Below the pieces are notes generated by a model, which worked only from the letters and a program-made list of their open reading frames with translations, was not told the origin of the DNA and did not search any database. Below are positions 1 to 64,000 of a DNA stretch of 64,000 bases, one piece after another. Every line of letters starts with the position of its first letter. The stretch's first letter is position 1. This stretch comes from Marasmius tenuissimus (lineage: Eukaryota; Basidiomycota; Agaricomycetes; Agaricales; Marasmiaceae). A program made the translations under genes and the position numbers. The stretch spans positions 124,001-188,000 of the forward strand of contig JAQOTA010000020.1 in assembly GCA_029532415.1 (NCBI GenBank), read 5' to 3'.

Positions 1-799
1 CCAAAGGGCTTGGAATTTACGCGATAAGTGGCATTTTTCAAGCGAGTAATAGGAAGGCCAGTCACCTCGAGTCCGCAGTAGTTCCCGTCATTTGGCCCCC
101 GGAATCATGCGAAGTGGGTATCTGAGACCTAGATGTAGGCGTAGAGCTGTGAGCCGTCGAGATGAAACAATATAGAAGCCAAATTTGATTGGCAGTACTG
201 CCTACCTTGACATTGTCGGTACGCCTCCTACATCCGTCATAATGTTACTGAGGACACTGGAATCACTGATGTCTTCAAGGAGATCTCTATACATAGCTTG
301 AACCTGGAAACATCAGATCGAGGTAATTGGAATGGGCAATAGCTTACGCACAGCGTGTGAGGAACAGTAATGCCAGCCACGAGCTCGATAGATCTGGTCT
401 TTTGTCAATCAGGCAGTAATAACCACATACTAGCGAAAGCCACCTTGTAATTGAGGCCGCCGAGTCCATTGATTGCTGTACTGGGTTCCCGGCTTGTGGA
501 CTGCCTGTAGCTTGTTCCACCGGGATTTGAGTCGAGATCGCTTGTACGTTAGAACCGACATATACGAGCTTGAAATTGAGTGGTGTGCATTACGGGCGAG
601 TGATGTTCCTGTTTACATCGATGCTTTGAGTGGTAGTAATGTTTTTGGGCAGTGTGGGCGAGGGTTCAATGAAGACAGCCGCTCCGACCCCGAGATGCGT
701 GTAACAAAAGGCTGGCAGCAAGAGACTGGAGCACGATCGAGTCCGTATACATCAGTCAGATGGACGAGGAGAAAAGAAGTACATGGTTCTACAACGCAT
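1..799 (-). pseudogene. L0: long-form single-pass membrane protein, 5' part, with a nonsense codon
   Basis: This is the 5' two-thirds of a long-form array gene that runs off the left edge. Exons by splice signals are 783-799, 444-725, 348-393, 206-303 and 66-146, with the next intron open at the edge. The 17-nt first exon, the 282-nt ectodomain exon and the 46-nt third exon match the sizes in L1-L4. The frame encodes a hydrophobic leader, then the same beta-rich outer domain (FIEPSPTLPKNI aligns with FSIDPSTSFPTKI of L4). A TAA at 590-592 interrupts that domain at about residue 50, while all later exons stay in frame. I therefore call it a nonsense copy rather than non-coding DNA. The membrane helix and tail would lie outside the window. 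Start chosen because its distance to the CATATAGC element matches the other L genes. Confidence 0.7.
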
Positions 800-865
800 T
801 GTCGAGGCGGGTAGGTATGAGGGAAAACAAGGATCGTCTTCTTCTTGACAGATGAAGTTTGAACA

Positions 866-873
866 CATATAGC
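866..873 (-). promoter_or_regulatory. CATATAGC core-promoter-like element of L0
   Basis: CATATAGC as read on the plus strand (GCTATATG in gene orientation) lies 67 bp before the L0 start codon. The same element recurs 73-80 bp before L1, L2 and L4, and a variant before L3. It looks like a TATA-type box. The role is inferred from conserved position. Confidence 0.5.
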
Positions 874-1293
874 TGTGTTGCTGTACTGACACCCATTCCG
901 CATCCGGAGATGTTGTAGACGCTGACTCCATCGCACGTGGTCTCCTTTGTTCCAACAAAACAGCTTGATACACCCATACCAATTGCAAAGTCCGCGAGAC
1001 AGCCATTGTGATCTGCGATCAGCACTCGTCACACTCGTTTGACAGCAACTCTCGGGAGGGTGTCTCACACGGTCAAAATGGCAACCGAGTTGGCCGGTAG
1101 CATGAGAATATCAGACTCGAGATCAAAGATACATCTATTATGAAGTAGCATATAGGTTACACTCGTATCATTCAACTTCTTTCATAAGTTCCCTGACCGC
1201 CCGCGTTCCCTCTGGCAATTACATATCGCTCAATCCATCACCTCCCCTCATACGAGGCGACTTGAAAGCGCCCACCAGAGCTATTGATCAGAA

Positions 1294-2158
1294 TCATGAT
1301 TTCTCCCCGACGCCCACGGCTTTCTCGTTCCATCCGTACCCGAAGTCCTTGTTATCATCGTAAACCTGGTTCGTCTCGGGCTTTGGAGCAATTGTCGTAT
1401 CTTGTCGGTATTTCTCAAGACTCGTAGCCGTGTCTCGCGCTCGCCGCTGACGGCGAAGGAATAGAATCACGAGAATCAATAGAAGGAGTCCAACGACGCC
1501 ACCTAAAACGCCACCGATGATTTCTCCTTTGTGATCGTTGCCGGTTGTTACCCTATTCAAATAATAATTGGTTAGGTTTCCTTCACCTTGACAGGGAAAG
1601 ACAAGGTAGCTCACGGTGTTCCAGTTGCTGAGGGTGAAGGAGGTTCACTGGTGCCTGAAGTACGGACAGTTGAGAAGGTGATTGAGGAAGATCCTGGACT
1701 GTGCTGCAGAGTACCGGTCGTAATTGGTTGAGGCGCAGTTGTGTAGTTCCTTGAGGTTGCTGACGTGAAGACTGGCGGAGAGGTCTCACTATGCAGCCCA
1801 CTCCGCTCGATCCGCGCCGAGGCTTCACAATGTGCTGTTCTAGGTTTCTGACTCAACGTTCCTGCGTCAAAGACTTACGAAAAAAGACTTACTCTCTAGC
1901 TAGGCCCTCCAACCTGACAGTATTTCGAGCAGTGTTGCCTGTAGCACCCGATCTTGCGATTGCCTGGTCATTGCATGACGCCTGAGAGTCACTCAAGGCT
2001 ACATTAGGGGAATGATCCAGGGGATCCCTTGGGGTTACACCAAACGGTTGAGAAGGATAATTCACCCAGTTGCTGGCGTCCTGCAAAATGGCGCCTCGGA
2101 CGGAAACCAAAGAGAGCAATGATGCCGTACTTTGAAAAGCGAACAGCGGTTTCAGCAT
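1294..2158 (-). CDS. S0: short-form single-pass membrane protein
   Basis: Exons 1893-2158, 1615-1839 and 1294-1552 give 249 codons before the stop. The product begins with a hydrophobic leader (MLKPLFAFQSTASLLSLVS...), then an extracellular part and a Ser/Thr/Pro-rich linker. One membrane helix follows (IIGGVLGGVVGLLLLILVI, about residues 170-190), then a basic LRRQRR stop-transfer and a short cytosolic tail ending DFGYGWNEKAVGVGEKS. S2 and S3 share the helix, the basic stretch and the GYGWNEK tail. The outer domain is shorter and more diverged than in S3. It lies 495 bp upstream of L0 in gene order, the same pairing as L1/S1, L2/S2 and L4/S3. Function unknown; a cell-surface sensor is an inference from topology. 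Confidence 0.75.
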
Positions 2159-4544
2159 AGTCTGTACAGCGTGAACCGAGCACGGGGCAACACTTACATG
2201 ACCCTGGGATACATGCTAGACGCTGGAATTAAAAGTTCTGGATGAGTAGAGCAAGACCAGCCCGACCTAGCAAGTAGTGTAGTAGTTAAGATCATGTCTT
2301 TCGCGAAAACGTATTGTAGCCCCTTTACATGACACACAGCCTTGCACTTGGTTTGAACACTGATGCCATCTGCATCGGTGGTAGGTGTACTGCAGTAGCT
2401 ATGTTACGCGATAATAATCATATGCTCGAGATGAAGGAGCCCGTACCCCAATCCTCAGAGTTGATGAATTGGGATATACGACGTCTTGTCTCAGTTCCGG
2501 ATGGAATATGCGACAAAAAGCGACCTACACAGCGTCATGCATTCAGAACCCATTGACTTAGTATCCCGCAAGGGTCATCGCCTGGGTCTACTCCACGAGT
2601 CATCCTATTGTCAATGTCTCTGACACGAGCATACATACCAGCTCCTCGGCGTGGTCTGTAGACAGAAATGAGTTGAAGCATCGGGTGTAGCTGTCAAGCT
2701 GACCTGCCCTCAAGCGTGTCCGGCCGGCCGGCCAATTGGCGGACCCTGGACTCCGATATCAGTGCTCTATCTTTTTTTTTTTCCTCTTCGCCTCCATCAC
2801 CCCTAGAATCTTGTACTCGTCTTTCCTCTTTGTTTCTCCTTCTGGTCAGATTCATGGTGAGCAGCATCAAAATGTCGTATCTTACTCTCCTTTCTGATCC
2901 TAGAGCACTTGTTACCAGCATAATGTCTCTGGTGTGATATCGCAAGGTCGAACGAAGGGATTCAGAAGGATATGGCATGGGTCCCTCGGTGCGCTCTCAA
3001 CGCTAAGCCAGATACGTGTCCCATCGCTCGCGTTCAACTGAACCCCATCACTGATATTATCGCCTCACCTGCAGCAGCCATGCTCACGAATGAACCATCG
3101 TGTCTTCGGCATTATCAACACTAGAACATCCAGAAACCTGGTATAGGCTGTGTATGGCAACTTTGCATGTCCTTGGTGCGTTTTACGTGTCACCTACACC
3201 CATATCCCGGGAGCTAACGAGGGCTGTTTCTTGTAAGTAGCCAACGTTTGTGAAGTTCTATCCCCTGGCCGCACAACCTACTAGACGCTTCTAGAAGTCT
3301 CAAACGGAATAGACACAGAGCCATTATCAGATGTCGTTTATTTTTGTGTGCTACCTCGGACCATGAACGCGAGTCTGGGTTCCGCCTTATTTGATGTTCA
3401 TCAGCAAACACTGCGCCTTGCTGAGATGTGATCGATGTGTCATATGTGTGTGCTGTATGGACGGCTGAGCTCGCTGGTCTTCATCCTTGTCTGCCATCGC
3501 CACATTGACTGACAACAGTCTTGCTACGGGTCTATTGGAATCTACCTATCGTTCATATTGTTCGAGGTGAACCAAAGCTGTTGCGTTCGAATTTGTTGAC
3601 GCCGATATCCACCGTTTTAGTATCCACGCCTGGTGTTTCTCAAATTGCCCAGATGACTGTCACGATCACCCTCCTGCTCGAAATCTACACGTTCAGCCGC
3701 GCCCGTAGTCGAGGGGAATGGGCTATGTATTCATCTAAGCCCACGAGCGTTCGTATGCCCGACTCAGCACTCTCATGTTACCTTATGCTCAATGCCGATT
3801 ACTTACATCTCAACCCCTGCATTTGTCTCATGATTACGATATATACTGGCATATTCCATGAAAGAGATGCCCAATCGATACCTTTTGTACATGTACGGCC
3901 TGTATCATATCGCCTCGCTTGTTTGATTGTACGGTTTTTACCCCCCGGCTTGTTTCTCCTGATTACACGAGCTCTCCAGAAGCTGTGAGCACTCGTGAAC
4001 GACCGGGCGATTTCTTACATGGTCGTCTAAGTCTGACTGGCCTAGATCGAGATAGGGTGTAGGATGTGACTCTGGCACCATATTCTCTCTTTTCCTCGCG
4101 GGTCTTGAGTATTTTATCTTCCCATCTCTTCGTCCCGGCATGTAGGCATCTGCTAAGCCTGGGATTCGAGTTAGTCAATCATCCGATATGAACAAAAGGT
4201 GAGCAAAGAGGGTAGCAAAGAGAATAGGGGATCGAGTGGCTACGCAAGTCCCCGGTTTCCACCCGCCTTGTGGCACCCGCAACGTGTCGTGAGCTCGGGA
4301 GTTCAAGTAAGGCGGTGGCTAAGGGGACAATTTGAAATGGAGCAGATTGATATTTTCGAATCATGATTTAGGGCTACTTCTACATATACGAATAGAATAC
4401 AAACGGATTTATGCTATAAAAGCTCAGTTTTGGCTCCACGACCCGTGAAAATAGTCGTCTGGAATTAGCACGTCCAACTTATCGTGCCTAAAGGTCGGTT
4501 CATCAGCCAACGAGATAACAAGAAGGTTCAATAACGGAAATTCC
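2159..4544. other. Gene-poor spacer with array-linked repeat block
   Basis: No convincing gene. Open frames here lack coding character or start only at TTG/CTG. At 2700-3000 a block resembles those at 43.1, 53.8 and 61.7 kb: GACCTGCCCTCAAG, a GGCCGGCCGGCC tract at 2722-2733, a T/C-rich stretch, and further on CGAACGAAGGGATTC plus GATATGGCATGGG. The rest has no structure I recognise. Confidence 0.5.
2700..3000. repeat. Intergenic block repeated at 43.1, 53.8 and 61.7 kb
   Basis: Direct comparison by eye shows shared words in the same order at 2700-3000, 43100-43350 and 53745-53990, and more weakly at 61650-61900. All four lie beyond the 5' side of an S gene. This says the duplicated unit is larger than the L and S genes themselves. 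Confidence 0.6.
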
Positions 4545-7145
4545 TCACGTATCCTTCAGATGAGCTAACACGGCCTCCTTTGTCCAGAGTTGCTCGGCGT
4601 TTACTGTGCAATGAGCACAAGTCCAGCGCCTTCTCTCATCTTTCAGCTGGAGGGCCTCAACTTCTTCTCGATCTAGGATTTGGAATAATGGATTGTGCCG
4701 CCCTTGGTCTTCTATTTCTGTCATTGGTCTGGAGCCCGGGATAAGATGGCCTTCAGCGAGTTCATGTGGGACCTATAGCCAAACGAACGGTCAGCTACAA
4801 ATATCGATATGAAAGACGTCAACTCACGCATTCTCGCCACGTCCCAATAAACTCTTCAACCTCGTCTTTAGCGGTACACTCCAAGCACCGATACCAGTCC
4901 CCCTTTGCATCCATTTCGTCTCCTGTCACATCATACAGTCTTTCGCCGTTCAAGCTAGCCCAAACAAGCCCAGCGGCGGAATAGCTGTGGAAGAAAGTCA
5001 CACTCCATCCACCAATCTGTTCCCAGAAATTTTTCGCCTCACGGCTTAAGAGACACGGACCCCTAAGATGCCACAGGAAGTCGGACATCGATGCACAGAC
5101 AGTCTTGCAATTCCAGCAAAATATCTGCACGGTAGCTAGATCCCGCACAATATGCCCCGGCTCAAATTCCGGTCGTTCAGCGTCTGAGTCGAGCAGCCAT
5201 TTGGAGAAGACTTCGTCTCTGCTTGACTTCTTTTGACGGCGATTATATGCGATGATGCCTTCCACGAACATGTTTTGGATAAACCCAATCTCCTCGGCGT
5301 AATCCTCGTCGGTGATTGCGTCCTGAATCATAACGGGGGTGACCTCTATGTTCTCCGGCAGACCGATGAGTCTCCTCATTGACGGTAAACACCAAATGGT
5401 CTGGACGGAAGGTAAACCGTTTAGTCGCCACTCGAGCGGCGTGAACGTTCTTATACGAAAAGTAGCGTTCAGAGATGAGATTGCACCTCGAGGTCACCAT
5501 GGTTGCTATAGGGGGCGATAGTTCCCCAGCGTGAAGGCGAGCTAAGTATCTGAGACCGCGATAGTCCCAAATCATTGGGGGAAGTATGGTTTTGAGTTTT
5601 TTCCAGGCTACACGCGACGTCAGGATGAAATTGGATCAGGGTTTGGGGGTACGCCACTCACAGCGCTCGGTTAATGGCTTGGCCTCGTAAACTTCCTCCA
5701 TCCATTTGATGGGATCGATGTCTTCATCCGCATGTCCCATTTCGCGGAGGCGAGCTCCAATACTAGCCATATCCCATATCTTTAGAGGGACTCGTCCTCG
5801 ACAAGACAAAGAAGATGACCTACGCAGTGAACCTCTCTTCCCTCGTTGACTCCTTGTTTTTGAAACGCTGATAACGGTTGTTTGCAACCCAGTCCCAACA
5901 CAGGCGTGCATGCTGATCCCAAGCGACAGTGAACAACAAAGCAACACAGGTATCAAGGGAAATGCTTACGACATTGAGTCGGACCAGATACGCCTTCCTC
6001 TCTTCCACGTACGTGTCTACCTCTCTTGGATTTCTGCATACCGAGAGATGTGTGAGTACCCTCTCAATCTGCTCCTTGTCGTAGTATTGGGTGTTATTCG
6101 CTCTCCCGCCCCCTGTGGTGATAGGAGATATGAGTACAACGTTGACAGGGAGTACTCTGTACATACCTCTTGTGTGTTCAACCAGCTCTAAAACCCCTTT
6201 GTCTTCGTCCGGATAAAAGCTCTTGAAACGTCCTTTACTGATACCACTGTTAACGGAAAGACACCAGGTGAGTCGGCCATCGCGCAAACAGAAGGGGAAG
6301 GTAACAAACTTGGCTTGGATGCAGACGAAGCAAACCCTCTTCATCAAGATAAAATCGATGCGCTGGACTCCTTTCGTCCCACAAAACTACCATGACCACA
6401 AAGTTAGTAAGAGTCAAGGAGGTGTCATGTAAAGAGCCTCAGACCTGGCATTTCGTATTCCCAAACAACAGCTTCGCCCACTCGACTTCGGTCATATTTT
6501 CCCATGGTTCCGGGACATCGCACGACTGACGGGCTTGAACCCAGATGAACATGGTCTCGGGCGATAAGAGTGTGGCATTGAAAGCCCGGTTTACCCGAGT
6601 GAGAGACACCAGAGCTTTCGGGTTCAAATGTCCAAATATCTGAGGATGATGTGTAAGGGTTTGGACAAAGAGATGGGGCATTATAGAACACCGACAGTGT
6701 ATAGGACGTCGAGAGGAAGGGTCAGTAGCATGCCGAGCTTATTGGTATTCGTTCTCTTGTGGCAGGTCCTCGACCGTTTTGTGTCCACTTGGGGGGCCGT
6801 TAGGTCGTCTAGAAAGGCACTCATTCAGTATCGTTCGAGTCAACTATAGATGACATGAATCGGCACTCACCGGATTCCTCATCTCTAGTCCTCTTTGGGC
6901 CCTTGCCATTTTGTAACCTCTTGTTTGCTCCTTCCCCCGCCTCCTCGACGCCGACCGAATCATCCGTCAACCTTGTGGTAGGTCGTGTTCTCAACCTTGT
7001 GGATCGTCGTGGGACGGTATGACTATTTTGACTCGTCGTCGTGTTTGAGTGAGGGTTGTAGGCTTGCTGATCGTACAAAGTTGAAGAGGGGTGTCCAAGA
7101 AAGGGTGGGTGGTGGTGGTGGTTATGAACCTACCCGAATGGACAT
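4545..7145 (-). CDS. F-box protein with Cys-pair zinc-binding motifs
   Basis: Eleven exons (7134-7145, 6871-7066, 6696-6808, 6445-6639, 6167-6386, 5970-6112, 5824-5912, 5662-5762, 5487-5607, 4828-5449, 4545-4772) sum to 2040 nt, 679 residues. After a basic, low-complexity N-terminus, an F-box follows at about residues 97-135 (LPLDVLYTIFGHLNPKALVS). Next comes the CQFCG...CFVC pair typical of Agaricomycete F-box proteins of this type. The C-terminal region has FCWNCKTVC, WYRCLEC and RWTCAHC. F-box proteins recruit substrates to SCF ubiquitin ligases (family knowledge); the substrate is unknown. The 12-nt first exon and the 37-nt intron 5450-5486 are the weakest parts. The intron 6113-6166 is a multiple of three and could be retained. 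Confidence 0.82.
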
Positions 7146-7164
7146 CTATTGTTCCCAATCAACC

Positions 7165-7485
7165 ATCTTGCACTGCGGGCATTTTGATGACCAGTAGGAC
7201 ATGACGTGCTTGTGTCCACACGGCGGGATTTTTGATGTCAACTCATGCTTTATAGTGTGATGTCAACATGGTTGTCAACTCGTTCTCCACTCAGAAATTG
7301 AATGGGACCAGGGTAAACCTCACCAAAAAACAAGTGGAAAACGAGTTGACAACCATGTTGACATCACACTACAAAGCATGAGTTGACATCAAAAATCCCG
7401 CCGTGCCAGTAGGGTATAACAGCATCTGGTCTTTTAAAGGACCTCTGTGACCGAAAACAAAGGATTGATGGCATGTTTTTCCCCC
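7165..7485. repeat. Repeat copy interrupted by a foldback insertion; inverted partner at 8490-8625
   Basis: Sequence either side of the 7219-7405 insertion (CACTGCGGGCATTTTGATGA on the left, ATAACAGCATCTGGTCTT on the right) is found uninterrupted and inverted at about 8490-8625. The two copies point at each other across about 1 kb. They may be the ends of one larger element or two scattered copies. Confidence 0.75.
7219..7405. mobile_element. 187-bp foldback (MITE-like) element with 3-bp target duplication
   Basis: The element is almost wholly palindromic. Arms 7219-7292 and 7332-7405 are about 74 bp each with only a few mismatches around a loop of about 39 bp. Ends read CACGGCGGG...CCCGCCGTG. 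CCA occurs directly on both sides (7216-7218 and 7406-7408). The related copy at 8565-8567 shows the site with a single CCA, so insertion with a 3-bp duplication is visible. Such lengths are known for CACTA- and Harbinger-type elements; the CAC terminus leans toward CACTA. It carries no gene. Confidence 0.9.
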
Positions 7486-9349
7486 TTTGATTTTGTTTTA
7501 TTAACATGATTCCGGGGTCTCTCTCCGATGAAGTGTCAGTTCTCGGAGCGGACGGTCCACAATACTGAGAGCGTTTGGGGAGTACAAGTCACCTGGGTGT
7601 CCGAATCATCCGAGCATCCGGGTCAAATTCCGCAAAGTCTGAGCCAGACCATAGACAGTGACAGGAGGTAATCTGAGCCTTGAGGTGTTCCTACAACTTC
7701 CTAGACACTATTTATGCTCAAATGACATTGAAAAATGATCGTATCCCATTGTTAGGTAGTTAGTAGAATTCAAAAAGATACCATGAGGGCCGCCAAAGGG
7801 CCGCAGAACGCATAAACCTCTATTCTTCCGAAGGTATTAGTCATTAACACCCCCACTATATCAAAGATATCAGCACTTACCAGCTCAGTGAGAGCTTCAA
7901 CTAGAGTTCTGTGGCGGAGAATGCTGAGTGGGATTGACAGAATCTGGAAAGGTCGAGACTGAAGTTGTGCATGGGTGATATACACGTGACTATCACCAAG
8001 TATATTAGAATATTTCTCACGATGCCGCGACGCGTCGTTCCTCCAACGTCCATCGTGATTCGTGACGCATTCAAGAATCAACAACATTGAAGTGACACTG
8101 ACGTTCAACATCCCACTGTCCATCGAAACCAATACTACAATTTCTGTGATTTATCCGTCAAAATCTCCCGGTATCTCAAGGCTCGAAGCTGTGCGTAAGC
8201 TCAAGCGCTCACAACTCACAAGGACGCCAATCTCATTCTTGAGATATTTACCCGTACAGAGATATAAGGTTTTCCCTGCATTCTGTGGGTCGTGAATGTT
8301 TTTTTGTGGATCATGAAGTCTTTTGAAGTCTTGAACAGGCAAAATGCCTCAAAGAGCAAAATTAAGTAACTTGTACCAGCCTGCCATGTGTTGATGGGCG
8401 CTCAGCGCTCAGATGGTATGACTTGAATGAGTCAGTCGACGCCCAGACGGCTCGGGCTCCTGGGCTCCGGGACTCTCTCACAATACTGGATGAAAAATAC
8501 CATATCTATTCTTTGTTTTTGGTCACAGTGGTCCTGCACAAGACCAGATGCTGTTATGCCCTACTGGACACAAGCACGTCATGTCCCACTGGTCATCAAA
8601 ATGCCCGCAGTGTTGTCACCTAGGACATGTGATATTCAACAATACCCACGCCTGGACCTGCTTAGACAGTCGACTCGTGCTGTTCATGATAGTTTTTGGT
8701 CCAGTGTCTAAAAAGCAACCACGATGTCGGATCGCCGGAAAGGACCACATTGTACGCCCGCCCAAAAGGGAAAGTCTCCCAAATTCACGTGTCTGGCATT
8801 GTCTTTCCGTCTGCCCACTTTGTATTAAGAGGGTCCAGCTGAACCTTCGAACACGTATCAGGTTTAATCCAACCCGGAGAGAAAATCGAACCACCTGCCT
8901 TCCATCGACCGAGATGGAGCTAACGTCGAACCCCTTCATGTTTTACCGCCCTAAAACTAAGCTTAGCTAACAGTAAAAGTCGATACACTTGAACTAGATA
9001 AAAAAACAGGTCAGTGACAACTCTGGCTCGTAGAGAACACAGTTGACCCACTGTCATGGTTACGAATGTTGACCGAACGTGCGACTGAACATAAAATTGA
9101 ACAACGAAGATATTCAAAATGATGCTTCTGACCCACGAATACTGTCTCTATCGCCATATTTCCGCGACATAACTCGTGTTCAGCTACTATGGTTGGTCGG
9201 GAAGATCACATCTAAGATGTTGGGGCTTGGTTAGCCGGAAGTGAGCAATCTCAAAGTACCTAAACTTAACTCCAGGCTACTTCAAGTTCTAAATCGGCCT
9301 CTTGAAGGAAAACCCAAAAACACAAGCGGAGATCATGGTGGCTGGAGGC
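7486..9349. other. Gene-poor stretch between repeats
   Basis: No gene I can support. Minus-strand frames at 7770-8132 (with a good GTAAGT donor after ...TLVEALTEL) and 8151-8342 could be exons of an unknown gene, but I could not join them convincingly. The inverted partner repeat sits at 8490-8625. Confidence 0.35.
8490..8625. repeat. Uninterrupted inverted copy of the 7165-7485 repeat (empty site)
   Basis: The reverse complement matches 7165-7215 joined directly to 7409-7485, with GTGTCCAGTAGGG across the junction. It is the pre-insertion state of the foldback element. Confidence 0.85.
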
Positions 9350-9690
9350 ACCACTGGCACAGCCTAGATTAGGCCGGCCGAAACTAGAATATAAACACCA
9401 GGTGAAAGTTAGCCGAAAGGCGCCGCATGTGCTGCAAGACAGGTGCCGATTCGACTGAGAGTAATGTCGGAGATCGGCATGCAGAAGTGAGAACCTTCCG
9501 GAACCAAAAAGACGGCCGAATGGACGGCCGAAAGGCTCAACATATTCAGACGAAAGGAAGATGTAGCGGGAGACAAAAGGGCCGACAATTGGCATGCCGC
9601 AACACGAGGCATCTTCTTGCAGCAAGGTCATCCCTTTGTTACCCAATGCACGAGGTTTTCGTTGGTCAGTTCGCAATACACGATCCTTAC
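9350..9690 (-). repeat. Dispersed non-coding repeat, copy 1 (copy 2 at 40055-40400)
   Basis: The reverse complement begins TATTGCGAACTGACCA and ends CTAATCTAGGCTGTGCCAG. Both words and the spacing of about 330 bp recur at 40055-40400 in plus orientation, with diverged sequence between. Neither copy codes for a protein. It is probably a short, old transposable element. Confidence 0.75.
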
Positions 9691-9699
9691 TTGATGACA

Positions 9700-11002
9700 G
9701 GGTAATCCACGTGGAGCGCTCGAGCAGTGAAAGGGTAATCTCGCGCGATGATTGAGCAGTGAATACATGTACAAGTCAACCTCATACCTCCCAATAATAG
9801 TTTATAGCGTTAAGGATAGCGACGATGAGAGACTATGGGTAAAGGAAAGAGATACAATTTCGAATGGCAGACTAACGGATGAGATAGAAGTCGTGATCGC
9901 GGAATCACTGTTGTAATGTAACTCGGACACCGTCGTTGGTACGCTTGCGTGCTCAACGAGTATCGTTTTGGCCAAACGAGCTGCCCGCTGTGTTCATCTG
10001 AGTACCAACTAACCACTTCCGATGTGCCGTCATACCCAGAAGATGCGAGGAGCTGGAAGACAGATGAGCGTACAAGTGCAGCATCTGTCGAGTCGATTAT
10101 TGACCCTTCTACGAGCAAAAGCTGTCAAAGCCGACCTAATACGTCGAAGACAATCATATCGAAACCATGAACTCAAAGGTTTCCGGCCCACGGCCGCACA
10201 GCACCTTTAGTGCTCGAGGGGGATAATATTCTTGGTAATTCAAAAGTATGATAGGCGGTTACGCACTGAACCGTGAAAAATGCGCTTCCGTATGAGAACG
10301 ATAGATGAGGAGAACGAGGTCGAATGAGCGAGCCTCCGACGCGAGAAAATGGCTTACCTCGTCAGCAAGCCTGGGAAAGTTTGTTCATTCTCCTTGCTTC
10401 CTGCTTCCATCCTCATCAGTGACTCTCCTCCCTCCATCTGCAACCATCCTTGGTTCTGTAGGGTCTGAGTATCCTCCAGTAAGTATTTCTCCTTCTTGAT
10501 CATGCTCTTGATCTCATATCTGAGAAACATCTCATTTATACAGCTGCAAGCCCTTTCTGAGACAAAATCAACTTTTCCTTTCATCAAGACTTGTTTCATC
10601 TTCGATTGGGAGGTACTTGTGAGGTTCAGGAAGGTATCTAGGGTTTTGGTGAGCCTCGAGAACGTCTGTCTGGCCCCTCGAAAACTGACCTTACCTTTCC
10701 AAAAGCCACCTTGGTTATCCTTCCTCTCCTTCATCCTACCGGTTTCGCGACTCCAAGCATCGACGCAAACGAAGACACAACGTTCAGAACAGCATCTCCC
10801 ATTCACCCTGACCGACCTCAAGATCCTTTCTTCCCATCCCCGTCGACTTCAGCATCCGCTCGTCGACGAAACGAAACGGTTACGTCGCTCCTCGCTTGGT
10901 CACCTTCGAATTCAGCTCTCGACCGTCAACGACAACGAGGGGATTCGAATCGTCCGGATCGTTATTCCTCCCATCACCAGCTCTCGACCGAAAACGAAAC
11001 CA
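9700..11002. other. Stretch without a confident gene
   Basis: A minus-strand frame at about 9950-10110 (VFQLLASSGYDG...VVSWYSDEHS) reads like an exon preceded by a GACAG acceptor, but no partner exons were found. From 10300 on, the plus strand may hold 5' exons or leader of the gene at 11003. Confidence 0.3.
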
Positions 11003-11649
11003 ATGGGCACGGCAGCCGTACCAGCGTTCAGCATTAGTTGCTTTTCCGTCAGTGTCGAATCCCCTTATGAATCAACTTATATTGCGGAATCCTTCGATGA
11101 CGAATGTAAGTTCATCTTCAATTCATCAACGGTCGTGTACTCACCTTTATTCTAGATGTCAAACTGTGGCTCAAGACACACGCCGCGATCGAGAAAGGGA
11201 TCTCAACCTCCGAGGGGAAGGGATTCGTATACGTCTTCCGGATTGACGGAGTGGATTTCAGCGACGTCACCGACCTTGACCTCAGCAACACTGTTGCCTA
11301 TAAAGTACGCAGAACCGTGGATCCCGAACGTCGGGAAAGACAGTGGCAGCAACAGTGTCCTTCCCAAAAACATACGTGGTTTCCGCCTGTGCCGGTCAAA
11401 CATTGCCACTACGTCGGTAAGTTTTCTCACTATCGGCGGGATGGGATAACTAACCTCTCTGTAGAACGTTTAGTGCACACTGCGCTGGAGGAGATGTGTG
11501 TATTGAGGCCGCGTAAAGCGTGTTCTGATTGCGGATGTGTTCACCACGAAATCTTTTTGATGTTGGACGTGCCAGGGACCGTCGAGAATGTCATTACACC
11601 ATTGGTTGACGAGGGAGGACGGATCGCCCTGATGGCGGAGGGGAAATGA
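11003..11649 (+). CDS. T5orf172 / GIY-YIG-like domain protein
   Basis: Exons 11003-11105, 11156-11416 and 11465-11649 are joined in frame. The core reads GFVYVFRI...VAYKVRRTVDPERRERQWQQQ, then QCPSQKHTW and ERLVHTALEE, followed by CSDCGCVHHEIF. This is the layout of the T5orf172/MUG113 branch of GIY-YIG-like proteins in fungi: Y-V-F, the Y-K-V-x-R-T turn, and E-R-L-x-H. The family holds nuclease-like DNA-binding domains; activity here is not shown. The residue after YKV is R where the paralogue at 38.6 kb has G. The start is uncertain: ATG 11003 is in frame, but upstream exons in 10.5-11.0 kb are likely. Paralogues lie at 38556-39510 and 37870-38550. Confidence 0.7.
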
Positions 11650-11673
11650 CGTCTGATCGATGGTTTGATACCC

Positions 11674-11735
11674 TTTCTTGTTGTATTCCTATCCTTTCTT
11701 GATGTATTCCTATCCTTTCTTGATGTGTTCATAGT
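11674..11735. repeat. Three tandem 21-bp repeats in the 3' flank
   Basis: CCTTTCTTGATGTATTC-type units repeat three times just after the stop codon of the T5orf172 gene, with small changes. Probably in the 3' untranslated region. Confidence 0.8.
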
Positions 11736-12774
11736 AATCCCTGTGCTGTATATACCGTATCTTCAACTGTGACGAACACTAAAACTTCAGTAGAGTACAG
11801 CAAAACAAGTTGAACGACTCACCGTATCCCATAACTGAGTGCGCAGTGGGTTGATATATCTATTTGTCGGTGCCTTCCTTCGTTCAGATTGACGATTTCT
11901 CTCTGTTTCCTTCATATTGGTTAGAATTGACGCCCTGAAAGCCATGCATGATTGGTTTTCGCTCGCGCCTGCTTAGTGCTTGCAGCTTGATAGACTAGGG
12001 AGGCGGTCCACAGAGATGTAGAGGTCGCTTTATCTGGTCCGACGTAAAACGGGCCCACTCGTTTCACAACGGCCAGTACTCTCCCAATAATACAGCTTTG
12101 ACGCTCGAAATTGTTGAGAATGGCGATCATCAAGGGATGAAGATGGCTTCCTCCTCCCGGAATACGCCATCACCATCGACTGGGCCAAAGGCTACGCTTG
12201 ATAGTCGCCTCGAAGCCGAAGCCTAGTTGTGATTGTACATGGATATTGTTCGCTTCAGGAAGTTCGCTTGTAGTTCTTTCCGCAGGACACAATTATGATT
12301 CTACTTTGCAACGAGAGTGGATGGTAACCCAGCCACTATCTCTGAGAATTCTGGTTGCGGCGCGTCTCGAGCTTGGGCCGCTCAGGGCGAAAATTGTCAA
12401 TATTTCGTGAATCATAATATATAGTCCAATATGGCGCATACAGCAATGTGCAGACTATTTGGACGTTTGGGTACCTTGGATACTCTCCTAATCTATTTTT
12501 CAATAAACTTGGTCGGGCAAAGACCATCGCGGGACACGCCTCTGAGAGGTTCTAGAAAGAGGACTGATGGTAAGATTTTTGGAGAACACCAGCTTCTGGA
12601 GGCTTACTGGAGGTACCAGAATGACAGAGTGTTCGTGGTGACGGAAGTGGGACGGTCACTTGTGATTCGTGCGTGTCCACCCTATGAGCCTTAGGTGCGA
12701 GTAAGAGCAGCGGGGTGATATGCGCTTCCTGCAGGCATATGAGACGCTGATGCTTCATGGCTGTAAGGAGAAGT
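11736..12774. other. Stretch without a supported gene
   Basis: Open frames (for example 12431-12694) show no recognisable domain or splice partners. Confidence 0.35.
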
Positions 12775-13430
12775 AGATGGAAGTTTATTCGCATCTAAAT
12801 TTGACTGGCATTTATCCAGTCAGATATAGGTGGACTTTAGCCAGCCTGTGGTCCATTTTGTGGGGGGAAAAGGGCAATATGAGGACATTACGAAGGCTTG
12901 TAATCAACTTGTAATGACTTACGATCACAATCACAACGAAACACTTTCATTTGTAATTGTTTGTGTCAGCGCTTTCTTCTTGCGACTTCCACCTCGTGTC
13001 AATCCTGATTTTCCTCCGAATCCTTCAGCTCAAGTCCTCCCAGTCTTATACCGCCACCATGATGATCTATGATCGCTGTGCATGTCCCCCTCCCGTTACT
13101 ATCAATGCTGGAATGGATAAAAACCATCCAGCCCTGAGTACTGAGTGCGAATAAATGTCGACCCAGTGCCCGTACGAATAAACCTCGTATGCTCACCTGG
13201 CAACACAAGATTTGTACTCATGAAACAACCTTAAGAGGTCAACAATTGCGAACTGAGTATCCAGAATGGGTAGGGCTCAATCCTTGAACCCCAAGTATGG
13301 ACACTCGGCGACCAACAATCAAACAGTCCTGCCTCCCAGATGTCCGGCGAAATGGCTAAATGCCTATGGAGAGCACGAATGATTGCTCGCCAACGGTTCG
13401 ACTAAAAGTCGGAATCTGGAGATGTTCGTC
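12775..13430 (+). repeat. Repeat family with GTTTATTCGCAT end; also at 28.0-29.1 kb and 36.6-37.0 kb
   Basis: It begins GGAAGTTTATTCGCATC. The following words TTTATCCAGTC, AGCCTGTGGTCCATTT, CAATATGAGGAC and ATCACAATCACA recur in the same order at 28235-28400 and, reversed, at 36620-36980. An inward GCGAATAAATGTCGAC lies at about 13148, an imperfect inverted match of the start. Similarity to the 28-kb copy continues to about 13430 (GGCTAAATGCC...GAGCACG). It looks like the terminal or non-autonomous form of a DNA transposon. Confidence 0.7.
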
Positions 13431-13803
13431 CTTCGGTCATTTATTTTCCGGACTCGTTCGCTCTTCCACCACGAGCGAAACTTCCAGAACCGCCTGTTGC
13501 GGTACGACTTACTGTGCGAAGTGCATCTATAGTCATAGAAAACAGAAGTTGGGGAATATCGCTGAAGAAGCCAGGGACATGTTCACCACCAAGGTTTACT
13601 GTCCGTCTTGCGACGCGGTCATGCTTGCTCCCCCATTTCCTAATCCACGCCTGTCAGCGCAACTCGTGGTACTCCGAAACAAACGAGGACTTGACAAGCC
13701 ACAAAGATATATGTTCCCGTGGCCGAAGCCCCACGTCATCACGGTTGGGCTTGCTCATCAACGTTACAGAAGGTGTTACGACCTTACCAGGAGAAACCGG
13801 TAG
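13360..13803 (+). pseudogene. RING-like gene relic beside the transposon
   Basis: The frame reads ACCGTTYCAKCIYSHR then VYCPSCDAVMLAPPFPNPRL, the second half of a RING finger (CGHxxCxxC...CPxC). The usual His is Thr and the first CxxC pair is missing. No start context or splice partners were found. It lies within sequence that partly matches the 28-29 kb repeat, so it may be a gene fragment carried by an element. It is not a close match to the RING gene at 26969. Confidence 0.4.
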
Positions 13804-14043
13804 ATCCGACAGCAGGCCAACGATGCTGCTCAGGCCAACAATGCAGCTTAGGAGACAGATTGATGGGTAGCACTTTCGGGGAGATCTTCCAAGTAATTAC
13901 ATCGCCTCGTGATCCACATATCATACATTTCGCGACCACATGTTTCGCCCTCTTCCACATGATAATTTTTTACTTGATTTCTTATATTAAATGCCTCGGT
14001 CGAACGATCCAGTGTTTCGAATTTCCTATCTCACAGACTTCCG

Positions 14044-14674
14044 ATGCGTGAAAGAAGTACAGAGAACCATTATCCAGACACTCGGGCTAATGCACGAGGG
14101 TCCTCAGCTGCTGTACCAGTAACTGCAGAACCCTTTTCGTCCATGTGTAATGTCCATGGCGGTGGTGATGAGTGCAACATTGCTCGCGATGACAGTGTTG
14201 AAACCCTGACTGCACCCGTTGACCCTGGAGGTGCAGAGGGGCCTTGGGGTCAGCATTCAGTGAGCTCGACAAGCCTTCTGATTACCGGGGTTGTCTTTTA
14301 ACGTCGACCAGCAGACCGACCTAATGGCATTATTCGGAGTGGGTGAACCTCCGCAGCAACAGCCCGAAGACGTTGAGATTCTACCTGGAGATATTCGAGC
14401 ACTGGAGGCTCAGTTTAATCTCGAGGTCAAGACGATTGTGTATGTGGTCTGTCCGAAGTGCAGCTTCATCTACCCGCCCGATGCCCCGAACAGATGCCCA
14501 GAGACGTGTCGTTACCAAGCGTCTCCCCACTCCCTCCCTTGCAATACTCCACTTCGCCAAGATGGCGAACCCGTCAAAACATTTGAATATCACCCACTCT
14601 TCGATTGTTTCAGACGTTTTCTTATGCTTCCCAAAGTCTGCGAGCGCGGAGAACAAGCCAACGCAATGAAGTGA
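14044..14674 (+). pseudogene. Truncated second copy of the tnp2/CACTA transposase N-terminus
   Basis: Two adjacent frames match the start of the full copy at 14842. MRERSTENHYP aligns with MKRQRAEDYYP and GQHSVSSTS with GQHSRPVSS. Then PPQQQPEDVEILPGDIRALE...VCPKCSFIYPPDAPNRCPE aligns with PPQQQYDAIEAIPEDVRTLE...VCPNCSFTYPPDSSNKYPE. The match stops after LPKVCERGEQ at 14674, and the middle of exon 1 is deleted. This is a diverged, dead partial copy in direct orientation. Confidence 0.8.
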
Positions 14675-14841
14675 CGCGTGGATCGATAATGCGTCAGGGC
14701 CCATCGCCTTGTGATTCTCGCTTCTCTACATAGAGCAACCACATGTCTCTCCATATATGATCTCTTTACCTGACTTTGTTAGTATATCTGAGTCTGCCTA
14801 AATGAGTTACGTTCTTCAGAAGTTATCCATCACCTCTCCCA

Positions 14842-17800
14842 ATGAAGAGACAAAGAGCAGAGGATTATTATCCAGGCTTTTTAGGCAGAGTATTAGCGTC
14901 CTCAGTCGCTCCACCAGCCACTGTACCTTCCCCTCCACCCGCACAATCGTCGTCCACGAGCAATCATCAGGATAACAGGGATGAATTTGAACGGGTCCTA
15001 CAGGCCTTTACTCCCCACGACGATATGGAGCCTCCGATTACACCTCCCGGTCTTGAAGGTCAGCATTCACGCCCAGTAAGTTCCACAAACCTGTCTCTGA
15101 AGCTGCCCTCTCACCACGAGCCCCAGGCCAACCCAACGGCCTCGTCGGAAGGGGGTTATGCCCTCGCAAGTCTACTTGGGAGCTACAGAGAACGAGACCC
15201 AAGGAACATTGAAGCCGAGGAACAAGTCTCGGCTATCAAGGCGCAGATGGAGGCGGTGGTCGTATCTCTCGAGGAGTTGACGGAAAACATGGCCAGCGAA
15301 GACGTTGATAACCACCTAAGATCCGCAGAAGCAAAAACTGCTGATACTCGCAAATCTTTATTGGAAGTCAGGAGGTCGTATGCAGCGGAGCGTGTTGAGG
15401 AGGTCCGTATGACTATCTCCACAATTGAGAATACGTGTCGTGCGTGGCGGTCGAAGTTTCCTGACAACAGCCCAATGAAGATAGACAACCGTGAGTCTCC
15501 TTTTCTCACATCGCGATGCGAAAAATCGCTTCTAACTTGAATCTGCTACATAGGCTTGTCCAATCTGAGGTCCAGTAGCCGGCATACGGCGACGCTTGTT
15601 GCATATTGCTTAGTCCTGGCCAATCGAGTATTCGATGGAGCTAGCCGGCGAAGTGCTAACTTGATCCTGAGGATGATGAAGATATTCGGCAATTCCTTAA
15701 TCGCATTGGGAGTACTCGACCCTCCACAGCAGCAGTACGATGCCATTGAGGCCATACCAGAAGATGTCCGAACTCTGGAGGCTCGGTTTAACCTCGACGT
15801 TGAAACGATCGTGTACGCGGTCTGCCCAAATTGCAGTTTCACCTATCCGCCCGATTCCTCGAACAAGTATCCGGAGATATGCCGTGACCAACCGTCTCCT
15901 CACTTCCCTCCCTGCGACACTCCACTGCTCCACGACGGCGAGCCCATCAAAACATTCAAATATTATCCATTCTTCGACTGGTTCGGACGTTTTCTCACCC
16001 TTCCCAAAGTCCGCGAACACGCGGAACGGTTCTGTGATGAAGTTGCCGCCTGCATCGATAATGAGCCAGAGCACCGAAACAAGGCACCACACGGTCGTTT
16101 TTTCCGTGAGTTTCGAGGACATGATGGAAGGGGGTTTGTTTCAGAACAGGGCGATGAGGGACGCTACTTCTTCGGACTGTACGCGGATTTTTTCAACGTA
16201 GAAGGAAATGGAATCGGTTCAAAGACGTCTAAGACTGGCGTGATGGCCTTGTACTGCCTCAACCTTCCCCTTGATATCAGAAATGATCCGGCCTACGTCT
16301 ACATTCCGGGCCTTATTCAAGGTCCTCATGAACCCGATGCCACACAATCACATCATCGTCACTACCTCAAACCGGTCATAAACGACCTACTCCAGGGATA
16401 CACGCGTGGCGTTCGTGTCTACGGTTATGGAGGGCAGACCTCTACTCCCTACAGCCGCATCGATCGGATAGCACTGGCAGCCATTTTCATGGATCTGAGA
16501 GCCGCTCGTCCCTTCTCAGGTCTTCTGGATGTCACCTCTCACAACCTCTGTCATGTATGCAAGTTATGGCACCAGGGAAACTTACTTTGCACTGATTACG
16601 AGACTTGGGAGCCTGCAGACGATAAACGCATGAGAGAGGGTTCGCAGAAATGGCTGAGTGCCGAGTCTGATGGAGCACGAGGAGATGTTGAGAAGATGTA
16701 CGGCACACGTCTCACTGAACTCTACCGCCTTCCCTATTGGCGGTCATCCCTCCAGGCTACCGTTGATCCTGCACACACCGTTCATCTCAGAGCTCAAAAC
16801 ATGTTCTGGAGAGGCCCATTAGGCCTCGGAAATCCCGACAAGTCCACCGAAGATGATTCAGTCGGACCAGAGCAGATTTCCTTCACTCACGACTTTACTC
16901 TTCCTCCTCCATTGTCGTCCCTCAACTTTCGGTCTGATGATCATGATTACATTCTCAATTTGCAATGGGACCACTTACCCGATGGTATCCGTCGATGGTG
17001 GGCCGCCAAACGGGAGGAGTTGGAGCGTCTCATCGATGCTGACAGTAAAATGCAGAGGGAGTTGAAAAGCATACAAACGACCCTCTCGCTAAGCAGACCT
17101 ACGGCAGGGGCACGGGCAGATGTCGAGAAGGAGTTGACGAAGAGCTTGTGGACCACGCTATATTATATGTGCTGCGGGTTGTTGGCCTTGGCCGAACAGA
17201 CGATTCAAGCCCACTCTGTAGCCACCCTGACACAAAGCCACAACCTTATCACCAAGGCTCAGATGGCTAAGTCACTGGTCGACTGGGTGAGCGGGTCTCT
17301 TGCATTCTAAGACCTTGTCTGACTCTTTATCTAGCGCGTTGATGAAGTGATTCAAGATTCATTCATCTGGCCCGAGTTCACAACCCGATCCAACCGCCTA
17401 CTGCACGGTTCCCCGCACGAGGAGGCGACGGGGCACACAGAACGGTCCGCCTTGCTTGACTCACTTACGCAAAATATGAGCTACACCACGGCGACGGGAA
17501 TATTCAGCACACATCGCCATCTACGTCAGCCAGTGACAGAAGATGAGCGATTCGGGCGCGTAAAGCTTTACGATAGACTGTTTCGTAATATACCGTCCAA
17601 GGCACTCAAGTTCGTTTGTGTCGACACTGATTGTTTGCCGCCCGGAAAGCATGACAAGAGGAGTTTGGTTGAAGCCCTAGTTCAATGGGTACGTCGACCT
17701 TTCCCTTCATTGTTACCTTCCTGATCAAGTTATTTGACAGAGATTTTCGAAACCCGTGCAACCTTTACCATGGACGCCATTTCCGTCCCGAAGAGTTCTC

Positions 17801-19135
17801 CCCCGTGTTCATGAAGCCATAGCAAAGATCGTTATACCCACAGAGACTGCTAAACCGCCACCGAATGTCGGCTTACCCGCTGCCGGTTCCCTAAAGGCAG
17901 ACAACTGGAGGATCCTGTACGAGATCCACCTCCCTATGGCTCTCTTGAGCTGCGGCGAGGGATCCCCCCTTGCGTTCGCGGACGCGGAAGATATGGCCCC
18001 TGCTGTGGAGACATCGATGTGGCTGACTTGTGCCTCGCTGCATATGGCGAAACATAGACTAACGTTACACAACCAAATAAAGTTCCGGGACTGCTGGGCG
18101 CGACATATTGAGGGAATCAAGAGGTATTTCCCAGGTTTCGGTCTTCCAGTTCATCATTTAGGATCCCATATCTTCCACTTCATGGACTTATACGGTCCAA
18201 TCTACAACTTTTGGTGTTTACCTGGAGAGAGGTTGATAGGGAAACTGCAACGTGTTAATATTAATCATAAATCTGGTTGGTACGATTGTCCCCTCTCGGA
18301 AGCTCTCGCTGACCTCCTCAACTAGGTGAATATGAAAGCACCCTCCTGCACACTTATTGCAAAAGCGCTGGTTTCCGACAATGGCTAATCCTCAATCACG
18401 TCCCCGGGTTGTTTCATAAATGTGTTAACCTGATTAACGACATGTATGGATACACATTTGGCTCCGCAAGCAGCGACCATGGTCATGATGAAGAAGCCGT
18501 GGAGCACGACGATCCTCCCATCGGGAAGAAGTTACTTCCTGATGACCATATACCGCTGGCTGTATTGACGTTGTTCTCGGCGACTCCTCGCAAAGCGTTC
18601 CGCCAAATGGATCACGCCCTCGGTCGCTTCACCACTCATACCGTCAATGAAGCGAACAGCTACGTTTGTTTTCATTCCAAGGATTCTCGTGATCAACGGT
18701 GGAGTGCCGGCCGCATCGAGTATATCGTCGAAGACCAGAACGGCAAAATCCGGCTGGTGGTCTGACGGTGCGCGCCGTCTCAAAGAGAGACACCCGACCC
18801 GTTCAGCTTGTTCTGGGATCACGGTTTCGAGGCGAAACTGGTCTCTACCTTGTTCCACGATCGGCTTGAGCTCGTCGGCTGCGCAGAGTTGGCTGGTCAT
18901 ACAGCAAGATGGCAATTGTCTAACGATGAAGTAGCCGTTTTGAGACGCAGCAAGGTACGCCCTTTTTATACCCTCTGTCACTGAATATCTTTGAAAATTG
19001 CCTTCTTACTAGCAATGATCATTCACTCGTGAATCAATGTTTTAGGCAGACCAGTTTTCAATACATGTAGTGACTACGAAGAATCTCATCAGTTGTTGCT
19101 CTTCCTATTACGTAGAAGACGCCTCGGCGTCGTAA
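14842..19135 (+). CDS. tnp2/CACTA-type (Transposase_21-like) transposase, one in-frame stop
   Basis: Exons 14842-15490, 15554-17286, 17335-17688, 17741-18275, 18326-18954 and 19046-19135 sum to 1330 codons. Family hallmarks in order: VCPNCSFTYPP zinc-like motif; FKYYPFFDWFGRFL; GLYADFFN...GVMALYCLNLP; YIPGLIQGPHEPDATQ; IFMDLRAARPFSGL; NLCHVCK; LPYWR...VDPAHTVHL (the usual D-P-x-H-N); GLPAAGSLKADNWR; HIFHFMDLYGPIYNFWC; ERLIGKLQ; NEANSYVCFHSKD. Such enzymes cut and join the ends of CACTA DNA transposons. A TGA at 18763-18765 follows KIRLVV, while the same frame runs on (DPFSLFWDHG...LAGHTARW), so the copy is probably inactive. The start is the first ATG in frame; the N-terminal 210 residues are Pro/Ser-rich and coiled-coil-like. 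The 3' end overlaps the opposite-strand gene by 47 bp. Confidence 0.85.
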
Positions 19136-20128
19136 TGCTCGAACTTCCCCCCCCCTCAACTACGCGAGGATTGACTGCCGTCCGTACTACGATTACCTCC
19201 TGCAATTCCTTCAGAGAAGCCGAATCTTGTTCACGCTTCAGCGCCGTCTTCCGATACTTGAGGTTGCTGGGAATGAAGTCCGTCACTGGCCAGAGGTTCT
19301 TATACTTGGAGAGGAAGGGAAATTTCGCGAGGGACTAGTACAAAAGACAGGTAAGATGGCGCACCAACGATCTCATGAACAACAAACTCACAGTCTCTTT
19401 GATGTTGCCGATCGATTTTTTTGGCTGTTTAGTCATGCAGACGTTGAGATCCAAGGTGTCCAAGACCTGCTCTTTGACGTGGTCCTGTCTCGAGCTCAGC
19501 CTATATCCCAGGCGTAAAGCGACAATCGACTCACTTTGACCGCTGCATATTTCTGGTCAGGCCACCCCAGAGCCGCCTCCAATGTGTATCCGCCCGAGCC
19601 TGGCCGGCCTGCTTCCCCCTTTGGCTTTGGAATCAGTTCGTCATCGTCAAGGCTGGTGGTGATAGCGTAGGTCATCAAACACGAGTTGGAGGTGTTCTGA
19701 TTAGTTGGAGTTTTGCCGTCAGTTTTAAATGCACAAAGAAAGTAGGAAGAAGAGCGCACATTCGGGCTGTTATGGTCGTCAACGAGCTGGTCTTCATCGA
19801 AGTTCTCCTGTTGCCCACTCTGGCACGAGTTACAGCGAGATGACCCTGAGGGGCCCGGGTTCTGGGACAATCCAGAAGTCGTGACGGTGGGAGCCGGAGA
19901 ACGTGTATGGGCTGGGGTTGGAGGACGCTGGGTTGTGGGAGGGTCTGAGGTGCCTGGATGTTCGTTGGTGTCAAAGTGAACGCTACATCTCGTAGAAGCA
20001 GGTCGAGAGAGGGGGTAAGGCACACTGCGTTCCGGGCGTTTCGGCGTCCTGACCGCGCCGGTGTAGACAGAAACGCGCGAGTCCATCCAGACCTCCGTGT
20101 GTTGAAAGCATGCTGAGCGAGAAAACAT
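19089..20128 (-). CDS. Agaricomycete-specific protein with a GYTLEAALGW domain, convergent to the transposase
   Basis: Exons 19760-20128, 19535-19696, 19392-19484 and 19089-19334 give 289 residues. The N-terminal half is Ser/Pro/Thr-rich and probably disordered. The C-terminal half reads GYTLEAALGWPDQKYAAVK, then VLDTLDLNVCMTKQP, FPFLSKYKNLWPVTDF and LKYRK. This matches, as I recall it, a widespread Agaricomycete family of unknown function often found near repeats. Its last exon overlaps the transposase's last exon tail to tail. It may be a second gene of the same element (a TnpA-like DNA-binding partner) or just a neighbour. Start at the first ATG of the open frame. Confidence 0.7.
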
Positions 20129-20514
20129 TGTGGTTGCTGAGGGTTTGGGGAAAGAATGCGGAATACTGACATGCTTCGGCGCAAAGTCTTAAAACCATTT
20201 CCCGATGTCTTTGAGCCACACCACGACCCCCATTGTCGCCTCAACCTATACGATCTCCCTTTCATCCAGTCCGGCACGGAGCGCTTAGTGCACCCTTTCC
20301 TTTGTGAGATCACCCGTTGTTCAAACTAAGATTGACCTTGTTGCTGCCCACGATGTGACCGTGTTGCATACATGTGGGCGTCCATCATATCAATCACAGT
20401 GATCACAGCGCTCTACAGTCTGCTCTCCCTTTCATCCTTTCACTGTCGTTTGCTTCATCGTTTACGAATTTCTCGACTTCTACCTCCCGTTAGTGCAGTT
20501 CTTTGTTGATCAGC

Positions 20515-22432
20515 ATGCCTCGCTATAGCTTGTATGCAACACTTGTTGGGCCAAGAGACACCGTTCTTTCGCTCTCCATATCCGTAAAGGCAAAATTTAT
20601 TATTGCAACAGGTCTGTCTAACACTATTTTCCTGTCTACTCTACTTTCAACTTAGCCCCAGGCTACGGGGGAATATCAATCTGGAGTACCGATACATTAA
20701 ACCCGGTAGCGATACCTACTCCATATGTATGCCCCTCCACGTCGGAACCAAAGTTCCTGATCACTGTCTCGAAATGGCTCTTCTTTGAGCAATCTAGTCG
20801 ACACGTCCTCTTGCTCGGAGCCGTCTCCGGCGATATCTCTGCTTGGCATTGGAATGACAGCCTGCAGGTGAGTGCTTTTGAAAATGTGCATTAGTATGTT
20901 TCTGAGGAGTTTGTTAGGTTTTCGAGTCATGGTCTCATGCCATCCAAAACATCACTATAGAACAAGTCCTCTCCATGGATGTTCACAGGTCGAACATCAA
21001 CACCAATGACATGGCATACATAACGGTGTCTCATGCCGATAAGACGGTCTCAGTGTGGACACTCTCGTCCGTCGGTCAGTTCAGCAAAATCTACAATATT
21101 CAAACGCAGCCTCCCTTCAAAATCCCTCAATCGGTGAAGTTCGACGAATACAGGAACGTGCATGTCTTCGCTAGTGGTGGGGGCATGATGTAAGTCACAG
21201 AGATCTACGAAGAACAGTCGACTAATTCACGTTCTACACAGTCTGAAGTTGGATCGTCAAACGGGTGTAGTCATCTCGCAGTGGGTGATCTCAAAACTCG
21301 ACGAGACTCGAATGTAAGTTTGCTTCAATTGATCCGGAACTGCATTTGCTGATATAAGGCCGCAGGGGTTCAATTGCTCTCGATGAGGCAAGAGACCAGC
21401 TCGTCGCCAACACCGCCAGCCACTGCGAAGCCTTTACCTTCTCCGACCTTAAGCACCGGGCAACACTGCCGAGCACAGCGCCGACTGTGGTTCCGTACCC
21501 ACGCCAGATGTCGCTCATCGAAGACGGAAGTCGTCTCGTCTCCGGTACAGATTCCGGGCACGCTGTAATCTACAATCTGGACCGATTCACCGTTGAACAA
21601 AAACTTGCGTACCCAAGGGGTGGGCTGGTCCAACCCGTAGCAGTATGTGAAGGTTCCCTCTTTAATTCTGCAAACTCACGTTTCTGCCAGAGCTTTGGGG
21701 ATGACAACTGGACCTACATTGTCATTGCTGGGTCGACCGGTGAGCGATCGCAGGACGTCTTGCTTTTTCGAAGGTCGAACAGCAGCATCACCAAGAGAAT
21801 CCGGCAACAATTCTCATTGATACAGCTGTCCTATCTCACCGTCTCAGTCATCTTCCTAGTCGTTGGATTATCATTGGGACTCATATCCCAGAGGATCACG
21901 ATAGTAAGTCACAATCTTGTCAGGAAGGAATGTCGCTTACAGTTACTCTCGTTAGGAGCTACCCACTATCGTTTGGAAGTCGACTCTAGACAGTGCCTCA
22001 CGCAACGCGCCTCCTATCATTCCAGCCGCCGTGACAAGTGTAGCCGCACCTACTCTCCCGTTCGTCGAGATACCTTCTTTGACTACGAAAACGGTCACCA
22101 TATTCCCATCCGAGATTGTCACATCGATTCCCCCTGTCAAGACCATCACTATGTTCTCATCACAGACACCGGTGACCGTGTCAACCCCCCGCCAAATCTC
22201 GACTGTAACTATCACGCTATCGCCTCACCAGGCCTCAGCGACTTCAGACTCGAATCCCCCCGCTGAGGTTGTATCGATCTGGGCTCCAGTGATCGTATCG
22301 GATTCCCGTGCCGATACCGCAAAGATGCTTTCACTTGAGGTAGACTCGGCTCCCCCTCCTGAGACTGTAACCGCCGCCGATGTTTCAGCTTCGGACGACA
22401 GAATGGAAGCCGTCAGTCAGCTCGACTTGTGA
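20515..22432 (+). CDS. WD40-like repeat protein with a C-terminal membrane anchor and Ser/Thr/Pro tail
   Basis: Seven exons (20515-20611, 20662-20867, 20918-21189, 21242-21313, 21366-21642, 21691-21903, 21956-22432) encode 537 residues. The first about 330 residues show propeller-type blades: MPRYSLYATLVGPRDTVLSL, GGISIWSTDTLNP, GDISAWHWNDS, YITVSHADKTVSVWTLSS, LVSGTDSGHAVIYNL. A single hydrophobic helix (LIQLSYLTVSVIFLVVGLSL, about residues 348-370) is followed by a long Thr/Pro/Val-rich tail. WD40 propellers serve as binding platforms (general knowledge). The membrane anchor after the propeller is unusual, and the side of the membrane cannot be told. No signal peptide is seen. All splice phases agree. 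Confidence 0.82.
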
Positions 22433-22682
22433 TCCTTGGGAGGCTTTCGGAGCAAGGAGAAGGCAGAGCAACGACTAGATAATTAACGTCGAATCACTTT
22501 CACCTACAGAACCTATGTACTTGACGAACTCATGACCTCCCTCCACCGAGTGTGGATCTGTGGATCTACTTTCCCAAGCCCGAGCCTGAGCTTGAGCCTG
22601 AGGCCTATAGCGCACGAGTAAAACACGTGGGGAGAGTACAATTGCACGATAATGTTTCGGAGAGACGTCTTCCTTCCCTTCC

Positions 22683-23707
22683 ATGCCAATGGCAGATGCT
22701 ACATCTTCCTCTTCGACGAAATTCTTGAGAGCTGAAAGACTTTACAAAAATGTATGTCCATGACACATGTCCCGTTTGCCGACTCCTTATGATTGAGGAC
22801 AACTCTCTTTTAGAGATTCGGGCGTCGCATTCTGGCTCTCGCACTGGGCCGGAGCAACCAGAGCGTATCCATTGATGAGCTCAAAGTGTTTGAAGACGAT
22901 CCTCAGGGCCATGGACCTTATACTGAGGACGAGCACCTCGACCTCAACGGGCAGACCCTCAAATCCATGCGAGAGTCACCTTGGAACCGAATGTTGGCTT
23001 TTCGATTGGCCAAGAAGACGATCGCCAGCCCTCTTCTCCAGAATTATAGTCTCGATATCCGACACATAAATATGAATGAGTGGGTGAAATTCTTCTCGAG
23101 GCGCATACAAGCGCGAATTCGGAACTCTCCTCAAGCCAAGGAGTTCGGAAAGCAGGACACAGACGGTCTTCAAGGCAAGGGGGAAAAGAAGGACGACAGG
23201 CGATGGGGAGCTCTGAATAGGGTGTGTAAAGTCGTCTATTGAACCCTGTATTGTCGACCCAAATTTTCCCTCTAGAAGCTCAACGATCGAAGGACGACTG
23301 CTGGGGTCATGCAGAAGAACTGTCGCACGGCAGGTGATAAAGGGGGCGAGGAGTATTGGGCTTATGTCTTTCGTTCCGTGGAAGAGTTTCAGGCGGCGGG
23401 CATGTCTGACAAAGAAGACGGTTGGAAGGATGGGGAAGAAGTCAAGTTTGTTCATCAATTGGACTGGAGGGATCCTGATTATGATTGTATCTTTGCACGA
23501 GTGGATCATATACGGGTTGAGATGTCCAGCCCAGCAGGAAGGAAACGCAAATTGCGAGTGCCCAGTGGCCGGATCTTGGAGCAGGAACCACCATCTGGCG
23601 TCTCACGACAGCGTTTTCGCTCCGGCTATCTCGACGCCAGGGAGGCAGCTGGCAAAGCATACACGGAATTCGGGCGAGGTGATTATCCCGCATCGAGGTA
23701 CAGATAA
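22683..23707 (+). CDS. Hypothetical protein, basic, 302 residues
   Basis: Exons 22683-22751, 22814-23221 and 23276-23707 join in frame. The product has a charged N-terminal half (RFGRRILALALGRSNQS, then SPWNRMLAFRLAKKTI and HINMNEWVKFFSRRIQ) and a C-terminal part (EYWAYVFRSVEEFQAA, VHQLDWRDPDYDCIFAR) ending in a basic stretch. I do not recognise the family. It has no signal peptide or membrane helix. The start is the first ATG giving a continuous model. It lies 250 bp after the WD40-like gene on the same strand. Confidence 0.6.
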
Positions 23708-24465
23708 TAAATATCCTCAATGAACGTTCGAACGCTTGGCTGATTAGAGGATATATAGTTTTGTCCCAAACGCAGACGCCAGTGTTGCTTCCCGCAAGTC
23801 AACCCATACTCGCATCCCTCCAGACCATCTTACAATCATACATACCCCGTCCATATGTCCATCAATGTGGATTGTGATCCTCGTTTTTCTTGTCGTTGTC
23901 ATTCTAATCCATTATTGTACTGTATTATTTGTGCCTTCTTCAGTCTAGTAATTTAGTACATTGTTGCACTACATTGTAATCAATACACATAATGTAATTT
24001 TTTTCGCTCTAGACTTAACCCAAACTCAACCAGGCCGCCGAACGACTCGTCGAATCGTGTTATGACTGGGAATTGACTGGAGGTCGCCGGCACCGGTCAT
24101 CAATTCATGACGTGCCGTCACGGCATCATCCCAGCTCAGACTTCAACTTCCAACTGTCTTCAAACCTCGAACAACTTCCTCTCAAAATCGAACAGTTTCT
24201 CCTCAAACCGGAAAATAATTGCCTTCAATAATTCATACCTCGACTTGGTGAGTTAACTTCTGGCCTTTGCCTCGGGAATTCACGTGCTGATGTTGGGAAC
24301 GGAGGACGCGCGAACTGGACAACATATTGACGAACGGTCATTTGTTTTGGACTGGAAAATCTCCGTTCAAGTTGTCGGCGACGAACTGTCGGTCTACTCA
24401 GCTCGCGCTCCCTCCTCCCTTCCACATTTTTGCAAGGCGTGCCTCTTTACGTCGCATCAAACATA
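23708..24465. other. Intergenic region
   Basis: AT-rich in the middle (about 23860-24010), with no gene or repeat I recognise. It should contain the promoter of the next gene. Confidence 0.5.
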
Positions 24466-26566
24466 ATGTCCTCGGATCCACCAGTCTTGCCTTCTGTGGT
24501 CAATTTCGATGAAAAGACAGGTCGGTGGATTCGCGCGTCTTTTCCATCCTATCTAATTGACTCTTCAATCAATATAGCGTCCCAGCCTTACAAAGCCATC
24601 GACGGCCGAGTTGGATCCTGGGTCGAAGATGGTAAATATTTTGTAACTTCCCCCAGCTCTCTCGACATATACCAGCCTTTCTTTGGATCGAGAGAGATTT
24701 ACATGCGACAAGATTACCGCTTCGGTGCGGAAGATCCACTTCAATACCCTCAACACTTCATTCCCGATCGATGTCATTGGGCTGCCATTCCGCGTCATCC
24801 TCCGTCCGCGACGTATGCGAGAGCAAAGTGGTGGAAGTCCTTGCCACCAGAAGCTTTCGTGCACGAGTCGGATAGTGCAATCAAGGGGCTTGGACGGTGG
24901 TCCAAGGAAAACATCGCTCCTTACGAGGAGGATTGCACTCTGCTTCATCAACGCGTTCAAAAATACTGTTCTAGTCAGGAGTCCAGCAAGATCAATAGAC
25001 TGATACCCGCACTCAATGGCCAACTGGAGCGGACTCTCCGTCACCTTTTGACAATGCCCCTTCCCCTCCATCGTGCTCGACAACTCTGGTCATTTTTCCA
25101 GCGGTGGTATCTAGAGTTGTATGCAGCCTTAGATTGGGTGGAATTGTATCTCCCTGTGATGAACGGTACCTCTCCTCCCTCCGGGACGACACGTTCGCAT
25201 GCAGCCGTAGCTATGGGAGCGTTTCTCACGACCGTGAAAGACTGCGAGTTCTTCTTTCGTGCAGGACTCCCGTTCTGGTTGATACGTTCCTCTGAACATC
25301 ATCCAATGGTGCGAGTGGACGAGCAGGTCATCCCTGTCACTCCGCAGTCGCTGGGCATCTGCGTGGATGATATCACGTCTCACAAAAAAGAGGTTGTGTA
25401 CACTGGGCCCCTTCGAGATCTGCAGAAAGCAACGGCCGTTGAAAAGTTCGGAATGGCCATTGTCGACTACGCCAACGATCCTTTCAGTGTACCTGCCGCT
25501 GAACCTCTCTCCAAAATTCCATCTTCGTCTGCTGGTCCATCGAGGCCGAAAATTAGTAAACGTCAACGCCACGAACCATGTAAGGTCCCTTTTTGTTTTA
25601 CCGAGTTGGCCAGGGCTGAACTTGCCTGTAGATGACAAACACCGGCCCAAAGCGAGCACCCACCGGCAGGTAGAACGAGATAAATTCGTCGAGATACGCG
25701 GGCCCTGTTCACCACCGATTCCAGAATCTTGGGTCAATGCTCTTTCTTCAATCGACAAAAGTCGGCGGCCGGCCAAAGAGAAAGTAATCAACGGTGGTTA
25801 TTCGTTCCCGGATCCTGGCATGATTTTGTTCCCCCCGCCGGAAAAGAGAGAGTGCCTCCTTCGCAATTGGCTGCGACTCCGACCTATACTGATATTCCGA
25901 CATTGCATGCCAGCGTGCGTTGCCTCTGGCGCATGGACCAGCAAACAATGGCGCGTCATTCTTGGCACAACCGATGATTACACTCCGAAAGAAGGTTCGC
26001 ATAAGATGGCAGAGCAGCGCGCAGTGGTACAAGATCTACTTGGGCAATGTTTGAAGTTTTACAGCGACTTGGAGTACGACCCGAAGGACACGCTTCATTT
26101 CATATGGCAGGATCGCAGACTCCTGGTTGGAAGGCTTTCTGACCCCAAGGTCATCCAAGAAATCATCTGGGAACTTTTCGAGCTCAATTTTCGATTCGAG
26201 TTCCATGCTCTCCATCACAAGATGTCCCCTTCAGAGGAGTTTGTCTTCAGCCCCGACGTCCAGGCTTGCTTCTCAGGCTCAGAAGGCATTGGCAACCCGA
26301 CCCAGGTTGATTTTCGTAGGGCCAATTCTGGCGTTGCCGCGGCTTCGATCCGTCATCGGGGGAAGTACTTTCACCGAATGTGTCTCGTCATAAAGCATTG
26401 GCCTGGGGGTGCGAAGGCAGATAGTTTCCTTGCCGGGAAGGAGAAGTGGGAAGATCATTCTGACGTCCAGCTGGAGAAAATGGAGGAGTGGGTGACGAAA
26501 TTTTATTGTCAGGCGTTCTTTGAAAATTTTGGCCGTCCCCCGGTCTTGCCTCATCGTCTGGATTAG
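24466..26566 (+). CDS. Large Agaricomycete-specific hypothetical protein
   Basis: Two exons, 24466-25579 and 25632-26566, give 682 residues. Distinct blocks are WVELYLPVMNGTSPP, AVAMGAFLTTVKDCEFFFRA followed by GLPFWLIRSS, and a C-terminal region with SWVNALSSIDKSRRPAKEK and MILFPPPEKRECLLRNWLRL. The block with a conserved GAF...AG-P-WF-R pattern matches, from memory, a family expanded in Agaricomycetes with no known function, often near repeats. No transmembrane helix, signal peptide or catalytic motif is visible. ATG 24466 starts the frame. An intron with GTAAGG/TGTAG borders and a phase-1 junction gives HEPYDKHRP. Confidence 0.75.
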
Positions 26567-26968
26567 TATTTGCGTTGCCTTACTCTGCCATGATATTTTG
26601 GGTACTTTTCTGCGTCTCGCTAGAAATCCATGTAGATCCGTGATGCGTGTGTAATGTACTTTGAAGTGACGTTGCCGTTCTCCGTATTTTCTGCTTGAGC
26701 ACAAGCACTCAAATGAACAGACGATTCTAAATAACATGGAACCCTCGATACATCGCGATCTGGTAGATACATGTGTGTGCCTGAGAAGCTGTGTCACGGT
26801 CATCTGTAAGGACACGCTGCCTGCACGAGCCATTCATGACATGTGCGTCGGAGTCTCACGAGATCCGGGTCTTTGGAGGTCTTTGTTCAAGACATTCATA
26901 TTACCTGAGCTAATCTTCTCTCTCTCTCTCTACCCCATCTACCCCTTCCTTCCCCACTTACAACACCA

Positions 26969-27710
26969 ATGAGCCCACAAGGAACCCCCAAGCACAATCG
27001 CGAGGCGAGGCAGCGCGCTGCTCCCTATGCCACACCACCCACCACCCCAAAAGAGAAGCAAAGCAAGACAAAGGGGAAAGACAACGACGACAAAGACAAA
27101 GACAAAGACAAAGACCAGAAGATCGGGAAAGCTTTCTCACTTCTCCTTGAGTTACGCGAGGGCGCGATCATTGGGATAGATGAAAAGGTACGGGCGTCTT
27201 GCCTTTCAACCCGCCAATACGTCCTTAAACGCGTTTTGTAGAGGAAGGAAGCGGAGGTTGAACAGCTAGAAGCCTGGATCCAGGAGCAAAAAGGCCAGGT
27301 CACATGCCCGCTTTGCAACAACCTCTTCGCGGAGCCCCAGTTGTGAGCATAAATCTTCTGCAGCGAAATCTCATTACTCATGTAACGGAAGGCTCGACTG
27401 CGGTCACGTATTTTGTAGTGAGTGCCTCAATGAGGCGAAAGCCAACCAGACGCGACGCGACGCGACTTGGAAGGGGGAGCCTTTGGTATGCCCTGATGAG
27501 GGCTGTAAGGAGATCGTGGTATTCGGACCTGTCACAGACACGAAGCTTGAAGCGATCACGAAGAGGTTTGCAGAGGAGATGGGCTGGAAGGTGCCGGAGG
27601 GGCCAGGAGTGAGCTTCTGGCCCTCTGTGTCTTCGATTCTTTACTATGATGTCGACAAACAGAGGGAGAGGAACCAGACAATTGAGGCTGGGATGAGAGG
27701 GTTGAACTGA
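26969..27710 (+). CDS. Small RING-finger protein
   Basis: Exons 26969-27187, 27242-27342 and 27392-27710 give 212 residues. The N-terminus is Lys/Asp-rich with a DKDKDKDKD repeat, then a helical region. The RING reads VTCPLCNNLFAEPQLLDCGH then VFCSECLN...LVCPDEGCKEI: C-x2-C, C-x-H-x2-C-x2-C, C-P-x4-C. RING proteins act as E3 ubiquitin ligases by binding a charged E2 (family knowledge). The C-terminal 60 residues have no known domain. The second intron ends in AAG, slightly unusual, but it is the only junction restoring the LLDCGH motif. Start ATG sits after a pyrimidine-rich leader. Confidence 0.85.
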
Positions 27711-28027
27711 TCAGATACTTTCGTTTGGTTGTAAAATTACATATTCCCGGAATTTCAGCGTTTCGTTCTGTTTCGTTCATGTCACATGGGCGTGATGAGA
27801 GATATTGATAGCTTGAACATTGAAGATATATTTTTGACCAGGCATAGTCCTTATAGTACAAGACGACTCTAATACTTCCTCGAAGAAAGGCACACCGTTC
27901 ATCCGAGCAAGGTTGAGTTGATCTAGATTCCGGTCCGTCTACCTTAGAGGTGAACTCACGGGGCGAAGGAGAGCGGCAGGTTGAAGACTTGGTTTTGGAG
28001 AAGTAGCCTCACCGGGAAGTATGTTCG

Positions 28028-29060
28028 ATGTGGATGGACATTTATTCGCATATGGAGTTTCGCTGTGGTTCAACCCGTAGACTTCAGGTGGAGTTTATCC
28101 AAGCTATCAGTCCCTTAAACGCTGCGGGAGGGAGATTGTGAGGACACTACTTCGCTATAGTCTCTGGAGTCTCGAGATACAGGGTGAAACGATAGGACCA
28201 CCGTCTACCTGAACGGTAGGGAGTGGGTGAGGACGTTTATTCCACCCCGGGACTGACTGGCATTTATCCAGTTGATACAGACGGAGCTTAACCAGCCTGT
28301 GATCCATTTCGTGGGCGAGTAAAGGCGATATGAGGGCCTGTGATCAACTTGCAATCATGTATTCACGACAAAATGAACGGAAAATCCAAGATCGTTTTCT
28401 ATTTGCGCTTGCTTGTCACAGCGCTTTTCTGAGCGCTTTGCCAATGCTGACACATCGCAAACTTCCCACTCTCGAGTTTGGATTTCGTTTAGTCTGTCAT
28501 CATTTATGTCTTCCACTCTCATCATGACCTTTCCTAATTGCCCATGGCCCCTTCTCGCTGTCTCTACCGCTGGCACGGATCAAAGCCTTCCAGCATTTGG
28601 TCCGAATAAATGTCGACCAAGTATCAGTACGATTAAAGATTGTATAGGCATCTCGGGCACACAAATTTTCTCTGTCGTAGTCACCTCAGAGTCAGTGGAT
28701 TCTCTTGTTCCCATAGCCAAATGCAGTGAGTTTTTTGCGGGAATATCTTCTGTCCCAACTCCAAGGCTCATATACCGGGGGGAGCTTCACTTTTAGCAAA
28801 CTTCGGGCCCTCATTTCCATCCATGTTGATTTTAGCGAGCGGTGTGCAGCGGCATCTTCCGCGAGGGCTACTAGAACAGACTCCTTGATACCCAGTAATA
28901 CATGATCACGCAGCTCATTCTCCGAAATACGCGGCACTGAATTGGCTAAAGGCCAATGAAGAGCACGGATAAATGTCTGCTCTGAGCCTTAGCTTGCCTA
29001 AAAGTCGAGTTCAAGTTGCTGTATTGTCATATGATAAATTCCGAAAGCAGTCTCTTCGTT
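28028..29060 (+). repeat. Nested repeat related to 12.8 kb and 36.6 kb copies
   Basis: Two beginnings are visible, GGACATTTATTCGCAT at about 28032 and GGACGTTTATTCCACC at about 28231, both followed by ...TTTATCCA. A GAATAAATGTCGACC end lies at about 28606. From 28235 the order of shared words follows the copy at 12775, and the match runs on to about 29060. This looks like one copy inserted into or duplicated beside another. No gene is supported between 27711 and 29451. Confidence 0.65.
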
Positions 29061-29451
29061 GTCCCGCTGTCGCCGATGAGAATTGTGGAGCATGTCGATC
29101 AGTGTCGCAATGCTGACAAGTCTATATAGCACTCACCCGTCAACTCGTTGTACACGCAAGGCGCGATCTGCCGCTTCCTTCCAAATAGAGCATCATCTCG
29201 TTTCTTTCATCTTTTATTCAAGCGAAGCGGTCATCATTCCTATTCCCCTTCGTACATGCAAGCCTTGAAACGATTCACGATGTCCAAGGCGACCCCCCAT
29301 GCGTCCTCCTCTAATGCGATGGTATTCACATAGCTCATACTCACCCCAGCTTGCACTGAAAGGATTGTAGGATGTTGACAACGAAAGCGCAGTCGGCTCG
29401 AGTAGTACAGGCTCGAGATGGGATCGAGCTCGTAGCGAACCACCGTTCGCG

Positions 29452-32400
29452 ATGAGACCAAGATCACACTCGAGAAAACGACCCCGTACTTCAGGCCCAG
29501 GTTCAGGATCAGGATCAGGATCAGATGGAGTATCTGCCGAGGAGGATAGGCTTCCACGGGCGAAACAGCTCACTGATTTTACATCCTCAAAGGTCCGGGT
29601 CGTTGAGTTCGAAAAGACGCTGAAAGAGTTGAGCGATGCTCAGAACACCATCAAAGTGAGATCATCCTCGCCACGAGTGACTAGAGTTGATCATAGAAAA
29701 TAATCATAGGAACTCCAGGCTCAGGAGAAAAATATGGTTGAGCTTGAAAGTGAATTGAAAGCTACCCGCGAAAGTCTTGCGGTATGATTGTTTTCGTTGC
29801 GAGAGGGGCCTTCATCGCTTATCGGAACTGTGTTTAGACTGCTCAAGAGCAGGTGGTCGAAGCGGTCACAAAACCTTACACTGCAATAACCAACGATCAG
29901 TTCGCGGATGCCCTGGACTTAGTGGTGGCGGATTTCAACAACAATTACTCTGTAAGACTTCCCTCGGTACTCTTCATCGCGTGTATTCATGACTATCCAG
30001 GGATTAGAGAGGAAATTCATTACCAAGTTCGCTGTAAGACCCTTGGTGTCCTTGAACCAGCAGACAGCCAACATTTGAACGCCCGTAGGAACTCGAGCAT
30101 CAGCATGAGAAGCAAATGAAATCTCTCACCGAGACACTCAACATTGCCAATCGGGGCCAGACAGGAAGCGCTGAGATCACGAAGATGAAGGAGGAGATTA
30201 AAGGTCTGCGGGCACAGATACCGGTACGAGTGATGTCACCCCTAAACACAAACAAAAGCGTACTCACGATAAGTGAATCCAAGACTACGGAGGACCGGAA
30301 GAGATTCGCGCAGTTGCAGGAAGAGACGGACAAACGACAATCTAAGATCAGCGAGTTGGAGAAGGTGATAGATAGGCTGCGAAACAGAGGGCCGGTGAAG
30401 TTTTCCGTGTTTTTTCATATCAATGACAACCTACTCATGAGAAGCAACTGTTAGGCCGAAGGTCGTGATCAGGTGCCAGACGTCGACCATCAATCTACTA
30501 CACAGATTGCTGACTGAATAGCTAGGAGCGAGAAACAAAGAGTCGAGAACAGGCCAGGGACCTTCGAAAAGCTCAAGAGCAAGTGAGGCACCTGGAAGAC
30601 GAGAAAAAGGTGACACAGTCAGGACGATGCCAAGGCTTGGACTCACAGCTTGTGCTTAGAACCTCGCCTCTCAGCTCGAGGAGAAAACAAATGAGCAAGG
30701 CGTATCGGAAAGCAGGATCTCGCAGCTAAACACACAGGTCACTGCGCTAGAGCAAGAGCAGGAAGGACGAAGTCAGAAGATCATGTCTCTAGAAACGGAT
30801 AAAACCGAACTCCAAAAGAGCCTGGGAAGACGGGATGATGAGGAAGTGAAGTTGTGGGTGCGTACTCGTGGGGGAACTCGCGATGTGACATACAGATTCA
30901 TCTTGCTTGCAGGAGGAAATCAAAAACCTCCGATTGGCGGCGACTCAAGGGGGCGGGAATATGCGGTCGCTGCAAGCCAAAGTAGAACACTTGGAGCGCC
31001 AGAACGCGGGTTTGCAAGCCAGCATACCGGTAAGCCGTATCAGGCTCTCGGACGAACAGCGGTCTCACAATTGGCAATTCCAGTCCAAAGAAGACCGGGA
31101 AAAACTCTCGCACCTCCAGCACGCGATTGAGGAGCTGCAGAGGGAGAATGCAGAACTGAAATCTGAACTACCGGTAAGACGTCCAGCCCTTTCGATACAG
31201 CGGTATGCTTACGAGATCATTTCTAGACTGATGAAGACATGGAAAAAGCCACGAAGGAGCTCGATGACCTGCGAGCCAAAATACCGGTAAGCCGACGTCA
31301 GACACCATTATCGTACAACATAGAGCCTAATAGCTGCATAGGAGCTCGAAGCGAAGAGTAAAGAACTGCGAGAAGCTCAAGATCGGGTGAAGAAACTCCA
31401 GAGTGAGAAAGAGGTAACTGGTCGAAGATCGCACGAGGACTGTTACTCACCTCTTCTACTCAGAACCTCGACTCCCAGCTCCGCGATAACTCTCAAGAGT
31501 TATAGGAGAAGCTGGATGAGAAAGAAGAGTTGGACATTGCAATCTCGACTCTAAACGGGAGGATTGACGTGCTGGAGCAGGAGCAGGGAGAGCGAGATGA
31601 CACGATCGCTGCATTGGAAGAGGATAAAGAAGAACTCGTGGATTGCCTGAAAGGGCGGGATGCAGATCTGTTGAAGGCTTTGGTGAGTGCTCGCAAATTG
31701 CCTCGAACTCTGCGAGCTCTGACGAGCTATGGTCGATTGCAGGCTGAGTTGAAAACTCTCAAGAACGAAGTGACCGTGTCCTCGAATAAAGCACGCACTT
31801 CAGAGGTAATTTCTCCATTGTGTTCGAGTTATTAGCACTTTTGACACAGTCATAGTCACAACACACGGCGTCGTTAGCGACCATCAATAAACTCCGTGTA
31901 GGCGTACAGATCACTCCAAAGGAATACAGCTGATGTCTCATCTCCACAGGAAAACCTCAAAACTACCAGGGATTTGCTTCGAGCAGCAGAAGGTGGACTG
32001 GGCGATGCTCGGCGCGAACTCCAGGTGAGTTTTGTTTCCATCCCTACTACGCCAGTCTAATCCAGTACAGGCCCTAAAAATTGAGAACAATGGAAACTCG
32101 GAGTCGGTCAAGCAGCTTCAAGTCAGTCTCGTTCCGCTTCGGCCACTATCAGCGTCATCTCATTCACTAATTGCAGGCTCTCCTCGACACGAATGCGCAC
32201 GAGGGTCAAGGGCGAGAAACAAGTAAAGACGGGGAGATCGCCGACTTGAACATGGAGGTAACGAGGCTGAATACTGAGCTTACGAAGGCAAAGGACAAAG
32301 TAAAGGTGAGCAGGGATTCGTCACACCGACCGATATTTGTGTCTGAGCACTCTGAAGGACATCGAGAAAACAGTCCTGGACCTCAAAGCCAGCAAGGACG

Positions 32401-34530
32401 CCGAGATCGCCAACCTCACGGGACAGCTGAGAGACAAGTCAGGGGACACAGCGGTCAGTCCAACTTTTCCGGCTTATTCGTCACTGAGTGCTGATACACT
32501 GATAATCTTGTCAGGCGGTCGCGTTGAAAGAAGCTGAGATCAAGCGCAAGGAGGCTGAAATCACTAAACTCAAGGAGGACTTGAAGGAAAAGGATGGCGC
32601 AGCATCAAGGGTCAGTCGAAATGTATCATGCTGTAACGTTTTGCTTACCCTCAATTAGGAAGGTGATTCGAACAGACGGGAGATCGCTCACCTCCAAGAG
32701 AAGTTGAAGGAGGCTAATGAGGTATTTACAATCGGTTCGGTCTCGGAGCTCTAATCGTTGCTTACCCAAATGCAGACGATAGCTAACCTGAGGGCAAACC
32801 CCCTGAACCCATCCCCAATCATCCCGCCCCCAATCATCCCGCCCCCAATTATCCCGCCCCCAATTATCCCGCCCCCACCGAACCCGCCCCCGCCGAACCC
32901 GTCCTCATCGAACCCACTCCCACCAGGCTCGGCGTCATCAAGTAGAACAACTGGCGAACTATTTCGAGATCTCATGCGCGCACTCCAGCCTGTCACATCA
33001 TCATCGGGCATGAACATCGAGGAAGAACGGAGGCTAGCCGAAGAGAAACGCCCCACGCTCGAATTCGGAGGCCCAATACCCGTGAGTACTTTCACTGTGT
33101 ACACAAGTTGCTGTATTCAATCTCATATCGCTTCAGCCCGTGCCTACCCCTGCTAAAAAGAAGGTGAGCTCTGAATTCCGTACTCTATAACCAGGCGCTG
33201 ATGTCGGAGCTTCGCAGAAGAAGGCACGCGCGCGAGGGAATGAGGAGGAAGGAGGTTACATGGGTGGCTCCGACGATAATGCTGGCGGTAGTGACGAGGA
33301 AGAGGAAGAGGAGGACGCGGCGGCAGTTCCGGAGTTGGACAAGACCGATCCTGAGTCCAACAAAAGCTTTTGGCGTTCCCATTACAGCCTACTCAATCTT
33401 GGAAGAACCCGACCTACAAACAAGGAAAAGGCCAATAACTTGAACGTGAGCGACCATGGATCATCATAATAGCCGGGTCTCTAAAACATTCGTTACAGAA
33501 CCTCATCCTGCGCGTTATCCTTGAAGCTTTGCCCCCCGATCCTGAGCGAAAAGACATCGATCACGTGCAGGATGTCTGGGCTAGGGACGGCGTTACCACA
33601 GAGCGTCTCTCTCAATTCAATCTGGACCCAGATAAGTTCTCTCCCAAAGTCCACAACACGCGTTTGGACAAGAACGGATCAACGACCGACGAGCTCCGAC
33701 GTTCGAAGTGGAACCGGGTTCTCATTCATAACCTCGAACAACTCGTATTATTAATCGTCAAAGAATGCCCCGACAAAAACCACTTCGCACCACTGGATTC
33801 CGATGGTTGTACCAAGAAATTCAAAAAACACTTTGATCGCGTTTACGCCGGAGTCATTGCATCGCGTCCCAAGAACGACGAAGAAGCCCAGGATCCTTTC
33901 GTACTTGCATTGCGATTGATTGGGGAGAGATGCGAGAGAAATGCAAAGAGCAGTGTTGTTGCCAGACAGCGCCACGTACGTCCCAACTCCTTACTTGGCT
34001 CCCTGGCTAAAGCTCATTATGCTCAGAAATTTGACCGTCGTCTCAAGATTATCTACCACATGAGAGCACGAACCAAGGATGACACCGCTCAATTTCCTTT
34101 CTGGGAATACGCTCGCCGCATGACCGAGCATCTTACAAAAAACGGAATGTCCGACGAAGAGACGGTTACGAAGGAAAGACGCACGAGTGGAGGACTGCTA
34201 GAGAGATATACAGTCATGGAGGTTTTGAATCTCCCTGGGCGTCACCCATATTTCCGTCCTTTCTTTCGGGCTATCGAGGCGACTCCCGCATTCGAGAACA
34301 TCAGTTTTCACGAGGATCAACGCCAAAGATACCCCAGGGAATACGTTGATAGGGATGGAAAGAAACCACTTTCCCAGACAGGGCTCTCCCGTTCTATGTT
34401 TGCAGATGGGTACTTGGATCAATTGCTAGAGTATGAGCGGTTTGCTCTCAAGCTGGACGATGAGGTCCGCCCACTGCACGTCTTCGCTCTCCATGGCTTT
34501 AGGTGGCCGGAGGCGTCTGCCAATAGTTAA
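29452..34530 (+). CDS. 26-exon coiled-coil protein with duplicated exon blocks and an in-frame TAG
   Basis: Exons: 29452-29655, 29710-29781, 29838-29951, 30001-30033, 30089-30223, 30284-30394, 30455-30472, 30526-30609, 30660-30857, 30913-31029, 31084-31173, 31227-31286, 31342-31413, 31464-31682, 31743-31805, 31950-32024, 32071-32121, 32177-32305, 32358-32453, 32515-32610, 32659-32721, 32776-33081, 33137-33163, 33218-33445, 33499-33975, 34027-34530. Every junction is phase 0; the total is 1214 codons. Residues of about 45-780 are heptad-rich coiled coil, then a (PIIPP)n tract, an acidic DEEEEEED stretch and a C-terminal globular domain (NLILRVILEALPPDPER...WARDG; GRHPYFRPFFRAIEATPAF) of an Agaricomycete-specific type. 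A TAG at 31503-31505 (codon 450) lies in exon 14. That exon is 219 nt, so skipping it would keep frame. Otherwise the gene is broken. Function unknown. Confidence 0.72.
32813..32900. repeat. In-frame 15-bp minisatellite coding (PIIPP)n
   Basis: CCAATCATCCCGCCC-type units repeat four times with C/T changes, then (PNPPP) units. The tract lies inside exon 22 of the coiled-coil gene and gives a proline-rich spacer. Confidence 0.85.
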
Positions 34531-34714
34531 ATAATCGTTGTCGGAATGATTGTTTTCGTTGTCACGCTTTCTCGAATGGTACGGAAATCTCCGGTTTTTG
34601 GAACAAAGGACCAATAGTCCCTTTGTTCATCGTTTTAAAGCCACCTCCCCAGCTCGAAATCATGGTCGTCTCTTGCCCTCTCTATCATCGTTCAGCTTCC
34701 TCCCTCACGAATTC

Positions 34715-36306
34715 ATGGCCAAGCGCAATGCCGAAGACATACCATTCTCTGTACGTTCTTTTAAATCTCCAACGGTCCAGATGCAGATGCAGATGCTCAA
34801 CGCATGAGCAGAAAACTCGGATAGTTGATCTCTCACTCTCAGGATTGACACCGGATAAACTCCGAAGCAGGTTGCTCAATGCCCAGCAGAGGGCTGATCA
34901 GTTGAGTAAGACTCTGGATGACAGTCGCTCCGAGGTGAAGTCTCTCGAAGCGCGTCTGAGATCGAGTGAAGCGAGGGTTCAAGAGCAACAAGAAGAGCTC
35001 GAGGCTTACATGGTGCGTGGACCAACATCCGATTCTGGATTGAGATCTGACATTCATCTCCCAGAACGCAGATACGTGCGAATCGATAGAGTTGGGCAGA
35101 AAATATACAGAGACTTATCAGGCCTTAGAGAAGATGGAGATCGCTCTTCGCACGGAGAAGTCGCTGAACGAATCTCTCCAAAACCGAAACAATGAGAAAA
35201 CTCGCGAGAACTTTACGCTGAAGGTGGCTTTAGCATTGGAACAACGTAAGGATGGGAAGGCGAAAGACAGATTGAGAGAAACGGAGGCATGTGAATACTT
35301 TCGAGAGGGCGGTACTCGTGTCTGATCTACGTTTAGCGATCCAAGGAGGACTCGGTCAGCTCTACCAAAGGCGTTCAGAAGGGATCACCACCAGATTCCA
35401 CCCGAAGCAAAGATGGCGAAGAATCCACTGTGGGTATTGTAAGTGTCCAGTTTTACGTTCGGATTGAGGCTCACCATGGCGGGAAGAACTCCGTTCGGAC
35501 AGATAAACCTCAGGAAAGGTCGGTTTACTCAAGGCTAGAGACCGGTGCAGTAAGGAAGTTGACTTTGGTGAGTTTGCAAAACGTCGAAAGCTGGCACCAA
35601 GTACTAACAGAGCCGCATATAGGTGTTTCCTCGAGACATTGTCACGTCCTCAGCCAGCTCGTCCTCATCTAATCACGTTGAAGTTAAAGAACAAGGAGCC
35701 CCACCACCAACTCCAGCTCCAGCAATCGTTCCAGATGTCCCGACACCGCCGTTAACACACGATCCCCTTACTCCCACAAGCCCTGCGCAAACCTCTGCGG
35801 AGCCTTCGTGGTTGCAGTGGGCTCTACTGTATGTCGCAATCGAAGGCATCCCCTCTTACGACGGATTTCTCAAGGCATGGAAAAAAGCCGAGGCTGTTGC
35901 AAGTCCCACTGTCCATGGGATAGTGAAGCGACCAGTCGAACTAGAGAACTGGGTTAAGCGACCGTCAATGGCTTCACGATTCGAGACAGAGCGGGATCCG
36001 AAGTTCACGACCGCCTTCGCCTTGACGTTTCCCGATATCGTGCAGACATGGTGGTTCGGCAGACAGCCAGCCTGGAGAGGTCCAGACGCCAGTAACCGCT
36101 TGCCTGCACCCCATGGCCCGTTCCCGATGTTAGACCGATGGGGTATAAACAGATGGGTAGTCATCTTTGTCGCATTGAAATGGTGGTGGCAGGCTATCTC
36201 GCAGCTGGACGAAGGGGATCGTACGGGGGCTAGGGAGCAGTGGAAGGTGGTTATGGAAGAGATGAAGGCCACCTTCGAGCATATCGTAGCGCGGAAGAAA
36301 ACTTAA
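34715..36306 (+). CDS. Coiled-coil protein with an Agaricomycete-specific C-terminal domain
   Basis: Proposed exons 34715-34750, 34812-35012, 35065-35223, 35337-35438, 35514-35567 and 35623-36306 give 411 residues, again all phase 0. A coiled coil (LRSRLLNAQQRADQLSKTLD, then SEVKSLEARLRSSEARVQEQ) precedes a Ser/Pro-rich linker. The C-terminal domain includes WLQWALLYVAIEGIPSYDG, VKRPVELENWVKRPSM, VQTWWFGRQPAWRG and INRWVVIFVALKWWWQAI. This domain pattern (RP-x-E-x-x-W-x-K...WW...QP-x-WR...G-x-N) matches, from memory, an expanded Agaricomycete family of unknown role. The fourth exon junction (donor at 35224) is the least certain; a longer third exon reads as coding but breaks frame. It follows the larger coiled-coil gene by 185 bp. 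Confidence 0.65.
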
Positions 36307-36599
36307 CTCACTTTCATCTTCGGTTTTTGGCATATATACACAAAGCTCGTTTTACATCTTCATAGTCTAGTCTGCTTTTCAATATAGTCATAGTTTCTCT
36401 TTCTACGTCCATAGCTACACGCCGGTGGTGATAAACTGCTATCTTACGAGTTCTTTCGAATATCAAGCTCAGAAATCATCTGTATTGAGACGCGAATCCG
36501 GAGAGATGTACCAATATATCCCCACTCAGAGCTTTATGACATTTACCTATGCTAGCGTTAGCAGCAACAAGAAGGGGGCATGGCGACGAGGATGAATCG

Positions 36600-36985
36600 T
36601 GTGGTTGTCATCAAAGTTTGATCATAAAGCGCCCAAAAAGCGCTGATAAACAATCGCAAATAAGCAACGATTCACTGTGATTGTGATTGTGAAGTCATTA
36701 CAAGTTGACTGCAAGCCTTCTTCATGCCCGCATATCGCCCTTATCCCACCCACCAAATGGATTACAGGCTGGGTAAACCCCACTTGCATTTGACTGGATA
36801 AATACCAATCATTCACGGATGCGAATAAATGTCCATCCCTGACTGCAAGCCTTCTTCATGCCCGCATATCGCCATTATCCCGTCCACGAAATGGATTACA
36901 GGCTGGGTAAATCCCACTTACATTTGACTGGATAAATGCCAATCAATCACGGATGCGAATAAATGTCCATCCCCTGTCCCTTTCC
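36600..36985 (-). repeat. Reverse-oriented repeat with a 133-bp tandem duplication
   Basis: It matches the first 250 bp of the 12775 repeat in reverse, ending GATGCGAATAAATGTCCATC at 36835 and again at about 36970. The 36707-36836 segment is repeated directly at 36840-36970 with few changes. Probably a solo end that was duplicated. 36307-36599 holds nothing I recognise. Confidence 0.75.
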
Positions 36986-37869
36986 GCTCCAATGCCCGAC
37001 CAGTCGAGGGTGAATGAGAGTAGAGTACTCAGTAGACGCGCCACTCGTCCTTTCCCCCCCACTCACACACCCACAAAACGATATACAGCGTGGATAATCC
37101 TTTGTTGAGCTCAATTTCACAAGCGATACACATCCATTTCTCAGAACCTTGGACACACTTTGACCAGCGCTGCACGCCTGCCAAAGATAAATGAGAGCCA
37201 ACGTCACGAGTACAACATTTCAAGCCCGAATTGATTTGAGACCTGCGCCATACCTTCTAACTCAAAGCACCACTGGGGGATTCAGCTTCACAACAACATG
37301 CTCTGCCTCCGACGAATCATGGGAGGAGACCATTCATTCCTCCCAACATGCAACATCGTCATCACGGAATTCTTACATTGAGAACCTGTATTCTCGTCTG
37401 CCTCTACGGGCTGGCTACAGATGGACGTCCTAGCTCCGGTACTGAGTGTAACCCAGCTCTGGGGGCAGGTAACACTTGTTTCATCGGTTGAGACTAGAGG
37501 GTTTTACCTGGCGGTATCGAAGCGCTTAGTCTTCGAATACCGCGTTGGCGAAGTGAGGTGGATGAGGGTGGTCTCGCATTTCCAGACTCTTTTGGCGAAG
37601 ATGGACGAGTTCCCGGTGGTGGTTTGGGCGAAAGTGACAGCAGTCGGAACTAAATACTACAAATGTACGACTCGAAGGATCAGTAAGGGGACGTCAACGG
37701 CGGCGTGGATGGGCATGGCTCGGACCAGCACCTTGGGATTGTCTATCTACACACACCCTGTTCAGGAAACTACAATAAATGTGCTAATCAATCTCAACCC
37801 AACCTGCTCGAGCTAGCAATGCGTCTATTTCTATAACTAAAGGTACGATGAAACCCCTAACTATGTCTT
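36986..37869. other. Stretch with an unassigned open frame
   Basis: An ATG-started plus-strand frame at 37421-37816 codes for 131 residues without recognisable domain or clear coding bias. I do not call it a gene. Confidence 0.25.
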
Positions 37870-38550
37870 TTCCACAGACTTCCTCCAGCTCGAAGATCTC
37901 TCGGTGACTTTTTGAGACAATCGTTACACCGTCTACGTGGCCTCGACAAGCAGTATTCATCGAGGACCAGATGCACGAGCCGTTCCAGGTAAGTCATGAA
38001 CGGCGTCGTTTTAGTTAAATTGTATGATTTACCTGTCAGATGGCAGAATTGTACCGAAACTGGTTTGAACCAAGTCTGCCATTGCAGCGAACATTGTGTC
38101 CTCCACTCGCCCTCGTGTCTCCTGTAGTCGACCGTCCGGCCCACCTTATATCACTCAGAGTCCGGGAAATTCGACCCTTCTTTGATCCGGTAGCAGTAGA
38201 TGAAGCCCGGCTCTTCCAGCTTGGTGAACGAAATATTCGCGAGCGACCTCCGGAACCACCGTTCGACGGTAGAAAAGTCACACTAGTGCCAAGGGCGGGC
38301 AGAGGTGCTTCTCGGCATCCGAGATGGAGTGGTGGTCAGGATAGGAACGGAGGGAGATATCGAGGGGTAGTGTTGTGAACAAGGGTCGAATTGGGGTTCG
38401 CGTCGTACTACTCGAGCGATGGGCAGGACGACGGGGTTGACGGAGTCTTCGATGACCCCCTGCCATCGTCCATACTCTACGCATACGATATTACCCAGCT
38501 GGAACAACACTGCGCACCCAGTGTTGACCGCGTCCAAGAAACGGTACAAG
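37870..38550 (-). pseudogene. T5orf172-like tandem pseudogene
   Basis: Minus-strand sequence parallels the intact gene next to it. PLFTTLPLDISL matches PLFTNIPLDRAL, ANISFTKLEEPGFIYCYRI matches ANVSVPNLEEKGCLYWYRI, then YKVGRTVDYRRHEGEWR matches YKVGRTIHYSQRQQEWR, and ERLVHLVLDEYCLSRPRRR matches the 3' exon. A TGA stands directly before YKVGRT. The upstream part needs frame changes to align. It starts right at the 3' end of the intact gene, so it is a tandem copy that decayed. Confidence 0.8.
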
Positions 38551-38555
38551 ATATT

Positions 38556-39510
38556 CTACGTCTTATAAACACCGGACTGATTCACCAAATTGTCAATTTT
38601 TCTAACTAGGTATCTTAGATATTGGTCAACAGTACGTCCTTCTATGGTATCCGGCAGCAGGAATATCTCCTGATGCTTCCTCAGGCAATCATCGCACAGG
38701 TCGCGCGGCCTCGCCAGACATTTCCCGAGGAGAACAAGATGAACAAGTCGTTCTAAGAGTAGGTAAGTGATGAACCGTACAATGGGATAAAATCGTCGAC
38801 TGACCGGTTTGGTGACAGTGATCCACATACACAGGATCGAACCAAGACTGGTATTGCGATGGACATTGTCTTCGCCATTCCTGCTGTCGTTGGCTGTAGT
38901 GGATAGTACGGCCAACCTTGTAGTACGCCACACCGGGGATTGGGGACGCCTTCTCAATCCGGTACCAGTATAAACACCCCTTTTCCTCCAAGTTTGGTAC
39001 CGAGACGTTGGCTAGCGAGATCCCGAGACTGCGTTCGACAAGCAGCTTGTTGGTGTAATGCCAGGGGCGTGCAGTCGTCTCTTTCGAGTTAACAGATCCG
39101 TTCGCGACAACGGGGAAACGAAGGGCGAGTTCAAGAAGAGCACGGTCGAGGGGGATATTCGTGAACAGCGGCCGGCATCCTGGCGCAGAACACGACGCAA
39201 CGTCTGCGTTGATGGGTACGCCAATAGGTAACGTCGTCGTTCTCATGTTTGGGTCGGGGTTCATAAAATACGAGTCGATAGCGTCTGGCACGGTTGAAGC
39301 GGACGTGTTGGGGAGGGAATACTCGAGAGGAAGTGGTGGAGGTCCGTACGGAGTTGAGGTGTAGGCATAATGGATGCCCGAGGGCGGAAACAAGGCAATG
39401 TCGGGGATGGGGAGGTTGATATTCTGTTTGCCGTGACGTTCAGGGTAATTGATCGATGACCGCCAGTTTTGCATAGCGGACGGCGGGGTCGTTGGCATGT
39501 TATAGGCCAT
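38556..39510 (-). CDS. T5orf172 / GIY-YIG-like domain protein, intact copy
   Basis: Exons 38805-39510 and 38556-38752 give 300 residues. About 170 Pro/Ser-rich residues lead into the domain: GCLYWYRIEKAS, VAYYKVGRTIHYSQRQQEWR, QCPSQYQSW, then ERLVHLVLLGKCLARPRDLC. Y-x-Y, Y-K-V-G-R-T and E-R-L-x-H are the conserved GIY-YIG-like positions of the T5orf172/MUG113 group, so the fold is probably complete. The C-terminal CDDCLRKHQEIF matches CSDCGCVHHEIF of the paralogue at 11 kb. The family is linked to DNA binding or nicking; no role is shown here. ATG 39510 was chosen because upstream sequence lacks an in-frame ATG. Confidence 0.82.
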
Positions 39511-40685
39511 GGTGGTCGATTGTGGGTCAAATTTGGAGGAGGGAGGCTGGCTGAAAGTCAAGAGATGGCATTGGGACCCCAACAGCAACTTATCAGTGAC
39601 AAAAACTGGTCCAAATCGATTAATCACGCACCTATATCCCTTTCCTATCCTTTTCCTATCCTGAACTGAGCTCTGGGACGGTCTGGAGGAGATGATAGAG
39701 GGGAGGGGAGGATTTGTGAGAGGGATGATGGGGGTTCAGGTCAGAAGTGGATGGAGGCTGCGCAAACAAGCGCCGGTGCCCAACGACGTCGGCGATTATG
39801 TCGTCAATGGCCACCCCAGCCCCGCCGACCTCTTGAACGTCGTTTGGGGTAGTTTGGACCACTGTACTGTCATTTTCTATGTTTATTTTCTATGTTTTAC
39901 TATACTATTCGCCAGGGATTTTCCCTGAAGACCTCACGGCTGTTTTCATTCTTCCTCCTACATACAGAGAACCGACTCGTACACTGTATGTATTCACTAC
40001 TCGATGATGAGAGAGGATCGCCCTTTCGCCTCACAATGAATCCCTTTTCACCTTGTAATCATTACGTATTGCGAACTGACCAGCCAAAACCCCACTTAGT
40101 GGCGAACAAAGGGAGAGCCTAGTTGCCGAAATTGGAACGATCTTTAGGCTTGCCGAAGATGGCGATTTCTTTTATCTTACTGACCAGCTATGGGCTCGCT
40201 TGGTCCGGGTCTTTCGGATGTCGCCTTTGTGGGCTTTTTGATCCCACAATGTGTCTATTGTCGCAAGCCGATCGTCCATCTTATTCTCGGTCGATGCGGC
40301 ATCTGTTTTCCACCCTACGCGGCAATACTCGGCTAGACTAATTCGGACGTTTGAATTCTACTTTTGGCCAGCCAAATCTAGGCTGTGCCAGTGGTGAGGG
40401 AAAAGATGATTGTTACAATCGTGAGTCACATCGCTTCCGCGTGCATCACCATTGCGATCTTTCAAAGGGGTCATTATGCCTGTTCCTTTTCCTTTACTCA
40501 TACCACAACCTTCCGAACTTCTGGGTTTTGATGCTACGTGCTCGAATATGATCAGTTTAGCGATACAGACGGCCCGTGTAATAACCCTTACTTGAATATC
40601 TTCGGAATCATAAGTACCCATTCGTCACTTCTCATATTGATTCAATCTCTCATTTTCACTTAAATAATCTAACGGAAGACTTTGT
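39511..40685. other. Intergenic region with a dispersed repeat
   Basis: It contains the plus-strand copy of the 9350 repeat at 40055-40400. No gene is supported; open frames here start in repeat sequence. Confidence 0.5.
40055..40400 (+). repeat. Dispersed non-coding repeat, copy 2
   Basis: TATTGCGAACTGACCAGCC near the start and CCAAATCTAGGCTGTGCCAG near the end match the inverted copy at 9350-9690. The middle is diverged. Confidence 0.75.
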
Positions 40686-42245
40686 TCAGTCAACTAAAGC
40701 CTCTGGTACCTCTCCTTCCCCACCATACGCCCACTCAGACTCCCGAAGACCCTTAACCCTCTCGATTCTCTCCTGCAACTCCTCTCTCGTTCCATCTCTT
40801 TCTTTGTCGGTTCCATCCGTCGTGATAAACCTCCTTTGCAACTCTATTACCTTCTCTTCAATCTGCATCTGCCGATCCGTTCTTGCACGAGAGGCCACCC
40901 TCAAGTGAGCGGATGACGGTGGAGAATTGAGTGAGACTGGTGTGAGCGGCGGTATAGGTATATGAGGAGCCTCTGCTGAAGAAACGGCGCTCATACTCGA
41001 GATACCAGAGACGGAGAGAGATCGTTTCCCCCCACTGGAACGCGAAGAAACTGAGGTAGAGAGCGATCTTCTATCGTCAAATTGATATCCTTCAAAGTCC
41101 TCCTGAAGAGGCGTGGTTGACGAGGTGGGGTCAAGCTCCAAATGTTTACCTTCCTCGTCTCCTGCGAGTAGTATCTCCCTCTTTGGGCTTTGGTTGCTAA
41201 TATTTGTTTCGACCGTGTTTAGGACCATCATGTCCCGGCAAAATCCCTCTGGGTGATCAGTTCTCCCACGTCGGCGACATTGACGGCGAAGTAGTAAAAA
41301 GAGAATAACCACTGACGCGAGGAAGATGACTCCCCCAATGACACTTCCAATAATGATTGGTTTGGGATCTTTGTCTTGGGCTGGCTGACGGCCTTGTTTC
41401 TCGGTGGGAGAAGGCGAAGCCGGGCCCGCCGGTGCAGGTTTAGACGATTGGACTACAAACGAGCTTTGGAGGCATACAATGAGTAAAGTTCTAAAAGCGG
41501 GCAAAGAAAAGCTCAGTCATGTCAGACTTGCAGAATTTCCTGCCGTTGAGCTGACCAGTGATCCAGCGGATGAAGAGGCAGATGAGGTCTCATGGCTGTA
41601 ATAGCAAAGTTAGAACCACCTACTGAAACAAAGGAGCATGATCACCTACCTTCCTGCGAGTGCCGAGTGGAGTAGGGAGGAAACCCTGTTTATGAGTTCC
41701 GTTACGAAGGAATTGGTTGTGAATGGTAAATTTATATCACGATCCCTGCACACGAGTAAAATTGAACCAAAATTGAGGGACAAGCATTGGTTTACGCACT
41801 GCAGGTAAACACTAGTCACGATAGCCGCGGGTTCTTCTAGGCTGGTTTGCTATTCATTATCCAGTAATCATTAGTTCTTAAGGGAAACATTACCCTGAAG
41901 CTGGGATCATAGAAGCCATGTCCCCTACTACGACGCTGTCTGCCCCTGGAATGCCCATGAATTGAGTAGTCAACGCCCGCGTCAAGGTTATTCGTGAGTT
42001 GGATCTGAGACGTGAGTGCTCAAGATTGAATGGCTTGCTAAACTGATAGCTCTGGCTGGCAGTGTTAAGCTCCGGGACAGCGGTGTGCAGGAGTAACGTA
42101 GCCGAGGGCTCGATTAGAGCCCCTGCTCGAGCTTGGAGCCATAAACAAACAAGGGGTAACAACAGATAACTGAAGGGAACAATATTGAGTCAATATATGT
42201 CAGCTGGTTGAATAAGGAGACATACATGTTAGCTCTGCGATTCAT
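40686..42245 (-). CDS. L1: long-form single-pass membrane protein
   Basis: Exons 42226-42245, 41894-42169, 41800-41841, 41650-41745, 41528-41595 and 40686-41452 give 422 residues. The leader is MNRRANIYLLLPLVCLWLQA; its first intron falls inside it. The outer domain (about residues 24-99) is followed by Ser/Thr-rich exons. The membrane helix IIIGSVIGGVIFLASVVILF starts near residue 200, then RRQCRRRGR. The cytosolic tail of about 200 residues starts EGFCRDMMVL. It is Ser-rich and ends with ARTDRQMQIEEKVIELQRRF and RIEKVKGLRESEWAYGGEGE. Tail motifs and exon plan are shared with L2-L4. Type I topology and surface location are inferred from the leader and the basic stop-transfer. No catalytic domain is visible; it could be a sensor or adaptor. 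Confidence 0.82.
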
Positions 42246-42324
42246 TGTCACCAGAAGCAAATAGAGAACAAGAAACAGCTTAAGGGAAAAGAAGGAAGGT
42301 CGCCGTCCTCTCCAAAAGTGAGTA

Positions 42325-42332
42325 CATATAGC
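42325..42332 (-). promoter_or_regulatory. CATATAGC core-promoter-like element of L1
   Basis: Plus-strand CATATAGC lies 80 bp before the L1 start. The flanking ...TTTTGCTGTAC is shared with the L0 promoter. Confidence 0.55.
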
Positions 42333-42744
42333 TATTTTGCTGTACGGCCTACTCAGATCCAGCACCGGTTGACTCCACCGAAAGCGGTCTCCTTTGTCCC
42401 AGCAAAACGACTTGATCGACAGGAGATCAGAATGCCCAACTCCCGAGATATCCTGTGTGATACTAACATTCGTCTTACAGTAGTTCCCGCAGTGGCGTCT
42501 CACGAGGTCAAAGTAAAAATGTATATGGTAGGATCGCTGAGAACATAAAACCTGAACTCACAGGTAAAGCCCTCGTGGAGCAACATATGAAATGTGTCCC
42601 ACGCATATTGCTCTGAGTCGTCTGTACCACTGGACGTCCAGCATTCTCCTCTCATACTCATACAACCCGCTCAGTGCTCCATCCATGATCTCCACTGGGA
42701 AGCGGTACCTCGGGAGCACCCCCACTGGGAGATCTCGATCAGAA

Positions 42745-43000
42745 TCATGATTTCTCGCCGACAGTCACAGCAGCGTCCCATCCATATTCAGAGCCCTGTA
42801 TTCTCATGAACCCGAGTTGTTTCGGTTCTCGGGATAATCGTCGTATCCTCTCTGAAATGTTTCCTGTGCTCGTCATCGACGGCGGAGGAATACGGTCACG
42901 CAGGGGAGAATCACGACTCCGAAGAACACTGTCAGTGGATATCACTGGAGACTGGAGAGTGGGGCTCAGAAAAATCACCAATGGAAAAAGGCGGTACAAC
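42745..43000 (-). pseudogene. S1: remnant of a short-form membrane gene
   Basis: The tail is recognisable across two frames: REDTTIIPRTETTRVHEN matches YRQDTTIAPKPETNQVYDD of S0, and EYGWDAAVTVGEKS matches GYGWNEKAVGVGEKS. The membrane-helix region is degraded by stops and changes, and a frameshift separates the two tail pieces. From the S stop to the GGCCGGCC block is about 380 bp here but about 1550 bp in the S2 unit. The 5' exons are therefore probably deleted. It keeps the 500-bp spacing to L1. Confidence 0.7.
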
Positions 43001-45520
43001 TATCAAAGCCGAAAAGCTGGAGGACCTTTGATGAGGCGGCACGAGATAAGCGATGCTTTAGCTCTGACGCACGGGGGATGAGTCACTATGTGATTGATCA
43101 TGACCTGCCCTCAAGGATGTCGGGCCGGCCGGAACCTCCAAAAGCTGGGCTCCGAGATCTGGACCCTTTCTATCCTCTTCGCCTCCATCATCTCTTTTCG
43201 AAGTCGTCACTATTCCTTCCTTCAAGAAGTCAATTCCTTGGTGTGAGAGCACCTGGATGTTGTTTGATTCATATTTCTGAACCTGATCCTGGCAAGTCAT
43301 GACAGGGCTGAGGGGAGAGGTTTGGAGGGACATTCGTCACTTGGTACGCTCTTGTTTCCCGTTTTTTTATGATACTCTTCAATAACAACCCTCTTGAACT
43401 CTCGCGTTTCATCTGCTCATGTTGCTGATCCTGTTCAAGTCAGACGTCAAGGCCTTCAAGATTGAGTATTACTGAGGACACGCAACCTCCACCTTCTACC
43501 AGTTCATTCCTTACTATCTGGCCTTCCGTTGTTTGTTCCTCTTACGCATTATTTGGAAGAATACGACACGTTCCTCATGACGTATCATACGCTGCGTCGT
43601 TTCTAGTGTAATCACCTCGCGTTGTCGTACGACTCAAACCACCTTTGACATGACACCATCGTGAATGGCATCCGCGAGCATTCATTCATCCCGAATCTCG
43701 TCATTCGTTCTTTCTCTCCCTCATCCCCGGGCGTCCAGGTCATACTCAGTAGGTCCTTCTCGAGCCTCAGCCTCCATGACGCCGTCGATTCGCTGGGAAA
43801 GTCGTTATTGGAAGACCTGAACCCGAGTCTTTGACCCTTTGCTTCCTATTCATCACTTGACCTTTGTTAGTGCCTCATCGAACGCTGCCGCGTCTTTTGT
43901 TGGGTTGAACTCGTTACGTATCTTTATGGGATCTCTCTATTCCTTCTTTTGTTCGGGGTTTCCTTCCATTGCCTTTTTGGCGCTTTACCAACGGTATCGC
44001 GAGGCATCGGTATTGAGAGGATTATTCCCAAGCATTCTCTACTTTTATTCATGATTGGTATTCATGCACATGTTCAATTCCCTTGATCCTTGATCCCAAG
44101 TAACCTAACGGTGCAGTAGCCTCTCGTCGGGTCATATTCCGCCCTCTATCTTCCATCTGCCATCCTCATTTCTAGATGTTCTAGGAAGGGGCTTCAGCTT
44201 GTTACGCAGAACGGACCTTCTTTCACCTACAATATAGCTATTTTTCTCTGGGCCCTTTTGATTGGCGCCGCTGCCTCCTTTTGATAACACAGCCTCGAGT
44301 TCTCACTGCTGCGTTGACTCCAGCCAGGTTTTGTCGTGCAAGTACGAACGCGTGGCGATCCATTCTTATTTTTACCTACGGCGTGGCAATCTACTTGGAG
44401 GTGCTGAGTGCTGAGCGGTAATTACTTCCCGTCTGTTGCTCGTACAACCGCCTTCTTACTGCCTATTGTTCACATCGTGGTGCACACGTCAATCGGAAAA
44501 TTGTCTCTCTATGACGGCAAATGAATTTTAGGCACTCGCCCCCTGCCCATTCTGCTCAGCTAAGCTCATTCTCTCCGCCTTCTCGCCCTTTATGATATCT
44601 GAATTGTCAGCGCGTATCGCCTCTCGGGAATACGGACGAGTTTTTGGACTACATCCATTCCCAGCCCATTGCTTCAAATGGAGCTTAGTCAGTTTACTGC
44701 CGGGGAAGAACTGAATCGTGCTGATTTATCCTTTCAGATTCCTGCTAGGCCACTGTGACCGTCGAATTATAACAGGTCATCATCCGTGATGGATGAAACG
44801 ACGGGAATACCGCGTGTAGCTAAAGTTGGACGTCACTCATACAAGAGTATAACTTTTCCGCAGCCTTCCCCCATCCGTTGTTATTCTTCATCTTCGAAAC
44901 CAAGCCGGTGTTGCTTTGCGGCGTACCATATCACGACAAGAAGTATAGACCTCGATGGTTGATTATTATGGATCGTGTATGATGTGCATACCAGTGTATT
45001 GTTACCCGCTCCTCCTACATTTTGACATCAAGAATCTACACACTATCGACGACTGTTCCTACGATGCGTAGATAAAGACACATACCGTACCGTACTACAT
45101 CTTTTAGTAAACAGACAACAGTCACCGTCGCGAGGATCTTCAATGAAATTGAGTTGATAAGAGTACTAAGAATTGGAAACTACCGTCTCCTTGGAGTGGT
45201 TCCCTTTCGAATGCTCGACTACAGCTCGATGCTGCTTAAAGTGCCCTCGGCAACGTGCCGAGACGTTCTTTCGCCCCCTCTTCTACGTCACGAACGCTGA
45301 CATCTTTCTGCGAATCTCCAGCTGTACTGGTTGATTTTGATTGTGTTTGAACTTGAGCGTAACTAGCCAACTCCTCCTTGTCGGTGAACAATACGCAGAA
45401 GGAATGCAAAAGGGTGGGCGAGCTCTGACGCTCTTCTGAGTCCCAGACCTCACCACTCCCCTAATCAGGAATGTTCAAGCCTGCGCCAAATTGAATTGAT
45501 CATCGGTCACGAGCACAAGA
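43001..45520. other. Long gene-poor, pyrimidine-rich spacer
   Basis: The block at 43095-43350 repeats those at 2.7, 53.8 and 61.7 kb (CTGCCCTCAAG, then CGGGCCGGCCGG at 43121-43132). Further words around 43730-43820 (CATGACGCCGTCGATTCGCTGGG) resemble 54380-54410. No coding sequence is supported. Confidence 0.5.
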
Positions 45521-45523
45521 CAG

Positions 45524-46807
45524 ATGCCGATAAATGAAGATAAAGGAAACCAGGGAAATGGGTTCTTTGTACGTGCCACTCGAAAATCGGGATATAAATA
45601 CGAGTCCTGTAAGTCCGATAACCCAAACATCTCCCCCCCCAACCCGCTTTCTTGTTGTACCTCCCAACTATCGACTCAACCCTCGTATCAGCCAAGCTGT
45701 CATCCAACAACGGAAACACGGGTAATTAAGAAAACCCGAATAAGAGGCAGAGGACTGGATGAAACTCTGACTCACGCGACAGGCAAAGAACAAGTCGGCG
45801 AGAAAGACAGGGTGAGTTGCCTGCAAAGTAGTACACCAATGTGATCTAACTGGGTGACAGAGCCTACCTCAGAAGAACGATGCGATCTCTACGCACAATT
45901 CAGATCCGCCCCAAGGCCAACATCTAACGAAGAGTCCTCCGCCGAACGAAATGGCTATTCCAAAGCCCAATCTCAGAGCCGCAAACTATACCCCCTCACA
46001 TGCGAATGCCTACCCGTATGATAAAATAACAAAAGTAACACAGACCCCTCCTGTACAGAAGCCTGCTGGCTTCTCCATCCCGTTCACCGACCAATCTTAC
46101 CCATGCCCGTATATTTCAACGAAGGAACTTATACGCAACCTCGCAGACCTCAAACGCTCGCTGATCAACAAAGATTAGGCCAACCTGGTTGCTTTTGTAC
46201 CTCACGGTGGTGGACCGAGGTGATTTGAGTCCAAAGGCTTTGAGAAAGCTCCAGTCGCTCTCCTTGACTGGTTTTGGGGTGCAGACTTTCCGGATATCAA
46301 AGGCAACCCCCATCTCCCCGTCCATCAGAAAGGAGATCATGCGTTCGGAAACCCGTTCACCATCATCCTCGAAGGAGTGTCTACTCCATGAATTGCCTTC
46401 TTTCTCGACCAATGCGTGATCCCCTGGGCAACAAAGGGAGCCATGTTCTATGCCCACTCCCTCAACCCATCCAATACATGAAAGAAGTGTTGGCGCGCAT
46501 CATAGAGAAGATCTCCGACAACGAGGCGGTTCAGACTGTAGCTCGCGTCATCCAACAGAGCCGACCGACCGATGTGGAGTCTGATGTGTTAGTGAGCAAT
46601 CCTGGTTGTAAGCACACAGAACAACTCCCATTTGAATACAGTGATCTCGTATGCCCCCTCTCCCTCCATCGCAGTCACAAATTCGAGGACAAAGACGTTC
46701 TTCGTGGGGTTTTTGTGGAGGGAAGCTGGGGAAAATATGAGGGCTACATACTACATAGCTTAATTGCGCATTTAACTATAACAATGGAGGTCCATGGCGA
46801 AGGATAG
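45524..46807 (+). pseudogene. Decayed hypothetical gene with at least three in-frame stops
   Basis: After an exon junction at about 45862 one frame runs SLPQKNDAISTHNSD...FSIPFTDQSYPCPYI, then continues through a TAG at 46176-46178 into ANLVAFVPHGGGPR. It passes a TGA into FESKGFEKAPVALLDWFWGA and AFGNPFTIILEGVSTP, then another TGA. A shifted frame carries on (YMKEVLARIIEKISDNE...). The reading between stops is protein-like and no GT-AG intron removes the stops. It is a broken member of an unidentified family with an N-terminal Pro-rich part. Confidence 0.6.
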
Positions 46808-46905
46808 AGTGTGTATATGAATTGTTGAGACCAAGGGGAAACTCAAGGATTTTTGATCCATTAAAATCCCTGATGACATGCAGTACAATATCTTCATCAA
46901 CCGAA

Positions 46906-48316
46906 TCAGAAGTCCTGCTGCGAGCCATTGGGGGAGGTCGAACCTGTGTTACAGTAGCCTCCGTAATCATCCCAATTCTCTTCTTTCCGTGTATTCGCCC
47001 GAACAATCAAAAGAGTTGGAGCAATTCCCTGGTATCAATTGTTAGCTCCGATCTCCGTGAATAAAACCTCGAGGCGTACTGCAACTTGAACGAGCACCGA
47101 GTGTATCACTGTAAAATTGGGTAGCTTTGCGAGGGCGCAAGCAATGAGCACGATCCACACGATGAGGTAGAGTGAACAGGATTCGACCCTAATACGAGAT
47201 GATCAGGAATTGTGAAAATACTCATGTAACCCATCTCGGTTTCCCGAGCACTTACAGAAGCACTGTGACGGTCCAAAGTCGTCCTCGCGCGCTCGTTACT
47301 TCATAACGGTGTGCAATAGATCTTAGAATCTTACGAACTAGAGAACACCGTTTGTGAGCCACGTGCCAATTGGAGGTCCGAACAAACCTACCGATAACGC
47401 TCGTAAAAAACACATTGATGAAAAGATGAACCGAGATAAAGATGATACCCAGGTTCCACAACAATCCTACTTTCTTCTTTACGTCAGGGAGGCTGGAATC
47501 CGACAAAGAACCCAAGGGTGAATGCGAAAACTGTATCTGACTAGCGAAGATCGCAGACGCTCCGGCTGCGACTGTGGAATAGTCAGACATTTGTTGATCA
47601 CTTGAGGGAACTATCCATACCATCGAAAATGAAGCATGTTGTGATTGAGATTATTGCATATCCTCTGTTTTGCCATCCGCAGATAACAAAGCACCGGAAA
47701 ACCTATAGCACTGGTGAGATCCATTCCAGAACGAAAGGCCCGAACGATTACTGACCAAGATACTATCCACAATAAGACTATTGCTCAAAGGTCAGTCAAA
47801 CCGTAAAGCGAGCTCATGCAAGACCCCACGTCATTGTCATCAAGATCCCGAAAATGAAATTTCTGTAGATGGTGCGTCAGTAAAATCATATCTGAATCTA
47901 TTGTTTACCTCGAGCCTCGAGGGACTTACTGCATAATCAATTGGGAGAACAACATTCTGTGGGAACATTGCGTTCCCGAAGCAAGACAAAATGCGTGTTT
48001 CGCATCAAAAACTCCACATACCAGGCTCAGCGGGACGCTGACCGAACCAAGGATAAAGAGGGTGACGAGCACATATCGAAAAAATCGATCTCCGGCATCA
48101 CTTTCTCGCTCCCGTCGCCGCCTCTTCAGCACTACAAGTCCAATCCAGAATAGCAAGACATTGAAACCATAGAGGAAGAGGTGAATCTGGATTACATGAA
48201 CACCAGATGACCCGGAATCTCTGTTCACTCACCGAGGTGACAACAAATGGGAGCACAACGAGAAATTTGAATTCCCTTTCAGCAACTTGAGTGGCGAAGG
48301 CGTCTGTCGCTGACAT
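46906..48316 (-). CDS. Multi-pass (about seven-helix) membrane protein
   Basis: Nine exons (48233-48316, 47930-48186, 47830-47862, 47756-47783, 47702-47621, 47571-47392, 47337-47256, 47188-47080, 47028-46906, listed 5' to 3') give 325 residues. Hydrophobic segments include FKFLVVLPFVVTS, LYGFNVLLFWIGLVVL, RYVLVTLFILGSVSVPLSL, IFGILMTMTNSLIVDSIL, FVICGWQNRGYAIISITTCF, LWNLGIIFISVHLFINVFF and LVESCSLYLIVWIVLIACAL. It ends GIAPTLLIVRANTRKEE. ES-x-LY and QVAxIAPTLxIVR are hallmarks of a large basidiomycete membrane family of unknown role. Its loop VCGVFDAKHAFCLASGTQC has three Cys. It sits inside the L/S array but is unrelated in sequence. Whether it acts as a receptor or transporter is unknown. 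Confidence 0.8.
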
Positions 48317-50294
48317 GATGAGACACGGACCAACCTCCTAGAGCAAATGCTGCGTTTTAATATGGGCCAGCATTCATTGTTTGGACCGGTCAGTGCACAC
48401 TGATACGCCACCGATCAAATTTGACCCGTAATGATGGTTGAACGTTGAACGCTCACAAAATTCGAGTAGTTAGAGGCATTGAAGCCTCCGAAATTTGATC
48501 TTCCCAATGGCGTGCTGTGTGTATTTCCAGACATTCATGGTGGCTTTACTCTTGGCTACGAGTGCTGACTTTTCTCACACTGCCGGCGTGGCCCGCAAAA
48601 TGTAGTACCTTCTCCACACTGATCGGGATCAGGTGTCCGGCTTGTTTGCCGCGTACCGGCCAAGGCGGAGGTCTTGTTGATGCTTACTCGCCTCTAACCG
48701 GTACAACTCCTACCGTTCCAATCGCACAGTGAAATGTGGTGGCAGGGTCTTGTCTTCTGTTTGAGGATGAAGGTAAGCTTTAGATCTCTCGATGTCAAAT
48801 TTGATCTGATTGCGAAGAAAGCTCGCTATTGCTTTTTACAGCCCTTTGGGAAATGGATGGCGTCCCCCGCGAGTTGTCGGTATATAGAAATTAAAGGTTG
48901 GGAAAAGGATAGCAAGATCGGCGTCTTCGGGAGATGTTTCGGCAACTCTTCGGGAGGGGTCGAGACGGGCTTGAGGGTGGATCAAAGTGGATTTGAAAAT
49001 GTTTACTTGAGGAGTTTGAGGAGGTTCAAGGTGGTTTAGAAGAGGTTTTGGTAGGTGGATACTAAATTTAGAGTGGTGTCGCCTCCACCCACTTCTTCGA
49101 CCACGCCGCCCCCTTCCTGAACTTATTTTCCATTCAACTTGTCCCTCGTGGTTGTGCTATCCGCTCGTTCCGAGTACCGTGCAAGTCACCCTTCAATCTC
49201 ACTTGCCCTCTTTCCAGTTTGTCCGTCTCTTCGAGTCCAAAAGTCCGCTATACAAAGGGACAAACATCCTCTCAGCTCGTTCCTTCCATTGTCTGGTCGC
49301 ACTCGCTACTCTTAACGAGTTGCCGGATACTGTAAGTGGCCGACAGTTTAGGTCACGGAACCAACACTTCCGGTGGCAACACTGTCCTTTTCCCCGCCCA
49401 TTCACCGTCGATAACCTTCGTGAGCTCTCATGAGCCTCGCCCGGTGTTCGAATATAGACTGAATCACGTATCAGGTCTCACCAACACGAGAAGAAGTCAA
49501 ACCAACTACCTCCCATCGGCCGAAAACAGAGCCAATAATTCTAACCCTTCCCATTATGGCCGCTCTAAAACTAGGCCCATCGTAGGTGAAAGTGAAGGTC
49601 GATATCGTTCGTCCAAGGGACGCGTCAGCAATGGCTTTGATTTCGTATAAGGCAGAGTTTACATACTCGTTGCATAGCGTTGGTCGAACATAGATGGAAA
49701 AACGGCCGTCTTTCTCGGCGGAAGGGCTTATTTATGCATTGGCTACTCTGGATTGGGACTGGACGTACTAGGATCGAGAGACGAGACTCTATAGCTCGAG
49801 ATGGGCTTTAGTACGAGCCAAACAGCGTCTCTCTCGAGTTTCCTTTGCCCTGTAGGTACAATGATCACGAACGCCTTCTGTGAACTGGAGGTGAATCCAC
49901 ACTCCTTCAGAGGGCGAAGCTAGCATATACATAGATCTCTAACAATCCTTTGTTCAGTTCGTCTACTACACTTGCATCACCCAAGATAGACTTATGCTTC
50001 ACCTATGCTGCTGCATTCTTAAGCGACACATTTAGTCTGCGATATGGACAAACTAGATGTGAGTATTCATACGTACCTTATTCCATGACAATGTTATTTT
50101 AAGTTCTAAATTGTCCATTCGAAGGGAAACGCATGGACATAAGCGGAGATCCTCGGAAGGAAAGGTTGCACGAGCGTGAGTCACGTCGCTTCCGCGTGTA
50201 AGTACCATCATTGACATCACGATCTTCTTTCATCACTTCCCACATGGATTCTACCTCCACAGTTTCGTCCAATCGGTCCACCGACAGAATTCAG
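48317..50294. other. Stretch without a supported gene
   Basis: Plus-strand frames 48734-49039 (101 residues) and 49336-49650 are open but show no known domain. Text around 49420-49570 has a weak resemblance to the leader region of the T5orf172 gene near 10.9-11.0 kb, too weak to annotate. Confidence 0.3.
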
Positions 50295-51774
50295 TCATTC
50301 AACCAAAACCTCTGGCATCTCTCCTTTCCCACCATACGCCCACTCAGACTCCCGAAGATCCTTGACCTTCTCAATTCTCTCTTGCAACTCCGCCTTCCTT
50401 CTATTCTCCTCGGTTCGACTCGCCGTGATAAACCTCCCCTGCAGCTCTATTATTTTCTGCTCGATCTGCATCTGCCGATCCGTCCTTGCCCGAGATGGTT
50501 CTCGCAAGGGAGTTGGCGACCATCGGGAGCTGATTGACACCGGTATGAGCGACGTTACAAAGGTATCTGACTCCCCGTCGGAGGACGCTGCGCTTGTGCT
50601 GGAGATACCAGAGGTAGCAAGCGATTGTTTGCTTGAGCTTTCAAAGGAGTAAATCGAGGTGAATGATGAGGTTTCGTCGTCTTCTTCGTCCTCTCCGAAA
50701 TATCCTCTTAGCGGCGTAGTTGATGAGACGGTGTCGTGTCTACTGTGCTTGGCCACCAATTTCTTGTCCTCCCTCTTTGGGATTCTGGTGCCAAAGTTTG
50801 TTCTGGTTGCTCTTGAAACCATCATATCCCGGTGGAATCCCTCTGGGTGATCTGTTCTACCACGTCGTCGACAATGACGGAGCAGTAGCAAGATGGACAC
50901 AACCGCCGACGCGAGGAAGACAACTCCCCCGATGACACTACCAATAATGATTGCCTTCGAGCTATTTCCGTTAGGCGTCTGGGGATTCGTGAAAGAAGGG
51001 CTTGAAAGACACTGGGTATAAGTATGGGTGTGGTCCAAAAAGACGATAAGAAACGGGCTACCTACGTTGGGGAAACCATTGGATGTTGAATGTTGGTTTC
51101 GGGGCTGGAAATGGCGGATTAAGCACTATATCGATATAGAATTTGGCTGGAAGCGGGACCTACGTGTTGCTCGCGCTGGGGGTCGAACCTGCGACAGGTC
51201 CTACCGTTATTGTGGGAGTAAACGTAGTGAGCGCCTCATTCGGCCTGATGTCCTTCACTTCAATAATCGAAAACAATGAGCTAGTTTGATCGGCACCCAC
51301 TGGTTGTCGGTTTTTGTTAAAAAAGCCACGAGCTGGACCTCGCTGGTAGTTCAATATGGTTAATGGAGCTTCGAGGCCAAGCGGCAAATATATTTACCCT
51401 GTGGCTTTCGCCATGATACTTATTACACCGAATTCCTTTGGATTCTCGTCATCTGTCAACGTCAAGGTGGGTTGTGCACTGAGGAGCTGTGTAAAGGTTG
51501 TTTTCGAGGTCTGTCCCAAATATATCAACCCAAAGTCGAATGGTTCCGTGTCCCCCGTCCGGTTCCAGGCGACAATAACGCCTTGACAGACTGTCATTTG
51601 TGTAGGAAATGTCGCATTATCCGTATCAAGCTGGAGCTGAGCTCCGGCCCTTCGGGATATCAGAGCCACGTAGATATAGAGCGGTAGTACACGACTAGAA
51701 ATGCCAAATGAACTTGTTAGGAACCCTATTGGACAAGAAACGGATACCTACGTGCACGTCATGAATCTCATCAT
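50295..51774 (-). CDS. L2: long-form single-pass membrane protein
   Basis: Exons 51752-51774, 51398-51694, 51297-51342, 51164-51252, 51066-51104 and 50295-51000 give 399 residues. The leader MMRFMTCTRVLPLYIYVALI is followed by an outer domain (AQLQLDTDNATFPTQM, VAWNRTGDTEPFDFGLIYLG) and Ser/Thr exons. The helix IIIGSVIGGVVFLASAVVSI precedes RHCRRRGRTDHPEGFHRDMM and a tail ending ARTDRQMQIEQKIIELQGRF and RESEWAYGGKGE. The tail also has an acidic EDEEDDE patch. It is close to L1 in helix and tail but diverged outside, as expected if the outside faces changing ligands (inference). The 46-nt third exon matches L0 in size. Confidence 0.83.
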
Positions 51775-51846
51775 CTTCAAAGCGAGAGCATTCCAGAGTT
51801 TTACGGGAAAGAGAAGATAGACATTCGCCGTCGAAACGAGTCCATC

Positions 51847-51854
51847 CATATAGC
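51847..51854 (-). promoter_or_regulatory. CATATAGC core-promoter-like element of L2
   Basis: It lies 73 bp before the L2 start, in the context CCATATAGCCATCTCGTCGT, very close to the L4 context. Confidence 0.6.
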
Positions 51855-52224
51855 CATCTCGTCGTAAGTTATGTTGTCATCATAACCGATATCTAGAACT
51901 GATTGATTCAATCTCCATCGGCGGTACGCTCGTTGGTGGCAAACAATTTGATTGATCAAGAAAAGCTGTGTGACCTGTGATACCAACACTCGTTGGACAG
52001 AAATGGTGGCTCGCGGAGTCCAATTGTGAACGTTCGCGATCGGGAACATGAGAATATCAGACCTGGAATCAATTTTGAAGTAACATAGGTAATAATTTAC
52101 ACGCTTGTGGTTTTTTATCACGTCCAAACTCTTCGAATGTCGAGTGCTCCCCTTCAGACTTACTCTCTGCTCAATTCATCAAAATCATTTGTACCTCAAA
52201 AGCCCCCTCGCCGAGAGATCTCAA

Positions 52225-53145
52225 TCATAATCCTGATTTCTCCTCGGCGCCCACAGATTTCTCGTTCCACCCATACCCAAAGGCCTTGTTATCCTCAGAT
52301 TTCCGATTCGTCTCAGGCTGTGTGGCAACCATTGGACTCTGAGCTGGCTCTTGCGCTCGGCGGCGGCGGAGGAATAAGAGAACCAGAAGTAACAGGAGGA
52401 GTGCAACGACTCCACCTAAAACACCTCCGACAATTTCTCCTTTATGATCGTTGTGAATCGCGCTCGCCGTCACCGGTTGAGTTTGGGAGGCGACAGTTGT
52501 CATTACACTTATGCCAATTAGTAAGACTTTCTTCGCGATGATGTGTGAAGACAGAACAACTCACATTGTATCGGTTGCTATCCATGTCAGAGGGCCATCA
52601 CGAGTCGGCGTGACGGTAGTCGTTGCGGGAATTACGATAGATGTTGGGGCTGGTAAGACGACTAGTGGTATCCTCCGATCGCTATAAATCGCATTTAGTC
52701 GTTTCTTCGAGATGGTAAATACGAAAACTGACTCAATAATAGGCCCATCTGGTCCTGGAGGCCCCCATTGGAACATTCTAGAGGACCTTACTAAATGAGC
52801 CTGAATTGAAAAGCCTGCAAAACTTACCCGGTAGCTGTGACTTTAAGTGTAAAAGTGTTGCCGATTTGGTCTCGTTTGTACGGTAATACAAGTGTCTGGA
52901 CAGGAGACTCTTGAGTGTCATACAACGTGACGTTACCCATGTACGGTTGAAAACCCCAGGTCGCGTTGTATGGTTGAGAGGCTATTATTGTCAAAAGTTC
53001 CCCCAGCTTGTGGTCATCTTCCTCTTCGTCATCGGGTGGAATAGGAGAACAGAGGAAATCTAGAGGTCTTTAACCATCGAAAGACAGTTTCAGTATCGAG
53101 TGCACAAGATATTCACGACAAAACATACATTACTGTGTCACCCAT
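52225..53145 (-). CDS. S2: short-form single-pass membrane protein
   Basis: Exons 53129-53145, 52828-53067, 52733-52777, 52565-52681 and 52225-52507 give 233 residues. The outer domain ends NTFTLKVTATG like S3 (STFTLTATATG). The linker holds PLVVLPAPTS, the helix IVGGVLGGVVALLLLLLVLL, then LRRRRAQ. The short tail is AFGYGWNEKSVGAEEKSGL. Unlike S3 it has an acidic N-terminal stretch (PPDDEEEDDHK) and no clear signal peptide, so secretion of this copy is doubtful or the true start is elsewhere. The intron ending AAG is unusual but matches the same junction in S3. Confidence 0.75.
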
Positions 53146-55597
53146 GTCGAAAGTCTAACACTGAAGACGTAGAAAGGTGAATGAGGGGTAGCTTGCTCGA
53201 GGGGGCGTCGTAGTATCAGAGTAAGACGATGTGCTCAAAAGATAGTAATTGGTCGTAATTCCTCCCCACAGCCTTGGCCTGGGTAGCTAGATGATGAATT
53301 ACATCCGCATTTGCACCAGTCTGTGCTGTGGCCATGTCATATTTGTGATGAAATATGAGACTTCAGAGCTGGAACATACAATCAGCTGTGTGCATGATCT
53401 ACTCACCGCTTTCCACCCAAAACCCACTATTCACTCCGTGATAATCACCAACTTAGCCTCCTCCAGCAGATTTCAAGACCCAAAATTGAATCTTTACGAA
53501 ACGAGTACCAATATTCGATCGGTCGTTTCCAGCCCGAGGCGGCCTGAGTGGATAGATACCCTCAGGTTCGGAGTTCGAATATCGCCTCCAAAGCTCGAGA
53601 TTGGGGAGCGAGGCGAACGAAAATGCGCGCCAGCAAGATACAAAGGCAGTACAACTAGCACAGCCGAAAAGCAGGAAAATCTTGATGAGATAGATAGCAC
53701 GGGATACTTGCATAGTACTTGTGATTGGCTGACGGATGGGGGAGGTAATCTATCGACCTACCCTCAAGTACCGGCCGGCCGGCAAACCCTCGAAAGCTGA
53801 GCTCCGAGATCAACGCGTCTCTCTCCCTTCCATCATCTCTGTATCCCTTCTGATTCTTTGCTCGACTTATGCAATCCTAAATCACACTTTATCGACATGA
53901 TATCGCTGGCACGCAAATTACAAGGTAGAACGAAGGGATTTGAAGTGATATGGCATGGGCCTCTTGGTGCGCTCTTGCTTCTCGTTGTTCATCATACTCT
54001 TCCATGTCAACTCTTTATATTTCTTGCTTTTCATCTAGTTATGTTGCTGATTCTCCTCTCATTTTCCGGCGAGTCGGACGTCAAGACATTTAAGATCTGG
54101 AATTACTGGAGAACACGCACCTGAACCCTCGACCTGTTCGTTTCCTTCAATTTTGGGCCTTATTTTCATTGTTGATGCTTGCAGTTGCTGTGCTCTGCTA
54201 CATCCCTTGTGACGTGCCACGCCTTGCGTCGTCTTTCGTTTCATTCTGCCTTTAAAGCGACGCTGTCGCAACTGCCATCCTCGAGCATTCGTTCGGCTTT
54301 ACATCTCGTTTGTTTTTATTCTCCCTCATCAAGGTTAGCTCGGGCCAGCCCTCGCTGGGTCTGACTGGACCCTTGGCTATCATGAAGTCGTCAGTTTGCT
54401 GGGCAAGGGCATAGCGGTCACTGTTGGAGACCTGGATCCGGACTGTCGGCCCATGCATCCCTCACGAGTTTGACTCTCGTTTTCTGTGTCATGGCTCAGC
54501 CTATTATAATCCCTTTTGACCCTGCTGCCTCCCTCTTGGCGTCTCGCTCGTCGCGTTTTTAATATGGATCTCTTCACTTTCTTCTTGCGTTTAACTGACC
54601 CTTCAACAACGGTAATGTAATTCGTTGTCATCGAGAAGATTACACTCCTCCGTTCAGCATTCATTTTCGCCTTCCATCCCGAATAACCTAGTGGTAGAAC
54701 ATCCCATCGCCGGGTTCCACAGGACCCTCGGTGCTCAGGACGGCGCTGAGTTCATCATCGTTATCACTCCGTGATGTCTCGGAGCTAGTTGGCGCTGATA
54801 AGGAGAGGGAAACGCGCTTTTACTTGATATGTTGTTTCTTCTCGGACTCCTCTATGCCTTTTTGTCCTCGTCAACGTCTGGATCTCTCCGCCCTGATTAC
54901 GCCCGATATCGTATACGAGCTTGACCTTGCGTTTTGTTTTCTGCTCAACGATCTCGTGGGCTATATACTCACTCACGCACCCTTCGGAGGTGCCAAGTAG
55001 CGTATGCTGTCCGTCTGCTACCCTTGAAATCTCCCTATATCTCTGCTTTCCCGCATCTCAATGTTAGAATGCCATCCCTTAGTTGGCGAGTGTATGCTAG
55101 GCACTGCCCTGAACACTCAGCCATATCTCTGTGATACCTTGCGTTGAGCTCTGGGCTCTCCTTTTCGCCATATCTATTGCGGCCGTTTTTTCTGTGAGAT
55201 CCGGACTGTCAATTCTTGTACAACCTGTGACTATCATCACAAGTTGTTGATTAGACGCACCTCTATGTCTGTAATTCATAGGACTGGAATACACGGAGCA
55301 AATGTTACCTGCTAGCGTCCTTACTAGGCTTATAACCGGTCCTTCGATGATGATGGCAAGCACGGATTGAATGTTCTTGCCTGAGTCTCAAAGGAAATCA
55401 GAACTTCTGATCCCACATATCCGACCATTTCACCTCATGATATGATAGTAGCTGATCATGGTTGCATGCTCAACAGCGTTCAATTTAGGGGGTATAGACG
55501 GTTGGTACGACATGTGGATACAAGTCTCCACGTAGCGTTCTTGTGATCTCGGAGGTTCTCTTCGATACCATCAGTCTGACCTAGCGAGAGATCCCCG
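53146..55597. other. Gene-poor spacer with array-linked repeat block
   Basis: 53745-53990 matches the block at 2.7 kb: CTACCCTCAAG, CCGGCCGGCCGG, GGTAGAACGAAGGGATT and GATATGGCATGGG. The rest is pyrimidine-rich on the plus strand without supported genes. Similar words to the 43-45 kb spacer recur near 54380-54410. Confidence 0.55.
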
Positions 55598-57068
55598 TCA
55601 ATCAAGCAAAGCAGACGGCACCTCTCCTTCCCCACCATATGCCCACTCGGATTCTCGAAGCTCCTTTGCCTTCTCGATCCTCTCTTTCAACTCTGCTCTT
55701 GTTCGTCCCTTTTCTTCCCCAGATCCACTGGCCGTGATATATCGCCCCTGCAACTCGATAATTTTTTGCTCGATTTGCATTTGCCGATCTGTTCTCGCTC
55801 GAGACGGTGTTGTCGATTGAGATACTGACGGAAGTTGGTTGATCGACACCGGTATAAGCGGGAGTATAGACGTGTCTGACGCCTTTTCGGATGAGGAAGC
55901 GCTTGTACAGGAGACAGCAGAGGCACTGGGTGTTTGTGTGCCCTGAGTGATACAGAGGTCTGTTGAGATTGAGACCGAGCTTCTGTCGTCTTGGTATCTT
56001 CCAAAATCTTCTCGTGGTCCCTCTCTTTCCTTTCGCCGACGTAGGGCCAGAACGGCACCCAAAATTGATAGCAGCAGAAACACGACCCCGCCAAGTACGC
56101 TTCCTATGATGATTGACCTTCGGTCTTGGTCTTGTGCTGCTGCTGGCGAGGACGAGGCTGTCCCCTCATACTGCGGGTTCGTTGATGGAGTTGGATCAGT
56201 GATTCGAGCCAAACCAGAGGTTGAAGAGTCGCTACGAGTACTAAATCAGAGGTTTCTGTACTTGGTCTGTATGACAGTGATAGGTTGGACTCACCCTATA
56301 GCTGCTGTAGAGGAAAGTTGTGTTGTCATTGAGGTTCTTGGGGCTAAACTTGAAAGATGCATGTTTTGGGAATTTGTTCTGATAAAGAAGCTAGATAAAG
56401 CGACCTGTTACGGAGGATGGATTAGTAAAACAACGCACGTTGAAGTCGTCAAGTTTCCCCTCGAATGGAAATCGATAGGAGAAGTCATCGCAACCACCGT
56501 GGTGTAGAATATAGTTTCTTCAGTAGTTGATATTTCACTTTCAATGTCAAGGATCAAGTCATAACCGCAATCCTGAAGCGTAATCTGAGGACTCACCCAG
56601 GATTTCTCACAGCCACAAACTCCAATGTTCTGGAAATGATTTAGTTTCTTACCCCAAGTGGGCTACTGAAAGGTCTTACCCAGGTGCCATTGCCAAAAAT
56701 GTCACTGTATCATTTGCATTTCCACCTGTCATTCCATTGTATGGGAGACCCGCCGCCAGTGTTGAAGTGGCAGGCGGCTCCAATCCTGGGTCTATCAACC
56801 TGATGTCGAATACCTCGTTCAAGTTATCCGCTACCCAAACCCAGCCTACGGTGACCAGTTGGGAAACAATGATGGTTGGAGGCAACGGAATATCAGAATT
56901 GATGGAAAAGGTTTGTCCTTGGACCCCCCAAAAGAAGAGGTATGAACAAAGAAAGATCGTCAGGATATAACTAACAAAAAATAAAGAATAGTGTCAGAAT
57001 GGTTATTAAGTTAAGAGAGAGAGAGAGAGGGAGAGAGAGAGAGTTGCATACGTGACTCCTCGACGCAT
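55598..57068 (-). CDS. L3: long-form single-pass membrane protein
   Basis: Exons 57052-57068, 56680-56970, 56597-56629, 56439-56537, 56295-56390 and 55598-56240 give 392 residues. The leader MRRGVTYILTIFLCSYLFFW is followed by an outer domain (QTFSINSDIPLPPTIIVSQ, VGWVWVADNLNEVFDIRL). The linker is long and Ser/Thr-rich; the helix is IIIGSVLGGVVFLLLSILGA. The tail has ARTDRQMQIEQKIIELQGRY and RIEKAKELRESEWAYGGEGE but lacks the RDMMV motif seen in L1, L2 and L4 (REDFGRYQDD instead). Intron 1 holds a long CT-rich tract. It has no S partner on its 5' side; the next gene upstream is L4. Confidence 0.82.
57010..57046. repeat. GA/CT microsatellite in L3 intron 1
   Basis: (GA)n with short interruptions on the plus strand, CT-rich in gene orientation, just after the 5' splice site. 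It lies within the intron that splits the signal peptide. Confidence 0.9.
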
Positions 57069-57140
57069 GATCAAAGCTGACGGAGGGCTCGTATAAATCC
57101 TGGGGTAAAGAAAGGAATGACATCGTTTTCAACGAAGGCT

Positions 57141-57148
57141 CATATATA
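57141..57148 (-). promoter_or_regulatory. CATATATA core-promoter-like element of L3
   Basis: It sits 73 bp before the L3 start, at the same place as CATATAGC in L2 and L4. Confidence 0.5.
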
Positions 57149-57974
57149 TTTCTTACGTGCGCCTTCCTCACAACTCACATCCGGGGATGATTTTGTTACT
57201 AGGACTACCAGTCCTAGTAGCAGTCTTCTTCATCTCAGCGAGGTATCCGAACCGAGATCAACTCATTGGGCAAACGAGATGATGTGTATGTTACCAGCAT
57301 CTCTTGGATATTACCTCGAGGTAATGTCTCGCCGTCAAAGTATCTTTGAAAGATTTTTGATGCGGAAGGATGAATTGGACGCAGGATCAAGTCGGACTTG
57401 TCATGATGCAGTATGTATAGGGAACATTTGACACACGCATCGTGCTGTAGGTATTTCAATTGAGTAAACTTCCACCATTCACATCTCATAAACAGCCGCG
57501 TCTTTCCTCGTCTCCAGTACATCCACGAGGTTTTCGTGTTATTGTGTCTAACCATACAGAGTCGCTCGAGTCCGTCTCAAGACAATGTGAAGATTTTCTA
57601 TGTGCTGCCGTGTCTTTCTATCCATAACTAAAAGCCTTTTTACCGTCGTCTACCCTATTCATTCACCGTTTTGTTCGTATCACACAGATTCCATTTGGCG
57701 AGAATCATGAAATCGACACAGGCTCGATGTTGTACCTTCTCGGCTTGATAGTTCCGTGGGAATCATTGACTCATTCTGATCTGCAGTGCGGTACTCTCGC
57801 TGGAGGTACAAAGTGATCCTCTTGTTCGGTCTGCTGTGCTGGCACCGTATCTTGCCGCTCTCCCTCAATGAATGCCCAAAAAATGGTTAGAAGATCTATA
57901 GTTACAAATGTCTGTGCAGTGTTCGTAGAGTTGAGCCTCAGTCCAATTGGATTCGATCCAGAGAAAAGTCATGA

Positions 57975-59334
57975 TCAATCAATCAAGATATCCGGTACCT
58001 GTCCCTCCCCGCCAAACGCCCATTCAGATTCTCGAAGATCTTTCACCTTCTCGATTCTATCTTTCAACTCGGACCTAGTTCGATTCTTTTCCTCCCCAGT
58101 TCCAATCGCCGTAATAAACATGCCTTGCAGCTCGATTATCTTCTGCTCAATCTGCATTTCTCGATCCGTTCTTGCTCGAGAAGGTGATCTCAGGTGAAAT
58201 GGCGACAGGGGTGGGGTAAGCGATACGAGCGGCAGTATAGGGATCCCTGATGTCCCTTGGGAGGAAGTCGTACTGAAGGAGACAGCTGAGGCAGCCTGTG
58301 TTCGTGTTGCTGTGCTCGTAGGGGAGTACGTTGACATTGAAACCGAACTTCTGTTATTTTGGTCTCCTCCAAAATCATCTTGGAGGGGCGTATTCGATGA
58401 GTTGGCGTCCATATTTCTATTTCCCTCTTGTGCTTTCTCCCTTCTTGGTTTACCGGCTTTTGCCGTTTTTAAGACCATCATATCCCGTCTGAATCCTTCG
58501 CACGGCTGTTTTCTTGCCCTTCGGCGATGTAGGAAGACACCTAATAGCACTAGTAATAGAATTACAACTCCGCCCGTAACGCTTCCAATGATTATGGATC
58601 TGTGGTTTTGTATCCTAGATGCTCCCTCGTCCGAGGTGCTCGATGTAGTATCCGTGGCTGAACTCACAGGAGTTGCAATTTCCGTCCGAGAACTCGATCT
58701 GGGACTAGTACATGGAGGGACCGGATTGGAGATGCGTAGTAAAATCACTCACAAAAATGCCGAGGATCCGGTCGGAGCAGCTGTTTGTACAACCACCAAC
58801 GTGCTGAACATAGTGGTATGAGAATGTGACGAATCCCTTTGAAGAAATCAGAGAAGTGTCAAATACAATCCTGGAGTCTGAGTGTGACTCAAGTACCCAC
58901 TCGACAGCCAAAAAGGTTGCAGTTCTGGCAATGGTTAGTCATCACGTTAAGCGAACTAAACCCAGAACGTCTTACCCGGGCTTTGGCGCTGAAATTATGA
59001 CTGTACCCTTTGCCGTTCCAGGACTTGGTGTCGTAGTAGGAATGCCTGCTGTAATCGTGAAAGGATCCAATCCCGGGTACATCAACTTGATGGCGAAGAT
59101 TTCATCACGAAGCCCCTGCCAGATCCAGCTCACGTTAACCGGCTGCGAAACGCTGATTTTTGTGGGGAATGAAGTGCTAGGATCGATAGAAAAGTTCGCT
59201 CCTTGAGCTTCCCCAATTAAGAGAAATGAACAAAAGAAGGAGAGGGTATGACTAGGGGGAAATAAGAACAATCTCATCAACGTATGTCTTCCATGCAAGA
59301 AGGGAAGGGAAGCATACTACGTAAACCGACACAT
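57975..59334 (-). CDS. L4: long-form single-pass membrane protein
   Basis: Exons 59321-59334, 58976-59251, 58901-58924, 58753-58836 and 57975-58704 give 375 residues. The leader MCRFTHTLSFFCSFLLIGEA leads to ANFSIDPSTSFPTKISVSQP and VSWIWQGLRDEIFAIKLMYP. A linker holds TTMFSTLVVVQTAAPTGSSA. The helix IIIGSVTGGVVILLLVLLGV is followed by HRRRARKQPCEGFRRDMMVL. The tail ends ARTDREMQIEQKIIELQGMF and RESEWAFGGEGQ. The third exon is short and uses a GTGGGT donor, the only choice that keeps frame. It pairs with S3 496 bp upstream. Confidence 0.82.
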
Positions 59335-59406
59335 CTTCACGGCGAAGAAAGGACTCGCGCAGATCCTGGGGATGAAAAGGGAAGGACGTCGTCCCCAGCA
59401 AAAGTC

Positions 59407-59414
59407 CATATAGC
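59407..59414 (-). promoter_or_regulatory. CATATAGC core-promoter-like element of L4
   Basis: It lies 73 bp before the L4 start in the context CCATATAGCCGTTTCGTCGT, nearly the same as at L2. Confidence 0.6.
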
Positions 59415-59829
59415 CGTTTCGTCGTGCATCTTTCTCACAGCCCGCATCCAAGGATGATTGATGTTGTTACCAGTAACTACCAATGGCAATTTCCTTCAAT
59501 TGAATGAACTATCTGGATGCAATAAGCTCATTAGGCAAGCGAGACGATGTGTATGATATCAGCAACCGGGACAGTTGCGTCGAGACAATCTCTCACTAAG
59601 TCAAAGCAGAAACTGATCTTGATGTGGGAAGATGGGATCATTGAACCTCAAATTAAACCGAATCTATCATAACGGGGTATAAGAAACACCTCGCGTGCGC
59701 ACCCTGCTGTAACGAATCTCAAGAAGGATCCTTTCAGCCATTCCCTATGATACTACACCCACAAACCACTCTGGACTCAACATCCCTTCTCGTACAGACG
59801 AACCCCCCTGTTACCATCACAATCCACCA

Positions 59830-60974
59830 TCAAGATTTCCTACCCATAATTTTCTCGTTCCATCCATACCCAAAGTCCTCGTTATCATCGTAGAACCGAT
59901 CCGTCTCAATCCTTCTGACAACCATCAGATTCTGTCGGTACTCAGTTGGACTTGTAACCGCTTCCGGGTTGCGACGACGACGAAGATAGAGGAGGGTTAA
60001 GATCAATAGAATGAGTGATAGGACACCGCCTACGACGCCTCCAATGATGGGTCCTTTGTGATCTTTCCTTTCTGTAGGCTCTGGTGTCGGCGATGCCTGA
60101 CTAGTAGGAGCCACGGAGTTGGGAGAGAAAGAGGCGAGGTACGACTCGGTGCTCGCCTGTGAGCCGCTGGAAAGTACAGAGCTTGCTCCAGCGACGTTCT
60201 GTGCGTCGCTAGTTTACCATCTAGTTAGAGTTTCCTCACGTCTACATAGGAAATGGAGGACTTACTTCGAGGTCACTGTCATATCCGCTGTTGAAGATGG
60301 CGGGAAAAGCTCGTTAGGTGTTTCCGCGGGTGTGGCAGGAGTGGTACCAGGATCTAGAGCCGTTGGAGTGGGGGAAGGCATTATGAAGGCACTTGGCCTG
60401 GAACTTTGAGTTGGCGTCGGCCGCGGTAGAACGACTAGCTTTGATCTTCCCGGGGGACTATAGATAGTTCTTAGTGCTTGTTGTAAACGACTAAAGTTGG
60501 CCCTTACAGAGCAGGGTTTCCGTCCAGCATCCATAAAAAGGTTCTAGAAAATAAGATTCGTTGAGAACGAATTTACAACTCTTTAACGTCGGGCTCACCC
60601 GGTAGCTGTCGCCGTGAGGGTAAATGTGCTATGTGTCCCGTCCGAGTCAGCCGGTATTGTGAGAGTCTGCACAATAGACGTTCGAGCGCTGTCAATGGCC
60701 AGGGATACTTGGTGCTCTCCTCTGACCCAATTTGAAGTGGAGCCATTCGGATTAAACCGACTCAAATTTGAACGATCCCAGGTTACGGTGAATGCCTGTG
60801 AGGCTATTACTGTTTGAGGAAGGTTTGGCAAGAGGTTGTTATTTTGTCCCAAAGTAGATCCAATTGGAGCCCAAATAAGATATTGGACAACTCTTGATGA
60901 CATGGAACAGTGTCTTCAGTATAGAATATTTGGACCATTCACCGACGAGACACGTACAGTATCCTCCGACGCAT
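59830..60974 (-). CDS. S3: short-form single-pass membrane protein
   Basis: Exons 60958-60974, 60599-60913, 60508-60543, 60266-60457 and 59830-60208 give 312 residues. The N-terminus MRRRILHCSMSSRVVQYLIW is moderately hydrophobic. The outer domain contains LPQTVIASQAFTVTWDRSNL and ends STFTLTATATG, close in form to Ser/Thr-rich fungal wall-anchored beta domains. Next come a Pro/Thr-rich linker (VVLPRPTPTQSS), the helix GPIIGGVVGGVLSLILLILT and LRRRRN. The tail is FYDDNEDFGYGWNEKIMGRKS. The tail also has QNLMVVRR, recalling the RDMMV motif of L genes and linking the two subfamilies. Confidence 0.83.
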
Positions 60975-63032
60975 CTTCAAGCCTCGGATGGTTGGGATAA
61001 AGCCAGCTTGGATCAACGGACGTCGTGGGGTTTGATTAAATATAAAGTCCGTAGTTATACCACACGCTTGATCGTAAATGCTTTTCACTGCCTCCAACTT
61101 TCGGGTGATAAAAATTGCAGTCTTCTGTAGATACAGCAGCCCGTGAGATTACCATGCTGCAACTATCAGATGATCAAGGCGAGGGAGCCCAAGTCCGAAT
61201 CTTCGAAGCTTAAGATCTTCGGAACCGAGAAGTGAGATGATGGGTGAGCTTTTATCTTAGTTCCGGGTCGACAAAATGATTCACTCACTGCTCCACGTCC
61301 AAAAAAATTTCTATCAACCGGCAATGGATCGTCAACTGAGCACCCAACTTCATATAATGGTCGACTAATAAGTTCGGTATTATCGGTGTGTCACTGGACT
61401 ATCTACAGTTTACTGCCTTTTATCCGTACCTCTATTTCTGATACATCACAGCAGTCCAGATGCTCGATTCAGACCGACTACGGTGTCTCAAAAGTGATCT
61501 CCAGCCCGAATAAATGCGAGGCCGTTGGTTTTGGCCGAGGGGTTGAGAGGCGAGGTCGTGAACTTGAGTTTGATGAACCGATCGCGTGGTGGAACCCAAT
61601 GAACCCGGAGGAAGCGAACCTGTCACGTGGGCACCCGAATTTTTGTCGCCGGGTGAGCTTGACCGGCCCTCAAGCATCGAAATGGAAACTCTTTCTTCCT
61701 TACGATCTACGCTCTCATTTCATCCTCTCTTTTTCATGTTCAGCCCAGTTTACTTGGTGGGTATTGCTTCGACCTCTTCTATTCTCATACCGGATCTGTA
61801 GACGAGTAACCCAACCCCATCAACTCAGGCACGTACACGAGAGGGATGTATCGACAAAAGTTGCGAGGATTAGGTACCGGTTATTCGGTGCGCTCTCGTT
61901 TTTTCATTTGTGGACAATACTCTTCGACGCCAAACTCTTCATACCTCTCTTTTAATACCGTTATTTGATTGCTAAATCTTGTTCTTGTTTCGCTATGGCA
62001 CTATAACAACTCACTCGGTCCAGGGTGCGAAAGTTGCCATGAGAAGACACGATCCCGGCACTCCGACCTGTTCATCCCTTGGCATTTTGACTGCCTTTTT
62101 ATTTGGTTTTCGGTCTTGCTTACCCTCTCTCCGCCATGACACTTTTGGTGTTTGACCCATTGCAATCTTTTTCGCGGCTCTCTTGATTCAATCTGCCTCT
62201 GGGACCTCTTTCATCATCCTTCCCATATGTGTCTGTTGTCTTTGTCTCTGTTCTGTCTTGTTTTATTGCAGAATGGCCCGTGCCTTTTCACCCGGCCGTC
62301 CGCCCTCCCCCTTTCAAGAGTATTGGCCTGCGCGAGGTCTCCGCTTCGCCTCGATACAGGTAACGCCTGTGAAAGACTTGCTTTCCCTCATTCTCTGTGG
62401 TGACGGTGTTTTTTCGCCTCTTTTCAAATCATTTCGCGTCACCCTCCATTTCCTGTGCACATCATGTGCCCACACCGGTTTACTTTCATTCCTGACATCC
62501 ACGTGCGCCTAAGCCTCGGCGAATTTTACCCATGCCTGATCAGACATCATGTTAGAGATCTCTTTCTCATTTTTCATTTCTCATTCCGCACTTCTGACTT
62601 TCCGGTATGAAAACCCCTTTACGATGTTCATTTTCCTATCACGGCACATCGACGCAGGAACCACCGGTGTTGATATCCCGGCCGCTACGCTCTGTTTTCA
62701 GACTCTGATGTTCTCATTGCTGTCTTTTGTTCATGTGGCCTAGAGGCCGTCGGAGTGTGCTCGGACGACTATGGCGTCTTGTGTTGTGGGCCAATCTAAA
62801 CGTGTTCTTCCCCTCTCTTTGTGCTACAAAACCGTCGATGTCGGTATTGACTCATCTATGCAACTATTGATAGACCTGTGCCTATCGCCATGAATCAATT
62901 TTCAACTCAACTTAATGCACCTGGCGATGGTCAGAAGCATTGCGAGCGAAGCACCCATTACACACACTGGGGATGTTCCAATCGTTATAGGTCGTTATCA
63001 AATGGGTATAGTTGACGGTACATACATAGGCG
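60975..63032. other. Gene-poor spacer, end of the array
   Basis: 61640-61950 has CCGGCCCTCAAGC and TCGGTGCGCTCTCGTTTT, echoing the other unit spacers. A TATA-rich stretch at about 61036-61046 could serve S3. From 62000 to 63030 the strand is pyrimidine-rich with frames that are open but not convincing. Confidence 0.45.
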
Positions 63033-64000
63033 TTATCGATGAATACTAGAACCCCATTGACTTATCCGTTCCTCACCTGTAGTCGTTGCCGTACCCTCAA
63101 CAAAACTCTTTTCGGTGTGGTCATGATATCCCGGTGTCTGCGTCTCAGTTCCTTCCTTCGATGCTCTCATTCCCGGCTCACCAAACTCGATTGGACGAGA
63201 TACCCCAGCGGTGATGTCGCTGGCGAACATGGTCTCGGCGTACGACTTCTTGAGTGCTACGAGGATGATCACCAGCATAGGGTAGATGCCCTGTCGAGAG
63301 ACAACTGTCAGTTAGATGTGAAGAGAACGGAGGATGGAGGAAACACACGGCGAGACTGATGGACATTCCCGCTACAATCGGCGAGATCTCACCCGTCACA
63401 TCATTACGAACAAGGTTGGTAACGAGGATGAATATCTATCTTTTGAGTTAGAGTCGCAATCAATCCGCAAACATCAGTATAATGGACGCACCCATAGCGT
63501 TGAATAGAACAACCCCGACTCGATTAACAGCAACATGACTTTCCCAACCGATGCTGACTTCTCCACCCTAAATTCCGACAAATATGGTTGGATCCCCCGC
63601 GTGTACGTCCTGTTTAATAGGCCGTTTTGAATGAAGGATGGTCGGAATGGATATGAAGTTCGCGATCATCGTACCATGCTTTCAACCCAATCAATCCGGT
63701 CGCCACCAGGTTCGTCACAAGGGGCGGAAGAGCAACCATCACTGCACCACCTCCGGCTGTAACCGGTGGCCCTTTATCGTAAAATGAGAGTGCGATCCGA
63801 GTTATATCCGCAATCATGGTGCCTGGAAAAGGGACGAAAAAAAAAAGCAGTAAGTGTAGATCTGCAAAGGGAACTGAGAAAAGGAGACCCACCGACGGTC
63901 CCGGTAAAACACACTGACAGCACCCCTTGCACGATTCGATTTCGCGGCCAGAATATCCATGCTCTCCAAACCACAACCGCGTCGCTAAGAACCCACTTTT
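63033..64000 (-). CDS. Multi-pass membrane protein, 5' end beyond the window
   Basis: Exons 63893-64000 (partial), 63675-63822, 63492-63567, 63349-63435 and 63033-63290 join in frame. Motifs are DAVVVWRAWIFWPRNRIVQG, ALPPLVTNLVATGLIGLKAW, KVMLLLIESGLFYSTLW, IFILVTNLVRNDVTGEIS and YPMLVIILVALKKSY. The WRAW-x-x-WP, KAW and L-x-ESG-x-x-Y-x-x-x-W patterns mark a large Agaricomycete seven-helix family of unknown role, different from the gene at 46.9 kb. The C-terminus is hydrophilic and ends after GTATTTGEERI. The intron 63568-63674 is long (107 nt); reading into it adds YDDRELHIHSDHPSF before a stop. Confidence 0.75.

Follow-up and report, generated by a model that had tools for sequence, protein, structure and literature searches.

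The tandem array of L (long-tailed) and S (short-tailed) genes in the 64,000-nucleotide stretch of Marasmius tenuissimus DNA analyzed here (the window) belongs, on roughly even chances, to a modular multigene family in Marasmius that encodes single-pass surface receptor or adhesion proteins. M. tenuissimus is a mushroom-family basidiomycete that causes a cacao disease. Judged from their sequences, outer domains of the family are shown to occur with at least four kinds of tail (L, S, T2 and T3), and the modular family has been found only in Marasmius so far. Among listed papers on Marasmius genomes, fungal or basidiomycete allorecognition, Kre9/PF10342 and immunoglobulin-like families, no title or abstract opening describes the family; full texts or other journals may do so.

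The features of the array and of the left edge of the window are collected in Table 1. The earlier note had placed four L genes, two intact S genes and a remnant on one strand; L1 to L4, S3 and the S1 remnant are confirmed there, whereas the intactness of S2 is uncertain because its signal-peptide exon was not found by eye. S2 is also absent from the two S proteins returned by a protein database search. Another L/S pair had been reported at the left edge, where S4 and the L5 start are indeed present, but L5 is a pseudogene, its outer domain interrupted by an in-frame stop and its tail by a frameshift. S3–L4 is thus left as the only clearly intact pair in the window. The near-constant distance from L start to S stop is reproduced at 500 bp (S1 remnant–L1), 451 bp (S2–L2), 496 bp (S3–L4) and 495 bp (S4–L5), and the S-tail motif GYGWNEK is found in S2, S3 and S4, with a trace in the S1 remnant.

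Table 1. Features of the L/S family in the window (window coordinates)
Feature	Annotated gene	Position	Strand	Description
L1	PM082_009583	40686–42245	minus	long tail, several exons; tail conserved
S1 remnant		42745–42789	minus	last 14 codons of S tail and stop; upstream of L1
L2	PM082_009587	50295–51774	minus	long tail; L-class outer-domain exon match 51397–51645
S2		52225–53060	minus	short tail, GYGWNEK, S-class outer domain; 5' end approximate
L3	PM082_009589	55598–57068	minus	long tail, no S partner; outer-domain exon match 56679–56918
S3–L4 intergenic-like stretch upstream of L3		57156–57299	minus	144 bp; 69% over 149 columns
L4	PM082_009590	57975–59334	minus	long tail; outer-domain exon match 58975–59202
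S3	PM082_009591	59830–60974	minus	intact short-tail gene; S-class outer-domain exon match 60598–60849; 50-residue tail
S4		1294–2214	minus	short-tail gene of left-edge pair; outer exon open
L5 5' part		1–799	minus	pseudogene; tail beyond window at C11:123273–123629

Two gene models agree closely with the annotation: the hand-spliced S3 model is 100% identical to PM082_009591 (306 versus 305 aa), and an L model spliced by hand likewise matches PM082_009488 (416 versus 414 aa). The annotated starts of L2 and L4 lie further upstream than 51774 and 59334, respectively. Individual copies depart from the common pattern in several ways. The outer domain of L1 is strongly diverged (17.7 bits against the L-class profile), that of S4 is barely S-like (7.2 bits with the S profile), and the L3 tail lacks the RDMMV...TPL part. 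Exon 2 of S4 is 91% identical to a second unit at 72 kb on contig C11. In blastn, the S1 remnant matches S2 over 42756–42705 (E 1.6e-6) and S4 over 42762–42729 (E 1.9e-6). The homology found upstream of L3 is a possible trace of a lost pair. A Pfam scan of 20 window ORFs returned no match at E 0.001.

By sequence or prediction, the proteins of the family consist of an intron-interrupted signal peptide, an outer domain of about 90 residues, a Ser/Thr-rich linker predicted to be disordered, one transmembrane (TM) helix and a cytosolic tail. The L tails are 147–209 aa long in 10 of 11 proteins (the value for P0004 was mis-set and is left out) and end in a conserved, predicted helical hairpin; the S tails of two proteins are 50 and 54 aa long. 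The predicted structure of L3 has eight strands in the outer domain, with 10-residue pLDDT means of 65–91 and matches to Ig-like structures, and the S3 model is weak, with a best Foldseek E of 0.013. The L3 prediction points to an Ig-like beta-sandwich as the fold of the outer domain, in support of the initial description as a multicopy single-pass surface family with a beta-rich outside. In a sequence search of the Protein Data Bank, 24 matches came up, all weak (best E 0.0026) and almost all of them confined to TM or low-complexity parts.

Genome-wide, 28 L loci were counted. The L-tail query matched 23 further genomic places (E 2e-61 to 1e-29) and the S-tail query 8 (E 5e-24 to 3e-15), values that exclude chance as the origin of the family. 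L and S genes are adjacent on contigs C11, C10 and C30, and an L gene lies directly downstream of 9 of the 10 exact GYGWNEK copies. The proposed duplication of L and S as one unit is only partly confirmed: 12 L loci have a clear S gene upstream, 4 have weak or remnant traces, and 12 show no S. Decay is seen in L5, in S1 and in several C30 and C10 copies of both S and L genes, which carry stops. In word-limited searches, the relatives of L were 20 proteins, all from Marasmius, and both S relatives came from the M. tenuissimus genome. Among the upstream regions of 19 L genes, which are related copies, some 8-mers and 10-mers are common slightly beyond 50 shuffles, and a TATA-like box stands at a similar distance in 7 of the 19. 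A telomere-like pattern occurs once in the genome, on contig C64.

New in this analysis is the finding that the L and S outer domains are, by sequence comparison, two homologous classes, and that the L-class domain appears also on two further tail types, T2 (seven genes) and T3 (three genes). All ten of these genes carry PPxY, which is accompanied in T2 tails by a coiled-coil-like part; the S tail, in turn, consists of about 50 residues with GYGWNEK. One S-tail gene bears an L-class outer domain and is the sole L/S exchange seen. In addition, one gene is recognizable as a DNA mosaic that breaks where the outer-domain exon ends. By the same test, a second T2 gene (C10:6335 kb) is no mosaic, its front resembling T2 (66–68%) and L genes (65.6–66.2%) to the same degree. 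In a tree whose inner branches are weak in 17 of 29 cases, T3 and S each form one group and the other labels are loosely scattered, with 8 changes for L and 5 for T2 (equally low in 30 and 145 of 500 shuffles, respectively).

The outside of these proteins diverges far more than the inside, as the earlier note had stated. Mean pairwise identity between paralogues is 33% for the outer exon (136 pairs) versus 66% for the C-terminal hairpin (171 pairs), and in two full-length presumed orthologue pairs the outer domain is 47% and 54% identical and the hairpin 84% and 90%. The latter values, together with a hairpin pN/pS of 0.29 over the 171 paralogue pairs, indicate purifying selection across many copies. 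In one less diverged duplicate unit, one of whose two L copies is a pseudogene, dN/dS was 0.91 for the S outer domain, 0.63 for the S TM and tail, 0.52 for the L outer domain and 0.27 for the L hairpin. Between paralogues, synonymous differences approach saturation (mean pS 0.62–0.69), which leaves pairwise dN/dS uninformative, and the stop-free state of 17 outer exons is uninformative because these were chosen from stop-free frames. With no dN/dS above 1, diversification of the outer domain in the sense of positive selection is not supported.

The preferred explanation is as follows. Glycosylated stalks would hold the outer domains away from the cell wall, and these domains would bind variable surface ligands, such as wall polysaccharide, a surface protein of another hypha, or a molecule of a competitor or host. 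The cytosolic partners recruited by the conserved tails would be fixed, and copies would thus vary in binding and share few outputs. The repertoire would be renewed as genes duplicate in tandem, copies decay and recombination acts near the boundary of the outer-domain exon. S genes may serve as short-tailed counterparts to L genes, which is the weakest step of the explanation.

That L and S work together, as had been suggested, is not borne out by their distances. S-tail and L-tail distances correlate over 10 pairs (Mantel r 0.37, p 0.039), but both track contig, and the partial correlation given contig is r 0.23 (p 0.16); co-evolution of L and S is therefore not claimed. This test left out C10_6457 and C10_6461, whose S tails are degenerate, and the weak cases at C23, C30:643 kb and C30:652 kb, and took in the readable tail part of the pseudogene L5, together with an L tail whose stop was set as X. 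An allorecognition or nonself system built on obligate receptor–ligand or heterodimer pairing of L and S, like TgrB1/TgrC1 of Dictyostelium, is highly improbable, even though the genes are paired, tandem, Ig-like by prediction and single-pass, with a variable outside and a conserved inside, and L genes follow nearly all exact GYGWNEK genes. As far as outlined in PMC12324515, the Dictyostelium locus also holds paired Ig-like surface proteins, duplicated and partly decayed copies and recombination within the locus, which the recombination and partial copies around the L/S pairs recall. Tgr genes, however, diverge from a common promoter and encode TIG/IPT and E-set domains (PMC12324515), whereas S and L lie head-to-tail on one strand with S upstream, 451–500 bp apart in the window. 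The 12 L loci without S and a word-limited S search that matched no relatives beyond the M. tenuissimus genome also argue against obligate pairing.

Two further explanations assign the family no recognition role or little constraint. Wall-integrity or wall-building proteins, either mucin-like sensors of the Wsc/Mid2 kind or Kre9/KNH-like proteins, might have multiplied in this lineage and drifted; this is possible, though doubtful. Wsc and Mid2 sensors consist of a head, a Ser/Thr-rich stalk, one TM helix and a signalling cytosolic tail, which is the architecture of the family, and the outer dN/dS of 0.5–0.9 is consistent with relaxed constraint. Mid2 (PF04478) is matched by 6 of the 26 members (best E 0.0048), but the L4 match is confined to linker and TM and scores 15.3 bits against a curated cut-off of 23.2. 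Only Kre9_KNH (PF10342) recurs among the outer-domain matches, with weak colinear profile matches to 3 of 10 fragments (E 0.0039–0.019). Its best score, 18.3 bits, is below the cut-off of 24.6; with E up to 1 allowed, it matched two of the 26 members (best 0.0039), and the E-values obtained across these members are of the same order as those of the matches below cut-off. The predicted eight-stranded sandwich agrees with Kre9_KNH in general fold class but does not establish membership because the Ig-like fold is common to many families. PF10342 proteins are wall proteins, either secreted or GPI-anchored, and are not known to carry cytosolic tails of this kind. The one genome stretch seen to exceed the Kre9 cut-off (C11:806.6 kb) is not in the studied clusters. 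Clustered copy turnover and four tail types would be unexpected for a housekeeping wall sensor. Alternatively, the family might be largely decaying and expanding neutrally through tandem duplication, with only some copies functional and the L/S spacing reflecting the common origin of units. L5, the S1 remnant and the stop-bearing copies fit a weakly constrained family too. L3 without S and the unclear S–L co-divergence beyond common contig point the same way, and between the two closest units intergenic DNA (81%) is conserved at least as well as the L outer exon (72%). This explanation is unlikely, and the purifying selection on the hairpin across many copies speaks against it.

The modular receptor or adhesion family favored here has a layout, variable outer domains on several inner tails, that resembles one known from recognition receptors of other organisms. 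Vertebrate paired receptors (KIR and FcR/XFL), as outlined in PMC2413239, likewise have Ig-like outer domains (predicted here), clustered genes, long- and short-tailed versions, domain shuffling between membrane and tail types, and birth and death of copies. They differ in that no ITIM-type motif occurs in the tails of 11 L and 2 S proteins of Marasmius, the TM run (22–24 residues) is uncharged in both S proteins and no sequence relationship was seen. As to the sharing of outer domains across tail lengths, L and S are separate classes, S having its own, with the single exchange described above, and T2 and T3 carry the L class. A more specific reading, rather improbable at present, is that a paired-receptor-like repertoire evolved independently in mushroom fungi, in which Ig-like outer domains are exchanged at an exon boundary among long-, short- and PPxY-tailed anchors, giving many specificities and few outputs for the recognition of hyphae, competitors or hosts.

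Somatic incompatibility is described as poorly understood in basidiomycetes, with current models based on ascomycetes (PMC8229728, as far as outlined there). A clustered surface family whose outside is predicted to be Ig-like, whose inside is conserved and which shows signs of recombination between the two is a concrete candidate for nonself recognition, and it offers a fungal case for comparing modular receptor repertoires built by unrelated lineages. Should it instead be a drifting wall-protein family, it would still be a family of a cacao pathogen without a matching Pfam model. If the paired-receptor-like reading is true, the family would be a candidate molecular basis of surface nonself recognition in basidiomycetes.

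The genes L1–L4 (long-tail single-pass surface genes) and S3 (a short-tail gene of the type found upstream of L, with a GYGWNEK tail) are present in the window (contig 11, 124,001–188,000; assembly of 71 Mb in 70 contigs) where the earlier note had placed them, and are annotated (PM082_009583, 009587, 009589, 009590, 009591). A hand-spliced S3 model matches PM082_009591, and PM082_009488 of Marasmius tenuissimus is 100% identical to a contig 10 gene model spliced by hand; these matches identify the organism as M. tenuissimus, a basidiomycete that PMC8581569 lists among the causes of cacao thread blight in Ghana. As the family genes contain introns, an ORF list shows exons only. The modelled genes have just the first codons (M-R-R-x type) on exon 1; the first intron falls within the signal peptide, exon 2 carries most of the outer domain, and the last exon carries the transmembrane segment and the tail. 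The linker is Ser/Thr-rich (S+T 23–52% in 11 L and two S proteins, the value for P0004 resting on a mis-set transmembrane boundary), and an R-[RQ]-D-M-M-V-like membrane-proximal motif is common to L and S.

The distances from S stop to L start (500, 451, 496 and 495 bp) agree with those first reported, and the S1 remnant consists of 14 codons and a stop. L3 has no S partner, although 144 bp of the spacer between S and L survive there. S2, previously held to be intact, has no recognisable first exon, and L5 at the left edge is a pseudogene rather than an intact copy. L3 (window 55598–57068) also lacks the RDMMV...TPL tail part and keeps the hairpin, the conserved C-terminal helical part of the L tail; the other ten aligned proteins have that part at least partly.

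An L-tail query matched 42 places in the genome, and merging neighbouring pieces by eye at E below 1e-9 left 28 L loci (13 on contig 11, five on contig 10, seven on contig 30, two on contig 70 and one on contig 23). Nine of the 10 places with an exact GYGWNEK pattern have an L-tail match 1.2–2.3 kb downstream on the same strand; the outer exon of the sole exception, C30:557 kb (contig and position), also carries a stop. Three additional S genes with changed or degenerate tails are located on contig 10. Including these, a clear S lies upstream at 12 of the 28 L loci, weak or remnant traces occur at four (L1, C23, C30:643 kb and C30:652 kb), and S-tail and pattern searches of the genome found no upstream S at 12. 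The distance from S stop to L outer exon is typical, not fixed (509, 575, 580, 616, 618, 628, 875 and 1627 bp in eight measured pairs). Four more distant long-tail matches cluster at C66:16067–23230, with E-values of 4e-6 to 9e-8 against the L tail, and many weak single-pass transmembrane matches of the S query, clustered at C5:2.49–2.66 Mb and C27:138–631 kb, may belong to other stalked surface-protein families.

Two protein searches, scoring 7992 and 76 candidates, together returned 20 L proteins (18 in one, 17 in the other), including nine from this genome, seven from Marasmius sp. AFHP31, two from another M. tenuissimus assembly and one from M. fiardii; none of the 20 is named from outside Marasmius in these searches, which need shared 5-residue words and can miss distant families. 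The S query matched two proteins, both of this genome. The only stretch found above the Kre9_KNH cut-off in this genome is C11:806612–806854 (25.9 bits).

The L and S outer domains form two related classes (hhalign probability 95.7%, E 3.8e-9). When each tested sequence was excluded from the profiles, 17/17 L and 8/8 S domains scored higher with their own class, in a test that omitted L1, L5, S4 and the S genes at C11:72, C11:43 and C10:6445 kb; four of these six were scored, L1 and L5 favouring the L profile, S4 and C11:72 weakly favouring the S profile. A genome search with one L outer domain found 29 places, and the downstream sequence, read by us to assign the tail type, gave L tails at 17 (two degenerate), tails of two further types, T2 and T3, at seven and three, and an S tail at one; the remaining place is C10:6650 kb (E 0.005). 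These outer exons and tails, lying on one strand at normal spacing, would be joined. One of the seven T2 genes has a stop within the outer-domain match. PPxY (PPDY, PPEY or PPTY) occurs near the end of all 10 T2/T3 tail pieces read and was not found in 11 L and two S proteins; PPxY motifs are ligands of WW domains, such as those in Nedd4/Rsp5 ligases. Upstream of one T3 gene, a transmembrane exon and a PPAYDTL piece (L071:656–976 and 1305–1676) may be part of another surface gene.

Genes with T2 and T3 tails found with the L outer domain
Genes	Loci	Coordinates	Outer-domain matches	Features
Six T2 genes	L072, L074–L077	C10:6334001–6380900	C10:6335–6380 kb	RAELLAMRHRLAMLEA-like coiled-coil tails and PP[DE]Y
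One T2 gene		C39		
Three very similar T3 genes	L078, L071	C30:518201–522800, 542501–547500	C30:518–546 kb	L-class outer domain, tail end DPPPTYRTLVHK/Q

At C10:6453 kb, an L-class outer domain (86.7 bits with L vs 9.9 with S) precedes an S tail. This domain is 56% identical in protein to that of the L gene C10b, whose outer exon lies ~4 kb upstream; the DNA of the C10:6453 kb gene matches C10b in front (71 bp at 86%) and S tails in the rear (70–74% over 91–117 bp). By its DNA matches, the C39 T2 gene is a mosaic of an L-like front and a T2 tail. Its positions 883–1264, from before the start through the end of exon 2, match the L-tail genes C10e (71% over 386 bp) and C10f (69% over 313 bp), vs 64–67% over 128–193 bp for T2 genes; from position 1266 it matches T2 DNA (76% over 66 bp). 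Four T2 loci match the DNA of the tail (69–89% over 38–113 bp), for which no L match was found. These matches place the break where the outer-domain exon ends, a position at which exchange leaves both parts functional. Against exchange, the second T2 gene tested, C10:6335 kb, has a front as similar to T2 genes as to L genes, and labels change eight times for L and five for T2 in the outer-domain tree, counts as low as which arose in 30 and 145 of 500 shuffles. Also on that side, the T3 domains of this tree form a single group, and weak branches make up 17 of its 29 inner ones; the tree includes six of the seven T2 domains. In it, the outer domains of C39 and C10e are sisters (support 98/93), and the four S domains included cluster together (98/93).

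Among paralogues, whose pS is near saturation, mean amino-acid identity and pN/pS are 33% and 0.68 for the outer exon (136 pairs), 37% and 0.65 for the middle of the L tail (171 pairs), and 66% and 0.29 for the hairpin (171 pairs); the mid-tail, though intracellular, is thus as variable as the outside. In protein comparisons with presumed orthologues of Marasmius sp. AFHP31, identity in the pairs P0019/P0010 and P0015/P0017, respectively, is 47% and 54% for the outer domain, 29% and 37% for the linker, 84% and 81% for the middle tail, and 84% and 90% for the hairpin; the partial pair P0012/P0013 gives 48% over 31 outer residues only, 64% for the linker and 79% for the hairpin. Between the two most alike units, C11:72 and 125 kb, dN/dS is 0.91 for the S outer domain, 0.63 for the S transmembrane segment and tail, 0.52 for the L outer domain and 0.27 for the L hairpin, on small counts and with one L a pseudogene. 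Together, these values indicate purifying selection on the hairpin and weak constraint on the outside, which is far more divergent than the hairpin. DNA identity between the duplicate S–L units C11:68789–74055 and C11:121773–128000, the latter including the window's left edge, is 94% upstream of S, drops to 72% in the L outer exon and climbs back to 84% in the hairpin; local gene conversion may have produced this gradient.

The diversifying (positive) selection on the outside proposed earlier is not borne out, as no dN/dS exceeds 1, and for this reason wall sensors or wall proteins multiplied in a drifting family stay a serious rival to a receptor family. A variable, predicted Ig-like outside, a stalk, a transmembrane segment and few conserved tails, with clusters containing decayed copies and outer domains on several tails, recall recognition or adhesion receptor families such as vertebrate paired receptors (PMC2413239) and Dictyostelium Tgr proteins (PMC12324515), and by analogy the Marasmius family may work alike. 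It is a member of neither group, because no ITIM was found in 11 L and two S proteins, the transmembrane runs of both S proteins are uncharged, and the S–L pair is head-to-tail. That this fungus uses a paired-receptor-like repertoire to recognise nonself seems improbable, whereas for a recognition or adhesion receptor family in the broader sense the chances would be about even.
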